A stretch of DNA of 45,739 nt from a virus. The position numbers were made by a program, and so were the translations under genes. Of the stretch, positions 1-45,739 are shown in pieces. The notes beneath the pieces are model-generated. The model saw only the letters and a list, made by a program, of their open reading frames with translations, was not told the origin of the DNA and made no database searches. Where the stretch lies: IMG/VR virus record IMGVR_UViG_3300021389_000042, positions 1-45,739 of that record. The stretch is one strand, 5' to 3'. Numbering within the stretch: position 1 is the stretch's first letter; every line of letters starts with the position of its first letter.

Positions 1-120
1 GGTAATCCGGGTGCATGGTTTTGGAATGTAGGAGGTCAACCTTATCCGGAATCAGACGATATTAAAGAAAAAATAAACTCACAAAGAGAATGGGGAGAAG
101 TTTTAGAAATGGACAAATAA
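1..120 (+). CDS. 3' end of an unidentified gene (partial)
   Basis: Forty codons are open from the first base of the window to a TAA stop. They encode a C-terminal tail beginning GNPGAWFWNVGGQPYPES and ending EVLEMDK. The Trp/Gly/Pro-rich opening and charged helical end look like real protein, and the reading direction matches the genes that follow. The start lies outside the window. I do not recognise the family. It stands 51 bases before the dUTPase gene, so it probably belongs to the same nucleotide-metabolism and replication operon. Confidence 0.6.
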   Translation, partial: GNPGAWFWNVGGQPYPESDDIKEKINSQREWGEVLEMDK

Positions 121-171
121 AAACTGAAACTATCTCGTACATTAACGTATTAATAATATAACAAATTAAAT

Positions 172-639
172 ATGGCAAATATAGATAACGAATGTAAAGA
201 TCTAGAAGTACAAGACTTCTATGATAATTCAACAACACACTTAGAAGACATTATGACGCATCAAAAAGAGATGCAAGAAAAAACCTACGGGTTTAACTTT
301 GAAGATATGTCAATTAGAGAAGTAATGGACTTTTGGCATGTTAATACTCACGCAGTAGTTGATGAAATTCACGAAATGACTGATGCTTTAGGTGGTATCA
401 AAGATGGTTCTGGAAATGCAGTATGGAAATACTGGAAGAAAGACTTCTCAAAATATGAAACTATGAAAGTTTCAGATCTGTCAGATGACGATCGTAAAGA
501 ATTGTATATGGAATGGGTTGACATTCTACACTTCTTTATCAATTACGCAGCATCAATTGGCCTCGATGCAAAAACGGCTTATAACTACTACTTCGCAAAG
601 GCTGAAGAGAATAAGAACCGTCAAAAAAGAGGCTATTAA
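172..639 (+). CDS. dimeric all-alpha dUTPase / dCTPase (T4 gp56-like)
   Basis: This 155-residue protein resembles the all-alpha NTP pyrophosphatase superfamily (dimeric dUTPase, MazG), which hydrolyses dUTP to dUMP and pyrophosphate and keeps uracil out of phage DNA. The Mg-binding pattern is visible: an acidic helix around residues 63-72 (VDEIHEMTDAL) and a second around 113-120 (EWVDILHFF), followed by a helix with the YNYYFAKAEENKNRQKRGY ending typical of phage dUTPases. The family is established; the specific substrate (dUTP, dCTP or both) is inferred. The ATG is preceded by an A/T-rich leader. Its stop overlaps the polymerase start by one base (TAATG), which suggests translational coupling to DNA replication genes. 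Confidence 0.8.
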   Translation: MANIDNECKDLEVQDFYDNSTTHLEDIMTHQKEMQEKTYGFNFEDMSIREVMDFWHVNTHAVVDEIHEMTDALGGIKDGSGNAVWKYWKKDFSKYETMKVSDLSDDDRKELYMEWVDILHFFINYAASIGLDAKTAYNYYFAKAEENKNRQKRGY

Positions 640-2048
640 TGTTATTAGATATTGAACAAACCAATAAGGAATTAATAGTTTCTTATTATGACAAAGAAGG
701 TAAAGTTTCATTTAAGAGATATGGTGTAAATCAATTTCAAAACTGGGTCGTTACTAAAGAAACTGATAAGTATAAAGATAAGACATATAGAAATTGGGAT
801 GATCGGCCTTTAAAAAGAGGTATTGCTAAATCATTTAATAAATTTAGTTTACTTTATTTTATGGATTCTTTACCAGAAGCTGATAAAGAAGAGATATACG
901 AGTTTAACATGCCTCGAACATATTTCGTCGATATTGAAACAGAAATTATAGATGGTTTTCCAAAACCAGAAGAAGCCAAATCGCGCATTCTTACATTTTC
1001 AATTATTACACCAGAACGTAAAGCTATTGTATTAGGTTTAGAAGATCTTACATCTGAACAAATCAAGAAGATTGAAGAAGATACAAATAAGCATTTGAAA
1101 AACTATGATACTGATTGGGACTTCTCATATCATAAGTTTGATAATGAGTATAATATGCTGTATACATTTTTGCATAAGTTTTTACCTAAGTTCCCAATGA
1201 TGACAGGGTGGAATTTCATCAACTATGACTGGCAGTATATAGTCAATCGTTGTAAGAGATTACAAATCGACCTGACTGAGGTGGCTATCACTGGCCAACT
1301 TGACAGAAATGATAGTAGACCTCTTCATATGGGTATTTTAGATTATATGCAATTGTATGACAAATACGATAGATCAGTTGCGGTAAAAGAATCAAATTCA
1401 TTGGACTTTGTATCAGGTGCAGTTTTAGATGTTACCAAAATTAAATACACTGGTTCATTACAAGATCTTTATGAAAATGATTTTACAAAATATGTATATT
1501 ATAATGTAATTGATTCATGTCTAGTATATTATATTGATCAACAATTAAGATCTATGGAAGTTCTTTTAACCTTAGCAACTATTACTAGAATGCCACTATA
1601 TAAAGCAAGTTCTCCAGTAGCAATCACAGAATCTTTATTAGCTAGAAAATTAGCAGAAACAAATAAAAAAATAGGAGTAGAATATGGTAAAGCAGATTCT
1701 CTTAAAGATGGTAAATTTGAAGGTGCATTTGTAAAACAACCAATTGTAGGTTATTACACTGGAGTAAGTGCGTTTGACTTTGCATCGCTATATCCTTCAA
1801 TAATGAGACAATTTAACATTTCACCTGAATCTTTTATAGAACAAATTCCTCAAAATGAAATAAATGAAAGACGTAAAGATGAAAATGTTATCGTTTGTGA
1901 AAATGGAGTTGTATATAAAAAGGAAGATTCTATTCTTAAAAGAATTTTAAGTGATTTATATGCTCAACGTAAAGACTATAAAAAAACGTCTTATATGTAT
2001 TATGAAAAAGCATACGAACTAGAAAAAAAATTAAAAAATTTAACCTAA
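639..2048 (+). CDS. 43: DNA polymerase gp43, N-terminal part (exonuclease, palm motif A)
   Basis: This is the first part of a family B replicative DNA polymerase. The 3'-5' exonuclease motifs are visible: Exo I as FVDIETE, Exo II as GWNFINYDWQYIVNR, and Exo III as YYNVIDSCLV. Polymerase motif A is DFASLYPSIMRQFNISPESF, with its metal-binding Asp near residue 380. The protein stops at residue 469 within the fingers, after a charged helix ending KKLKNLT. Motifs B and C are absent here and occur in the separate gene at 5712-6920. The two parts add to 871 residues, close to intact T4 gp43 (about 900), so the parts look complementary rather than decayed. Function presumably needs non-covalent reassembly. 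No intein or endonuclease signature is present at the break. Confidence 0.93.
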   Translation: MLLDIEQTNKELIVSYYDKEGKVSFKRYGVNQFQNWVVTKETDKYKDKTYRNWDDRPLKRGIAKSFNKFSLLYFMDSLPEADKEEIYEFNMPRTYFVDIETEIIDGFPKPEEAKSRILTFSIITPERKAIVLGLEDLTSEQIKKIEEDTNKHLKNYDTDWDFSYHKFDNEYNMLYTFLHKFLPKFPMMTGWNFINYDWQYIVNRCKRLQIDLTEVAITGQLDRNDSRPLHMGILDYMQLYDKYDRSVAVKESNSLDFVSGAVLDVTKIKYTGSLQDLYENDFTKYVYYNVIDSCLVYYIDQQLRSMEVLLTLATITRMPLYKASSPVAITESLLARKLAETNKKIGVEYGKADSLKDGKFEGAFVKQPIVGYYTGVSAFDFASLYPSIMRQFNISPESFIEQIPQNEINERRKDENVIVCENGVVYKKEDSILKRILSDLYAQRKDYKKTSYMYYEKAYELEKKLKNLT

Positions 2049-2077
2049 AAAAAATAGAAAGACTGTAGAACAGACTT

Positions 2078-2090
2078 GATATATAATTAA
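2078..2090 (+). promoter_or_regulatory. late-type promoter motif before nrdB
   Basis: GATATATAATTAA matches the element that recurs before virion genes in this window. It lies 14 bases before the nrdB start, so an nrdB-nrdA transcript could begin here independently of the polymerase fragment upstream. The short distance to the ATG is a caveat. Confidence 0.45.
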
Positions 2091-2104
2091 ACAAAATACA
2101 TTAT

Positions 2105-3085
2105 ATGAACCAGAATATCTTCAAACCAAGAGTTAACATTTTACCATATGAGTATCCACAGTTATTAGCATATAAAGATGCTATTAGACATTCTTATTGG
2201 ATCCATACTGAGTTTAACTTTACCACAGATATTGATGATTTTAAAACAAAAATCAGTGATCAAGAACGTGAAGTTATTAAAAGAGCAATGTTAGCAATTG
2301 CACAAATTGAAGTAAACGTAAAGACTTTTTGGGCAGATCTTTATAAAAGAATGCCTATTACTGAAGTTGGTGATGTAGGTATGACTTTCGCAGAATCAGA
2401 AGTTAGACACAAAGATGCTTACGCTCAATTGCTTAGAGTTCTAGGTTTAGAAGAAGAATTTCAAAATGTAGTAGAGATTCCAGCAATTAAAGATAGAATT
2501 TCTTATTTAAAGAAATATTTGAACGGATCACGTAGTAAAGATGATAAAATGTACACGAAGTCTGTATTATTATTTTCGTTATTCATTGAACACGTGAGTC
2601 TTTTCAGTCAATTTTTAATTATGATGTCTTTCAACAAAGAAAAGAACTTATTTAAAGGTATTTCAAATGTTGTTGAAGCAACATCCAAAGAAGAAGAGAT
2701 TCATGGTAATTTCGGTTCAGAACTTATTAATATTATCAAAGTAGAAAATCCAGAGTGGTTCGATGAAGAATTCGAACAACTAATAGATTCTGCATGTAAA
2801 AAGGCATACGCAGCCGAAGTTAAAATTTTAGATTGGATTTTTGAAAACGGAGAATTAGAATTTCTCTCTAAGAAAACCATCGAAAATTTTATACAAAATA
2901 GGTTCAATAACTCATTAACACGTATCGGTATGAAACCTGTTTTTGACGTTGACTTCGCAGAGATTGAAAAAACCTTATGGTTTGATGTAGAGATCACTGC
3001 GACTAAAGAAGGTGATTTCTTTTATAAGAAACAAGTAGACTACAACAAAAAGAGTAAGTCAATCACCGAAGACGATTTATTTTAA
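2105..3085 (+). CDS. nrdB: ribonucleotide reductase class I, beta subunit
   Basis: NrdB carries the diiron-tyrosyl radical used by class I ribonucleotide reductase to make dNTPs from rNDPs. This 326-residue protein has the ferritin-like helices of R2. The ligand and radical pattern E-x-x-H-x3-Y is visible in ESEVRHKDAYAQLL, and a second ligand set in EEEIHGNFG (E-x2-H). The C-terminus ends EDDLF, the type of short tail that docks into NrdA. It is followed 25 bases later by nrdA. The gene order nrdB-nrdA and its location inside a disrupted polymerase gene are unusual for T4-like phages. Confidence 0.93.
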   Translation: MNQNIFKPRVNILPYEYPQLLAYKDAIRHSYWIHTEFNFTTDIDDFKTKISDQEREVIKRAMLAIAQIEVNVKTFWADLYKRMPITEVGDVGMTFAESEVRHKDAYAQLLRVLGLEEEFQNVVEIPAIKDRISYLKKYLNGSRSKDDKMYTKSVLLFSLFIEHVSLFSQFLIMMSFNKEKNLFKGISNVVEATSKEEEIHGNFGSELINIIKVENPEWFDEEFEQLIDSACKKAYAAEVKILDWIFENGELEFLSKKTIENFIQNRFNNSLTRIGMKPVFDVDFAEIEKTLWFDVEITATKEGDFFYKKQVDYNKKSKSITEDDLF

Positions 3086-3110
3086 CTAAAAAATTTAAAA
3101 AAATTATAAT

Positions 3111-4805
3111 ATGGAAAAAGCCGGAACAAATCTAGCAGAACTAAGCCATGATCTAACAATAGATGATGCAAAGGACTCTCAAGGGAGATCAAGATACTAT
3201 TGGTTAAATGATGATAGTAGATTATTCTTATCAAGAGGATATATTTCAGAATCACCCGAACAGAGAATTAAAGATATTGCTAATACTGCAGAAAAGTATT
3301 TAAAGATTGAAGGTTTTGCTAAAAAATTCGAAGACTATATGTCAAGAGGCTTTTATAGTATGTCCACTCCGGTTTGGATTAACTTTGGAAAGGACAAAGG
3401 ACTTCCAATCAGTTGTTATGGTTCAAATGTCGATGACACATTAGATAGTATCTTAAACGGAAGTAGAGAAATTGGAATGATGTCAAAATATGGTGGAGGA
3501 ACTTCCATTTATTTAGGTAATATTAGAGAAAGAGGCGCTACTATTTCTACAGGTGGAACAGCAGATGGTCCAGTTCACTATGCAAGAATGTATGACACTA
3601 CAGTTGATGTGTGTAAACAATCTGAAGCAAGACGTGGTGCATGCGCAGCGTGGTTGCCAGTAGAACATAATGACATCTTAGAGTTTTTAGATATTGGAAC
3701 AGAAGGTAACCCAATTCAAAATCTACAATATGGCGTTACAGTTACTGATCAATGGATTCAGGAAATGAAAGATGGTGATGCAGATAAACGTAAGATTTGG
3801 GCTAAAGTAATTCAAAGACGTAATGAGTTTGGATATCCTTACATTATGTTTAAAGATAATTCTAACAACAATTCACCATATAAAGAATTAGGTCTTGAAA
3901 TTACAGCTTCTAATTTATGTAGTGAGATTCAATTACCAACAGACAGTTTCAATTCATTCGTATGTTGTTTAGGTTCTATTAACCTATTGCACTGGGACGA
4001 GATTGTAGAAACAGACGCTATTGAAATCTACACACTGTTTTTAAATGCAGTGATGGACGAGTTTGTTAAAAAGTCTTATAATATGCCAGGAATGAAAAGA
4101 GCGCACCGCTTTGCGGAACAACATAGAGCACTTGGTCTAGGTGTATTAGGATATCATTCTCTATTTCAATCTAAATTAATTGAATTCGAATCGCTAGAAG
4201 CTAAACAATTAAACTATCAAATCTTTAAAACACTTAAAGAAAGAACAGAAAAAACTTCACAGTGGTTACACGACGAGAAGGGTATTACATCTTTAAGAGA
4301 AGGTTTTGCTAATACAACATTGGTAGCTATTGCACCTACTAAATCAAGTTCATTTATTCATGGTCAAGTTTCTATGGGTATTGAACCAATCAAGTCTAAC
4401 TACTTTATTAAGGATTTGGCTAAATCTAAAACTATTTATAAGAATCCATTTTTAGAAACAGAACTTGAGAAATATGACTTAAATACACCTGAAGTATGGG
4501 AAGATATTTTAAAGAAGGACGGTTCAGTTCAGCATTTAGATTTTCCAACTAAAGCGGTCTTTAAGTCATTTATTGAAATTAGTCCAAGTGAATTAATTTT
4601 ACAAGCAGGACAAAGACAACAATTTATTGATCAATCGCAATCTTTGAATTTAATGATCCACCCATCTGTGCCAGCAAAAGATATTAATAAACTTTATTTG
4701 AATGCACATGAATCGGGAGTTAAAACTCTATACTATCAATTTAGTCAAAGTTCAGCACAATCATTTGCAAGAGATATTCTAGAATGTGCGAGTTGTGAAG
4801 GATAA
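3111..4805 (+). CDS. nrdA: ribonucleotide reductase class I, alpha subunit
   Basis: NrdA is the catalytic subunit reducing ribonucleotides with NrdB. The catalytic residues are visible: the redox Cys in PISCYGSNVDDTL, the N-x-C-x-E motif in ASNLCSEIQLP, the second redox Cys in CCLGSINLL, the radical-transfer tyrosine pair in KTLYYQFSQSS, and the C-terminal shuttle cysteines in CASCEG. At 564 residues it is much shorter than E. coli or T4 NrdA (about 750-760). The N-terminus begins almost directly with the substrate-binding region, so the ATP-cone that mediates dATP feedback is missing. A likely consequence (inference) is an enzyme not shut down by dATP. It ends just before a hairpin-rich segment and terminator. 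Confidence 0.93.
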   Translation: MEKAGTNLAELSHDLTIDDAKDSQGRSRYYWLNDDSRLFLSRGYISESPEQRIKDIANTAEKYLKIEGFAKKFEDYMSRGFYSMSTPVWINFGKDKGLPISCYGSNVDDTLDSILNGSREIGMMSKYGGGTSIYLGNIRERGATISTGGTADGPVHYARMYDTTVDVCKQSEARRGACAAWLPVEHNDILEFLDIGTEGNPIQNLQYGVTVTDQWIQEMKDGDADKRKIWAKVIQRRNEFGYPYIMFKDNSNNNSPYKELGLEITASNLCSEIQLPTDSFNSFVCCLGSINLLHWDEIVETDAIEIYTLFLNAVMDEFVKKSYNMPGMKRAHRFAEQHRALGLGVLGYHSLFQSKLIEFESLEAKQLNYQIFKTLKERTEKTSQWLHDEKGITSLREGFANTTLVAIAPTKSSSFIHGQVSMGIEPIKSNYFIKDLAKSKTIYKNPFLETELEKYDLNTPEVWEDILKKDGSVQHLDFPTKAVFKSFIEISPSELILQAGQRQQFIDQSQSLNLMIHPSVPAKDINKLYLNAHESGVKTLYYQFSQSSAQSFARDILECASCEG

Positions 4806-4806
4806 A

Positions 4807-4854
4807 GGTGTGGTTTGAAGACCACGTCTTAGGACCGTTATAGTTAACGGGTTG
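4807..4854 (+). ncRNA. hairpin-rich RNA segment downstream of nrdA
   Basis: Two hairpins stand between the nrdA stop and the terminator. The first pairs 4810-4814 (GTGGT) with 4821-4825 (ACCAC). The second pairs 4835-4840 (CCGTTA) with 4845-4850 (TAACGG) around a TAGT loop. The loop of the first (AAG, 4818-4820) can also pair with CTT at 4828-4830, allowing a small pseudoknot, or AAGAC/GTCTT could form a competing hairpin. The segment is richer in G+C than its surroundings and encodes no protein. It could be a small RNA, a regulatory 3' UTR or a stabilising structure. The structure is read by eye and was not computed. Confidence 0.4.
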
Positions 4855-4892
4855 GGCAGAGAAAGTTCGCTACTATCTCTGCCTTTTTTTTT
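4855..4892 (+). terminator. intrinsic terminator after nrdBA
   Basis: The perfect 8-bp stem GGCAGAGA (4855-4862) / TCTCTGCC (4876-4883) can be extended inside by AGT/ACT, and is followed by nine T residues. It closes the nrdB-nrdA transcript and separates it from the clamp and second polymerase gene. Confidence 0.85.
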
Positions 4893-4928
4893 GCTTCATT
4901 TTTAATGAAACTATTCCACAGATCTCTG

Positions 4929-4934
4929 TATAAT
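4929..4934 (+). promoter_or_regulatory. TATAAT -10 element before the clamp gene
   Basis: TATAAT lies 30 bases before the chosen clamp start and just after a strong terminator, so a new transcript is needed here. It could drive the clamp and the C-terminal polymerase part together. No certain -35 is visible. Confidence 0.45.
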
Positions 4935-4964
4935 ATTCAAATATCATTATCTAAAAATAAATTT

Positions 4965-5708
4965 ATGAAATTACAAATCGATCGTATTGATCAACATGCA
5001 TTAACAGAGTTTATCAATCGTGTTAAACTCATTGACTCTTTTATTTATATGAAAATTAAAGATGGTCAAATCCAATCAACAGTTTATCTTCCACAACGAG
5101 ATGCTGTAAAACATCACTCTATTCAAGCTGACACTATCTTCCAAGTAAGTGAATGGCCTGACACTGACAAAGAAATGAAAATTGCATTTTTTGAAGGTAG
5201 TAAAGTTATTGAAGCAATTAAGCACTTTGAACACGATGCAATTAAAGGTGAATTGGAATTTATCGAAAATGATGAAGAATTCGTAGCATCAACATTGCGT
5301 ATTTTTAATGACGAATTAGAAATTACACTTTCATGTTCTGAGCCTTCTTTAGGATTTAAAGATCTTTCACAAGATCAACGCGATGCTATCTTTGCTCGCT
5401 CTGATGCTAAATTTGATTTTACATTGGATACACATTCAATCGGTAAAGTTAAGAATCTTTTTTCACTTGACAAAGATGAAACATTTGGTATTAATTCAGA
5501 TGTACAAGGCATTAACGTTAATGGTAAATCATTTAATGTAGTACTTACACCAGATACAAGTGGTAATGGTAACGTTACTGTTTATAAAAAATATCTAAAT
5601 TTATTAGACAAGGAAGAGCAAACGGTTTATGTGTCAGATTCTAAAGTTGTATTCGAATCAAACGATTCACATACTTTATTGACAATTTCAACCTGCCAAA
5701 CTGCCTAA
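4965..5708 (+). CDS. 45: sliding clamp (DNA polymerase processivity factor)
   Basis: This is probably the T4 gp45-type trimeric sliding clamp, which holds the polymerase on DNA and in T4 also activates late transcription with gp33 and gp55. From the ATG at 4965 it is 247 residues (T4: 228), beginning MKLQIDRIDQHALTEFI, with alternating strands and helices and the acidic surface expected of a clamp. I prefer this start over an in-frame ATG at 4905, because 4905 lies close to the terminator and upstream of the TATAAT element, and 4965 has an A-rich leader. Sequence identity to T4 gp45 is low by eye. The call leans on size, fold pattern and its position 3 bases before a polymerase gene. Confidence 0.7.
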   Translation: MKLQIDRIDQHALTEFINRVKLIDSFIYMKIKDGQIQSTVYLPQRDAVKHHSIQADTIFQVSEWPDTDKEMKIAFFEGSKVIEAIKHFEHDAIKGELEFIENDEEFVASTLRIFNDELEITLSCSEPSLGFKDLSQDQRDAIFARSDAKFDFTLDTHSIGKVKNLFSLDKDETFGINSDVQGINVNGKSFNVVLTPDTSGNGNVTVYKKYLNLLDKEEQTVYVSDSKVVFESNDSHTLLTISTCQTA

Positions 5709-5711
5709 TAT

Positions 5712-6920
5712 ATGAATATCGAAGAGTTAGAAAATAAATCAATTGATCAACTCACAGATGATGAGGCGAAGCTGCTTGTAGATCACTACAAGCAGCTTTC
5801 TGCCAAATACACTGCATACGAACAAGCTGTTAAATTAACTCTTAACTCTATCTACGGAGCATTTGGTAATAAGTGGTTCCACTTTTTCAATCTCGATATT
5901 GCTGAATCAATTACCAAACAAGGTAAAAATGCTATTCTTTATTCAGAAACAATTCTTAACAAATATGTTAATGATTTTTGGCACAAAGATACGGCAGTTC
6001 ATGAACAATTTGGTATTAAAGTAAAGGGTAAAATTGAAAAACCTGCCGTAATTTATATTGATACTGATTCTTGTTATGTACAGTTTCAGGATTTATATGA
6101 ATCTATCATTTGGAATGATGAAGATAAAAAATTAAAAATTGATGAGTTTATTCTTGCTTTTTATGCCTTTAGATTAAAGGATTACATTGCAAAATGTATG
6201 GAAAAATATGCAGAGAAAAGAAACACTGATAATTTCCTTATATTTGAACTCGAATCATTGGCATACAATGGTATTTGGATGAGTAAGAAAAAATACATTC
6301 AAAATATTGCATGGGATGATAAATTAGAAGTTACAGATCGTCACCCATCATTAAAGAAGGTAAAAACAATCGGCTTTGATACTATTCAATCTTCTACTCC
6401 AAAATTTGCTAGAGAAAAATTAGTAGAAGCTCTTAGAATTTTATTTAATTCAGAAGTTCAGCCCACTGCAAATGAGTTACAAGAATTGGTTGAATTTATG
6501 AAGCAATGTAAAAAAGAATTTAAATTAGCAGATATAGGTGACATATCTTTTAATAAAAGAACCAATAACATTGATAAGTATATTATCGATGATCAAGAAG
6601 AATTACAAATTGGTCTAAAATGTCCAGCTAATGTAAAAGCAGCTGGCTACTATAATTATATTTTAAATAATAATAAAAAATATAAAAACAAGTATAAACA
6701 CATTTCAAATGGTGAAAAATTAAAAATATACAATTGCATAGGAACTATTAGTGAGGTGTACGCATTTATGCCTAACGAATACCCATATGAAATTGCACCA
6801 AAAGTTGATTACGATACACAATTTGAAAAAGCAATGATCGATCCACTCAATAGAGTATTAACAGCAATCGGTCTACAAACACTAGATACTAACCTGATCT
6901 ACGCATCAGCATTATTTTAA
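5712..6920 (+). CDS. 43: DNA polymerase gp43, C-terminal part (palm motifs B, C, thumb)
   Basis: This is the second part of the family B polymerase. After about 40 residues of fingers helix it has motif B as KLTLNSIYGAFGNKWFHFF (Lys41, Asn45) and motif C as IYIDTDSCYV with the two catalytic Asp residues near residue 117. A thumb-like region follows, with a short hydrophobic C-terminus (LIYASALF) that could bind the clamp. The exonuclease and motif A are in the gene at 639-2048, 3.66 kb upstream. It starts with its own ATG 3 bases after the clamp stop, so clamp and this part are probably translated together. The first 30 residues (acidic, TDDEAK) may be newly acquired. Confidence 0.93.
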   Translation: MNIEELENKSIDQLTDDEAKLLVDHYKQLSAKYTAYEQAVKLTLNSIYGAFGNKWFHFFNLDIAESITKQGKNAILYSETILNKYVNDFWHKDTAVHEQFGIKVKGKIEKPAVIYIDTDSCYVQFQDLYESIIWNDEDKKLKIDEFILAFYAFRLKDYIAKCMEKYAEKRNTDNFLIFELESLAYNGIWMSKKKYIQNIAWDDKLEVTDRHPSLKKVKTIGFDTIQSSTPKFAREKLVEALRILFNSEVQPTANELQELVEFMKQCKKEFKLADIGDISFNKRTNNIDKYIIDDQEELQIGLKCPANVKAAGYYNYILNNNKKYKNKYKHISNGEKLKIYNCIGTISEVYAFMPNEYPYEIAPKVDYDTQFEKAMIDPLNRVLTAIGLQTLDTNLIYASALF

Positions 6921-6925
6921 AAACT

Positions 6926-7102
6926 ATGGACGGAACATATTACAAATTTAGAGAAATTATGGCAATGGTAGAACTTACACCTAATGATATGGAATTAGGA
7001 GAAGCTGTAAGATCATATTATCATACTGATTACAAGAAACAACAACAAGATCCAAATCAGTTAACGATTCAATTTCCAGAAGAGGAAGTATTAGAAGATT
7101 AA
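6926..7102 (+). CDS. small hypothetical protein (58 aa)
   Basis: This short gene starts with ATG 5 bases after the polymerase stop and ends one base before the next start (TAACATG). The product begins MDGTYYKFREIMAMVEL and ends in an acidic tail (PEEEVLED). Tight packing between two convincing genes and a consistent reading direction support it. No family is recognised. The acidic, helical character would suit a small protein partner or inhibitor, but that is only a guess. Confidence 0.6.
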   Translation: MDGTYYKFREIMAMVELTPNDMELGEAVRSYYHTDYKKQQQDPNQLTIQFPEEEVLED

Positions 7103-7103
7103 C

Positions 7104-7478
7104 ATGAGTGATACAACAAGATCAAATATGGTTATGCATCAAACAGATGTTAGACCATGGGGAGAATATGAAGTAGTTTTAGATGCACCTGATGTAAAAA
7201 TAAAACTAATAGAAGTTTTTCCTGGACAAAGAATGTCATATCAGTACCATGAACAACGAGCCGAAGTATGGACCGTAATTCATGGTACTTTGACAATTGT
7301 ATTGAATGGAGAAAAATTGTACAGAGGACCTGGGCAATCAATTAGAATTCCATTGGGTGCAAAACACCGAGCATGGAATGAAACTGATTTACCAGTTCAT
7401 TTTGTAGAAGTACAAACGGGAACATATTTCGGAGAAGACGATATAATTCGTATAGAAGACGATTACAATAGAGAATAA
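7104..7478 (+). CDS. mannose-6-phosphate isomerase type II cupin
   Basis: This 124-residue single-domain cupin matches the C-terminal isomerase domain of bifunctional GDP-mannose pyrophosphorylase / phosphomannose isomerases. Typical features are RPWGEYEVV near the start, the first cupin motif around PGQRMSYQYHEQRAEVW with metal-ligand His and Glu, then IPLGAKHRAWN and the VEVQTGTYFGEDDIIRIEDDYNR ending, split here as VEVQTGTYFGEDD then IIRIEDDYNR. The family interconverts mannose-6-P and fructose-6-P or similar sugars. The phage version lacks the nucleotidyltransferase domain. It may feed sugar modification of DNA, virion or host envelope; a glycosyltransferase gene occurs at 25943-26560. 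It is packed between small genes with 1-base spacing. Confidence 0.85.
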   Translation: MSDTTRSNMVMHQTDVRPWGEYEVVLDAPDVKIKLIEVFPGQRMSYQYHEQRAEVWTVIHGTLTIVLNGEKLYRGPGQSIRIPLGAKHRAWNETDLPVHFVEVQTGTYFGEDDIIRIEDDYNRE

Positions 7479-7479
7479 C

Positions 7480-7668
7480 ATGGACGTAAAACTAACAGCA
7501 GAACAAAAAGAATTTGTTGATCAGTATAATGCAATACTCAATAGATTACACGATATTCAATCTAATATCGGTAAACTTAAAAAAGAAGCTGACGAAGCTA
7601 TATTAGCTCTTAATCAACTTAGACACAAAGAACAACAACTGTTTCCCGATAACGAAGAAACAATTTAA
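7480..7668 (+). CDS. small coiled-coil protein (62 aa)
   Basis: The gene begins 1 base after the cupin stop. The product is highly helical with heptad-like hydrophobic spacing (NAILNRLHDIQSNIGKLKK and onward), Lys/Glu-rich, and has no Cys. It looks like a short coiled coil. No family is recognised. It sits directly before the promoter-like TATAAT and the uvsX gene, so it closes the upstream operon. It could be a recombination or replication accessory factor by location only. Confidence 0.65.
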   Translation: MDVKLTAEQKEFVDQYNAILNRLHDIQSNIGKLKKEADEAILALNQLRHKEQQLFPDNEETI

Positions 7669-7678
7669 CATTTTACAG

Positions 7679-7684
7679 TATAAT
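7679..7684 (+). promoter_or_regulatory. TATAAT -10 element before uvsX
   Basis: TATAAT lies 19 bases before the uvsX ATG, in the only non-coding gap of this part of the cluster. A matching -35 is not clear (TTTAAC or TTTTAC upstream). Confidence 0.4.
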
Positions 7685-7703
7685 ATAAAAATACAACAAT
7701 AAT

Positions 7704-8813
7704 ATGGCAAAAAAAGATTTTAGTTTTGACGATATAAATGCAGAGTTAAAGGCATTGAATCCAATGGGTTCAGTTATGGCAGATTCTACCTTTAGTGAAG
7801 TTACAGAGTGGATTGACACAGGTAATTATCACTTAAATGCATGTGTTTCAGGTTCTCTTTTTGGCGGTTGGCCAAATAGTAGAACTTGTTCAATTGCAGG
7901 ACCCTCAGGAACAGGTAAAACATTCCTAGTTTTAAATTCTGTAAAAAGAGCAATTGACATGGGTTACAGCGTAATCTATTATGATTCAGAAGCTGCAGTT
8001 GATAAGGATCAAATGGAAAAGTTTGGTATTGATGTATCAAAGGTTAATTATCAACCTATTAATACAGTTCAAGAATTTAGAACATCAGTTACTACATTAA
8101 CTGGTAAAATGCAAGAAATCAAAAGAGCCGGTGGTAATACACCAAAGGTAATGATGATTCTTGATTCTGCAGGTAACTTAGCGACTGCTAAAGAAATTGA
8201 AGATGCTCGATCAGGTTCTGAAAAGGCAGATATGACAAGATCTAAAGTTCTTAAGTCTATCTTCCGTATTATTATGACACCTCTCGCTGATCTTAAGATA
8301 CCTTTTATTTTCACTAATCATACATATCAAACACAGGATTTTATTTCAAGACAAGTTGCGGGTGGTGGAACAGGACCAGAATATGCAGCATCTATTGTTC
8401 TATTCTTGAACAAAGCACAACTTAAAGATTCAGGCGGTGAAAAAGCTGGAATTATTGTAACAGCAAAACCTAATAAGAATAGATTTGCTAAACCAACTAA
8501 TATTAAATTTCACTTACACTTCACAGAAGGAATGAACAGATATGTAGGTCTAGAACAATATATTGATTGGGAAGAAATAGGTATTACTAAAGGTACTATT
8601 GAAAAAGGTGTAAAAACTCCTAAGAAAACAGCACGAAACTGGATCTGTAAACATCTTGATGAAACAGTACCTAATAGTGAATTCTTTAGTGAAAAGGTAT
8701 TTACGCAAGAAGTATTAGAAAAAATTGAAGCAAGAATTAAACACGTTTTCAATTATAATACGGAAGAACGCGAACTTGATTTAGAAACATTATTAGAATC
8801 AGATGCAGATTAA
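7704..8813 (+). CDS. uvsX: RecA-like recombinase UvsX
   Basis: This is a 369-residue strand-exchange protein of the T4 UvsX/RecA family. It forms filaments on ssDNA and drives recombination-dependent replication and repair. The Walker A motif is GPSGTGKT near residue 66, the following strand has YYDSEAAVD with the catalytic-type Glu, Walker B is VMMILDSAG, and the L1/L2 DNA-binding area holds NHTYQTQDFISRQVAGGG. An acidic C-terminus (ERELDLETLLESDAD) is typical. It has an A-rich leader and a nearby TATAAT. The next gene starts inside its last four codons. Confidence 0.93.
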   Translation: MAKKDFSFDDINAELKALNPMGSVMADSTFSEVTEWIDTGNYHLNACVSGSLFGGWPNSRTCSIAGPSGTGKTFLVLNSVKRAIDMGYSVIYYDSEAAVDKDQMEKFGIDVSKVNYQPINTVQEFRTSVTTLTGKMQEIKRAGGNTPKVMMILDSAGNLATAKEIEDARSGSEKADMTRSKVLKSIFRIIMTPLADLKIPFIFTNHTYQTQDFISRQVAGGGTGPEYAASIVLFLNKAQLKDSGGEKAGIIVTAKPNKNRFAKPTNIKFHLHFTEGMNRYVGLEQYIDWEEIGITKGTIEKGVKTPKKTARNWICKHLDETVPNSEFFSEKVFTQEVLEKIEARIKHVFNYNTEERELDLETLLESDAD

Positions 8814-9102
8814 TGAGGATAAGTTACCTATAAAATATGTTTTAGGCATTGAAAAGGACTTACCCGATTATCCAACATCTTTTGATATTTTATTAGCAGA
8901 AATTAAATTATGTGTCAGAATGCCTGACAGGTATAAGGGTAATTTTACTTTACACGCTCTAAAAACATATAGGTTTCCAGAAACAACAGAAGAACATCTA
9001 CTAGAATCCATTTCTGAATTAATAGATTTGGATCTAGTAGAACCTTTAAATACTACACATGGCAAAGAGTCATGGACAATAAAAACAAACCCGTTTGAAT
9101 GA
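8803..9102 (+). CDS. hypothetical protein (99 aa)
   Basis: The gene overlaps the uvsX end by 11 bases and the next gene start by 4 bases (ATGA), a translationally coupled arrangement. The product has a mixed alpha/beta pattern: LPIKYVLGIEKDLPDYPTSF, then a central KGNFTLHALKTYRFP and a helix TTEEHLLESISELIDLDLV. The last part resembles a small winged-helix-like unit, but I cannot name a family. Its position beside uvsX and the helicase hints at a replication or recombination role. Confidence 0.7.
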   Translation: MQINEDKLPIKYVLGIEKDLPDYPTSFDILLAEIKLCVRMPDRYKGNFTLHALKTYRFPETTEEHLLESISELIDLDLVEPLNTTHGKESWTIKTNPFE

Positions 9103-9674
9103 TATTAGTAATCGATAATTTTATTAAAGACAAGAATTTACTACAAGAAATAGCAAATGATAGTAAATTCTTTTCGGATCCGGGCGTTTATTATTGGTGG
9201 GATGGATGGTGGAATGAAGAAGCTAAAACTACCAAACAACGACTTATAGATGCTATATGGGCTGATAATTGCCCATTGAGTAAACCAATGTCAATTAGAG
9301 GTTTTGAGTATTGGACAGGTATTCAAACTGCCAATACAGAAATGGGATTTAGTAATAATTTAGGAGGTCATTATGACAAAGATGAAGAATTATTTGCTAA
9401 AACAGGTGAAATAGTAACGCCATCTATGGGTACAGTTTATTATCCAGAACAACCTGAATTTGAAGGTGGTATGTTAGAGATTTATACAGAAGGTGTAGAT
9501 AAAACACCAGAAGTGGTTTATGCAAAACCAAATAGATTGATAATTTTTGATGCTGGAAAATATGTACATGCTGTTACACCCGTGACTAAAGGTACTAGAA
9601 AGGCAATAGCTATTAATCTATGGTTAACAGAACCGCTAGGGAAACAAAATGGCGCTATGCGCATAGAAGGATAA
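9099..9674 (+). CDS. 2-oxoglutarate/Fe(II)-dependent oxygenase
   Basis: This 191-residue protein has the double-stranded beta-helix pattern of 2OG-Fe(II) dioxygenases. The iron ligands are visible as H-x-D in GGHYDKDEE near residue 90 and the distal His in KYVHAVTPV near residue 156, followed by the 2OG-binding Arg in TRKAIAINLWL. Such enzymes are common in large marine phages and may hydroxylate proteins, nucleotides or other small molecules; the substrate cannot be deduced. It lies within the replication operon, which would fit DNA or nucleotide modification (inference). Confidence 0.85.
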   Translation: MILVIDNFIKDKNLLQEIANDSKFFSDPGVYYWWDGWWNEEAKTTKQRLIDAIWADNCPLSKPMSIRGFEYWTGIQTANTEMGFSNNLGGHYDKDEELFAKTGEIVTPSMGTVYYPEQPEFEGGMLEIYTEGVDKTPEVVYAKPNRLIIFDAGKYVHAVTPVTKGTRKAIAINLWLTEPLGKQNGAMRIEG

Positions 9675-9693
9675 TAACAGTTAATAAAAAAAT

Positions 9694-11010
9694 ATGCAAT
9701 TCGGACAAGATTTTGAAAAAATATTCTTTAGATTATCATTAGAGAAGACTAAGTACTTAAAGAGTATTAAGAGTGGTTTTTACACTTCACAGGAAATTGA
9801 TATTTTAAGTCAACTGTCTAATAAATTCTTTGAGAGATTCAATGAAACTCCAAAAAAGGATCAATTGAATATGTTGATTCAAAGGAGCGAAAAGGCTAAA
9901 GAGAAGATCACTGAAAATATTTTAAATACTATTTTTGAAGTTGATTTAGATCAATACGACGAGGAATGGTTAACTACTACTGCAGAATCATGGATTAAGT
10001 GGAGAACATTTGATACTTCATTGATTGATACGATTGAGTTTATTAAAACTACACAAGTAACGCCTGAAAACGTTGACAGTATTGTCACAAAGGTTAAGGG
10101 TCTGATTAATGATAGAAATAATTTATCATTTAATTCTGATCTAGGACTTGACTTCTTTGAAGTAGATTCTCACGATCAAAAGGACACTGAGAAAGTTAGC
10201 ACTGGTTATAATTTCTTAGACAGAATGCTAGGTGGTGGATATGATAAAGGAGGTAACTTAATCGTATATGCTGGTGAACAAAACATTGGTAAATCAATTT
10301 ACTTAGCAAATGACGCAGCTAACTTTGTTAAAATGGGTACAAATACTGTAGTAGTAACTGCAGAAATGGCAGCACATAAATTTGTGAAGCGTATCGGTTC
10401 TAACTTATTAACTGTTAATATTAATGAATACGCAGATAAAGCTAAAAACAAAGAGCACATTCAACGTAGATTAGAGACTGTTGGCGATGGATTTACTCCA
10501 CCGGGTTCATTATTTGTTAAACAATTTCCAACTTCACAGGCAACTGTATTGGACATTGAAGCATATGTAAATCAAATAGAAGAAGAAAAACAAATTAAGG
10601 TAGGTGCAGTTGTAATTGACTATATTAATATCTTAGCAAATTACAGAAATCAAAATACTGAAAATACTTATATGAAGATTAAGCAAATTGCAGAAGATCT
10701 TAGAGCTATGGGTATTAGAAATAATTGGTTAATTGTTACCGCAACACAGATTACAAGAAATGGATATAACTCATCCGACATTGGCATGACAGACATTGCA
10801 GAATCTGCAGGTCTTTCACACACAGCTGACGTTATGTTAGGTATTATTCAAGACGATTTAATGAGAGCTAATAATGAATATTGGTTAAAGGTTCTTAAGA
10901 TTAGAGATGGTGAAGGAAAGGGTACAAAATGTAAATTAGATATTAATTGGAATTACATGCGCCTCATTGAAACCGAAGAAACTACAAATTCAAACTTACA
11001 TAGCATATAA
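9694..11010 (+). CDS. 41: replicative DNA helicase (gp41, DnaB family)
   Basis: This 438-residue RecA-fold hexameric helicase unwinds DNA at the replication fork. The N-terminal half is helical and binds primase in the family. The ATPase core starts with the DnaB-like segment STGYNFLDRMLGGG, Walker A is AGEQNIGKS near residue 193, the helicase H2-type strand is VVVTAEMAA, Walker B is VGAVVIDYINI, and the sensor region is WLIVTATQITRNG. The C-terminus includes the arginine-finger region HTADVMLGI...RDGEGKG. The primase gp61 is not within the window. The length is close to T4 gp41 (475). Confidence 0.92.
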   Translation: MQFGQDFEKIFFRLSLEKTKYLKSIKSGFYTSQEIDILSQLSNKFFERFNETPKKDQLNMLIQRSEKAKEKITENILNTIFEVDLDQYDEEWLTTTAESWIKWRTFDTSLIDTIEFIKTTQVTPENVDSIVTKVKGLINDRNNLSFNSDLGLDFFEVDSHDQKDTEKVSTGYNFLDRMLGGGYDKGGNLIVYAGEQNIGKSIYLANDAANFVKMGTNTVVVTAEMAAHKFVKRIGSNLLTVNINEYADKAKNKEHIQRRLETVGDGFTPPGSLFVKQFPTSQATVLDIEAYVNQIEEEKQIKVGAVVIDYINILANYRNQNTENTYMKIKQIAEDLRAMGIRNNWLIVTATQITRNGYNSSDIGMTDIAESAGLSHTADVMLGIIQDDLMRANNEYWLKVLKIRDGEGKGTKCKLDINWNYMRLIETEETTNSNLHSI

Positions 11011-11012
11011 TT

Positions 11013-11447
11013 ATGGCACAAGATAAAATATTTAATAATAATTTCGAATCACCAGATACTGAATTTAGTAATATAAATTTCGAATTAGATCCTAACGTTA
11101 AAGACAATAAAGATGAAGAAGAAAAAATTCATTTTGAATTAATCGCAAGAGAAATTCATAAACTAATAGAATTGTCTAGATTTAAAAAATTTAACGAAGT
11201 AGATGAATTAGGACGCTGTGCTACACTTAAGAAGGTCGATATTAATGACATATATGGATATATCATTGATGAAATGGCAGCTAAAAACAGTCGTATAGAC
11301 ATCTTTAGTGAATTGTGTGTATATTTTGACATTAACCCTACTAAATTTTATAGTTCTCTTTCTAATGTTTACAAAGAGGACTTGATTCAAGAATTAGATT
11401 TGCGCACAGGTATTCTTAAGAGAAAGAATATAATGAAACTTTTTTAA
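11013..11447 (+). CDS. 33: probable late-transcription coactivator, gp33-like
   Basis: This 144-residue protein starts 2 bases after the helicase. The N-terminal 40 residues are acidic and Asn-rich, probably disordered. The core around residues 75-130 (GYIIDEMAAKNSRIDIFSEL, then FDINPTKFYSSLSNVYKEDL) follows the order of helices of T4 gp33, which bridges RNA polymerase and the clamp. The last residues (KNIMKLF) look like a short hydrophobic clamp-binding tail, as gp33 has. No sequence comparison could be run, so the call rests on pattern and tail. The presence of gp45 and gp55 in the same window makes a gp33 partner expected. Alternative: an unrelated helical replication accessory protein. 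Confidence 0.5.
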   Translation: MAQDKIFNNNFESPDTEFSNINFELDPNVKDNKDEEEKIHFELIAREIHKLIELSRFKKFNEVDELGRCATLKKVDINDIYGYIIDEMAAKNSRIDIFSELCVYFDINPTKFYSSLSNVYKEDLIQELDLRTGILKRKNIMKLF

Positions 11448-11448
11448 A

Positions 11449-12564
11449 ATGATTGAAACTTCTTTACTAAAGCGTGGTGCCAATCGAGTTTGGGTGCTAG
11501 GCGATTTACATTTTGGAGTAAGAGCTAATTCCGTAGAATGGTTAGACATTCAAAAACAATTCTTTGAGGAGGTTTTTATACCTACTTTAAAAGAAAATGT
11601 TAAACCCGGCGATGTTTTAGTGCAAGTTGGCGACACGTTTGATAATAGACAATCTATTAATATTAGAGTACTTAATTACGCCGTAGATTTATTTGAAAGA
11701 TTAGGTAAAATTCTTCCAGTACATATCATATGCGGTAATCATGATATTTGGGCTAAAAATTCAAATGAAGTGACTTCAATAGATTCGCTTAAATGGATTC
11801 CTGGTGTACAGATCTATAAAGAGCCTAAATTAATGGATTGGTCAGGTAGAAAAATATTAATGATGCCATGGCGCAGAGATGCAAATCATGAAGCAGAAAC
11901 ACTGGCAGATTATCCAACAGCAGAAATTATATTTTGCCACTCTGAAGTTAAAGGCATCTACTTAAATGCTAAAGTAAAAAATGAACATGGAACAGATTCC
12001 AATATTTATGACAAATATACTAGGGTCTTTAGCGGTCATATTCATTTTAGACAAGAACGCGGTAAATTATTAATGGTTGGAACTCCATATCAATTAACAA
12101 GGTCTGATGCAAATAACACGAAGGGCTTTGATCTCGTTGATTTAGAAGATATGTCAGAGACCTTTTATCCAAATGATGTATCACCTAAGTTTATGAAATA
12201 TAACATCGTACAACTGTACGATATGCCTCTGGGTCAGTTTAAAAATCAAATTAGAAATAATTTTGTAGATTTATTTGTACCTTCTAGAATAGCAACTACC
12301 AATGCTCTTAGTAAATTAATTAATGAAATACAGAATATTAGTAGAAAATTAGAACCAAATATTTATCAAGAAGAAAACTACATAGACAAGGATTTTTATG
12401 ACATGGATGATGTTGAAGAAATGTATAAAAATTACAGCATTATGAATTTGTGTAATGTTTATGTCGATGGATTAGGTGATGATGAAGAAACTAAGGCAAG
12501 ATTAAAGAAAAAACTAAAAGCACTTTATAATCAATGTGCACATGATAACGGTACTGAAATATGA
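11449..12564 (+). CDS. 47: recombination nuclease subunit gp47 (SbcD/Mre11-like)
   Basis: This 371-residue metallophosphoesterase pairs with gp46 to resect DNA ends for recombination-dependent replication. The phosphoesterase motifs are in order: GDLHFG (residues 18-23), VGDTFDNR (near 61-68), CGNHDIW (near 96-102), FCHSEV (near 163) and FSGHIHFR (near 195). The C-terminal part is helical and should contact the gp46 coiled-coil base. Its stop overlaps the gp46 start by 4 bases (ATGA), so the two subunits are coupled. Confidence 0.92.
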   Translation: MIETSLLKRGANRVWVLGDLHFGVRANSVEWLDIQKQFFEEVFIPTLKENVKPGDVLVQVGDTFDNRQSINIRVLNYAVDLFERLGKILPVHIICGNHDIWAKNSNEVTSIDSLKWIPGVQIYKEPKLMDWSGRKILMMPWRRDANHEAETLADYPTAEIIFCHSEVKGIYLNAKVKNEHGTDSNIYDKYTRVFSGHIHFRQERGKLLMVGTPYQLTRSDANNTKGFDLVDLEDMSETFYPNDVSPKFMKYNIVQLYDMPLGQFKNQIRNNFVDLFVPSRIATTNALSKLINEIQNISRKLEPNIYQEENYIDKDFYDMDDVEEMYKNYSIMNLCNVYVDGLGDDEETKARLKKKLKALYNQCAHDNGTEI

Positions 12565-14231
12565 GAATAAATTTTATAGAATTTAAAAACTTTGCATCTT
12601 ACGGTAATCAATTACAAAGAATAGAATTTGAAGAAGATCAATCAAAATTATTTCTAACTCTTGGTAAAAATGGCGATGGTAAAACTACTATCGCCAATGC
12701 TATTATATATGCGCTATACGGTAGAGTAGAGGGTGTTAAATTAGCTGATTTACCAAATAGAATTAATAAAGAATTGCAAGTTAAAATAGGCTTAACTTGT
12801 GGTAACATTGAAGTTGAAATAGAAAGAGGTTTATCACCTAATACATTTACGGTAAGACTCAATGGTACTGAATTTGATAAAGCAGGTAAGAAGTCTGTAC
12901 AAGATTATTTAGAAGAAGAGATATTTGGAATTCCATACCATGTTTTTAAAAATATAATTATTTTATCTGTTAATGATTTTAAATCTTTTTTGACAATGTC
13001 AAATCAAGATAAGAAACAGATCATTGATAAGATGTTTGGTTTTTCTATTCTTAATGATATGCAAATGTCAATTAAAACAGAAAGAAGAAACATAAAAATG
13101 GATATTGATTCATATGAATCTGAATTAAATCAAATTATTGATTCCATCGCTTCTGTTAAAGGCAAACTCAACGCTTTATTAGAAGAATCACAAGAGAAGA
13201 ATAATTCTAAAATAGATGAACTAAAATCTAGTCTAGTTAAATTAAATGAAAGTGTTAAGACATTAGATTTAGAAAAAAATGATCTTGAAGCTAGAATAAA
13301 AACCAATACAGAATCATATGAATCTACGCGATCAGATGCATCTTCATTAAAACACGAGATAGAGTATTTAAAAAAGAAATTAGAATTGTATGAAAGTGGT
13401 AAATGTCCAACGTGTGAAACTCAATTAGATAGTCAATGGCACCTAGATAAAAAAGAACATTTTTGTACTAAAATAGAAGAAGACACCAAAAAAATAAAAG
13501 AATTTAAAAAATCATTAGAAGATATTAAGAATAATATTGATGATTTAAGATCTAATAAAAGAAATATAGAAGAAAGAGCTACCGATATTAGATATAACAT
13601 GAAGACGTTTAAGTCTGAATTACTTAAAATAAAAGGTACTCCAGATGATTCTCAATTTGAACATCTTAAGAATTTAATTACAGATTTTGAAGAAAAAGAA
13701 TCTATTAAGTCTAAGACTAAAGGCGATCTTAGTGCTGAATATGCATTTATGGAAATTGTTGAAAGAGTGTTAGGAGAAGATGGCGTAAAAAATTTAGCTG
13801 TTAAAACTATTTTACCTGGTCTTAATACTAATATTGCAGCAATGGCTCAAACTATGCACTTGCAATTTCATATTAGATTTGATGAGAAGTTTAACTGTAT
13901 TATCAATCACTTAGGTGAAGATATTAATCCAATGACCCTTTCAACTGGAGAGCGTAAGAAGGCAGACTTTATTATTATCATTGCGATTATCAAAATACTT
14001 AAACTGAGATTCCCACAATTAAACCTCTTATTCTTAGATGAATTACTAAGTTCAGTTGATCATGATGGGGTCTATAATATACTAAAAATATTAAATCAAG
14101 TCATTAAAGAAAATAAGATAAATACATTCGTAATTAATCACTCTGTTCTTCCACACGAAATATTCGATAAGAAGCTACAGATATACAGAGAGAACGGATT
14201 TTCTAAATTCACTATAGAAAATATAGATTAA
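12561..14231 (+). CDS. 46: recombination nuclease subunit gp46 (SbcC/Rad50-like)
   Basis: This 556-residue SMC-like ATPase partners with gp47. Walker A is LGKNGDGKTT near residue 33, a Q-loop segment follows, and long coiled-coil arms flank the zinc-hook CPTC near residue 282. The ABC signature is LSTGERKKAD near residue 460 and Walker B is LLFLDELLSSVDHDG near residue 490. The arms are short, as in T4 gp46. It closes the replication/recombination block; the next gene begins a virion cluster behind a late-type promoter motif. Confidence 0.93.
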   Translation: MRINFIEFKNFASYGNQLQRIEFEEDQSKLFLTLGKNGDGKTTIANAIIYALYGRVEGVKLADLPNRINKELQVKIGLTCGNIEVEIERGLSPNTFTVRLNGTEFDKAGKKSVQDYLEEEIFGIPYHVFKNIIILSVNDFKSFLTMSNQDKKQIIDKMFGFSILNDMQMSIKTERRNIKMDIDSYESELNQIIDSIASVKGKLNALLEESQEKNNSKIDELKSSLVKLNESVKTLDLEKNDLEARIKTNTESYESTRSDASSLKHEIEYLKKKLELYESGKCPTCETQLDSQWHLDKKEHFCTKIEEDTKKIKEFKKSLEDIKNNIDDLRSNKRNIEERATDIRYNMKTFKSELLKIKGTPDDSQFEHLKNLITDFEEKESIKSKTKGDLSAEYAFMEIVERVLGEDGVKNLAVKTILPGLNTNIAAMAQTMHLQFHIRFDEKFNCIINHLGEDINPMTLSTGERKKADFIIIIAIIKILKLRFPQLNLLFLDELLSSVDHDGVYNILKILNQVIKENKINTFVINHSVLPHEIFDKKLQIYRENGFSKFTIENID

Positions 14232-14243
14232 GATATATAAATA
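14232..14243 (+). promoter_or_regulatory. late promoter motif GATATATAAATA
   Basis: This contains the exact T4 late core TATAAATA. It lies just past the gp46 stop and 17 bases before the first virion gene of the cluster, at the switch from replication to structural genes. Confidence 0.6.
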
Positions 14244-14260
14244 AAAAAATAATATTTACA

Positions 14261-15154
14261 ATGGCATCAAGACCTTTTGCGTTTAGCGCTAACAACACAA
14301 GACTAGAAGGAACCGAAAATATCGGTAGAATTTTAATTGGAGAACCAGCAATTGGTTTTCAAGCAGCATTAGATAATGAAATTAGATTTTTTATGGGACC
14401 AGAAGAAGTTCCCGGGAAAATTATAACCTGCTTTATAACAACTGAAGATACACCATTCGGTACTAATACAAGTCCAGCTATCGGTAATCCAATTGGAGGG
14501 CCAACTGCATATTTTGCATTTGAAGAATTAGATTCTGCTGCAGATTTTGTATCTTGGGTAGAAGAGTATTCTGCATTTATTGAAAATCCAGTTGAATTTG
14601 ATAAATCTCTTGGTAATAATAATGGAGAAAATGATGCATTAGCATGGTGTCAAATAAATGAAATTTGGACTAATTTCAATGCAACACCATTACCAACTGC
14701 AACACCAGTTCCGCCAACTGCAACGCCAGTTCCAACTGCAACGCCAGTTCCAACTGCAACACCAGTTCCGCCAACTGCAACGCCAGTTCCGCCAACTGCA
14801 ACACCAGCACCTACGGCAGCGCCAACTCCAGTTCCACCAACTGCAACACCTGAACCAACACCAACACCAACTGAGTTCGTATATGAATTGTATGGTGCAA
14901 TTGCACACACTTGTGGATCTGAAGCGGATGGTAACACAGCGAATACGCTTGGAATTTGGTCAACTTCACCTATTCAAAATGGACAAACTTATAAATTAGA
15001 TTCCAATACAATTGCATCAGATCAACCGTGGAACGCAAAATTAGCCGAAGCTAATAATATAGTCACAGTTTACTTTGTATCATCAGGTGGTCCAACTTCA
15101 ACAACTGGTTATAACCAAATTATTCAATCTACTGCAACTTGTATAACTGAATAA
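14261..15154 (+). CDS. probable virion protein with Pro-Thr repeat linker
   Basis: This 297-residue protein has three parts. Residues 1-140 form a beta-rich domain (MASRPFAFSANNTRLEGTEN and onward). Residues 140-204 are a Pro/Thr/Ala repeat built from TPVPPTA/TPVPTA units. The last 90 residues form a second small domain (YELYGAIAHTCGSEADGN) with two Cys. A rigid extended linker between two domains is typical of surface-exposed virion appendages. It follows a late promoter motif and precedes the gp15-like gene, so it is probably a tail or capsid decoration protein. No homology is recognised for either domain. Confidence 0.65.
   Translation: MASRPFAFSANNTRLEGTENIGRILIGEPAIGFQAALDNEIRFFMGPEEVPGKIITCFITTEDTPFGTNTSPAIGNPIGGPTAYFAFEELDSAADFVSWVEEYSAFIENPVEFDKSLGNNNGENDALAWCQINEIWTNFNATPLPTATPVPPTATPVPTATPVPTATPVPPTATPVPPTATPAPTAAPTPVPPTATPEPTPTPTEFVYELYGAIAHTCGSEADGNTANTLGIWSTSPIQNGQTYKLDSNTIASDQPWNAKLAEANNIVTVYFVSSGGPTSTTGYNQIIQSTATCITE
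14680..14873 (+). repeat. in-frame minisatellite encoding Pro-Thr-Ala repeats
   Basis: Tandem, imperfect 18-21-base units of the form CCAACTGCAACACCAGTT, with or without CCG, vary mostly at silent positions (ACA/ACG, CCG/CCA). They encode TATPVP(P) units. All lengths are multiples of three, so unit gain or loss would keep the frame. Confidence 0.85.
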
Positions 15155-15168
15155 AGATAAAAATATAA

Positions 15169-16251
15169 ATGGCAACATATAATTTAAAATACAACAAAGA
15201 CGATAGTGTTATTAGACATATCATTATCGGTCTTTTAGCTGATCTAAACAGTAAGCTTAGTTTTTGGAGACAAATCTCTAATGAAGAACGAGCTGTTGTA
15301 GATGTGCCATTTTTTTATGCAGTCTCTGGTGATGAAAACTTTATTAAAGATAATTTTTTATTTTCAAATGTAAACGGAGAATCATGTGATCCAAATGGAG
15401 AATTCGCAGATGGTAATTACGATAAAGTACCAAGAGGTATAGTAAACTTATCTTCATTTTCAATAGATCCAGGTAAACTTGTCAATAAAAGAAATTTAGG
15501 TAATTATACAATGATGAATCAAAGCGGCTTAATGGAAGGTTTTGTTGCTGAATTTGAAATGATTCCATGTGTAGTCGGTGTCGATGTAGAAATATTATTA
15601 TCTAGTCAATTAGATATGTTTAAGGTTACTGAATCGATTATTAAAAACATGTATAAGGCTAATTTCTTTCACGTTGATGCAGGTCACTTAGAAGATGGTA
15701 TGTATAGAATTTCATCTGAATATATGATGCCCGATGATTATAGTCAAGAACGTCCAGTTGAATATGGATTCGACGACAAGGGAAATCATAAAATTACATT
15801 TAGTTTAGAAATTAATACAAATATACCTTCATTTGATTTTGAAGATGACATTTACACTAAGTTTACAAGATCTACTTATGAAAATGGTGTTACCGGTAAC
15901 TATGGAGATCCTAATACATTAGCACTTGATCCTAATCAATTCTATGAGGGTGAATTACCAAGTCCAGTAGTATACTATGATGTATCAGATTGTACTGTTT
16001 GGCATTGGAATGAAGATCTTACTAATTGGATTTTAGTTGACACTGACTGTGATTTTAATATGAATACCTTAGGTCAATTAATAAGTACTAATACACAATT
16101 ATTAAGAACTTCTAAGAGAAGAAAGAATTCTAATAGAATTTTTAAATTTACAAATGCATCAGATTATGGAACTAATGTTTTAGATAAAGATAAGCCTATG
16201 ATGGGTGACATAAATGATGTTGAGGCAACTGATCTCCCATTCGATGAATAA
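15169..16251 (+). CDS. 15: tail terminator / sheath stabiliser (gp15-like)
   Basis: This 360-residue protein matches the pattern of T4 gp15, which caps the finished tail and joins it to the head. Shared features by order: an N-terminal helix HIIIGLLADLNSKL followed by the strand RAVVDVPFFYAVSGDENF; a central GIVNLSSFSIDPGK; then AEFEMIPCVVGVDVEILLSS followed by a helix MFKVTESIIKNMYKANFF. T4 gp15 is 272 residues; the extra C-terminal 90 residues here include two Cys and an acidic end. It is placed 14 bases after the Pro-Thr repeat protein under the same promoter motif. Confidence 0.7.
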   Translation: MATYNLKYNKDDSVIRHIIIGLLADLNSKLSFWRQISNEERAVVDVPFFYAVSGDENFIKDNFLFSNVNGESCDPNGEFADGNYDKVPRGIVNLSSFSIDPGKLVNKRNLGNYTMMNQSGLMEGFVAEFEMIPCVVGVDVEILLSSQLDMFKVTESIIKNMYKANFFHVDAGHLEDGMYRISSEYMMPDDYSQERPVEYGFDDKGNHKITFSLEINTNIPSFDFEDDIYTKFTRSTYENGVTGNYGDPNTLALDPNQFYEGELPSPVVYYDVSDCTVWHWNEDLTNWILVDTDCDFNMNTLGQLISTNTQLLRTSKRRKNSNRIFKFTNASDYGTNVLDKDKPMMGDINDVEATDLPFDE

Positions 16252-16257
16252 AATAAA

Positions 16258-16270
16258 GATATATATAAAA
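16258..16270 (+). promoter_or_regulatory. late promoter motif GATATATATAAAA
   Basis: A variant of the recurring element with one extra TA, placed 15 bases before the next virion gene. Confidence 0.45.
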
Positions 16271-16285
16271 AATTAAATAACACAA

Positions 16286-17470
16286 ATGGCAAATTTAAAC
16301 AAAGGAATTATTTCACCAGTCATAGAATCTAAAAATGGTTTTGTATTTCATGCCGGTGGACAAAATTTCAGAATGACGGGAAGTCATATCGAAAAAGTCA
16401 CTAATGTTTCAGAAGAGTTTTCATTTTTAGTTAAAGCAAATGAATTGTTTAATATTACTAATGAAGGCGTTTCTTTTTACTATGACTATAACAATAAGAA
16501 GACTATTTCTAAAGTTAATGAATCATCATTAGATAACTTTAATACGTTAGTAGAATTAGATAAAAAGATTAATTTCTTAAATGAAAACATTAAATCATAC
16601 AAAGTATCTGGTAAGAAATTAGCAGTAACTGAAGTTGAAAATGAATTAGCAGTTTTAGAATCATCAAAACTTAATTTACTTACAGAATCAATTGTAGTTA
16701 AATTATCTTACAATGTATCTGAGAATAAGTTTTATGCAGGTAATGTAGAATTAGCATATTCGCCATCTCTTCCTCTTGCAGAGTCTTTATTAGCCGCAGC
16801 ATATATTAAGTATAATGATAAAGCATTGATCAATTTATTTGAATTTGCATCTAAAAATTATAATCATTATAATGTATTAGAATTTATTTCAGAATCTAGA
16901 GACGGTGATGTTAGAGTTTTAGCAATGAGAGCTGATAACAATATGTTCGTATACAGAGTTAATGAAGCTACTAAAATTGAAAAATTCACAAAACTTTTAG
17001 CAGATGCAGCGATAGAATATGTTGCTGAAAATACAGGTGCAGATATTACACCAATGGTTGAAGATATTTTAGAATCTTACAAAGAAAGAAGAGCTGCTAA
17101 ATTAGCAAAGACACAATTGATGCATGAAATGATTGCATTCTTAAAAGATCAAAAAGGTAGATTATCAGAAGCAAATAGAAATTTACCAGATATTAAAGCA
17201 GCTGACAACTTATTAAATAGTGAAATAACTAGAATCTCTGAAGAATTAGCTGATTTACAAAATGAAGATCTTTTAACGAGAGATGATGGCTATGTTAGCG
17301 CAGAAACAACAGTAGAATCAGAAGATTTACCACTAGGATCTAAAGTTAAAGTAGATGCTTTAGAATTTACAGGAAAAGGTAAATCAGATATCTTAACGGT
17401 TTTCGTAAACGAAGAGCCAATGAGAATAGAGAAAAATAAACTTAAAATCGCAGCAGAAGATTCGATTTAA
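16286..17470 (+). CDS. hypothetical probable virion protein, coiled coil (394 aa)
   Basis: The N-terminus (MANLNKGIISPVIESKNGFV) looks beta-rich. Two charged coiled-coil stretches follow, around residues 90-135 and 265-330. The C-terminal 50 residues resemble a small barrel (LPLGSKVKVDALEFTGKGKS), the style of an SH3-like or KOW unit. It follows a late promoter motif and is closed by a strong terminator, so it is expressed as a late gene. I do not recognise the family. It lies between the tail terminator and gp55, which suggests a virion or assembly role. Confidence 0.65.
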   Translation: MANLNKGIISPVIESKNGFVFHAGGQNFRMTGSHIEKVTNVSEEFSFLVKANELFNITNEGVSFYYDYNNKKTISKVNESSLDNFNTLVELDKKINFLNENIKSYKVSGKKLAVTEVENELAVLESSKLNLLTESIVVKLSYNVSENKFYAGNVELAYSPSLPLAESLLAAAYIKYNDKALINLFEFASKNYNHYNVLEFISESRDGDVRVLAMRADNNMFVYRVNEATKIEKFTKLLADAAIEYVAENTGADITPMVEDILESYKERRAAKLAKTQLMHEMIAFLKDQKGRLSEANRNLPDIKAADNLLNSEITRISEELADLQNEDLLTRDDGYVSAETTVESEDLPLGSKVKVDALEFTGKGKSDILTVFVNEEPMRIEKNKLKIAAEDSI

Positions 17471-17488
17471 ACATGTATATTATTATTT

Positions 17489-17522
17489 AAAAAGCCCATT
17501 TGGAAACAATTGGGCTTTTTTT
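17489..17522 (+). terminator. intrinsic terminator after the 14-17 kb virion cluster
   Basis: The stem AAAAGCCCA / TGGGCTTTT (17490-17498 with 17511-17519) has a short loop and a run of T residues. It ends the late cluster before gp55. Confidence 0.85.
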
Positions 17523-17524
17523 AG

Positions 17525-17547
17525 TATAATACTAAACATATATAAAG
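17525..17547 (+). promoter_or_regulatory. TATAAT element and CATATATAAAG motif before gp55
   Basis: TATAAT at 17525-17530 follows the terminator and could start the gp55 transcript. A late-like CATATATAAAG at 17537-17547 is only 3 bases from the ATG, too close to serve this gene as a promoter. gp55 is needed before late transcription, so the TATAAT element is the better candidate. Confidence 0.4.
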
Positions 17548-17550
17548 ATT

Positions 17551-17931
17551 ATGGCCAGAAAAAAGAATTATTTAAATAATAAAGACCTTTATAACGAATT
17601 AGTAAAATCTAAAGAACTAGATAAATTAACACCAACTGCAGAAAAAATGTTGGTGCTTTTAGCCGAAAGAACTATTAATAAATTAAATTATGTTAACAGT
17701 GACGATAGAAGTGACTGTCTTCAATTCGCGTTATTAGATCTACTTAAATATTGGAGAAACTTTAATCCAAAATATCCAAACGCGTTTGCGTATTTTACAG
17801 AAATTGCAAAACGTGGATATGCTAAAGGTTGGAATAAAATTCATCCGCAAAAATATAAAGGAACTTTATCAATCGACAGAATTACTACTAATGGAGGAAG
17901 CGATGATAATGGTGGAATGTTTAATATTTAA
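17551..17931 (+). CDS. 55: late-promoter sigma factor gp55
   Basis: This is a small sigma-like protein that directs host RNA polymerase to late promoters. The N-terminus (KKNYLNNKDLYNELVKSK) matches the T4 gp55 opening (YVNNKELL type). The following helices LTPTAEKMLVLLAERTINK and SDCLQFALLDLLKYWRNF, then FNPKYPNAFAYFTEIAKRG, reproduce the region-2-like fold that reads the -10 element. It is 126 residues, against about 185 in T4; the C-terminal clamp-binding end is reduced to GGMFNI. It immediately precedes gp4 with no gap. Its target is probably the GATATATAA element found before virion genes here. Confidence 0.85.
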   Translation: MARKKNYLNNKDLYNELVKSKELDKLTPTAEKMLVLLAERTINKLNYVNSDDRSDCLQFALLDLLKYWRNFNPKYPNAFAYFTEIAKRGYAKGWNKIHPQKYKGTLSIDRITTNGGSDDNGGMFNI

Positions 17932-18405
17932 ATGTCAATAAAGAATCTCAAACCAACCGGAAATTCTGGATTTGTACAAGGGTATTTTACACCAACAAAT
18001 CCAGAAAAATACATTGGGCCAATTCCAATTATTTATAGATCTTCATGGGAACGCAAGTTCATGATCATGTGTGATACTAGAGATAGTGTAATTAAATGGT
18101 CCAGTGAACCAGTTGAGATTAGCTATATATGGTCATTCGATAAAAGAGAACACAAATATTATCCAGATTTCTATATGAAAACTAGAGGTATTGATGGAGA
18201 CGAAGAGTTTTTAATAGAAATTAAACCAGAGGCACAAATTACAAAGCCGACTCCACCTAAAAAGAATAGTCAAAAGGCACTTAAATCCTATAAGTTTTTA
18301 GCAGAGCAGTATATAAAAAATAGAGATAAATATAAATATGCAAAGGCATGGGCTGAAAATAGAGGTTGGAGGTTCATAGTTCTAACAGAAAAGTCTCTTA
18401 AATAA
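17932..18405 (+). CDS. 4: head completion nuclease (gp4-like)
   Basis: This 157-residue protein matches T4 gp4 (head completion), with the typical opening GYFTPTNPEKYIGPIPIIYR then SSWERKFM. It shows a PD-(D/E)xK nuclease core: Glu in SWERK near residue 40, PDFYMK near residue 85 and EIKPEAQ near residue 102. The fold is that of TnsA-like endonucleases. In the family it finishes packaged heads before tail joining, probably by trimming DNA. It starts directly after gp55 and overlaps the following gene by one base (TAATG). Confidence 0.85.
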   Translation: MSIKNLKPTGNSGFVQGYFTPTNPEKYIGPIPIIYRSSWERKFMIMCDTRDSVIKWSSEPVEISYIWSFDKREHKYYPDFYMKTRGIDGDEEFLIEIKPEAQITKPTPPKKNSQKALKSYKFLAEQYIKNRDKYKYAKAWAENRGWRFIVLTEKSLK

Positions 18406-19031
18406 TGGGTAAAATAAAAAAAGAAATTAAGGATTTATCTAAGGAAGCTGGCAGTAAAACTAAAGCACGAAGAAGTGCAGAAAAATGGTTTGCTGAAGCT
18501 TCTAAATCTATTAGAGATAATACTGTAGCAAAACACAGTAAACCGTTTAGGGTCGGAATGATTCATGTATTTAGATATGAAAAGCCTAAGCATATTAAAA
18601 CATTAGAATGGTGGGATATGAATCCAGTTGTGTTAGCTATGGATCCACATGAGAGTGGTACGGACGTTGGAATTAATCTTAACTTATTACCAGTACAGAT
18701 GAAAGAAGATCTATTAGATATGATCTATGACAGAATGGCCGGTCAAATCAAATCTAAAACAGGAAGATCTAAAGAAAATAATGCATTAACACAAGGTGAA
18801 ATTAATCTAATATACAAAGACGCTGTTAAGTTTTTAAAACAATTTGGATTTGATTTTGCTGTTAGACAATACATACCTCAACTAAAAAAGAATCAAAAAG
18901 TAGTTTCTTATGAAAGTTGGGCTAAAATAGCACTTTGCGATTTTCAAGACCTAAATGGTATTGGGATTAATGAAGTTAAAAGACAATTTAGAGAGCACCT
19001 AAAAGCGCGCTCAAAAAGAAAAGATATATAA
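18405..19031 (+). CDS. possible DNA end protector (gp2-like) head completion protein
   Basis: The product has 208 residues. The N-terminus is Lys-rich and helical. The core contains FRVGMIHVFRYEKPKHIK, WWDMNPVVLAMDPH, and GINLNLLPVQMKEDLLDMIY. That central pattern (a short beta unit ending 'structure is fine, position X, Y in GINLNLLP') is one I associate with phage proteins annotated as gp2, which caps packaged DNA ends. In T4, gene 2 is next to gene 4, as here. No alignment could be run, so this is tentative. Alternative: another head-tail connector or baseplate component. Confidence 0.4.
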   Translation: MGKIKKEIKDLSKEAGSKTKARRSAEKWFAEASKSIRDNTVAKHSKPFRVGMIHVFRYEKPKHIKTLEWWDMNPVVLAMDPHESGTDVGINLNLLPVQMKEDLLDMIYDRMAGQIKSKTGRSKENNALTQGEINLIYKDAVKFLKQFGFDFAVRQYIPQLKKNQKVVSYESWAKIALCDFQDLNGIGINEVKRQFREHLKARSKRKDI

Positions 19032-19034
19032 ACA
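19023..19034 (+). promoter_or_regulatory. late promoter motif GATATATAAACA
   Basis: Overlaps the end of the preceding gene, 20 bases before the portal gene start. Confidence 0.5.
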
Positions 19035-19054
19035 GAACATAATAATATAATAGT

Positions 19055-20647
19055 ATGGCAGGATTTAACGACAGAAATGGACCATTGAGCAATGGATCAA
19101 GACCTTTTAGCATTTCAAATGCTCTAAAGTCATTGTCTTCGTTTGGTATGCGCTATGATGATTTAGTCCTAAGACAATCACAAGCAATTGGACCAATGGA
19201 AGCCGAAATAGGTTATGGTCAAATGAACCCGTTTGGTGTAGACTCAGATGACATTTATGGAGCATTCGCTGCAATGTCAATGACAGATACCAATATGAGA
19301 TCAAACATTCCATTTTTCGATCAATCATATGAAGGTAAAAGAGAAGAGCTTAGAAGATTTTCACTCAATGATGAAGTAGAAGATATTTTAGATATTCTGT
19401 GTGATGAGACCATTGTATATGATGAGAAAAACTTTTTCTGTTATCCTGAAATTCTAGGTATTGATATTTCAGAGCAGGTAGACAAAGATCTTAATAAATA
19501 CTTTAGACAAATCTATCACTATTTTGGTTTTAATTCTGATCAATCCGCATGGTACTTCTTTAGAAAATTCCTAATCGATGGTTATCTTGCATTTGAAATA
19601 ATTTATTCCCCCGACCAAAAAGAAATTATTGGTTTTAAAGAATTAGATCCAATCACACTTATTCCTGGTTACAATCACGATGATGGTAAAAAAGTTTGGG
19701 TACAATACAAAGATGATCCAGTTAAAGAGCGTAAACTTTACGATTCACAGATTATCTATATTTCGTACTCTTCAATTACTACAGCATCAAGAGTTTCATA
19801 TATTGAGAGATTAACAAGAGCATTTAACTTGTTAAGAATTATGGAACACACTAGAGTTATTTGGGCTGTAACTAACGCTTCATTTAGAATGAAGTTTGTT
19901 ATCCCAGTCGGTGGTAAATCTAAGACCAGAGCAAAACAATCACTTTCACAGTTAATGAACTCATATAAAGAGTCAGTTGATTTTGATTGGGAATCAGGTA
20001 CTTTGGCTACAGATGGTAAACCAATGTTACAGTTTAGTAAAGAGTATTGGTTACCTTCTAAAGATGGTGATTCACCAGAAATTGAAACACTTAATAGTGA
20101 AGGACCAGATCTATCAGATACAGAAGCACTTAAATACTTCTCTGATAAATTAAAGCACGTTTCAAAAATTCCTTATTCAAGATTCTTATACGAGGACGGT
20201 GGAGGTGACTTTAACCTTGCGGCAGATGGTATGATTAGAGATGAGATTAAGTTTGGTAAATTTATCAAGCGTTTAAGATCTATCTTTATGGAAATTTTAT
20301 CTAAGCCACTTTATATTCAAATGTGTCTTAAATATCCTGATTTTACAAATGATCCTCAATTTAAAACTCAAATTGCACTTAGATTCAATGAAGAAAATGT
20401 CTTCTCAGAATTGAAAGATATGGAATTAATGGAGAAGAGACTTGACTTTATAGGTACAATGAGAGATAGCCTAATGACAACTAATCAGGAGACTATGGAA
20501 GAAGAATATTACTTCGATCAAGAGTACTTAGTTAAGAAATATCTTAAATTAAGTGACGATGAGATTAGAGCTAATGAAGCATTTAAATCTAAGTTAAAGA
20601 AGAAGACTGCTGAAGAGCCAGAGGCTGAAGATCCATTCGCAATGTAA
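19055..20647 (+). CDS. 20: portal protein gp20
   Basis: This 530-residue protein is the dodecameric portal at the capsid vertex through which DNA is packaged and to which the tail attaches. Recognisable segments: FSLNDEVEDILDILCDETIV near residue 105, FRKFLIDGYLAFEIIYSP near 175, ELDPITLIPGYN near 205, and the conserved stem region SKIPYSRFLYEDGGG followed by EIKFGKFIKRLR. Length and motif order fit T4 gp20 (524). It is followed by the core protein and protease genes, conserving the T4 order 20-67/68-21-22-23. Confidence 0.95.
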   Translation: MAGFNDRNGPLSNGSRPFSISNALKSLSSFGMRYDDLVLRQSQAIGPMEAEIGYGQMNPFGVDSDDIYGAFAAMSMTDTNMRSNIPFFDQSYEGKREELRRFSLNDEVEDILDILCDETIVYDEKNFFCYPEILGIDISEQVDKDLNKYFRQIYHYFGFNSDQSAWYFFRKFLIDGYLAFEIIYSPDQKEIIGFKELDPITLIPGYNHDDGKKVWVQYKDDPVKERKLYDSQIIYISYSSITTASRVSYIERLTRAFNLLRIMEHTRVIWAVTNASFRMKFVIPVGGKSKTRAKQSLSQLMNSYKESVDFDWESGTLATDGKPMLQFSKEYWLPSKDGDSPEIETLNSEGPDLSDTEALKYFSDKLKHVSKIPYSRFLYEDGGGDFNLAADGMIRDEIKFGKFIKRLRSIFMEILSKPLYIQMCLKYPDFTNDPQFKTQIALRFNEENVFSELKDMELMEKRLDFIGTMRDSLMTTNQETMEEEYYFDQEYLVKKYLKLSDDEIRANEAFKSKLKKKTAEEPEAEDPFAM

Positions 20648-20663
20648 AAATAAAGATAAAAAA

Positions 20664-20673
20664 GATATATAAA
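20664..20673 (+). promoter_or_regulatory. late-type motif GATATATAAA next to the core protein start
   Basis: Only 2 bases separate this motif from the ATG at 20676, so a T4-type start site would fall inside the gene. Either it serves downstream genes, the mRNA is nearly leaderless, or the element is not acting as a promoter here. Confidence 0.3.
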
Positions 20674-20675
20674 TT

Positions 20676-21014
20676 ATGAAAATTATTAAAACATTTGAAG
20701 ACTTTATCTCTGAAGAAGCACTAAGAGCTGGTGAAGATTCTAAAGTAATTATCGACGATATCACTTTGGATTCAGGTTCAACTATTAAAGCTGCTGAAAT
20801 TTTAGGTGCCATTACAGCATCTATGACTGATGAAGAGTTTAAGCAATATTTCTATGACAATTACGGAGAAGCTGCCTTTGGAGAAGGTGAGATAGATCAA
20901 TTAGTAAAGATCTATAACGATAAGCAAACTGAAGATTTAGAGGCTGAAAAAGAGGCTGAAAAAGATGAAGAAGAAGGCGCAGAAGGCGGCGATGATCCTC
21001 TGGCTGGAATGTAA
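20676..21014 (+). CDS. prohead core protein (positional gp67/gp68)
   Basis: This 112-residue, very acidic protein lies between portal and protease, exactly where T4 has core genes 67 and 68. The N-terminus MKIIKTFEDFISEE resembles the T4 capsid-targeting sequence of internal proteins (MKTYQEFIAE type), which gp21 cleaves after (L/I)-x-E-like sites. The C-terminal half is an acidic tail (EKDEEEGAEGGDDPLAGM). It probably forms part of the internal scaffold core and is degraded or trimmed on maturation. The homology to gp67/68 is by position and composition, not sequence. Confidence 0.65.
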   Translation: MKIIKTFEDFISEEALRAGEDSKVIIDDITLDSGSTIKAAEILGAITASMTDEEFKQYFYDNYGEAAFGEGEIDQLVKIYNDKQTEDLEAEKEAEKDEEEGAEGGDDPLAGM

Positions 21015-21038
21015 TAAGATATTTCAATAATAAAGTAT

Positions 21039-21051
21039 GATATATATTAAA
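21039..21051 (+). promoter_or_regulatory. late promoter motif GATATATATTAAA
   Basis: Variant of the recurring element, 19 bases before the protease-scaffold gene. Confidence 0.4.
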
Positions 21052-21070
21052 AATAGAAAAATAAAATATT

Positions 21071-23185
21071 ATGAATAATATTAACGATTTATTAATCGTC
21101 GAGATGTCTTCATCCGCTCTGAATGTTACTACATCAGAGAATAAAGATTATATTCTAGAAGGTGTTTTTGGTCAAATTGATCAAAAAAATAGAAACAATC
21201 GTATCTATACCGAATCTGAATATGTTCCTCAAATTGAAGCATTACAGGCAAAAATTGGAGCTAGCAAATTATTGGGTGAATTAGATCACCCTGCGCAGTT
21301 CGACATTTCTTTAAAGAATGTATCGCATATCATTGAAGAACTAACTTACGACAAAGAGAGTAAAGAAGTAAGAGGACGTATCAAATTATTAGATACTGAT
21401 GCTGGTCGTCAAGCTAAGGCTTTAGTAGATGCTGGTGTTCCTTTACAAATTTCATCTAGAGCAGCGGGTGCCGTAGAATCTAATGGACAAGTGAAGATCA
21501 AACAATTATTTACGTATGATCTAGTCGCTGATCCAGGTTTTGAAAACGCTGAACTAAAAAGAGTTAACGAATCTTATGGTTACGACAATGATGGTTTATT
21601 GTCTATTTATGAGATTAATAAAACAAACTCTAATGAAGAAAACATTGAAAATCAAAATACAAACATAGAAATAAAAGAAAATAAAAACATGGCAGAATTT
21701 GTAAAATCTGAGGATTTCAATAAGTACTCTGAGTATTTAGCGAATGAAATCAAGACATTAAAGGAGTCTATTGAAGCTAAAGATGCTGAAGTTTCTGAAG
21801 ACAACTCATTAGAAAATCTAAAAGAACACAATGATCATATTGTAGAAAATGTTAATAAATTAACTAACTACGTTGAGTATGTTGCTGGTAAATTAGATGA
21901 ATCTATCCAATACACAGAGCACGTTGCTGAAAAAGCAGATCAAGGTATCTCTTATTCTGAGTCTTTGGCTGAGAAATTAGATCAAGGTATCTCTTATACA
22001 GAACACGTTGCTGAAGCAGTTTCTAAAGTTAAAGATTTCGCTAACTATTTAGCTGAAGCACATAACGAAGGAGCTACATCACATACAACTTTATTAGAGT
22101 ATGTTGAATACCTAAAAGAAAACTTACAATCAGTTTCTGAATATGCTGAATACATTGCAGAATCTTTAAACGAAGAAGTTGAATCTGAAGAAGTTGAAGT
22201 TGAAGTTAACGTTGAAGCTGAAGAAGAAAAAGAAGAAGACGTCGAAGCTGCTGATAAAGTAGAAGGCGAAGAAGCTGCAGAAGTAGTAGTTGAAGAAGAA
22301 GGTGAAGAAGTTGAAGAAGCTGAAGAAGTTGAAGAAGCTGAAGATCCTGCTAAAGAAGCTGACGAAGCTGAAGAAACTGAAGAAATCGAAAACATTGGAG
22401 ATAATTCAGAAGAAGGTGCAGTTGCTGCAGATAGCGATGAAGCTGGTAAAGAAGTTGAAGAAATCGAAGGTGAAGAAGTTGAAGCTGGAGATAATTCAGA
22501 AGAAGGCGATGTCGAAGGTGAAGAAGCTGGTGAAGAAGCAGAAGATTTAGAATCTGATGCAGTAACTTCAGATTCAGAAGTAGAAGATGAGGTTGATGCG
22601 GCTGAAGCTGGTGAATCAGACGAAGAAGCAGAAGGCGAAGATGGAGCACATGATCCATTAGAAGCTTATAAATCAGAAATCTCTTCTAAATTAGACGCTT
22701 TAGTTGAAAGTGCAACAAGAAAAGAAAATGAATCTCCATCTTTCTTTAGAGTTGTTTCTTCTGCAACTAGAGAAAAATACAACACATTAAACGAAGCTGC
22801 TAAAACTGAAGTTAGAAATACTGTTTCTAAAAGAGGTTTCATGACAGAATCTGAAATAGTATCATTAATGAATAGCGCACAACTAATTGTAGAGAGCGTA
22901 GGTGAACAACCATTCTTTATTAGTGCAATGCCAGCAGAATATACTGAAGCATGGGCAAACTTATCAGAAGCTAAGCAGACTCAAATTATTGCTCAATCTA
23001 AATATCATACATTGAATACAGAATATCAAGTTGCTAATTTCTGGCAAACTAGAGACCTAAGAGATACTTCAGTTGTAATGGAAAAAGTAGCAATGGTTAC
23101 AGAATCTAAAGAAGAAGCTAAATCTACATTAGGATATGACGTATCAGATATGGCAGACGCATTCAAAAAGAGATTTAACAAATAA
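21071..23185 (+). CDS. 21-22: fused prohead protease (gp21) and scaffold (gp22)
   Basis: This 704-residue protein joins two functions that T4 encodes separately. Residues 1-185 are the gp21-type prohead protease with a herpesvirus-protease-like active site: His73 in LGELDHPAQ, Ser128/129 in LQISSRAAG and Asp154 in YDLVADPGFE. Residues 186-206 are an Asn/Glu-rich join that looks like a translated intergenic leader. From Met207 (ATG at 21689, preceded by AAATAAAAAC) the rest is scaffold-like: 14-residue helical repeats (267-370), an acidic low-complexity segment (368-527), and a helical C-terminal domain (528-704) ending FKKRFNK, like T4 gp22. Met207 may act as a nested start giving free scaffold, as in lambda C/Nu3. 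The reading frame is open throughout. Confidence 0.88.
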   Translation: MNNINDLLIVEMSSSALNVTTSENKDYILEGVFGQIDQKNRNNRIYTESEYVPQIEALQAKIGASKLLGELDHPAQFDISLKNVSHIIEELTYDKESKEVRGRIKLLDTDAGRQAKALVDAGVPLQISSRAAGAVESNGQVKIKQLFTYDLVADPGFENAELKRVNESYGYDNDGLLSIYEINKTNSNEENIENQNTNIEIKENKNMAEFVKSEDFNKYSEYLANEIKTLKESIEAKDAEVSEDNSLENLKEHNDHIVENVNKLTNYVEYVAGKLDESIQYTEHVAEKADQGISYSESLAEKLDQGISYTEHVAEAVSKVKDFANYLAEAHNEGATSHTTLLEYVEYLKENLQSVSEYAEYIAESLNEEVESEEVEVEVNVEAEEEKEEDVEAADKVEGEEAAEVVVEEEGEEVEEAEEVEEAEDPAKEADEAEETEEIENIGDNSEEGAVAADSDEAGKEVEEIEGEEVEAGDNSEEGDVEGEEAGEEAEDLESDAVTSDSEVEDEVDAAEAGESDEEAEGEDGAHDPLEAYKSEISSKLDALVESATRKENESPSFFRVVSSATREKYNTLNEAAKTEVRNTVSKRGFMTESEIVSLMNSAQLIVESVGEQPFFISAMPAEYTEAWANLSEAKQTQIIAQSKYHTLNTEYQVANFWQTRDLRDTSVVMEKVAMVTESKEEAKSTLGYDVSDMADAFKKRFNK
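21869..22183 (+). repeat. 42-base repeats encoding 14-residue coiled-coil units in scaffold
   Basis: Successive units begin YVEYVAGKLDESIQ, YTEHVAEKADQGIS, YSESLAEKLDQGIS, YTEHVAEAVSKVKD and FANYLAEAHNEGAT, then a 21-residue unit and YAEYIAESLNEEVE. The period of 14 residues equals two heptads, so hydrophobic faces stay in register. The GATCAAGGTATCTCTTAT stretch is repeated almost exactly. Confidence 0.8.
22172..22651 (+). repeat. purine-rich GAAGAA low-complexity region (acidic segment)
   Basis: About 160 codons of mainly Glu, Val, Ala and Asp, written largely in GAA GAA GTT GAA and GAA GCT GAA units. It lies within the scaffold gene. The plus strand is strongly purine-rich. It is prone to slippage and shares words with the acidic region at 25660-25825. 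Confidence 0.8.
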
Positions 23186-23199
23186 TCAAAAAGAACACT

Positions 23200-23211
23200 G
23201 ATATATAAATA
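23200..23211 (+). promoter_or_regulatory. late promoter motif before major capsid gene
   Basis: GATATATAAATA, containing the exact T4 late core TATAAATA. It lies 96 bases before the gp23 start, which leaves room for a true 5' leader. This is the clearest example that the motif is a promoter and not part of the ribosome-binding region. Confidence 0.65.
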
Positions 23212-23215
23212 ACAA

Positions 23216-23265
23216 TCGACGATAAGGGTGACAGAAGCAGAAAACCCATTAAATGTCGAGTTTTT
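23216..23265 (+). promoter_or_regulatory. structured 5' leader of the capsid mRNA
   Basis: The outer stem TCGAC (23216-23220) / GTCGA (23255-23259) and inner stem GGGT (23226-23229) / ACCC (23244-23247) enclose a 14-base A/G-rich loop. TTTTT follows at 23261-23265. It begins about where a transcript from the late motif would start. It may stabilise the most abundant late mRNA, regulate translation, or act as an attenuator. The pairing is by eye. Confidence 0.45.
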
Positions 23266-23307
23266 AACTAAACACAATTAATAAACAAAAAAAAACGATC
23301 ATTAAAA

Positions 23308-24678
23308 ATGGCAAATTTATTAAACGAAGCTGAGATCAAGAATACATGGGCACCGATTATCTCGGAAGCTACAGGTATCAACGAATCTAGCAAATTAGCG
23401 TGGATGTCGACTTACTGTCACAACCACAAACTTTACGAAGACGCGAACATCATGTCTTTATCTAACAACCCTGGCCCAATGAACTTAACAGGTATGGGTG
23501 CAGTATCTTTCCCTGCAGGTGCTCCGGCTAACGGTGCAGCAGGTGCAGCTACTGGTTCAGGTGACAAAGCACCAACATTATTGCCTTTGGCAATGCAAGT
23601 TGCTGCTCAAACTATCGGTCTTGACTTGGTACCAGTTGTACCTATGGCAGGTCCTATGGGCTTATTGTCTTACTTAGACTTTACTTACGAAGGTGGTACT
23701 GTTGCATTAGGTGCAACTGCTCCTACTTACATCAAGTCTGATTTAGCTGCAGCTGGTGCTGACGTATTAGTTGGTACTTCAAGAATTGATGGTAAAAACA
23801 TCATCAAAATCGTTGACGCTATCACTGAAGCTGAAGCTAACGTTGCAGGTAGATACGCTGACGCTGTATTGGTTGCTGCATTAGAAGATCATATCCCAGG
23901 ATTCTCTGGTGCTGACGCTAATGGTAAGCCAATGTCAAGAGAAGTTGGTGAAAGAACTGCTGATAAAGTAATGGGTCTTTCTTTATTCTCTAAATCAGTT
24001 GCTGCTGAAACTTTCCAAGTTGCTGCTGCAGTTACTAGAGAGCAAGTACAAGATCTTAAGCAATTCGGTGTTGACGCAGTAGCTCAAGTTGAGGCTGTAT
24101 TAACTAACGAATTGACTCAGTCAATCAACAACCACATCTTAGCTAAGATGAGAGATATCGCTGAAGAAGGTATCGGTACAGTTGCACTACAATACGGTGA
24201 CGGTGGTAACACTTACGGCGATGTTAACAGAAGAGTCTTAACTAACATTCTTGCTGCTGCGAACTTAATCGCAAACAGAGGTAGAAGAGGTGCTGGTAAC
24301 TTCGCAGTTGTTGGAGCAAAAGTTGCTTCTGCATTGCAATCAGTTGCTGGTTTCGTACCAAACCCAATGGCTAACACTTTCAACCAAGTTGCAGGTGCTA
24401 TCTACCCATTAGGTTCTGTTGCGGGTATCAACATCTACACTGATCCTAACTTAGAGTGGGAAGGTGCTACACAACAAGTATTAGTTGGTAGAAAAGGTGA
24501 TGGTAACGGTGCTGGATTAGTATTCATGCCTTACTTAATGGCTGAATCAGTTCAAATGATCGCTGAAGGAACTATGGCTCCTAAAGTAGCGGTTAAATCT
24601 AGATACGCTCTAGTTGAAGCTGGTTTCCACCCAGGTACTCAATACCAAAAATTCACAGTTTCAGGTTTACAACTATAA
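23308..24678 (+). CDS. 23: major capsid protein gp23
   Basis: This is a 456-residue HK97-fold shell protein of the T4 type. The N-terminal region (NLLNEAEIKNTWAPIISE) resembles the gp23 opening, and protease sites of (L/I)-x-E type are visible, for instance after KLYE near residue 44, so a short N-terminal peptide is probably removed by the protease domain of the upstream gene. Conserved core segments include MGLLSYLDFTYEGG, YADAVLVAALEDH, VTREQVQDLKQFGVDA and VGRKGDGNGAGLVFMPY. It is shorter than T4 gp23 (521). Codons here are richer in C-ending forms (AAC, TAC, GGT) than neighbours, as expected of a highly expressed gene. A terminator follows. Confidence 0.96.
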   Translation: MANLLNEAEIKNTWAPIISEATGINESSKLAWMSTYCHNHKLYEDANIMSLSNNPGPMNLTGMGAVSFPAGAPANGAAGAATGSGDKAPTLLPLAMQVAAQTIGLDLVPVVPMAGPMGLLSYLDFTYEGGTVALGATAPTYIKSDLAAAGADVLVGTSRIDGKNIIKIVDAITEAEANVAGRYADAVLVAALEDHIPGFSGADANGKPMSREVGERTADKVMGLSLFSKSVAAETFQVAAAVTREQVQDLKQFGVDAVAQVEAVLTNELTQSINNHILAKMRDIAEEGIGTVALQYGDGGNTYGDVNRRVLTNILAAANLIANRGRRGAGNFAVVGAKVASALQSVAGFVPNPMANTFNQVAGAIYPLGSVAGINIYTDPNLEWEGATQQVLVGRKGDGNGAGLVFMPYLMAESVQMIAEGTMAPKVAVKSRYALVEAGFHPGTQYQKFTVSGLQL

Positions 24679-24702
24679 TCTTAAACTAGAATAGTTAATA
24701 TG

Positions 24703-24730
24703 AAAGGTCACCTTCGGGTGACCTTTTTTT
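24703..24730 (+). terminator. strong intrinsic terminator after gp23
   Basis: The stem AAAGGTCACC / GGTGACCTT closes on a C(TTCG)G tetraloop and is followed by seven T residues. It is one of the strongest terminators in the window, and fits a monocistronic capsid message. Confidence 0.93.
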
Positions 24731-24756
24731 GTTTAAAAAGTTTTAAATTTAAAGGG

Positions 24757-24770
24757 GATATATAATATAA
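24757..24770 (+). promoter_or_regulatory. late promoter motif GATATATAATATAA
   Basis: It lies just past the gp23 terminator and 36 bases before the next gene, which therefore has its own transcript. Confidence 0.6.
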
Positions 24771-24806
24771 TAACATCACAATAGATAAATTAAACAAACA
24801 AATATT

Positions 24807-25883
24807 ATGAAATTAAAATCTAAATTAAAACTTTACGAAGAATTCGTAAATGAATCTAAAGAGTCTATCGATAGTGTATCGGTTGATCAAGTAACAGTAG
24901 ATGCTACCAATGCATCTGATGCTATTAGAACAGAAGTAATCAGAGATGTAGATACTATACTAGATACATTGGCAGAATTATCAGATAGAATCGGAGAATC
25001 TGCTTCTATCGATTTAGAAATAGACGAACTATATGAAGAGTTGTTTGACTTAACAAATGTTTCAGAACTTAATGAAGGTATATTAGATTTTATTAAGAGT
25101 CCTATTAAATTCATGAAGATTAAGAAAAATCTTAAAGCATATCAAAAGGCTCTAGTACAAAAGGCCATTAACGATGTCGATTTCGCTAAGAAGAAACAAG
25201 CCGGAGACGCTGACGAGAAAGATAAAAAGAGAATGGAAACTTTGAAACAAGCTAATCAAGCTAAAAACAAAGCGTTAGATGATCAATTAGCTGCTATTTC
25301 AGAGAGAATGACAGAATTGTCAAAAGGAGATGAAGGCTTAGGTAAAGTAGTTTCTATCGGAAAAACTAAATCTAAATTAGCTGCGGCTCAAATAGTAATG
25401 AAAGCAACTTCAGGTGAAGAGGCAAAACAACTTAAATTAGAAATCGACACTTTATCAGATAGAATCGCAGACGATGAAAAGTCTCTTAAAGATTACGCTA
25501 AAAAACAAGCGGACAATAAACCAGACGATACTCAAACAGCTAACGATGAAGAGGGTGAAGAAACTAGCCGAAAACAAATGGCAGATATAGGCAATGATGC
25601 TAAAGGTTATAATGAAAACGCAGAATTAGACGGTTCAGGTAGACTTTCATCGGTAATTAATGAAGAAACTGAAGAAGAGACTGAAGAAGAGAATGAAGTT
25701 GAAATCGAAGTTAAAGGTGATGTTGACGTAGAAGTTAAACATCAAGAAACTGAAGAAGTTGAAGATGAAGAAGTTGAAACTGAAGAAACTGAAGAAGTTG
25801 AAGCTGAAGAAGTTGAAGAATCTAACAAGCCTAGATTATACGAAGGTATGTCAATCGCTGAAAGATTTAAAGCTTTAATGTAA
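24807..25883 (+). CDS. probable capsid internal protein with targeting sequence
   Basis: This 358-residue protein begins MKLKSKLKLYEEFVNESKE, strongly like the capsid-targeting sequence of T4 internal proteins (MKTYQEFIAE), where the prohead protease cuts. The middle is a charged helical domain (residues 90-240). The C-terminal third is a Glu/Val low-complexity stretch very like the acidic segment of the scaffold, ending YEGMSIAERFKALM. It lies between two terminators under its own late motif, in the position of T4 gene 24, but is not recognisable as vertex protein. It is probably a core or injected internal protein (inference). Confidence 0.6.
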   Translation: MKLKSKLKLYEEFVNESKESIDSVSVDQVTVDATNASDAIRTEVIRDVDTILDTLAELSDRIGESASIDLEIDELYEELFDLTNVSELNEGILDFIKSPIKFMKIKKNLKAYQKALVQKAINDVDFAKKKQAGDADEKDKKRMETLKQANQAKNKALDDQLAAISERMTELSKGDEGLGKVVSIGKTKSKLAAAQIVMKATSGEEAKQLKLEIDTLSDRIADDEKSLKDYAKKQADNKPDDTQTANDEEGEETSRKQMADIGNDAKGYNENAELDGSGRLSSVINEETEEETEEENEVEIEVKGDVDVEVKHQETEEVEDEEVETEETEEVEAEEVEESNKPRLYEGMSIAERFKALM

Positions 25884-25903
25884 TTTAAATTTAATATAGT
25901 CAA

Positions 25904-25933
25904 AAAGAGCCTCTCCGAGGCTCTTTATTTTTA
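25904..25933 (+). terminator. bidirectional terminator
   Basis: A perfect 10-bp stem AAAGAGCCTC (25904-25913) / GAGGCTCTTT (25917-25926) is followed by ATTTTT on the plus strand. The minus strand also has a T run past the stem, so it could stop transcripts from the minus-strand gene beyond the glycosyltransferase. Confidence 0.85.
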
Positions 25934-25942
25934 AGCCTCACT

Positions 25943-26560
25943 ATGATACCCAAAATAATACATCAAATTTGGATAGGTGACCAACCAGTCCCTGATAAAT
26001 GTAAAACTTTTATGAAAAGAGTAAAAGACATGCATCCTGATTGGCAATATAAGTTATGGGGTAATAAAGAGATATTTGACGAATTATATAAAGATGATCC
26101 ATTTATTCAAAACTATAGAAAGGATATAGGCACAGTATTTAAACCTGCACATATTGCAGATAGAACTAGACTCTTATTATTAAGAGATTTTGGCGGTGTA
26201 TATGTTGACGCTGATGCAAATCCTATCAAATCATTTAATAATATCTTAAATCAATTACACAATAGAACTACTTTTTTCGGAGGAGTTAGATACGTAGGTC
26301 AAGATAATAATAAGGGAGCTCTTATAGATTGTACGGTTATGGGTGCAGCGCCAGGTTCTAGAATGATTAAAGAGTGTTTATCAATATATACAAACATTGA
26401 TTGGGCGTGGGGTGGAAAAGCACTGTCTGATCAAATGTGGAAAAGTATGGGACCTGATGTTTGTCTTTTTAACTATGAACCGTTTTACGATACTAAAGTT
26501 GGACCAAATACAATTGTAGTTCATGATCACCCAGACAATAGACTTTGGTCTTGGAAATAA
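25943..26560 (+). CDS. glycosyltransferase with DXD motif (GT32 / OCH1-like)
   Basis: This 205-residue protein fits the sugar-binding DXD glycosyltransferase family. The opening IPKIIHQIWIGDQPVP and HPDWQYKLW are typical, as is the ADRTRLLLLRDFGGVYVDAD segment (split here: ADRTRLLLLRDF then GGVYVDADANP) with the metal- and sugar-nucleotide-binding DAD near residue 90. A late SDQMW segment and VVHDHPDNRLWSW end the protein, where His residues commonly complete the site. The acceptor is unknown: modified DNA, virion glycans or host surface are all possible. It starts right after a bidirectional terminator without a late motif. Confidence 0.85.
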   Translation: MIPKIIHQIWIGDQPVPDKCKTFMKRVKDMHPDWQYKLWGNKEIFDELYKDDPFIQNYRKDIGTVFKPAHIADRTRLLLLRDFGGVYVDADANPIKSFNNILNQLHNRTTFFGGVRYVGQDNNKGALIDCTVMGAAPGSRMIKECLSIYTNIDWAWGGKALSDQMWKSMGPDVCLFNYEPFYDTKVGPNTIVVHDHPDNRLWSWK

Positions 26561-26563
26561 AAA

Positions 26564-27073
26564 TTAAAGACGACGCTTAGCGTTCTTCTTTGCAAGTTTA
26601 AGAAACTCCTGTCTCTCATTGAGCAGGAGTTTTTTACATTCCTTGCGAAACTCAATTGAACTTTTGAGGATACGGCTATCTATCATTGGTGCTTTTAAAA
26701 CATCATGATATTCAGGGTGAACAAAGTTTTCCAAATCAAAGTTCATAAATTTAGCTTTAATTGGTTTCAAACTCACAGCGCATTGCCAATCTACTATATT
26801 ACAATTTTGATGTAGAGTCTCTTTATCTACCATAGATTGAGTAGTATTATCCCAATATTTTTTTAGTAATGTAACGTTCTTAACTGGTGGTTTTTGCATT
26901 CTAAGCACGCAGTGTACGAATTGATCATCATTAGACCATCTCTTTATATGTCTATGTTCTACCAGGAACTGTCTGAAGAACTTAGTTAATGGCGCAAGTA
27001 TAATACCGTATCTATTACGTGGATTAGGACCAGCAGTGCGGGTGATATTAATATGTGAGTATGATCTTGCCAT
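26564..27073 (-). CDS. hypothetical protein, only minus-strand gene
   Basis: This 169-residue frame fills a region with no plus-strand gene. It starts with ATG at 27071-27073 (MARSYSHINITRTAGPNPRN) after an AT-rich leader, and ends 3 bases from the glycosyltransferase stop (convergent). The C-terminus is very basic (FLKLAKKNAKRRL), which would suit nucleic-acid binding. Trp, Cys and His use looks protein-like, and no competing frame exists. No family is recognised. It diverges from the clamp loader gene, with the 64-base gap presumably holding both promoters. The plus-strand terminator at 26603-26635 lies inside its 3' end. Confidence 0.7.
   Translation of the reverse strand: MARSYSHINITRTAGPNPRNRYGIILAPLTKFFRQFLVEHRHIKRWSNDDQFVHCVLRMQKPPVKNVTLLKKYWDNTTQSMVDKETLHQNCNIVDWQCAVSLKPIKAKFMNFDLENFVHPEYHDVLKAPMIDSRILKSSIEFRKECKKLLLNERQEFLKLAKKNAKRRL
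26603..26635 (+). terminator. plus-strand terminator inside the minus-strand gene
   Basis: AAACTCCTG (26603-26611) pairs with CAGGAGTTT (26624-26632), with an inner CTC/GAG extension, and is followed by further T residues. It would end glycosyltransferase transcripts while coding for the NERQEFL part of the convergent gene. Confidence 0.75.
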
Positions 27074-27088
27074 TTAATATATTTATCA

Positions 27089-27118
27089 TTGAAACCTTTT
27101 AGCGCTTGATGGTATAAT
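27089..27118 (+). promoter_or_regulatory. TTGAAA-N18-TATAAT promoter before clamp loader
   Basis: TTGAAA at 27089-27094 and TATAAT at 27113-27118 are 18 bases apart, close to the bacterial housekeeping consensus. It is the clearest two-part promoter in the window and lies in the divergent gap before gp44. Confidence 0.6.
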
Positions 27119-27137
27119 TAGTAAATATATTAGATAC

Positions 27138-28094
27138 ATGAATTCAATAAATCAACTCTTTACAGAGAAATACAGACCATCTAATCTAGAAGAACTTATA
27201 TTACCAGAGAGAGTAATGTCAAAGTTTAAAGATGGTTTAGTTCAAAACATGTTGTTCGCAGGTTCACCGGGTACAGGTAAAACCTCATGTGCAAAGGCAA
27301 TCGTTCAACAATTTAAATTACCATATTTATACATCAATGCATCGACTGACACGTCCGTTGATGTAATTAGAACTCGAATTACAGATTTTTGTTCTACTGT
27401 TTCTATTATGGATGCACCCGGAATGTTTAAAGTAGTTATTCTCGATGAGGTTGATGGTGTATCAGATCAATTCTTTAAGGCACTTCGTGCTACTATGGAA
27501 ACATTTGCAAGCAATAGTCGTTTCATTGCTACTTGTAATTACATTAATAAACTACCAGATCCAATCCTTTCAAGATTTGAAGTTATTGATTTCGACTTTG
27601 ATAAAGCAGAAGAAACTGAATTAACAAAGAAGTACATTAAAAGAGTATATGAGATTTGTGGTAAAGAAGGAATGACAATTGAAAAACCAGCTTTGGTTGA
27701 ATTTGTTAAAAGAAACTTTCCAGATCTTAGAACTACACTTAATAAATTACAAGGTTACAAAACACAAGGCACATCGAATATTACAGCAGAAGATGTAAAG
27801 AAATTCAATTCAGTATACAAAGATGTATTTGATCTGGTATTTAATGAAACAGATCCAGCTAAAAATTATCAAACGCTTGTTGGTAATTATGCCAATCGAG
27901 TTGATGATGTATTACAAACTCTAGGTGAAGAATTTATTGAATACATTCAACAAGAGAAAGGGCAATATATAAAACATATACCTCAAGTTATTATAACTGT
28001 CGCTAAGCATCAAGCTCAACGAGTTCATGTTATCGATCCTGTAATTACAATGTTGAGTTGTGTGTATGAAATACAAAGTATAATTAACTCGTAA
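27138..28094 (+). CDS. 44: clamp loader large subunit gp44 (AAA+ ATPase)
   Basis: This 318-residue RFC/DnaX-type AAA+ protein loads the gp45 clamp onto primed DNA. It begins with the family's TEKYRPSNLEELI segment, Walker A is GSPGTGKTS near residue 43, Walker B is VVILDEVDG near residue 100, sensor 1 is ATCNYINK, and the arginine finger lies in ILSRFEVIDF near residue 146. The C-terminal helical collar follows. Length equals T4 gp44 (319). The clamp itself lies 22 kb upstream, unlike T4, where 44, 62 and 45 are adjacent. Confidence 0.95.
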   Translation: MNSINQLFTEKYRPSNLEELILPERVMSKFKDGLVQNMLFAGSPGTGKTSCAKAIVQQFKLPYLYINASTDTSVDVIRTRITDFCSTVSIMDAPGMFKVVILDEVDGVSDQFFKALRATMETFASNSRFIATCNYINKLPDPILSRFEVIDFDFDKAEETELTKKYIKRVYEICGKEGMTIEKPALVEFVKRNFPDLRTTLNKLQGYKTQGTSNITAEDVKKFNSVYKDVFDLVFNETDPAKNYQTLVGNYANRVDDVLQTLGEEFIEYIQQEKGQYIKHIPQVIITVAKHQAQRVHVIDPVITMLSCVYEIQSIINS

Positions 28095-28101
28095 ATAATT
28101 T

Positions 28102-28136
28102 TTTAGTCTCAATTTTTTTTTGTATATTGGACTAAA
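28102..28136 (+). other. inverted repeat with T-tract in the gp44-rnh gap
   Basis: TTTAGTC (28102-28108) pairs with GACTAAA (28130-28136) around a loop containing nine T residues. Loop and stem sizes are poor for a terminator. It may be a regulator-binding site or an mRNA leader hairpin for the following gene. Confidence 0.3.
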
Positions 28137-28151
28137 TAAAGAAATATAAAT

Positions 28152-29420
28152 ATGAAAGTGGGAAAACATACACTATTAATAGACGGTAATTATTTCGTAT
28201 TCAGTAGACTATTTGTTTTACCGAAACCTAAAACAGGTCAACTGTTAGGCGACGACAAACAAAAGTCTCAATTTATGAGAAAATTATCTATTGATTTTGC
28301 ATCTGAGATGCGTAAATTAAAAATGTTCGTAGACGACGTAGTATTAACAGTTGATTCTAAATCTTGGCGAAAAGATTTATATCCGGAATCAGACTATAAA
28401 GGTACTAGAAAGCAAAGTAGCAGTGTAAATTGGACAAATGTATATTCAGTATACGAAGAATTTCAAAATATATTAGCTGCTAAGGGCGTTACAGTACATC
28501 AAATTCAAGGTGCAGAAGCAGATGATGTTATTTTTGGATGGTCAACTGCATTAAACAATAGAGGTAAATCATGTATCGTTTGGTCTGGTGATAGAGACCT
28601 TATTCAATTGGTCAACTATTCTAAAACTAATGATGCACATACTCTTTGGTATTACAATACTAAGAAATCTTTATATGCATACGAAGGATTTACTAAAGAC
28701 ATGGAAACTTCTGTAGCTACTGAAATGTCAAACGATGATCTTCTATTTAATATGGGCGGAGAACATATGACTAGGGACACGTATCAAACCAATATTTTAT
28801 CTTGGGTAAAAGATCTTAAAATAGAAATTACAGAAGTAGATTGTGATAGATTTATATTTAATAAAATATTAATAGGTGATAAATCAGATAATATCCAATC
28901 TGTTGTGACATGGCAAAAAGAAATGAAAAATGGTAAACTTAGAACATACTCTATCACAGAGAAAATGGCTGATACCATATATGAACAGTTTATTAAAGAA
29001 TTGGATAACTTTACAATAGAGTATCTATTTAATGCTGAACATAAAAACGCTTTAGCAGATATCATTTACAGAGTCGTCGGTCATACTAATACAACTCTAA
29101 TTAAAGCAGCTTTATCTAATAACATAGCACTAATGCTACTACACATTAAAACCATCCCAGATTCTATTCAAGAAGCTATCTATTCTGCAATCGATAAAGA
29201 TTGGGAAGGAGCTTTAGAAAATGTAGAACAGTTTATGGATATGGAAAAAATATTAGAAGGTACACATTGGTTAAAGGATAAAACAGGATTTGGTGTAGAT
29301 GCCTTTGCAGGTATGGATATTCCAGACGAAAATAAAAAAGAAATTCCACCAATGAAGTTAGTAGGTAAGAAAACACAAACTACTACCAAAAAATTAGAAC
29401 CTACTAAAAAATTATTCTAA
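28152..29420 (+). CDS. rnh: RNase H / 5'-3' exonuclease (T4 Rnh, FEN-1 family)
   Basis: This 422-residue flap-nuclease family enzyme removes RNA primers from lagging-strand fragments. The acidic metal ligands are visible in LLIDGNYFVFS (Asp near residue 11), VVLTVDSKSWRK, GAEADDVIFG, SGDRDLIQLV, and LIGDKSDNIQS, in the canonical order. The region DLYPESDYKGTRK is typical. It is longer than T4 RNase H (305), with an extended C-terminal part ending in a Lys/Thr-rich tail (TTKKLEPTKKLF), whose last residues could contact the clamp or SSB. It lies 57 bases after gp44. Confidence 0.92.
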   Translation: MKVGKHTLLIDGNYFVFSRLFVLPKPKTGQLLGDDKQKSQFMRKLSIDFASEMRKLKMFVDDVVLTVDSKSWRKDLYPESDYKGTRKQSSSVNWTNVYSVYEEFQNILAAKGVTVHQIQGAEADDVIFGWSTALNNRGKSCIVWSGDRDLIQLVNYSKTNDAHTLWYYNTKKSLYAYEGFTKDMETSVATEMSNDDLLFNMGGEHMTRDTYQTNILSWVKDLKIEITEVDCDRFIFNKILIGDKSDNIQSVVTWQKEMKNGKLRTYSITEKMADTIYEQFIKELDNFTIEYLFNAEHKNALADIIYRVVGHTNTTLIKAALSNNIALMLLHIKTIPDSIQEAIYSAIDKDWEGALENVEQFMDMEKILEGTHWLKDKTGFGVDAFAGMDIPDENKKEIPPMKLVGKKTQTTTKKLEPTKKLF

Positions 29421-29426
29421 ATTAAT

Positions 29427-29585
29427 ATGACATTAGATGACTATATACAAATAGAAGAGATATTAGCAGAATCTAATGCACATGGTCTTAGAACAGAGGT
29501 TTATGAGATGGCTTCTCAATTTATAAAAGAAGGTTATGGTCATGTAGAAGCACATAACTTAGCATTTAACAAGTGGATTAAATAA
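29427..29585 (+). CDS. small hypothetical protein (52 aa)
   Basis: The gene starts 6 bases after the rnh stop and ends before a TATAAT element. The product MTLDDYIQIEEILAESNAHG... continues as a compact helical unit with a repeated E-x-x-x-x-A pattern and ends AFNKWIK. The composition is protein-like and packing is tight. Short helical proteins of this style recur in T4-like phages but I cannot name a function. Confidence 0.6.
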   Translation: MTLDDYIQIEEILAESNAHGLRTEVYEMASQFIKEGYGHVEAHNLAFNKWIK

Positions 29586-29604
29586 ACATTCACTCTACTT
29601 AACA

Positions 29605-29610
29605 TATAAT
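29605..29610 (+). promoter_or_regulatory. TATAAT -10 element before probable gp62
   Basis: TATAAT lies 4 bases before the ATG at 29615, so if used it would give an almost leaderless message or start inside the gene. It is noted as a weak candidate. Confidence 0.2.
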
Positions 29611-29614
29611 AGAT

Positions 29615-30043
29615 ATGCTAGACGAAACAAAATTATTTGATTTTGTGAAAATTATGTTCACAAAACCAGACCAATACAGTAATATTAAAAATCATTCAAA
29701 GAAGCGTCATCATTTCATGATCAATCGTTTTTTTGCTATTAAATATCCATCTAACGCTAATATGTTTAATGTTAATGGAATTAATGGTGGAAATGTAGTA
29801 GAATCATGGTCTATGGTTGCAAAAAGATTTAAAGGTGTGCCAGGTTGGTTTTATACTAAGACTAAAAAAGCTCCTAAAAAACAAGTAGATAAATATACAC
29901 CTAGCGAAGCTTCAATTGAGTTGTACTTATCAAAGAATGAAATAGGTATGCGTGAATTTAATGAATTAAAGCAATACGCTAAGCAGGAATTATTCGATGA
30001 TTTACAAAAAATTGAAACGCAACTAAATGTTTACAGAAAATAA
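29615..30043 (+). CDS. 62: probable clamp loader small subunit gp62
   Basis: This 142-residue helical protein matches the outline of gp62 from T4-like phages. A HHFMINRFFAIKYPSNANMF segment corresponds to the conserved 'MVNR...' helix. A basic PGWFYTKTKKAPKK block corresponds to the 'KRYGKWAKK' segment. A helix SIELYLSKNEIGMREFNELK and a terminal helix follow. In the complex gp62 holds the four gp44 subunits. It is shorter than T4 gp62 (187). Its location 1.5 kb after gp44 and next to RNase H supports this. The call is by eye. Confidence 0.55.
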   Translation: MLDETKLFDFVKIMFTKPDQYSNIKNHSKKRHHFMINRFFAIKYPSNANMFNVNGINGGNVVESWSMVAKRFKGVPGWFYTKTKKAPKKQVDKYTPSEASIELYLSKNEIGMREFNELKQYAKQELFDDLQKIETQLNVYRK

Positions 30044-30677
30044 AGATGATTTTTCAGAAGTAATTGACATCACATTATATAAATATAATTCTATAGATGT
30101 CAAATTATGGGGTTTAATTTCAAGAGATGTATCTACTAAGAAATTAGCTGAAACATCATATTTAGTACCGGTTAATAGAATAAACGAATATATTAACAAA
30201 TGGTTTGCCAGCGATGTTACTAGATTTCAATCAGTTAGCGATATATCAATTCACAAAGAAGCTACTTCAATATACTTTATTTGGCAAATGCTAAATGCAA
30301 CTCCAAATCTTTCTTGGATTAAAGTTACATTAAACAAAAATTTAACTTATAGTAGGATTGTAACAATAGATCAAATCAAAACTATTAAATATAATATTAA
30401 AACCATTAGAGGTAGTTTAAGGTTATTTGATTTGTTTGAATCCAGAGAATTGAGAATAGTCAATGAGATATTAGAAAAATGTGGACTTATAAAGGCAGAT
30501 CAAATGTATAATGTATTTAAACTTAAAAAATTTATGTCCATTTTAGATATGTTTTTATCTGATGATAATGCTAACGAAACATTTGGTGTAATAAATACTA
30601 TAATTCAAAAATTAGAACCATACGAAGGAGATGATCCGGAGATACTCTTAATAACTGATAGAAATTCAGATATATAA
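30027..30677 (+). CDS. hypothetical protein (216 aa)
   Basis: The start overlaps the preceding gene by 17 bases. The product begins MFTENKDDFSEVIDITLYKY. It has beta strands in its first half (LWGLISRDVSTKKLAETSYL) and helices in the second (FDLFESRELRIVNEILEK and LKKFMSILDMFLSD). It contains one Cys and no recognisable motif. It ends inside a late promoter motif, so it marks the end of the early/middle block before the virion genes. Either a replication accessory or an assembly role would fit. Confidence 0.6.
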   Translation: MFTENKDDFSEVIDITLYKYNSIDVKLWGLISRDVSTKKLAETSYLVPVNRINEYINKWFASDVTRFQSVSDISIHKEATSIYFIWQMLNATPNLSWIKVTLNKNLTYSRIVTIDQIKTIKYNIKTIRGSLRLFDLFESRELRIVNEILEKCGLIKADQMYNVFKLKKFMSILDMFLSDDNANETFGVINTIIQKLEPYEGDDPEILLITDRNSDI

Positions 30678-30682
30678 TAAAA
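30669..30682 (+). promoter_or_regulatory. late promoter motif GATATATAATAAAA
   Basis: It overlaps the stop of the preceding gene and lies 22 bases before the next virion gene. Start of the terminase-tail late block. Confidence 0.55.
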
Positions 30683-30704
30683 ATAAGACATTAGTCAAGT
30701 ATCA

Positions 30705-32654
30705 ATGGTAAATAACTTTACAGCAAATCAAATTGGTGATTCATTTACGGCCAAATTAGTAACTCCTTATGAAAATGTAGTTAACATTAACTCATGGGAC
30801 ATTATAGTGGGTGTAAATACGCCTAATACAATAGGCACTCTATCAATGACAGCTGGTGAAACACTAGTAACAGGTACCGACACTAATTTAAATCTCTCAT
30901 TTGGCAGTAAAATTATAGTAGGAAATACAGTATTTGATGTTATAGAAATTATAGATTCTAATACATTTCGTGTATTAGAAGCGCCTTCATTTTCAGGAGA
31001 TTCTTTAAAATTTTATGAAACATTAGACGCTAATAACTTTTTTGATTATGAATTTAAATGGTCTCAAGAAGATAAAACCAGCGATGGTGGTATTATGTCA
31101 GAATACAGACCTCTTAATAATAACACATCAGATCAAGATTTATTAGGATTAGTATTTGATCCTACAAAACCGTTATGGATTACAGTTAGATTTACTGTAA
31201 ATAGATTATCGACTGCTCACTCACTTTCATTATTAAGTTTAACATTTAATTTAGAAACAGAAGCTGGAGAATTAGTTTCATGTCCACAATATTGCGGAGA
31301 TTGTGATGATCCATATGCAATGATAGGATGTGCTAATATAATAGTCGAATGTAATGAGAATTTATTTGATCCGTATGCTTTAAATAAACCCGTCAATATG
31401 TATAAACAGATTAGTGATCTGTCTACGGATATGTTTGGGCATAAAGTTAAATATTTTAAAGTAGAAGCTGATAAAAGATCTAAAGACGTTATATTAATGG
31501 AATACTCATTGTATAATGTGAAATCTTCTGGAGAGTTTAAAGTTATGGTACCTGATAATGAAATGCCAGCTAATGATTTTAAATTTGACATATATGGAAT
31601 GGGATTTGAAGATTTTGAAATTCACATTACAAAAACTCAATTTGAATCGGCATTTGGGGCACATAAAAAACCAAGCGCTAGAGATTATCTTTATTTCCCG
31701 TTAATGAATAGAATGTATGAAGTAAGTTCAGTTACTTTTGCAGATGAATTCAATATGGAAATGACTTATTGGAGAGTAATGTTGAAAAAATATGAAGAAA
31801 GAACAAGTTCAATACATACCGATACTGCAATAGAAGAAGAATTAGATACATTGGTTACTGGTCTAGATGAAGTTTTTGGTGAAGAGATAAAAGATGAATA
31901 TGCACAAGTCTCCAAACCTGAACAATATCAAACAGTATTTACACCGGTAAGTGATGGTATTAGAGATAGAATCCATAATAATTTAACGATATTAGATACA
32001 GAAATTAGACACAAATGGACTATCATTAGTAAAAATACATATGATCTTAGTAGTATAGCAGATGTTGGTATAGAAGCATTAGTATACAAAAGAAAATCTG
32101 TTTTAGCGTCAGATAGTAATTTAGCCGTTGCTTTATGGTTTAAACCAAATTTAACTACAACCAATCCTAATGCAACGTTATTAGATGGTTTAGTAAGTAG
32201 AAAGGGTTTAAAAATATCTACAACTTCAAATGAATTACTAGTTCAAATAAACGAAGACACACACACATTCTCTTATAATAATTCAGTACAATCAGATGCA
32301 TGGTATGGATTAGTAGTTAATTTAAATAATAAATATAATAAATTAACCGCAGATGTATTTAGATTAGAACCTGGTAATAATATGCTACCCGCAAATTCAT
32401 TACAAGAAACTATTACATCGGTATTAAGAGAAGATAAAGAAATTTCTTCATATGGATGGTCTACTCAAAAGCAATGGTCTTTAATGCCTGGTCAAATTAA
32501 ATTAACAAACGTTAGATTATTTAAAAAGCCTATAGAGGCAGAACAAAGAGTTAACATATTACAACAATATGTCGTAAGAGACAATCAATTGGCATTAATT
32601 ATCGACAATGCCATTCCATCAATTCAATTAAGAAGATATAACCAAAATAGGTAA
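30705..32654 (+). CDS. large probable virion protein with lectin-like C-terminus
   Basis: This 649-residue protein has a beta-rich N-terminus with an LSFGSKIIVGNTVFDVIEII unit, a Cys-rich stretch around residues 192-216 (CPQYCGDCDD, IGCANIIVEC) that could bind metal or form disulfides, a middle helical/beta segment, and a C-terminal region near 470-560 (LAVALWFKPN, then DAWYGLVVNLNN) resembling concanavalin A/laminin-G sandwich domains. Such domains bind sugars or form joints in tails. It heads the late block before terminase. It is probably a baseplate or fibre-attachment component, though the family is not identified. Confidence 0.6.
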   Translation: MVNNFTANQIGDSFTAKLVTPYENVVNINSWDIIVGVNTPNTIGTLSMTAGETLVTGTDTNLNLSFGSKIIVGNTVFDVIEIIDSNTFRVLEAPSFSGDSLKFYETLDANNFFDYEFKWSQEDKTSDGGIMSEYRPLNNNTSDQDLLGLVFDPTKPLWITVRFTVNRLSTAHSLSLLSLTFNLETEAGELVSCPQYCGDCDDPYAMIGCANIIVECNENLFDPYALNKPVNMYKQISDLSTDMFGHKVKYFKVEADKRSKDVILMEYSLYNVKSSGEFKVMVPDNEMPANDFKFDIYGMGFEDFEIHITKTQFESAFGAHKKPSARDYLYFPLMNRMYEVSSVTFADEFNMEMTYWRVMLKKYEERTSSIHTDTAIEEELDTLVTGLDEVFGEEIKDEYAQVSKPEQYQTVFTPVSDGIRDRIHNNLTILDTEIRHKWTIISKNTYDLSSIADVGIEALVYKRKSVLASDSNLAVALWFKPNLTTTNPNATLLDGLVSRKGLKISTTSNELLVQINEDTHTFSYNNSVQSDAWYGLVVNLNNKYNKLTADVFRLEPGNNMLPANSLQETITSVLREDKEISSYGWSTQKQWSLMPGQIKLTNVRLFKKPIEAEQRVNILQQYVVRDNQLALIIDNAIPSIQLRRYNQNR

Positions 32655-32695
32655 TATCCTGTGCAAATTATTAATTTGTTACTGTGGAATATTTA

Positions 32696-32706
32696 GATAT
32701 ATAAAC
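32696..32706 (+). promoter_or_regulatory. late promoter motif GATATATAAAC
   Basis: It lies 14 bases before the small terminase gene. A palindromic CAAATTATTAATTTG lies a little upstream at about 32664-32678. Confidence 0.5.
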
Positions 32707-32720
32707 TATAATATAATATT

Positions 32721-33386
32721 ATGAGTGAAGACAAAAAGAAAAATATATCTGAACAAGCGGATCAAATCCGAAAAGAGTTAGATGATTTAATAGGGGATAC
32801 AGGTTCTTTGGATGTTGAAAAAGATCCATCAGATTTACCTATAAGACGACAAAATACAGACCTTGTTCCCAGAGTCAGTTATGAAGAACTAAAATCTACT
32901 GCAACTAAAAAAGCAACTAAAACAATTTCAGCACTTATGAAATTTTATTTAGACGCAGATATTATTGAAAATGATGAGTATATTCAGGCTAAAAAGAAAA
33001 TGGATGAAATGACAATGAGTTCATTGATCTATCAATTACAAGCTGGTGAAAGAGCCTTAACTACACTTTTACAAACGATTGACGACGGTGAATTAGCACC
33101 AAGAATGTTCGAGGTACTTGCAACATTACAAAAATCAATGTTAGATATCATTAAATCACAAACAATGTACTTGATGGCTTCTGAAGAATCTACTAAAAGA
33201 ATTGCACGTGATATTGAGATCTATAAAAAGAGAGATGATGTTCGAGAAATTGAACAGGCTGGCGGCGATAAAGAAAATAAAAACTTACAAAGAGGTACAA
33301 AGGACCTAATGGCTGCAATTCAAGCGGGTATTAAAAATACACCAATTGATGATATAGAAGATATAGAAGAATCTACTGAAGAATAA
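32721..33386 (+). CDS. 16: small terminase subunit gp16
   Basis: This 221-residue helical protein lies directly before the large terminase and has the gp16 layout: a charged N-terminus (SEQADQIRKELDDLI), a long central coiled coil (LIYQLQAGERALTTLLQTID, then MFEVLATLQKSMLDIIKSQT), and an acidic C-terminus (DDIEDIEESTEE). In the family it forms a ring that regulates gp17 and recognises DNA for packaging. Its stop overlaps the gp17 start by 1 base (TAATG), so the two are coupled. Confidence 0.85.
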   Translation: MSEDKKKNISEQADQIRKELDDLIGDTGSLDVEKDPSDLPIRRQNTDLVPRVSYEELKSTATKKATKTISALMKFYLDADIIENDEYIQAKKKMDEMTMSSLIYQLQAGERALTTLLQTIDDGELAPRMFEVLATLQKSMLDIIKSQTMYLMASEESTKRIARDIEIYKKRDDVREIEQAGGDKENKNLQRGTKDLMAAIQAGIKNTPIDDIEDIEESTEE

Positions 33387-35212
33387 TGAGTGATTACGTA
33401 GGAGATAATAAATGGATACCCAAAGAAGAGGGTGATGTACTATCAGAGAAAATTGTTTGGTCTACTAAACAAGTAAATGATCTGATGGTTGCAATGGACC
33501 AAGGTTTTAGACCTAAAGTTGCCATGCCATTTTATGAAGGTAAAAACTTTTTACGTAAAGGTAATATCGTATTTGAGTATACCGATGAAGAGATTACAGA
33601 ATTGGCCAGATGTGCCACTGACATTGTTTATTTTGCAGAGAAGTATGCAGTAGTAATGACAGATAATGGTATTCAACAAGTAAAGCTTAGAGAATATCAA
33701 AAGAGAATGTTAAGAAACTTTCAAGAAGAAAGGTTTAATATTGTTTTAGCATCTCGTCAAATGGGTAAAACAGTGACAGCATCTATATTCAATGCATGGT
33801 ACTTAATATTTAACACTGATAAAAACACCCTTTTATTAGCCAACAAATCAGATTCTACCAAAGAGATTATTGATAAAGCAAAAGTGGTTGTAGAAAACGT
33901 ACCGTTCTTTATGAAACCAGGTATTGTTAAATATGACGTAATGAATGTTAAGTGTGATAATGGTTGTAGACTTGTAGGACAAGCAACCACGGCAAAGGCT
34001 GGTATTGGATTTACCATTCACAATTTATATTTAGATGAGTTTGCTCACATTCACCCAACTATTGTAGATACCTTTTACGAAAACGTTTATCCAACACTTT
34101 CAGCTTCAAAGGTCTCTCGTATTACTATTACATCAACGCCAAACGGATTTAACAAATTTTATCAAATCTATGCGGCAGCAGACAGAGGTGAAAATGAATA
34201 TACAGCAATGCGTATCGATTGGTGGGAACATCCCGACAGAGATGACGCATGGTACCAAAGAGAACTGGGAAATCTTGGTTCTATTGAGGCATTTAATAGA
34301 CAATACGGTAATGAATTCGTTTCATCCTCTAATCTATTATTAGATCCAATTGATTTAAAGAAAATGCGCAAACGTATGCAGAAATATATTTATCATGATT
34401 TTGATGAATTTGATTATATTTCAATAGATACTAAAGACTTCTTAATGTGGGATCCTAGGTTTGATATAGAATCTACAAAAGATCCGGAGAATTTCTGGTT
34501 ATTTTCAGTAGATATTGCAGAAGGAAATGGTGGAGATTATTCAGTAATCAATATATTTCAAGTAGAGCCCATGAACAAGGAAGAAATTGTCAACGCCATA
34601 AATCCAGGTGCAATGTATGATTTCTTTAAAATAAAACAGGTGGGTGTTTTTAGGTCAAATGAACACGTTATCGAAGATTTTGCAAAAGTATTATATACAT
34701 TATCATGTGAGATCTTTTACAATGAAAACGTTAAATTAATTGTAGAGTACAATACATATGGGTCTGTACTGTTCCAATACTTAAGATCTGTGTTTCCCCA
34801 GAAAAATGATTTTGATGATGAAATGGTTGTTAAGTTTAAACACAGGCATGATTCCAGAACTCTAAAACCAGGTATTAAAATAAAATCTGATAATAAAGCT
34901 ATATTTTGTCAAAATTTTGCCAAGCTTTATAAAATAAATAGAATAGATATAACAGATGAAACTACTATAAGTGAAGCTAGTTTATTTGGAGGTTTACCAA
35001 GAGGTGGTTATGGAGCTCAAATGGGAAATGATGATACCATTATGACGGTTATTAGTTCTACTGAATTCTTTAACACCACAGACTACGCTGACTACATAGA
35101 AGAATTATTAGATTTTATTGATCCAGATTTGCATTTAGAAATGGAAAAAGTTTTATATAAAGATAATGCAACTGATGGAGATCTACAATATGATATATAT
35201 GACCTGATATAA
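33386..35212 (+). CDS. 17: large terminase subunit gp17 (packaging ATPase-nuclease)
   Basis: This 608-residue motor protein translocates DNA into the prohead and cuts concatemers. The ATPase domain has the adenine/Q motif region LREYQKRMLRNF, Walker A ASRQMGKTVTA near residue 122, Walker B NLYLDEFAHI near residue 214, and the coupling motif TITSTPNG. The RNase H-fold nuclease has Asp in FSVDIAEGNGGDYSV near residue 373, Glu in LIVEYNTYGS, and Asp in GNDDTIMTVI near residue 547. The length equals T4 gp17 (610). Confidence 0.96.
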   Translation: MSDYVGDNKWIPKEEGDVLSEKIVWSTKQVNDLMVAMDQGFRPKVAMPFYEGKNFLRKGNIVFEYTDEEITELARCATDIVYFAEKYAVVMTDNGIQQVKLREYQKRMLRNFQEERFNIVLASRQMGKTVTASIFNAWYLIFNTDKNTLLLANKSDSTKEIIDKAKVVVENVPFFMKPGIVKYDVMNVKCDNGCRLVGQATTAKAGIGFTIHNLYLDEFAHIHPTIVDTFYENVYPTLSASKVSRITITSTPNGFNKFYQIYAAADRGENEYTAMRIDWWEHPDRDDAWYQRELGNLGSIEAFNRQYGNEFVSSSNLLLDPIDLKKMRKRMQKYIYHDFDEFDYISIDTKDFLMWDPRFDIESTKDPENFWLFSVDIAEGNGGDYSVINIFQVEPMNKEEIVNAINPGAMYDFFKIKQVGVFRSNEHVIEDFAKVLYTLSCEIFYNENVKLIVEYNTYGSVLFQYLRSVFPQKNDFDDEMVVKFKHRHDSRTLKPGIKIKSDNKAIFCQNFAKLYKINRIDITDETTISEASLFGGLPRGGYGAQMGNDDTIMTVISSTEFFNTTDYADYIEELLDFIDPDLHLEMEKVLYKDNATDGDLQYDIYDLI

Positions 35213-35233
35213 ATAAATTTCGAAAGAAGAATA

Positions 35234-35247
35234 GATATATAATAAAA
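35234..35247 (+). promoter_or_regulatory. late promoter motif GATATATAATAAAA
   Basis: It lies 25 bases before the tail sheath gene. An exact TATAAATA also occurs at 35208-35215, overlapping the gp17 stop. Confidence 0.6.
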
Positions 35248-35272
35248 GTAAAAAAAATAAATAAGAACAACT

Positions 35273-38119
35273 ATGGCATTAAGTCCTCAATTATTACAGT
35301 TCAAAAGCTCAGGCGTATATCGCTTAGAGTTTGACAAATCACAAACAGTGAACATTCCGGCTGAAACTATCAGATTGGTTGTTGGTAGATCTAAAAAAGG
35401 TCCTTACAACACACCAGTATTCATTGAAAATGTTGAGCAATTTACTCAAGTTTTTGGTGGTATTGATAAATCTTTAGAAAAGAAAGGAATGTATTTCCAC
35501 AGATCAGCAATCGAAACTCTTTCTAGAGGGCCGATCTTAGCTTTAAACCTAACAGCAGCAGACGCTGCAGATAGAATTGCAATGGTTTCACCAGCAACTA
35601 ATTCTTCTGAAGAAGGTTTATCAGCTAAAACAGCATCTGTACAATATAGTAGCATTTTCGATACTGATAAATTCTGGGTTCCTTCAGATATTGAAGTATT
35701 AGAAGCTGCTGGAAATTCAGACGAAACATCAAACAACGCAATTACTTTTGCTAACATCAAACAAGAGCCAATCTCAGTTATCGTAAGACAAGCTGCTAAT
35801 ACTGCTGGTTTTGAAATGACAGCAAGAGAATGGTACGGTGAAGGTAATGTGCCAGACGGTATTGAAGATTTAGAATACGTATCTGATTATATGGTAGATG
35901 TATTTGTATTTAAAGGATCTTATGATTCTGAAAAATTACAAAATGATCCAACATACGGTTCATTCTTTAACGAACACGGTTTACACAGAGATCAATTGGC
36001 TAAATTTACTGCTTTAAGAGAAGTTAGTTTAGTAGCACAATACACAGGTTCAGTAATTCCTGAATTCCAAGATCAAGAAGGTCGTCAATTATACATTGAG
36101 ACTTTAATTAACTTGGAAGCTAGAAGAACTGGTTTATTCTGTGCTATCAACGAAGATGCTTTAGAAAACATTGATTTCGTAGGTGAAAACTTCGATATCT
36201 ATCAAGATTATAAAGTTCTTTCTCACAGAGTTGAACAAGATGCTACACCAGACGTATTATCTTTATCTAAAGTAATGATAGTAGATGGTAATGAATTAAC
36301 TATCGAAGGAGCAACACTATCTGAATTAACTTTATTAGGTATTTCAGAGAACGGATTCTTAAGAGCTGAAATCGACGGAGAATTTACACCTATTTCTGCA
36401 ATTTACGAAGATGGTGCTAACGTAATCATTGAATGTGAAAGCGCTATTAAAGCTTCTACATTTGAATCTTATACATTAGGTTTAGCTGCAACATTCCACG
36501 CAGGAGAAATCACAGTTGTTGACGGAGATATCTATATCGCAGCGCCAGCAGTTGGATCAGATCCAGCTGGTAAATTCCTTACATCAGGTAGCGTAATCGT
36601 GGGTAACTTCTTACTAGGATCAAACGGTATTGATCATGTTAAAATTTCACAAGTTACTGAATTATTTAATTTAGGTGGAGTAAACGTTATCAAAATCACA
36701 CCGGCTGCAGGAAAATCATTTAGCTCAACATATGCAACTGCATCAGCTACTTCTATCTCAGCATATTCTAGAACAGCATCTGCAACATTTGAATTTACTA
36801 CAATTGAGCCTAACTCAAGAGCAGTTATGTTACCAACACAAACTGATAACTATTCATTCTTACCAATCGGTGCAGGTCAATTTAGATTATCTGCTTTATT
36901 AGAAGATGATACATTTGATTGGACATCAGTTTCAGTTGGTATGTACATTCCAGCAGATGAAGGTAAATTAGCAAGAATTAAAAGAATCATCAAGACAGTT
37001 GTTGGTGGATCAAACGTATATACATTTGAATGTCACAGACCAGTATCTGAGAGACCAGGATATGCTCTTAAAAGATATGAAGAAAGTACTTCAACGTACA
37101 CTATGTTCCCATTAGCGGCTGCAACACAATCTGAAAAATCAATCGCTGAATTGTTAACACAATTGAGACCAGGTAATGGTTTATCAAATACTTTAATTGA
37201 CAAAGACGCAATCACATTCAGATATGTTGTTGATACATTTGGATCATTAGAAAATGGAGGTATTCTTAACAAAGAAGAAATTACTCAACTTTGTAAAGAA
37301 AGACAAAATGCTTCTGCGATTCTTAACGCACCAATGGTGAAAGAATTTAAAGCAGCTACTAACCCTTCATTTAAAGACGCTAATACTGGATCATTCGAAA
37401 CTAGATTAGTTGCAACGGGCGGTAACTTAGAACTTAACCCTACTGCAGTCTACACATTACCATCTATCAATGAGGGTGCAAACTTCGGTTTCTACTACTC
37501 ACCAGGTCTTAATGTATTAGAAAATGGTAGAACTAAAGTTATTCCACCAGCGGCTTACGTATCAAACAACTATATCGATAAATATTTAGACGCATTACCA
37601 TGGTCTATCATCGCAGGACCAAGAAGAGGTGTTGTAGGTGGTACAGGTGTACAAGGTCTAGAATTTGCATTCGATAAGAACGATAGAGATTACTTAGAGC
37701 CATTCGGTATCAACCCAATCGTATTCGAAAGAGGTGTTGGTTTGACTATCAAAGGTAATAAGACTGCACAACAATCAGTTCAATCAGCATTGTCTTCAGC
37801 TCACGTAAGAGAAGCAATGATCTACATTGAAGATGGTTTAGCAGAAATCTTGAAAAACTACTTATTCGAGTTTAACAATGCTCAAACAAGATTAGAGATT
37901 AAAACTTTAGCTGACTCATTTATGGAATCAGTGAAGAAAGACGGAGGTGTATACGACTATAGAAACGTTATGGACGGAACAAACAACACTAACGAAGTAA
38001 TCGATAATAATATGGGTATTTTAGATACATTTGTTGAGCCAGTTAAAGGCCTTGAGATCTTAGTATCGAGAGTAACTATCTTGAACACGGGTGAAATTGC
38101 AACCGGAAACTTTGCATAA
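35273..38119 (+). CDS. 18: contractile tail sheath protein gp18
   Basis: This 948-residue sheath subunit surrounds the tail tube and contracts at infection. The N-terminus (SPQLLQFKSSGVYRLEFDKS) and the Phage-sheath C-terminal domain are recognisable, the latter with GFYYSPGLNVLENGR, PWSIIAGPRRGVVGG, DYLEPFGINPIVFE, and the final helical/strand unit FVEPVKGLEILVSRVTILN. It is about 290 residues longer than T4 gp18 (659). The extra length is mainly a beta-rich, Gly/Ala/Ser/Thr-rich stretch around residues 330-570, probably an outward-facing domain. Abundant use of well-read codons suggests high expression. Confidence 0.93.
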   Translation: MALSPQLLQFKSSGVYRLEFDKSQTVNIPAETIRLVVGRSKKGPYNTPVFIENVEQFTQVFGGIDKSLEKKGMYFHRSAIETLSRGPILALNLTAADAADRIAMVSPATNSSEEGLSAKTASVQYSSIFDTDKFWVPSDIEVLEAAGNSDETSNNAITFANIKQEPISVIVRQAANTAGFEMTAREWYGEGNVPDGIEDLEYVSDYMVDVFVFKGSYDSEKLQNDPTYGSFFNEHGLHRDQLAKFTALREVSLVAQYTGSVIPEFQDQEGRQLYIETLINLEARRTGLFCAINEDALENIDFVGENFDIYQDYKVLSHRVEQDATPDVLSLSKVMIVDGNELTIEGATLSELTLLGISENGFLRAEIDGEFTPISAIYEDGANVIIECESAIKASTFESYTLGLAATFHAGEITVVDGDIYIAAPAVGSDPAGKFLTSGSVIVGNFLLGSNGIDHVKISQVTELFNLGGVNVIKITPAAGKSFSSTYATASATSISAYSRTASATFEFTTIEPNSRAVMLPTQTDNYSFLPIGAGQFRLSALLEDDTFDWTSVSVGMYIPADEGKLARIKRIIKTVVGGSNVYTFECHRPVSERPGYALKRYEESTSTYTMFPLAAATQSEKSIAELLTQLRPGNGLSNTLIDKDAITFRYVVDTFGSLENGGILNKEEITQLCKERQNASAILNAPMVKEFKAATNPSFKDANTGSFETRLVATGGNLELNPTAVYTLPSINEGANFGFYYSPGLNVLENGRTKVIPPAAYVSNNYIDKYLDALPWSIIAGPRRGVVGGTGVQGLEFAFDKNDRDYLEPFGINPIVFERGVGLTIKGNKTAQQSVQSALSSAHVREAMIYIEDGLAEILKNYLFEFNNAQTRLEIKTLADSFMESVKKDGGVYDYRNVMDGTNNTNEVIDNNMGILDTFVEPVKGLEILVSRVTILNTGEIATGNFA

Positions 38120-38127
38120 CAAAATAA

Positions 38128-38141
38128 GATATATAAAATAA
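38128..38141 (+). promoter_or_regulatory. late promoter motif GATATATAAAATAA
   Basis: It lies between sheath and tube, 13 bases before the tube start, allowing separate tube transcription. Confidence 0.5.
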
Positions 38142-38154
38142 ACACATACAAATT

Positions 38155-38712
38155 ATGGCTTTACCACATTATTCAGAAGATCAAACACAGAAGAAGGGCA
38201 AGAACTTTGAACCAGTACAGGCTAACCTGTTCGAGGTGACAATTTTACCTCCCGATGGTGTTGCCGGTCAAGAATTGTTATTACAACACGTAAATTCAAT
38301 TTCAGGCCTTGCAGGTTTACATAAAGATGTTGCTGCAATTGAGCAGAAGTATAAATTTGCTACTAGATCATTCGCTGGTATGGTAGACAATACTTCAATC
38401 GACGTAACTGTTAACTTTTCATTGAACCTAAACGATTCTAACCAAGCATACTTATACAAAACTATGAGACAATGGTACAGAGCACAATATAATCCAGAAA
38501 CTGGTGAAATGGGCTTGAAAAAGAATTACGTAGGAACTATTGTTATCGTACAATTTAACAGAGAAGGTGATATTTTTAGAAAAATCACATTAGATGATTG
38601 TTTCATCACTTCAGGACTTGGATTTACAGATGCATTAGATTATTCAGCTGCAGACGTACAAACATTAGAGATCACTTGGAGATCTGATGTATACGCTGAA
38701 GAAGTAAACTAA
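38155..38712 (+). CDS. 19: tail tube protein gp19
   Basis: This 185-residue protein forms the inner tube of the contractile tail. Family features are the ANLFEVTILPP strand near residue 23, the loop with LQHVNSISGLAGL, the FATRSFAGMVDNTS strand, and the C-terminal ITLDDCFITSGLGFTDALDY then VQTLEITWRSDVY. T4 gp19 is 163 residues. It is followed directly by a terminator, as expected for an abundant message. Confidence 0.93.
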   Translation: MALPHYSEDQTQKKGKNFEPVQANLFEVTILPPDGVAGQELLLQHVNSISGLAGLHKDVAAIEQKYKFATRSFAGMVDNTSIDVTVNFSLNLNDSNQAYLYKTMRQWYRAQYNPETGEMGLKKNYVGTIVIVQFNREGDIFRKITLDDCFITSGLGFTDALDYSAADVQTLEITWRSDVYAEEVN

Positions 38713-38727
38713 TTAACACACTACTAA

Positions 38728-38761
38728 TAAGAAGGTATCTAACGATATCTTCTTATTTTTT
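38728..38761 (+). terminator. intrinsic terminator after the tail tube gene
   Basis: A 12-bp stem TAAGAAGGTATC (38728-38739) / GATATCTTCTTA (38744-38755) with one G-U pair and a four-base TAAC loop, then six T residues. Confidence 0.9.
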
Positions 38762-38801
38762 GCAAGATAAATATATTATATTATTAACATACACAAATAT
38801 T

Positions 38802-39029
38802 ATGAATAACCACAAGTTAACAAAAAAACTTCAAGTTCTTCTCACAGAAGACGAAGTGGCTGATGTTAATCGATGTATCTTAAACGATGCAGTCGAAACT
38901 GAAACTAGGCCGGTTTCTGTTAGTGCATGGATTAGAGACTTAATTAAAAAAGAATTAAGTTTAAAATCAAGTGAACAGCAATCATATATTAAAACAAAAG
39001 TAAAAAACTTAAATAACAAAAAACAATGA
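38802..39029 (+). CDS. small ribbon-helix-helix-like protein (75 aa)
   Basis: From the ATG at 38802 the product reads MNNHKLTKKLQVLLTEDEVA and on to RPVSVSAWIRDLIKKEL. A short strand (KKLQVLLT) followed by two helices with the SVSAWIRDLIKKEL ending is the usual look of the Arc/CopG/MetJ ribbon-helix-helix fold, which binds DNA as a dimer. A Lys/Asn-rich tail follows. Its stop overlaps the next start by 4 bases (ATGA). A longer TTG-initiated form from 38760 would overlap the terminator, so I reject it. A DNA-binding protein amid tail genes could be a late regulator; it could also be a structural adaptor. Confidence 0.6.
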   Translation: MNNHKLTKKLQVLLTEDEVADVNRCILNDAVETETRPVSVSAWIRDLIKKELSLKSSEQQSYIKTKVKNLNNKKQ

Positions 39030-40033
39030 GCGAAGAATTAAACAAAAAAGAAGAAGCGGCAAAAGCAATGCTAGACGCTAGGGATCAAATTAATAATCCA
39101 CAGACTTCTAATGATTCGACAGTTGAAGATGTTTCAGTAGAAATGTTGAGCGCAGTTGAATCCAATGGATTAGGTAGAGTTAATATGGACAATTTTGGGC
39201 AAGCAAGACCAGAAAAGTCTGCGGACCAATTCTTAGGATGGATGGTTCTAGATCAAGAAGAATTACCATCTAAAGGTAAATTTTACCCTAATGGTACAAT
39301 AATTAAGATTAGATCTGCAAGAGCATCTGAGATTAGACATTTTTCTACCATGGATGAAAACAACTATATTGACATGGAAGAGAAATTGAATCACATTGTA
39401 GAAATGTGTACTCAATTAACGGTGGATGAAAAGAGATTATCTTATAAAGATATTTTAGAAGAAGATAGAATTGTAATTCTATTGGCTATTAGAGATCTTA
39501 CTTTCCCTGAACCAGAAAACAAATTGATTCTTAAAGGTAAAACTGAAAACAGTAAAATTCCAGTTGATATCGAATTATCATCTAGATATTTAGTAGCTAC
39601 ACAGGTTCCTAATGAAATAGAGGCTTATTACAGTTCTAAAGAAAGAACGTATGTTATTAAGACTAGATCTGCTGGTGAAGTTAGAATGCGTCCGCCTTCA
39701 ATTGGTGTTATGCAAGAAATTACTAAATACCTAAAGGATCGTCAAGAAAAAGAAGTTGAGTTTGATAAAGCCTTTATCCAAGTTCTACCTTATATCACAC
39801 CGGATTGGAGACAATTAAATTTGCCTAAAATCTTTAACTTAGAAGTTGATTACAAATCATGGGATCAAAATAAGTTTATGGTTATCTATAGACTTGCTGA
39901 GAAAATGAAAATTGGAGTTGAAACAACACTTGAAATGGAATACGAAGGGGAGATCGCGAAAGCCCCTCTTGATTTCCCAGGTGGCATCAAAAGTCTTTTC
40001 ATTATTTCAGATCTCGCTGGAGAATTACTTTAA
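39026..40033 (+). CDS. tail/baseplate hub assembly protein, zero-frame product (gp26/gp51-type)
   Basis: This 335-residue protein has a disordered acidic N-terminus (residues 1-65) and a domain starting EELPSKGKFYPNGTIIKIRS, followed by IRHFSTMDENN, LLAIRDLTFPEPEN, and IELSSRYLVATQV. This 'LPSKGKFY' domain is found in T4-like hub assembly and siphophage tail-assembly chaperone proteins. It lies between the tail tube and the tape-measure-like gene, the usual place of a tail chaperone pair. It ends ISDLAGELL at CTT TAA. The downstream +1 frame continues with a second conserved domain without a convincing own start, pointing to a +1 frameshift giving a 417-residue fusion (39026-40280). Confidence 0.75.
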   Translation: MSEELNKKEEAAKAMLDARDQINNPQTSNDSTVEDVSVEMLSAVESNGLGRVNMDNFGQARPEKSADQFLGWMVLDQEELPSKGKFYPNGTIIKIRSARASEIRHFSTMDENNYIDMEEKLNHIVEMCTQLTVDEKRLSYKDILEEDRIVILLAIRDLTFPEPENKLILKGKTENSKIPVDIELSSRYLVATQVPNEIEAYYSSKERTYVIKTRSAGEVRMRPPSIGVMQEITKYLKDRQEKEVEFDKAFIQVLPYITPDWRQLNLPKIFNLEVDYKSWDQNKFMVIYRLAEKMKIGVETTLEMEYEGEIAKAPLDFPGGIKSLFIISDLAGELL

Positions 40034-40034
40034 G
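40028..40034 (+). promoter_or_regulatory. putative +1 ribosomal frameshift site CTT_TAA_G
   Basis: CTT (40028-40030) followed by the stop TAA (40031-40033) and G mirrors the CTT_TGA_C site of bacterial prfB (RF2). The Leu tRNA can move from CTT to TTT while the stop waits in the A site, then AAG is read. GGAG at 40019-40022 could act as an internal Shine-Dalgarno stimulator, though its spacing (5 bases) is larger than in prfB. Confidence 0.55.
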
Positions 40035-40280
40035 ACTAAGTTCTATCTGGGCATACATCTCAGAATGCAACCTTCAGAAGTTGATAATTTATACTACTAC
40101 GAGTATTGGTATTATGTTAAGAACCTGTCGGATTACATTAAAGAGAAGAATAATCAGAATAAGGATCAAGAAGAACAACAGGCACAACAACAGAATCAAA
40201 TGAGTTCTAAGTATAAAACGCCTGCGATGCCTAAGATCCCACAAATGAAAGCACCTTCAATGAAGATGCCTAAATTTTAA
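40032..40280 (+). CDS. tail chaperone second domain, reached by +1 frameshift
   Basis: In the +1 frame from the AAG at 40032-40034 there are 82 codons: KTKFYLGIHLRMQPSEVDNL, then YYYEYWYYVKNLSDYIKEKN and a Gln/Lys/Met/Pro-rich tail ending MKMPKF. The segment 'YLGIHLRMQPSEVDNLYYYE' is the style of the T domain of tail-assembly chaperones. It begins upstream of the only in-frame ATG (40065), so independent translation would cut the domain. It therefore is most likely made as an extension of the preceding protein. Alternatives are re-initiation at 40065 (71 residues), or a one-base sequencing error, since deleting one T would fuse the frames. Confidence 0.65.
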   Translation, partial: KTKFYLGIHLRMQPSEVDNLYYYEYWYYVKNLSDYIKEKNNQNKDQEEQQAQQQNQMSSKYKTPAMPKIPQMKAPSMKMPKF

Positions 40281-40281
40281 A

Positions 40282-40293
40282 GATATATAAAGA
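40282..40293 (+). promoter_or_regulatory. late promoter motif GATATATAAAGA
   Basis: It follows the chaperone stop and lies 62 bases before the tape-measure start, immediately ahead of a perfect hairpin. Confidence 0.55.
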
Positions 40294-40298
40294 GTATA

Positions 40299-40328
40299 GA
40301 CAAACGCTACACACTAGTAGCGTTTGTC
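40299..40328 (+). terminator. perfect hairpin between chaperone and tape measure
   Basis: A 12-bp perfect stem GACAAACGCTAC (40299-40310) / GTAGCGTTTGTC (40317-40328) with a six-base loop. The following sequence TTATATT is a weak T-tract. It may terminate incoming transcripts, or, because it lies where a transcript from the late motif would begin, cap the 5' end of the tape-measure mRNA. Confidence 0.6.
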
Positions 40329-40355
40329 TTATATTAAAAAATACACACACTTAAG

Positions 40356-43300
40356 TTGGCTCAACTAATACCACCTATTTTAGCAAGTGCATTCGAAAGA
40401 ATGGGATCTGGTAATAAAGCACTGGAACAAATCGCAATAAACACTGGCCAAACTGCAGCTTCGGTCTCAATGGGTGGTGATTTATATGAAAAAATGGATG
40501 AGCTTGTCAAGGCTCTTAAATCAGGTGGAAAAGGCAAAGGTAGTGTTTCTGCTAAAGAGGCTCTAGTCCTTAGAATTACTGCGGGAGCATTAAAACCCAT
40601 TGGACTTGGTTTAGGTGTCATTATCGATGCTTTAGATAGAGCACCGGACGGCAAAGAACTTAAATTAAAGATGGAAGCATTGACAAATGGTCTTTTATCT
40701 TTAGCCGATATAGGATATTCAATCCTTAAATTTGCAGCCACTATGATATTGGCTACTCCATTATTACTATTAGCTGGTATTGGGGCCATTATTTGGGTTC
40801 CATTATTAAAACTTATGATTCAGGGTCTATTGTGGGCCACTGAGAAATTAGATAAAAAGGCACTTAAGAAGATTCTTGTACTCGGAGACGTGGGCACGGC
40901 ATTATTAATAATGTCAGGTAGTTTAGTCTTAATGTCACTTCTAGCACCATATATCCTAAAGGGTCTATTGGTAGCCGGAGCTATTTTATTAAGTTTTGGT
41001 CTATTAGGTATGCTCTTAGATAAAATGAAAGTAGGTAAGAGTTTAAATAAAATGGCCAAAACTCTAAAAACCTTGTCATTGGCATTATTAGGGCTTTCAG
41101 TCGGTTTGATATTAATTGGACTTTTAACACAACCTATTCTATATGGTTTAGCCACAGCTTCATTGATAATTCTTACATTAGCTGGAGTATTCTGGTTAAT
41201 AGATAAGATGCAAGTCGATAAAGCAATGAGAAAGACTAGTAGGGCACTTATAACTGCTGCCATGGCTATTTTATCAGTATCTGTTTCATTAGTGTTATCT
41301 TCTCTTATTATTTCTACATTAGGATGGGATGAAGTAGGTAAAGTATTACTATTAGTTGGTACTGTTGCCCTCGCATTCTATGTAATTGATAAAGTATTAG
41401 GTAAGAGTACTACAAAGGGTGCAACTATATTAATGTATGCTGCGGGAGCAATTTTAGCAGTTGCAGTAGCAATTTTCTTAGCTAAATTATTGATTGGCCC
41501 GGTTGATGCAGAGAATGCTCTTCAAACCTTTGGTGTTTTAGTTGTATTAGGCGCAGTTGCTGCAGTTTTTGCACTTGCCGGTGTTGGCGAAAAGTTTATT
41601 AAGAAGGGCTCAATAGCGATGATGTTTGCGGGTGGCGCAATGATAGTAATAGCGATAGGTGTCTATGCAATGAAAAAAGCAATAGACGGTATTTCTTGGG
41701 GTAATTTAGGCATGATGGCAGCAGTGATCGTTGGATTAGCTGTAGCGATGGGAGTTGCTGGTATTGGACCAGTTCCATTGTCTATAGCATTAGGTTCGGC
41801 AGCTATGGCACTAGCAGGTTTAGCTTTATTACCTATTGCACTTGGAGTTGCTGCACTTGCAAAAGCAACTGAAAACCTAACAACAGAGAAAGTACTTGTA
41901 ATGGGTGGAGTTATTGCAGGGCTTGCAATAGCAATGGCCGCAGCAGGTTTAGCAGCACCATTTATATTAATAGGTTCAGCTGCGATGTTAGTAGCAGGTG
42001 TCGCGACATTGGGCATAAGTTTAGGTCTATTAGCAATTAGTAAATTAGACTTTAAAGCTTTAGGTAGTATTGATAAAAAAGGTAATAAACCATTTAACTG
42101 GTCTGGAGAAAAAGGCTTCTTTGGTGGTAAGAAAACTAACTTTGAGGTTGCAATGGACGCAATTGCAGATGGTATATCATTAGGTCCTCTTTCTGTCGCA
42201 GGTATTGCAATGGGAGCACCTATGTTGATATTAGCTGGAGCTGCATTAGTTGGTATAGTCGCGGGTATTAGAGCATTTTCCAGTATAGCTGAAGATGCTG
42301 ATCTACCTAAATTAAAGCAAAATGTTAGTTTTATAGTAAGCGGTTTAGCCGATACTTTTGCAGAAGTTGGAAAAAAATATCCAGGTGGAGGTTCTTCATT
42401 ATTATCTGCATTAACAGGTAATACTAGTGGACAATCAGTAGTTGCTATGGGTATTTCAGCTGTCGGTGGAATGGGTAAAGCACTCACCGGGATTGCAAAA
42501 GGTGTACAAGCTATGGCTAATCTTAAATTCCCAACAGGATTTGATAAAGATGGCAATCCAACAGGCTACGAAACAATAGATATTGGTACTGTAGTTCCAG
42601 GTTTAATAAAGAATACACAATTATTAGTAGCAGGTTTAAGTTCTGTATTCGCAGAGGTTGGAGCGTCTGAAGCAGCTCAAGGTAGTTCATGGTTTAGTAG
42701 TTCTACATATGAGAAGGGTATTAATGTTGTTAAACAAATGGGTACACCTCTTTATAATTTGGCAAATGGTGTACAAGCTATGGCCAATCTTAAATTCCCA
42801 ACTGGCTATGATAAAGATGGTAACCCAACAGGATTTAAATCAATTGGTAACGTAGGTTCATTAGTTAAAAAACTATCTAAAAACACTAAAGCTCTTATTA
42901 AAGGTTTAGCTGGAGTTTTTGAAGAAGTGGGTAAATCTGGAATTGGCGAAGACGGCGGGTGGTTCTCTTCATCTAGTTTTGAAAAAGGTGTAGAGATAGC
43001 ATTGCAATTAGGAGAACCTTATACAACATTGGCATCGGTAGTTGATAATGTTGTTAAAATTACTTCTAAAATTACCTCAGCTGAGGATGTAAAAGAAAAA
43101 GTAACCGCTATCATATCAACGATCACCGATGCAGGTGGACAAGATGTGGGAATTATTAATGCTAAAAAGAATTTAATAGCAACCATAGGAGGCACATACG
43201 CTAAATTGGCTACTGCAATTCCACAGATCATTACTGCTATTGCAACATTTACAGTAGACAAAGCAAAATCATTTGCATCTATTTTTGGAGGTGAATCTCC

Positions 43301-44087
43301 AGCAGAATTGTTTGAATCTAAAACAAATTTCTTAAAAGGCTTAACAACATCATATATGAGAATGGCAGTGGCCATTCCAATGATCGTAGGATCAATTAAT
43401 ACAGTAAGTGCTGAACAATTAGATGAGTTTACTGCAATATACGGTGGTCAAATGAATGTCGGAACAGAAGTACTGGACAGTAGATCAAACTTATTTTTAG
43501 CAGTAGGAACCGGTTATGAAAAAATGGGCAAGGGCGCTCAAGCTATTTCAGGTGCTATTAACGGAACTAACATAAAAACGTTAGAAGTATTTAAAGGTAT
43601 GTTTGTTGGTAAAGTTAGTATGATAAGACCTGTTGCTGGATATAAAGCTCAAGCTGAATTGTGGAAATCAATAGGTGTTAGTATGAAAACAAGTGGAACT
43701 GTATTCCCTACTATAAGTTCTGCTATTAACTCTATGGATTTAGCTAAATTAACTGAAGCTAGAACAATGTTCGAAGCACTTGCAGTTTTATCAGAAGGAG
43801 GTTCTCCTAGCGATGTCTTAGCTCAAATGGGTGAATCTTTAGAAGATGCGCTTGATAATCTAGCTGAAATGTTAGAGAATTTCAGAAGCACTGTTCAAGA
43901 AGGAAATGAACAAAATACTGGTATTATCGAAAAAGTAGGTAATGCAGTTTCTAATATGTTCGGTAGTAATTCAGGTAGTTCAAGTTCACCTGCACCTAAA
44001 ATCCAATTCCCATCTAAAATGGTTGTAAGTCTAGATCGTAAATCTATTGACGCAATTAAAGAAGATGGACTAGGTGGAGGCCGTTAA
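40356..44087 (+). CDS. tape-measure-like tail protein (1243 aa)
   Basis: This very long protein follows tail tube and chaperone genes, the standard place for a tape measure, which sets tail length and is probably ejected at infection. Residues 1-100 are helical; residues about 110-560 are a long series of hydrophobic helices (for instance AATMILATPLLLLAGIGAII) able to span membranes; residues 640-900 hold two to three 89-residue repeats with GVQAMANLKFPTG...DKDGNPTG; the rest is helical with a Ser-rich end. It is about twice T4 gp29 (590). The start is TTG at 40356, since no in-frame ATG lies upstream, and the leader is A-rich. Predicted role by position and composition. Confidence 0.75.
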   Translation: MAQLIPPILASAFERMGSGNKALEQIAINTGQTAASVSMGGDLYEKMDELVKALKSGGKGKGSVSAKEALVLRITAGALKPIGLGLGVIIDALDRAPDGKELKLKMEALTNGLLSLADIGYSILKFAATMILATPLLLLAGIGAIIWVPLLKLMIQGLLWATEKLDKKALKKILVLGDVGTALLIMSGSLVLMSLLAPYILKGLLVAGAILLSFGLLGMLLDKMKVGKSLNKMAKTLKTLSLALLGLSVGLILIGLLTQPILYGLATASLIILTLAGVFWLIDKMQVDKAMRKTSRALITAAMAILSVSVSLVLSSLIISTLGWDEVGKVLLLVGTVALAFYVIDKVLGKSTTKGATILMYAAGAILAVAVAIFLAKLLIGPVDAENALQTFGVLVVLGAVAAVFALAGVGEKFIKKGSIAMMFAGGAMIVIAIGVYAMKKAIDGISWGNLGMMAAVIVGLAVAMGVAGIGPVPLSIALGSAAMALAGLALLPIALGVAALAKATENLTTEKVLVMGGVIAGLAIAMAAAGLAAPFILIGSAAMLVAGVATLGISLGLLAISKLDFKALGSIDKKGNKPFNWSGEKGFFGGKKTNFEVAMDAIADGISLGPLSVAGIAMGAPMLILAGAALVGIVAGIRAFSSIAEDADLPKLKQNVSFIVSGLADTFAEVGKKYPGGGSSLLSALTGNTSGQSVVAMGISAVGGMGKALTGIAKGVQAMANLKFPTGFDKDGNPTGYETIDIGTVVPGLIKNTQLLVAGLSSVFAEVGASEAAQGSSWFSSSTYEKGINVVKQMGTPLYNLANGVQAMANLKFPTGYDKDGNPTGFKSIGNVGSLVKKLSKNTKALIKGLAGVFEEVGKSGIGEDGGWFSSSSFEKGVEIALQLGEPYTTLASVVDNVVKITSKITSAEDVKEKVTAIISTITDAGGQDVGIINAKKNLIATIGGTYAKLATAIPQIITAIATFTVDKAKSFASIFGGESPAELFESKTNFLKGLTTSYMRMAVAIPMIVGSINTVSAEQLDEFTAIYGGQMNVGTEVLDSRSNLFLAVGTGYEKMGKGAQAISGAINGTNIKTLEVFKGMFVGKVSMIRPVAGYKAQAELWKSIGVSMKTSGTVFPTISSAINSMDLAKLTEARTMFEALAVLSEGGSPSDVLAQMGESLEDALDNLAEMLENFRSTVQEGNEQNTGIIEKVGNAVSNMFGSNSGSSSSPAPKIQFPSKMVVSLDRKSIDAIKEDGLGGGR
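42501..42820 (+). repeat. 89-residue repeats in the tape-measure-like gene
   Basis: GGTGTACAAGCTATGGC at 42501 recurs at 42768, 267 bases later, with nearly identical sequence for about 38 bases, then alignable protein (KFPTGFDKDGNPTGY against KFPTGYDKDGNPTGF). A more diverged third copy follows. It indicates tandem duplication inside the gene. Confidence 0.75.
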
Positions 44088-44090
44088 TTG

Positions 44091-44121
44091 AAACATTATT
44101 TTAGTAGATCATATAATGTTT
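44091..44121 (+). other. inverted repeat after the tape-measure gene
   Basis: AAACATTAT (44091-44099) and ATAATGTTT (44113-44121) are perfect complements around a 13-base loop. It has no T-run, so it is a poor intrinsic terminator; it may mark an mRNA 3' end or a protein-binding site. Confidence 0.4.
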
Positions 44122-44134
44122 AAATACATTTAAT

Positions 44135-44377
44135 ATGATTACATCATCACATTCACATTACAATAGTTCTACACTTAAGTCAGCTGCATATAATTATGAG
44201 CATAAGACTCTATTGGTACATTTTAATCATGGTTCATATCTATACAAAGATGTTGAAGCTGCTGATTGGAATTTATTTAATCTTGCAGAATCTCAAGGTA
44301 AAGCTCTCAATCAATTTATTAAAGGTAAATATGAGTTTGAAAAAATTCATAGCGAAGATACTTCTTTAGTCGAGTAA
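44135..44377 (+). CDS. KTSC-domain protein (80 aa)
   Basis: This small protein fits the KTSC domain, short for its similarity to a lysyl-tRNA synthetase C-terminal part: SSTLKSAAYNYEHKTLLVHF, then GSYLYKDVEAADWNLFNLAE, SQGKALNQFIKGKYEFEKI. The Ser, Tyr, 'F..G..Y.Y..V' and 'IKGKY' pattern is characteristic. Such domains are widespread in phages and may be single-domain virion or RNA-binding proteins; the function is not established. It begins a cluster of small genes downstream of the tail module. Confidence 0.75.
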   Translation: MITSSHSHYNSSTLKSAAYNYEHKTLLVHFNHGSYLYKDVEAADWNLFNLAESQGKALNQFIKGKYEFEKIHSEDTSLVE

Positions 44378-44394
44378 ATAAAAATAAATAAATT

Positions 44395-44826
44395 ATGGAA
44401 CAAACAATTGCATTCGTTTTAGGTGTATTTGCAGTGCTAGCTTTAGCTGGTGTTTTGAATATGTTTAAGACTCGTGTACAGATCAAGGATTTGTATACAG
44501 AAATTGAAGATTTACAAAACGTTATCAATGAATTAGAACGTGACCTTCACAGAGATAACGAAATGTTAGACCGCAGAATCGATCAAGAAATTGATAGGAT
44601 TGACAGTGTTAGTCGCACTTTACATGACTATGCTGATCAACTACATTCAAAACACGAGGATGACTTAAACGAGCTTTATCGTTATATTGATTCCCGTACA
44701 GACAAAATGGCAGATGGTATCTCAAAACATATTGCAGACATTAATACAAAATTTAATGACAATACTGCATTCGTAGATAAACTGTATCATATGATAGAGG
44801 AAAATAAACTAGTAGAAACAAAATAA
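44395..44826 (+). CDS. membrane-anchored coiled-coil protein (143 aa)
   Basis: An N-terminal hydrophobic segment (IAFVLGVFAVLALAGVLNMF, residues 5-24) is followed by a long coiled coil with strong heptad spacing (IEDLQNVINELERDLHRD and onward). The first part looks like a signal anchor with the coiled coil in the cytoplasm. A strong terminator follows. No family is recognised. Similar layouts occur in phage spanins and lysis or superinfection-exclusion proteins, but no cysteine or lipobox supports a spanin, so the role is open. Confidence 0.7.
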   Translation: MEQTIAFVLGVFAVLALAGVLNMFKTRVQIKDLYTEIEDLQNVINELERDLHRDNEMLDRRIDQEIDRIDSVSRTLHDYADQLHSKHEDDLNELYRYIDSRTDKMADGISKHIADINTKFNDNTAFVDKLYHMIEENKLVETK

Positions 44827-44852
44827 ATTAAACTTTCGACTAAAGAATATAA

Positions 44853-44879
44853 AAATGCAACTCCGGTTGCATTTTTTTT
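44853..44879 (+). terminator. intrinsic terminator
   Basis: The stem AAATGCAAC (44853-44861) / GTTGCATTT (44866-44874) with a TCCG loop, then further T residues. Confidence 0.9.
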
Positions 44880-44897
44880 GAAACAAATAAAACGGGT

Positions 44898-44908
44898 CAT
44901 ATATAAAG
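44898..44908 (+). promoter_or_regulatory. late-type motif CATATATAAAG
   Basis: A C-initial variant of the recurring element, 17 bases before the next gene and just past a terminator, so a new transcript is plausible. Confidence 0.45.
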
Positions 44909-44925
44909 TACAAATATACTAAACA

Positions 44926-45282
44926 ATGAAAGATCAAATAGTTGAAAGATTGCTAACAGAGGGTCACATTACCATAAATATGGCAGACTCATTATTAAAC
45001 GATAGGCTTGAGAAAACAAGTACCGTTGCACTTTTAAGAGAGGACGGTATTATTTCAGTTCAAGAAGCTGTTATTTTATTGAAAGATAACCATGAATTGT
45101 ATCAACCTTCATTTCCACCTATGCCGGCAATGCCTCCATTTCCAACTAATCCTTATCAACCACCTTTCACACCCGGAGATGTTCCACCCGGCACACCTTT
45201 TTGGTATACAACTGGAACTACTTATAATAAAACGCCATTTGAATATTCGGATACTAAATGGCCCGGAGATAAAAAAGAATAA
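44926..45282 (+). CDS. hypothetical protein with Pro-rich tail (118 aa)
   Basis: Residues 1-57 are helical (DQIVERLLTEGHITINMADS, then KTSTVALLREDGIISVQEAV), looking like two repeats of a small helix-loop-helix unit with 'LL..G.I' spacing. Residues 58-105 are Pro/Phe/Thr-rich (PPMPAMPPFPTNPYQPPF). The C-terminus is charged. It lies after a late-type motif, so it may be a small virion or assembly protein. No family recognised. Confidence 0.65.
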   Translation: MKDQIVERLLTEGHITINMADSLLNDRLEKTSTVALLREDGIISVQEAVILLKDNHELYQPSFPPMPAMPPFPTNPYQPPFTPGDVPPGTPFWYTTGTTYNKTPFEYSDTKWPGDKKE

Positions 45283-45297
45283 CCAAATTACATTAAA

Positions 45298-45465
45298 ATG
45301 AAGAAGCGCAAATCACCGCGTGGGGAATATAATCCAGAAGATAGAAAACGGAAAATCCATTTCAAAAAAAAGAAACAGAGATTCGAAGAAAACTATTTTA
45401 ATCCTAAAAGAATGGGAAATCTAGAGGATCTAGAGGATCTAGATGATTTAAATGAATTTGATTAA
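45298..45465 (+). CDS. small basic-then-acidic protein (55 aa)
   Basis: This gene starts with ATG at 45298 after ATTAAA. The product MKKRKSPRGEYNPEDRKRKI is very basic, becomes KKKKQRFEENYF, and ends in an acidic GNLEDLEDLDDLNEFD tail coded by a short TAGAGGATC repeat (45421-45445). The sharp charge split suggests a nucleic-acid- or scaffold-binding small protein. No family recognised. Modest confidence because of size, but frame, direction and packing fit. Confidence 0.5.
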   Translation: MKKRKSPRGEYNPEDRKRKIHFKKKKQRFEENYFNPKRMGNLEDLEDLDDLNEFD

Positions 45466-45472
45466 TAATAAT

Positions 45473-45685
45473 ATGACTGAATCTGATTTTATACACAAAT
45501 ACATTGAAAGCATTTTAGACGTACCTGGTGATCTTAGTTCCGGTGTTAATGGTTGTATACCTAAGTCTGTATATAATAGAGTCTGCAGCATCTTAAAATC
45601 AAACGGAGCTAATAAACCACGGATAATTCAAGTAATAGAGGATCCAGAAGTAGAAACAACTTATATAGTAGAAAATGGGAAGTGA
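45473..45685 (+). CDS. hypothetical protein (70 aa)
   Basis: The start at 45473 (MTESDFIHKYIESILDVPGD) is preferred over an ATG at 45452 that would overlap the previous gene. The product has one helix, a Cys-containing loop (GVNGCIPKSVYNRVCSILKS) with two Cys, and a strand-rich end (IIQVIEDPEVETTYIVE). No family recognised. The next gene starts 1 base after its stop. Confidence 0.6.
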   Translation: MTESDFIHKYIESILDVPGDLSSGVNGCIPKSVYNRVCSILKSNGANKPRIIQVIEDPEVETTYIVENGK

Positions 45686-45686
45686 T

Positions 45687-45739
45687 ATGATATTTTGGGA
45701 TGATATGTGGAATAAATCTTCAACAGATCCGGTGACACC
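45687..45739 (+). CDS. 5' end of a gene cut by the window end
   Basis: ATG at 45687 opens MIFWDDMWNKSSTDPVT and stays open to the window end. It follows the previous stop by one base. Too short to identify. Confidence 0.45.
   Translation, partial: MIFWDDMWNKSSTDPVT

Follow-up and report, generated by a model that had tools for sequence, protein, structure and literature searches.

The replicative DNA polymerase encoded by this virus is most probably a two-chain (heterodimeric) T4-type family-B enzyme, whose simplest history is one ancestral split of the gene and an early placement of the sliding clamp gene before the C-terminal half. We give this reading a probability of about 85%. The DNA analyzed, hereafter the window, is the whole 45.7-kb metagenomic virus record IMGVR_UViG_3300021389_000042 (45,739 nucleotides), and a search for phages with near-identical DNA returned no match for it. 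Between positions 639 and 6,920 the window carries five genes in the same direction: the N-terminal half of the polymerase (polN), the two ribonucleotide reductase genes nrdB and nrdA, the clamp gene, and the C-terminal half of the polymerase (polC).

The polN gene (639–2,048, forward strand, 469 amino acids) encodes the exonuclease domain, palm motif A (D380) and the first fingers helix. It matched PF03104, PF00136 and phrog_2062 (E = 3.8e-80), and corresponds to residues 84–488 of RB69 gp43. It is preceded by a MazG-like nucleotide pyrophosphohydrolase gene (172–639, forward strand; phrog_173, E = 1.8e-13), whose stop codon overlaps the polN ATG by 1 nt. The polC gene (5,712–6,920, forward strand, 402 amino acids) encodes the second fingers helix with motif B (K41), palm motif C (DTD, 117–119), the thumb and a C-terminal LF tail, and matched PF00136 and phrog_1918 (E = 7.5e-72), corresponding to RB69 gp43 residues 555–818. 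Thus, PF00136 was shared by both halves and the PHROG families were different; the existence of such separate half-families implies that half-polymerases of this kind were already present among reference phages. Together, the two halves (871 residues) contain the features that define T4-type family-B polymerases (gp43), namely the exonuclease motifs and palm motifs A, B and C with the catalytic Asp and Lys, and the catalytic motifs are cleanly divided between them. Motif C (Y115, D117, T118, D119, S120) did not vary across divergent relatives. The initial annotation had placed the exonuclease motifs and motif A in 639–2,048, and motifs B and C in 5,712–6,920, with 871 residues in total; its coordinates and counts were correct according to the open reading frames and the PF00136 and PHROG matches.

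The motif A Asp is 89 residues short of the end of the N-half, and the motif B Lys is residue 41 of the C-half. In the alignment with RB69 gp43, residue 452 of the N-half falls at position 488 and residues 36–40 of the C-half at 555–559. With another T4-type entry (9e5y), the N-half aligned up to position 491 and the C-half from position 539. These limits place the break in the fingers, in agreement with the initial proposal of a fingertip break about 89 residues past the motif A Asp and 41 before the motif B Lys. The single-chain AlphaFold model of the C-half was of low quality (pLDDT 52), and completion of the fingers was not visible in it.

As the break is limited to a solvent-exposed fingertip loop, the two chains would need no peptide bond between them to assemble and could rely on the native contacts of the palm, exonuclease and thumb. 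Chain A would bring proofreading and the half of the palm with motif A, and chain B motifs B and C, the thumb and a clamp-binding tail, the two folding on each other like the RB69 enzyme with the fingertip open. As in the T4 family, the LF tail at the C-terminus of chain B would serve to bind the clamp. A precedent makes such two-chain folding likely: the 43A and 43B proteins of Aeromonas phage 25 are described as co-purifying and having polymerase activity (Petrov 2010, via PMC2988022). The comparison with Aeromonas gp43A/gp43B made in the initial annotation is a sound one, and the fingertip break also agrees with the halves of phage 44RR. For the enzyme of the window, we infer non-covalent assembly and polymerase activity, as well as a single origin of the split.

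Since the window comes from a metagenome, the split could in principle be an assembly artefact, or polN and polC the remains of a decayed pseudogene. However, the order polN-nrdB-nrdA-clamp-polC was identical in about 60 other, distinct IMG/VR contigs, in which the identity of the C-half ranged from 66 to 100%, and a similar architecture was present in cultured phages. Each half is also under strong purifying selection, with dN/dS of 0.03–0.09 for both where synonymous change was unsaturated, and the polN and polC trees were in broad agreement. In ten relatives of 119–212 kb, the only PF00136 matches were the two half-genes. The intact polymerase gene elsewhere in the genome, which would have contradicted the initial annotation, was thus not found in these relatives; this evidence is strong but not final, since IMG/VR classes these records as linear and often as fragments. 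Within the limits of these contigs and relatives, both a misassembly and an intact polymerase hidden elsewhere are excluded, and we consider an artefact or a pseudogene to have almost no chance of explaining the split.

The interruption between the halves is 3,663 bases long and holds the nrdB, nrdA and clamp genes together with a structured RNA and its terminator, as had been annotated initially. The nrdB gene (2,105–3,085, forward strand; PF00268, E = 4e-58) and the nrdA gene (3,111–4,805, forward strand, 564 amino acids; PF02867, E = 3e-95) have the small-subunit family signature and the barrel domain expected of a class I NrdAB ribonucleotide reductase. The motif GATATATA is located at 2,078–2,085 (forward strand), 20 nt 5′ of nrdB, where a late-type motif had been noticed. 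It occurs 14 times in the window against 4.6 expected, always on the forward strand and mostly directly 5′ of structural genes, and is therefore probably a late promoter motif. A similar motif was found in the polN-nrdB gap of most relatives compared. Another promoter-like motif, TATAATATTCAAA (4,929–4,941, forward strand), precedes the clamp gene and is kept in close relatives; it was proposed on the basis of the pattern TATAATATNNAAA, found 4 times in the window against 0.4 expected.

The protein encoded between nrdA and the C-half (4,965–5,708, forward strand) had no Pfam or PHROG family match, and its sequence gave only insignificant PDB matches. Its AlphaFold model (pLDDT 80) had PCNA as top PDB matches in Foldseek (E = 6e-11, TM 0.6–0.7), and we assign it on this predicted structure as a PCNA-type clamp (gp45/PCNA fold) of about 245 amino acids. 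An alternative start of this gene is possible at 4,905. The clamp stop codon and the ATG of the C-half were a few bases apart in the relatives examined, consistent with the coupling of the C-half to the clamp suggested by the initial annotation. Separate expression of the two halves is likely, and the separate transcripts that the initial annotation regarded as necessary are plausible.

A further reading is that the split is not a scar but a maintained regulatory design: the proofreading half would be expressed with the early nucleotide genes, and the catalytic half only with the clamp, from its own promoter and after the RNA and terminator that end the nrdBA unit, so that replisome assembly would be tied to clamp supply. 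We regard this as doubtful.

The nrdBA cassette is of two unrelated types occupying the same slot. The type of the window is 87–100% identical among close relatives. The other type shares only about 30% (NrdB) and 40% (NrdA) identity with it, beside flanking polymerase halves that are 66–89% identical. Conversely, contig L074 shares 73–78% identity with the window in the polymerase halves and 93/89% in nrdB/nrdA. The nrd tree was also in conflict with the polymerase-clamp tree (p-AU = 3e-45). These three observations indicate that the cassette was exchanged in place, at a time later than the split. The gap between nrdA and the clamp gene also carries variable cargo genes, which by inspection include a dehydrogenase-like and a nucleotidyltransferase-like protein. 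The initial annotation had proposed recombination of an nrd cassette as a possible origin of the interrupted gene. The cassette did recombine, as the tree conflict indicates, but it can be rejected as the cause of the split: no nrd gene was detected between the polymerase halves of phages PAU, MA9V-1, pT24 and PTm1, and the nrd and polymerase trees disagree.

The same fingertip break was found in Sphingomonas phage PAU, Chryseobacterium phage MA9V-1, Tenacibaculum phages pT24 and PTm1, Lak megaphages and uncultured phages of 460–640 kb, which bears out the suggestion that the split is old. The clamp gene lies between the halves in PAU, MA9V-1, pT24, PTm1 (with one extra gene between clamp and C-half) and the uncultured LR756500 (462 kb), whose order is polN, nrdA pieces, clamp, C-half. 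In LR756502 and LR756504 (636–642 kb) and in Lak-A2, the halves are more than 100 kb apart and on opposite strands. We propose that the clamp gene was placed before the C-half early and kept there in most lineages, and that other genes, including the exchangeable nrdBA cassettes, would have lodged between the halves.

In a tree of 43 polymerases, the 18 split members grouped at 100/100, in a clade that also included, in the best tree, one intact polymerase on a long branch, that of Flavobacterium phage MaF61. A constraint joining the 18 split members without MaF61 was not rejected (p-AU = 0.13), so that a single origin is allowed for them; the position of MaF61 could reflect either two splits or one re-fusion. 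These trees are most simply read as a single old split that took place in the ancestor of a large jumbo- and huge-phage clade. Two other fingertip-split polymerases, those of Aeromonas phage 44RR and of the marine contig L357, could not be joined to this clade, as AU tests rejected both groupings (p = 4e-6 and p = 2e-60, respectively). By these tests, neither the Aeromonas split nor that of L357 shares an origin with this one, and at least two more splits occurred independently at the corresponding structural position. With at least three independent breaks, the fingertip stands out as a site where family-B polymerases tolerate cutting.

In PTm1, LR756500 and Lak-A2, the C-half is divided again at motif C (DTD|S), with an intein half on each side and the Ser as first intein residue. 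The GenBank entry of PTm1 names an intein-containing split DNA polymerase precursor, with a VSR endonuclease beside it. Trans-splicing is thus probably present in the clade, and it can repair the break at motif C. The presence of these split inteins in the same gene raises the question of whether the two halves of the window are also joined covalently over the fingertip break, by a split intein or a split intron. However, the N-half stops about 20 residues past its last conserved block, the C-half has a start codon (ATG) of its own about 40 residues ahead of motif B, and all relatives have similar tails. No intein blocks were found on either side of the fingertip break in the window or its relatives, where a split intein would show as IntN following the N-half and IntC preceding the C-half; such halves were seen only at motif C in some relatives. 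Also, no intron was found at the break with Rfam. An intein or intron at this place was consequently discarded on the basis of Rfam and of the sequence of the halves, and covalent joining seems very improbable. The fingertip break, which has no intein, and the motif-C break, which is absent from the window, are distinct kinds.

Two accounts of how the split arose are compatible with a two-chain polymerase. According to the first, close to that of the initial annotation, a homing endonuclease or an intein made the split and later disappeared, and the clamp and nrd genes reached the gap by subsequent rearrangement. A seg-type endonuclease is indeed associated with split gene 43 of Aeromonas phage 25 (PMC2988022), and a VSR-type endonuclease lies beside the motif-C split intein of PTm1. 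However, this intein is at another site, Aeromonas phage 44RR has the same fingertip break without an endonuclease, and no remnant of an endonuclease or intein was observed at the break in any relative examined. The initial annotation saw neither in the interruption, and none was found there; by inspection, none of the intervening open reading frames of 14 relatives looks like an endonuclease either. The age of the split is the part of this proposal that was retained; the endonuclease part is not supported by these sequences and is, in our view, rather unlikely. According to the second account, tandem duplication of a clamp-polymerase block gave the order 43-45-43, after which opposite halves were lost from the two polymerase copies. 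Such duplication with complementary loss directly accounts for the position of the clamp in the gap, seen in five distant lineages, but no overlapping remnant was found, the two tails together amounting to about one long fingertip loop. We consider it possible, to about the same limited degree as an endonuclease origin. The duplication may be old enough for its remnants to be gone.

To our knowledge, the split T4-type polymerases known in phages are mainly those of a few Aeromonas phages, where they are associated with mobile elements. Like the polymerases of Aeromonas phages 25 and 44RR2.8t (Biquartavirus), that of the window is a T4-type family-B polymerase cut at the fingertip, between motifs A and B, with two separately encoded chains and no intein. 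In 44RR, however, the genes are adjacent with a short spacer, whereas here 3.7 kb with nrdB, nrdA, the RNA and the clamp gene lie between them; and no equivalent of the seg endonuclease associated with the phage 25 gene was found in the interruption. PAU, MA9V-1, pT24 and PTm1, in which two or three "DNA polymerase" genes are annotated, share with the window the break, the clamp in the gap and membership of one clade, and differ by other genes in the gap and, for PTm1, by the extra motif-C split-intein break. Fractured genes with split inteins (Nanoarchaeum PolB, PTm1 ORF-239/241, PolB16 OarG) are also replicative family-B polymerases in pieces, but in those cases intein halves are present and the pieces can be ligated, unlike at the break of the window. 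The Methanobacteriales split PolB is another two-gene family-B polymerase, an archaeal PolB3 for which an origin from erratic intein excision was proposed, and represents a separate event (PMC4104785).

Our literature search found no description of the fingertip split as a clade trait, Petrov 2010 and Kawato 2020 (PTm1 genome) being known to us through other papers or GenBank entries only. A split gp43 is thus known as a kind. Apparently new features are how old and widespread the split is, a clamp gene conserved in the gap, an nrd cassette that can be exchanged, and breaks that fell repeatedly at the fingertip. The split appears to be an old and stable trait of a large clade including cultured jumbo phages and Lak megaphages, with halves at times more than 100 kb apart, and two or three polymerase genes are to be expected when giant phages are annotated. 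As MA9V-1 and PAU are cultured, they allow a direct test of how a natural two-chain polymerase assembles and in what stoichiometry.

Finally, the RNA that follows nrdA (4,806–4,892, forward strand) has three predicted hairpins and a terminator-like end with a T-run, and contains two invariant stretches, UUAGGACCG and GUUCGCUACU. The terminator that the initial annotation placed at 4,855–4,892 was recovered as a hairpin at 4,855–4,880 followed by a T9 run; a simple terminator scan did not list this hairpin, its loop being larger than the limit of the scan. The core pattern of the RNA was matched by at least 120 viral stretches. Among about 112 cases, the gene directly 5′ was nrdA in 58 and an unrelated gene in the others. 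Two sub-types were distinguished, with both-side changes in 12 of 18 predicted pairs (the sub-type of the window) and in 11 of 15. No match above the gathering score was obtained in Rfam 15, the element was not found in the cultured phage collection by blastn, and the literature search on the motif gave no relevant paper among those listed. The 3 matches in bacterial genomes are, by a rough estimate, no more than expected by chance. The RNA belongs to a covarying family that is widespread in phages and absent from Rfam. It lies 3′ of both nrdA types, and the copies of the window and of contig L035 share 94% identity over 52 bases, which indicates a greater age or mobility than that of the cassette. 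It could provide homology for the exchange of nrd cassettes.

The sequence at 4806-4892 of the window (+ strand), located 3' of nrdA, is an undescribed structured RNA composed of three hairpins followed by a T-run, and no family was found for it in Rfam 15. UUAGGACCG and the loop GUUCGCUACU are invariant in this RNA. In at least 120 viral stretches, nrdA or some other gene has an RNA of this type at its 3' end, and the family comprises two sub-types, both of which covary.

In the relative L035, the RNA (8578-8685) is 94% identical over 52 bases to that of the window (4795-4900). The two NrdA proteins, by contrast, share about 42% identity. As two unrelated nrdA types (L035, window) each have the same RNA downstream, it may constitute a recombination joint in cassette exchange. 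In another relative, L074, an nrdBA cassette of the window type (5424-8255) was exchanged in place, and the polymerase background around it has diverged. The nrdA-clamp gaps of the relatives L030 (7225-9256) and L063 (8134-9266) hold cargo genes; by inspection, one product resembles a CCA-adding nucleotidyltransferase and another a phosphoglycerate dehydrogenase.

The fingertip split of the polymerase arose independently in L357 (4572-7441), another marine T4-like phage, in which 210 bases lie between the halves. In LR756500, Lak-A2 and PTm1, the polymerase consists of three genes because of a second break at motif C (L167:15401-18813, L172:7908-10056, L255:10309-13148), which is flanked by Ser-type split intein halves.

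Finally, GATATATA occurs at 14 window sites between 2078 and 40282, all on the + strand and mostly directly 5' of structural genes, and is likely a late promoter motif of this phage.

Follow-up and report, generated by a model that had tools for sequence, protein, structure and literature searches.

A T4-type prohead protease joined to a likely scaffold in one gene, with a predicted nested start for free scaffold, across a clade that includes megaphages

The gene at 21071-23185 of the window, i.e. the whole 45,739-base virus record that was analysed (32.7% GC, with a T4-type head and tail gene block), joins a prohead protease of the T4 gp21 type to a scaffold-like part in one open reading frame. 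We consider it likely that this one gene gives rise to two head-core proteins with a common C-terminus: a fusion that would tether the protease in the core and release it by autocleavage, and a scaffold made from a nested start. Sequence comparison supports the fusion, its conservation across the clade, selection on the nested start, and a conserved motif at the junction. The nested protease/scaffold plan is already known from UL26/UL26.5 of herpesviruses (PMC12474303), C/Nu3 of lambda (PMC8508860), and Mu (PMC4378225); what appears new is to find it in T4-type phages of the S77 lineage, throughout a clade and with a putative nested start that lacks a Shine-Dalgarno (SD) site.

The fused gene and its surroundings

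The head genes of the window follow the same order as in T4 (portal, small core proteins, protease, scaffold, capsid).

19055-20647 (+): portal, gp20-like (Pfam Portal_T4, 1e-73)
20676-21014 (+): small acidic protein with N-terminus MKIIKTFEDFISE, in the gp67/68 position (assigned from position only)
21039-21047 (+): GATATATAT, a late-promoter-like box upstream of the fused gene (from the intergenic TATATA density)
21071-23185 (+): fused prohead protease-scaffold frame, 704 residues, single and uninterrupted
21071-21613 (+): protease domain of the S77 (T4 gp21) type, residues 1-181, with His73, Ser128 (or 129), and Asp150 (Pfam, PHROG, and PDB sequence and fold matches)
23308-24678 (+): major capsid protein, gp23-like (Gp23, 2e-45), with I/L-x-E sites in the N-terminus

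In the clade of the window, TATATA occurs 7.4 times per kb in the short intergenic gaps versus 0.13 times per kb in the fused frame, a difference of about 55-fold. The box GATATATAA, found typically about 34 nt 5' of the ATG of many window genes (e.g. 14261, 16286, 20676, 21071, 35273, and 38155), is probably a late promoter. The N-termini MKIIKTFEDFISE (20676-21014) and MKLKSKLKLYEEFVNE (24807-25883) resemble the capsid-targeting propeptides of T4 internal proteins, ending in an I/L-x-E site. We also observe that the C-terminus of the 24807-25883 product, SIAERFKALM, resembles AIMERFKSI, the scaffold end in the LR745206 clade.

The N-terminal part of the fused protein matches Peptidase_S77 (1.5e-11, above the Pfam cut-off) and the head maturation protease family phrog_207 (1.6e-44), and hhalign pairs the domain with T4 gp21 at 96%. 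Its AlphaFold2 model matches T4 gp21 (5jbl) in Foldseek with an E value of 2e-10 and a TM score of 0.78, and the VZV protease as a weak fold match (E 0.06). These matches bear out the gp21-type catalytic domain of the original prediction, which had been made from this sequence without database searches. The phrog_207 profile has 519 positions and its match extends into the scaffold part of the fused frame, so this family probably already includes fused proteins, unremarked.

Residues H73, S128, S129, and D150 are invariant in 45 sequences and align with H85, S140/S141, and D168 of T4, more specifically His73 with H85 and S128 with S140. The His and Ser proposed for the catalytic triad therefore stand; the proposed Asp154 is only nearly invariant, and D150 seems better placed as the catalytic Asp. 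In 5jbl, Ala is found at the positions of H85 and S140, which look mutated in the crystal construct. One relative (L270, LR756508.1) has an intein-like insert that interrupts the protease in frame after GELDHPD.

The C-terminal part, residues 207-704, is acidic (pI 4.05) with 22.5% Glu, and comprises the following features.

21689-23185 (+): predicted free scaffold from the nested start, 498 residues, 55 kDa, pI 4.05
21881-22015 (+): 42-nt tandem repeat, encoding 14-residue YxExxAExxDxxI units with I/L/V-A-E motifs
22172-22640 (+): Glu-rich low-complexity segment, almost without L/I-x-E sites
22613-23182 (+): conserved all-helical C-terminal region ending in AFKKRFNK (alignment; AlphaFold2 pLDDT 76, pTM 0.40)

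We infer that this part is a scaffold from its place, its composition, and its fusion to the protease. It resembles the T4 gp22 scaffold family (phrog_237) in being acidic and helical and in lying between the protease and the major capsid gene. The "gp22-like" label given to it earlier agrees with position and composition, with no homology detected in the sequence: hhalign against T4 gp22 gives a probability of 0.5%, no phrog_237 or Pfam match is found, and we rejected gp22 homology on these profile comparisons and searches. In the annotated phage collection, the first 165 residues of this part match solely fused marine megaphage records, with no stand-alone gene among the matches. The weld to the protease is what identifies a likely scaffold, in a clade with some of the largest known phages.

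The I/L-x-E motif, the type of site cleaved by T4 gp21, occurs 10 times in the repeat part of the window where 4.3 are expected, and is enriched 2-3 fold over shuffles in the scaffolds tested, including six relatives; the acidic segment of the window shows no such excess over shuffles. In megaphages of 630-735 kb (L083-L086), the scaffolds contain a dozen or so 14-residue repeats, YSEYIAENLDKNI, nearly each of which has an I/L-A-E motif, as if made for dicing by the protease.

Conservation of the fused frame among relatives

The frame is fused in all 254 untruncated clade sequences from our IMG/VR and phage-record scans, a count which requires the frame to continue for more than 120 codons and which includes the window and many near copies. 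A stop between the domains, for which a comparison of relatives had been proposed, is found in none of them; together with the uninterrupted 704-residue frame, this upholds the view that protease and scaffold-like part form one gene. The exceptions to fusion in the scans are PA5oct, where protease and scaffold are split, one cyanophage, the distant contig L259, and one Lak record that needs a recoded TAG.

When 34 protease domains are placed in a tree, a single change with a support of 100/100 separates fused from split proteins, the tree having no outgroup, so that fusion and fission are indistinguishable on it and a split ancestor is an assumption. The fused side comprises Lak phages, Tenacibaculum phages PTm1 and pT24, the LR7565xx marine megaphages, and the window, and the named hosts within this clade are Tenacibaculum and Prevotella. 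The split side comprises T4, Ackermannviridae, cyanophages, and Campylobacter, Vibrio, and Pseudomonas jumbo phages. Because all relatives across the broad clade carry the fusion, without any split intermediate observed among them, the joining (or the splitting, under another root) appears to be one old event. The loss of a stop codon in this phage, suggested by the original prediction as the origin of the fusion, was rejected as a recent event, the fusion being clade-wide and corresponding to one change on the tree.

It is hardly conceivable that the joined frame results from an error of assembly or sequencing that hides a stop. One relative, L005, does contain a misjoined frame in acidic repeats, but hundreds of contigs from many samples agree on the joined frame. 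In L005 (5001-6400), the scaffold is joined to the C-terminus of the post-capsid gene (453 residues, ending in AERFKALM) and the capsid gene is skipped, which is probably a misassembly across the acidic repeats.

Constraint and start context at the nested ATG

Scaffold alone is very probably produced as well, from a second start within the gene, as suggested by a synonymous minimum, the start context, and a conserved Met at the domain border. This strong comparative evidence favours the nested start originally proposed at 21689.

21614-21688 (+): Asn/Glu/Lys-rich linker, residues 182-206, variable in length and sequence among relatives
21665-21688 (+): A-rich unstructured leader of the nested start, ATAGAAATAAAAGAAAATAAAAAC, marked by the synonymous minimum and the start context, without stable fold
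21689-21691 (+): nested ATG, residue 207, which is ATG in 30 of 30 non-redundant near relatives

The join had been described as A-rich with Asn/Glu/Lys-rich residues, and residues 182-206, which are unstructured, fit this description. Pairwise comparison of the 30 non-redundant near relatives gives 120 synonymous differences at codons 201-209 versus 1005 expected, i.e. 0.119 of expectation, a value matched in 4 of 20,000 column shuffles and the lowest of any synonymous window across the fused, portal, and capsid genes. Of the windows at a distance of more than 15 codons from it, the lowest reaches 0.43; the minima of the other genes are 0.24 (capsid) and 0.50 (portal), and the region around the start of the capsid gene, taken as a positive control, gives 0.28. 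Ile201 is encoded by ATA in 29 of 29 sequences, although the portal and capsid genes use this codon for a minority of their Ile residues; Asn206 is encoded by AAC in 28 of 30, and codon variation is normal from codon 212 onward. In the independent L116-like clade, the synonymous minimum (0.31, reached in 1 of 20,000 shuffles) lies directly before that clade's own nested Met. The second lowest value in the three genes tested, 0.24, belongs to codons 231-240 of the capsid gene (23308-24678).

Conservation of the border Met and leader merely as protein sequence is highly improbable. The residues I-K-E-N-K-N-M are indeed kept in most close relatives, but codon conservation goes far beyond what the amino acids require, and other clades change the linker and the Met spacing yet keep a Met.

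Upstream of ATG 21689, A occupies 16 of 20 positions. Scored with a matrix derived from the context of 37 gene starts, this ATG reaches 6.02 bits, compared to 3.71 for the gene's own start at 21071 and 5.88 for the capsid gene, and it ranks first among the 866 internal ATGs in the window, in agreement with the leader style noticed earlier before other genes. The A-rich upstream region and the top rank make it more than a chance ATG. SD-like sites precede 1 of the 37 genes. Initiation that is SD-less and A-dependent is described for Bacteroidota, and the A at -3, -6, and -13 of 21689 fits this pattern (PMC6847099).

A Met lies at the border, at most 12 residues before the scaffold onset, in 87 of 87 distinct sequences, while spacing and linker drift; for most neighbouring 12-residue windows, Met is found in 0-16% of the sequences. 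The more distant L255-L258 also have the border Met, preceded by an A-rich leader. No usable ATG is present at the border in PTm1 and its relative L254, both fused, and no convincing one in pT24, so the nested start is not essential to every fused phage. The fused genes of L089 and L254, with no ATG at the border, form a natural test of the need for a nested start.

The nucleotide selection on the leader could serve something else. The A-rich element might be another DNA or RNA signal, such as an internal late promoter or an RNA control, with scaffold boosted by a separate transcript but still started at 21689, which we consider decidedly unlikely. This reading gains from the LR745206-like clade, where constraint is strongest over 31 nt that could form a hairpin and that contain GGATATAYGA, somewhat like the TATATA boxes before genes. 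In the clade of the window, however, the constraint adjoins the ATG and contains no TATATA box, the leader is unstructured, and a scan with the intergenic TATATA matrix picks an internal site in neither clade. An internal late promoter was rejected for the clade of the window, which lacks the box and is negative in the matrix scan. We found no stable fold of the A-rich leader, and no known RNA family in the window, L085, or L116.

The nested Met itself is invariant in 43 non-redundant LR745206-like sequences; Met184, missing in 5 of the 43, was rejected as their nested start. Their synonymous divergence is lowest (0.29, reached in 0 of 20,000 shuffles) over ACTTTAGGATATATGAAATGTCCGATGAGT, 10-22 codons upstream of this Met; the dip coincides with a possible hairpin and not with the leader, which counts against the nested-start model. 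This stretch can fold as a 10-pair hairpin, with ends that match those of the conserved stretch. The inner helix is paired in all cells, two-sided covariation is absent, and folding of a single sequence gives no clear advantage over shuffles. The 31-nt stretch contains GGATATAYGA about 45 nt before the nested ATG, and ends about 25 nt before it. An internal promoter was considered for this clade because of GGATATATGA, but several sequences read TATACG, the TATATA matrix scan does not select this site, and the constrained stretch coincides with the possible hairpin. The stretch may act in RNA control or be a degenerate promoter of the TATATA type. The potential hairpin occurs, nearly invariant, at L085:5536-5566 and 73 other loci, in one copy per locus, inside the protease-scaffold frame.

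Junction motif, proposed mechanism, and known systems

The junction contains a conserved cleavage motif, overlooked by the original prediction, which would complete the mechanism.

21605-21613 (+): IYE, residues 179-181, putative autocleavage site of the I/L-x-E type at the domain junction

Among the 254 sequences, this motif is IYE in 226, IFE in 13, IYD in 5, and LFE in 1, so that 239 have IYE or IFE where the protease ends. Directly before the nested ATG there is a second motif, IKE203. T4 gp21 cleaves after L/I-x-E (PMC9026906), and a C-terminal autocleavage has been suggested for it (PMC5694885); its sequence has ITE at 185-187, beyond the catalytic Asp, in a place like that of the IYE motif.

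From these features, we infer which proteins are made, in what ratio, and how the protease is tethered and cleaved, as follows. Initiation at 21071 would give the full-length protease-scaffold fusion as a minor form, whereas a separate start at the in-frame ATG 21689, following its A-rich SD-less leader, would give the free scaffold of 498 residues, probably in excess. The fusion would co-assemble with free scaffold, and the protease would in this way be carried covalently into the prohead core. After shell assembly, the protease would cleave itself off at IYE181, possibly also at IKE203, and the released protease would fragment the scaffold at the numerous I/L-x-E sites in it, allowing the scaffold to exit. 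Tethering of the protease at a low ratio, as originally proposed, is a reasonable reading since the nested ATG outscores the full-length start (6.0 versus 3.7 bits). Such a layout would be a simple answer to the entry of a set dose of protease into a T4-type core.

A protease-scaffold fusion without nested product is described for phage P2. A similar arrangement in the window, where all scaffold would come from the full-length protein and be freed by autocleavage alone, appears rather unlikely. PTm1 and L254, fused without border Met, are consistent with it, and the I-x-E motif at the junction could by itself separate both parts, but such an arrangement does not account for the low synonymous divergence of the leader, the top-ranking context of the nested ATG, or the border Met at shifting positions. 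Moreover, T4 has about 576 copies of gp22 versus 100 of gp21 (PMC5694885), numbers for which a separate source of scaffold is wanted and which a pure fusion cannot yield.

The fusion with nested start may extend to the whole T4-type branch of Lak, Tenacibaculum, and marine megaphages, with the gp21 protease as a minor fusion form, an SD-less nested scaffold start, autocleavage at I-x-E, and cis elements specific to each sub-clade; we give this branch-wide reading an even chance. The nested product would then be controlled by an A-rich leader in the window, by a hairpin in LR745206-like phages, and by no element that we could see in PTm1. If true, the herpesvirus UL26/UL26.5 plan would be borne by the T4-type protease, its acknowledged relative.

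In herpesviruses, UL26 likewise combines an N-terminal serine protease and a C-terminal scaffold with self-cleavage between them (R site), and a nested in-frame gene, UL26.5, yields free scaffold with the same sequence as the C-terminal part, about 10% of the scaffold being in the form that bears the protease (PMC12474303); both the cleavage and the free product are predictions in our case. The T4 and herpesvirus proteases have common structural elements and catalytic residues (PMC5694885). Nevertheless, UL26.5 is a separate nested gene of a eukaryotic virus, whereas initiation in the window appears translational, and the window protease matches T4 gp21 (E 2e-10) far better than the VZV protease (E 0.06). 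The window would offer a phage counterpart of the protease-scaffold gene of herpesviruses inside the same protease superfamily, with cultivable relatives.

A scaffold start nested in frame in the protease gene is also found in lambda C/Nu3 (PMC8508860, referring to Shaw and Murialdo 1980) and in Mu and Mu-like phages (PMC4378225). The nested starts of Mu-like phages use Shine-Dalgarno sites (PMC4378225), in contrast to the A-rich leader of the window, and the window protease differs from those of lambda and Mu in belonging to the gp21/S77 family. T4 shares the protease family and gene order, and its gp21 has an internal start of its own (PMC9026906), but its genes 21 and 22 are separate and its scaffold shows no detectable homology to that of the window.

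PTm1, pT24, Lak, LR756500-LR756504, and LR745206 have the fused frame and belong to the same clade as the window; PTm1 differs in having no border ATG, and Lak in the recoded TAG of some members. In the open literature searched, we found no prior account of a gp21-type protease-scaffold fusion with nested start. For annotation, our results predict a missing gene product in hundreds of genomes. The PTm1 annotation "prohead core scaffolding protein and protease" is also given to split gp21 genes and is not diagnostic of fusion.
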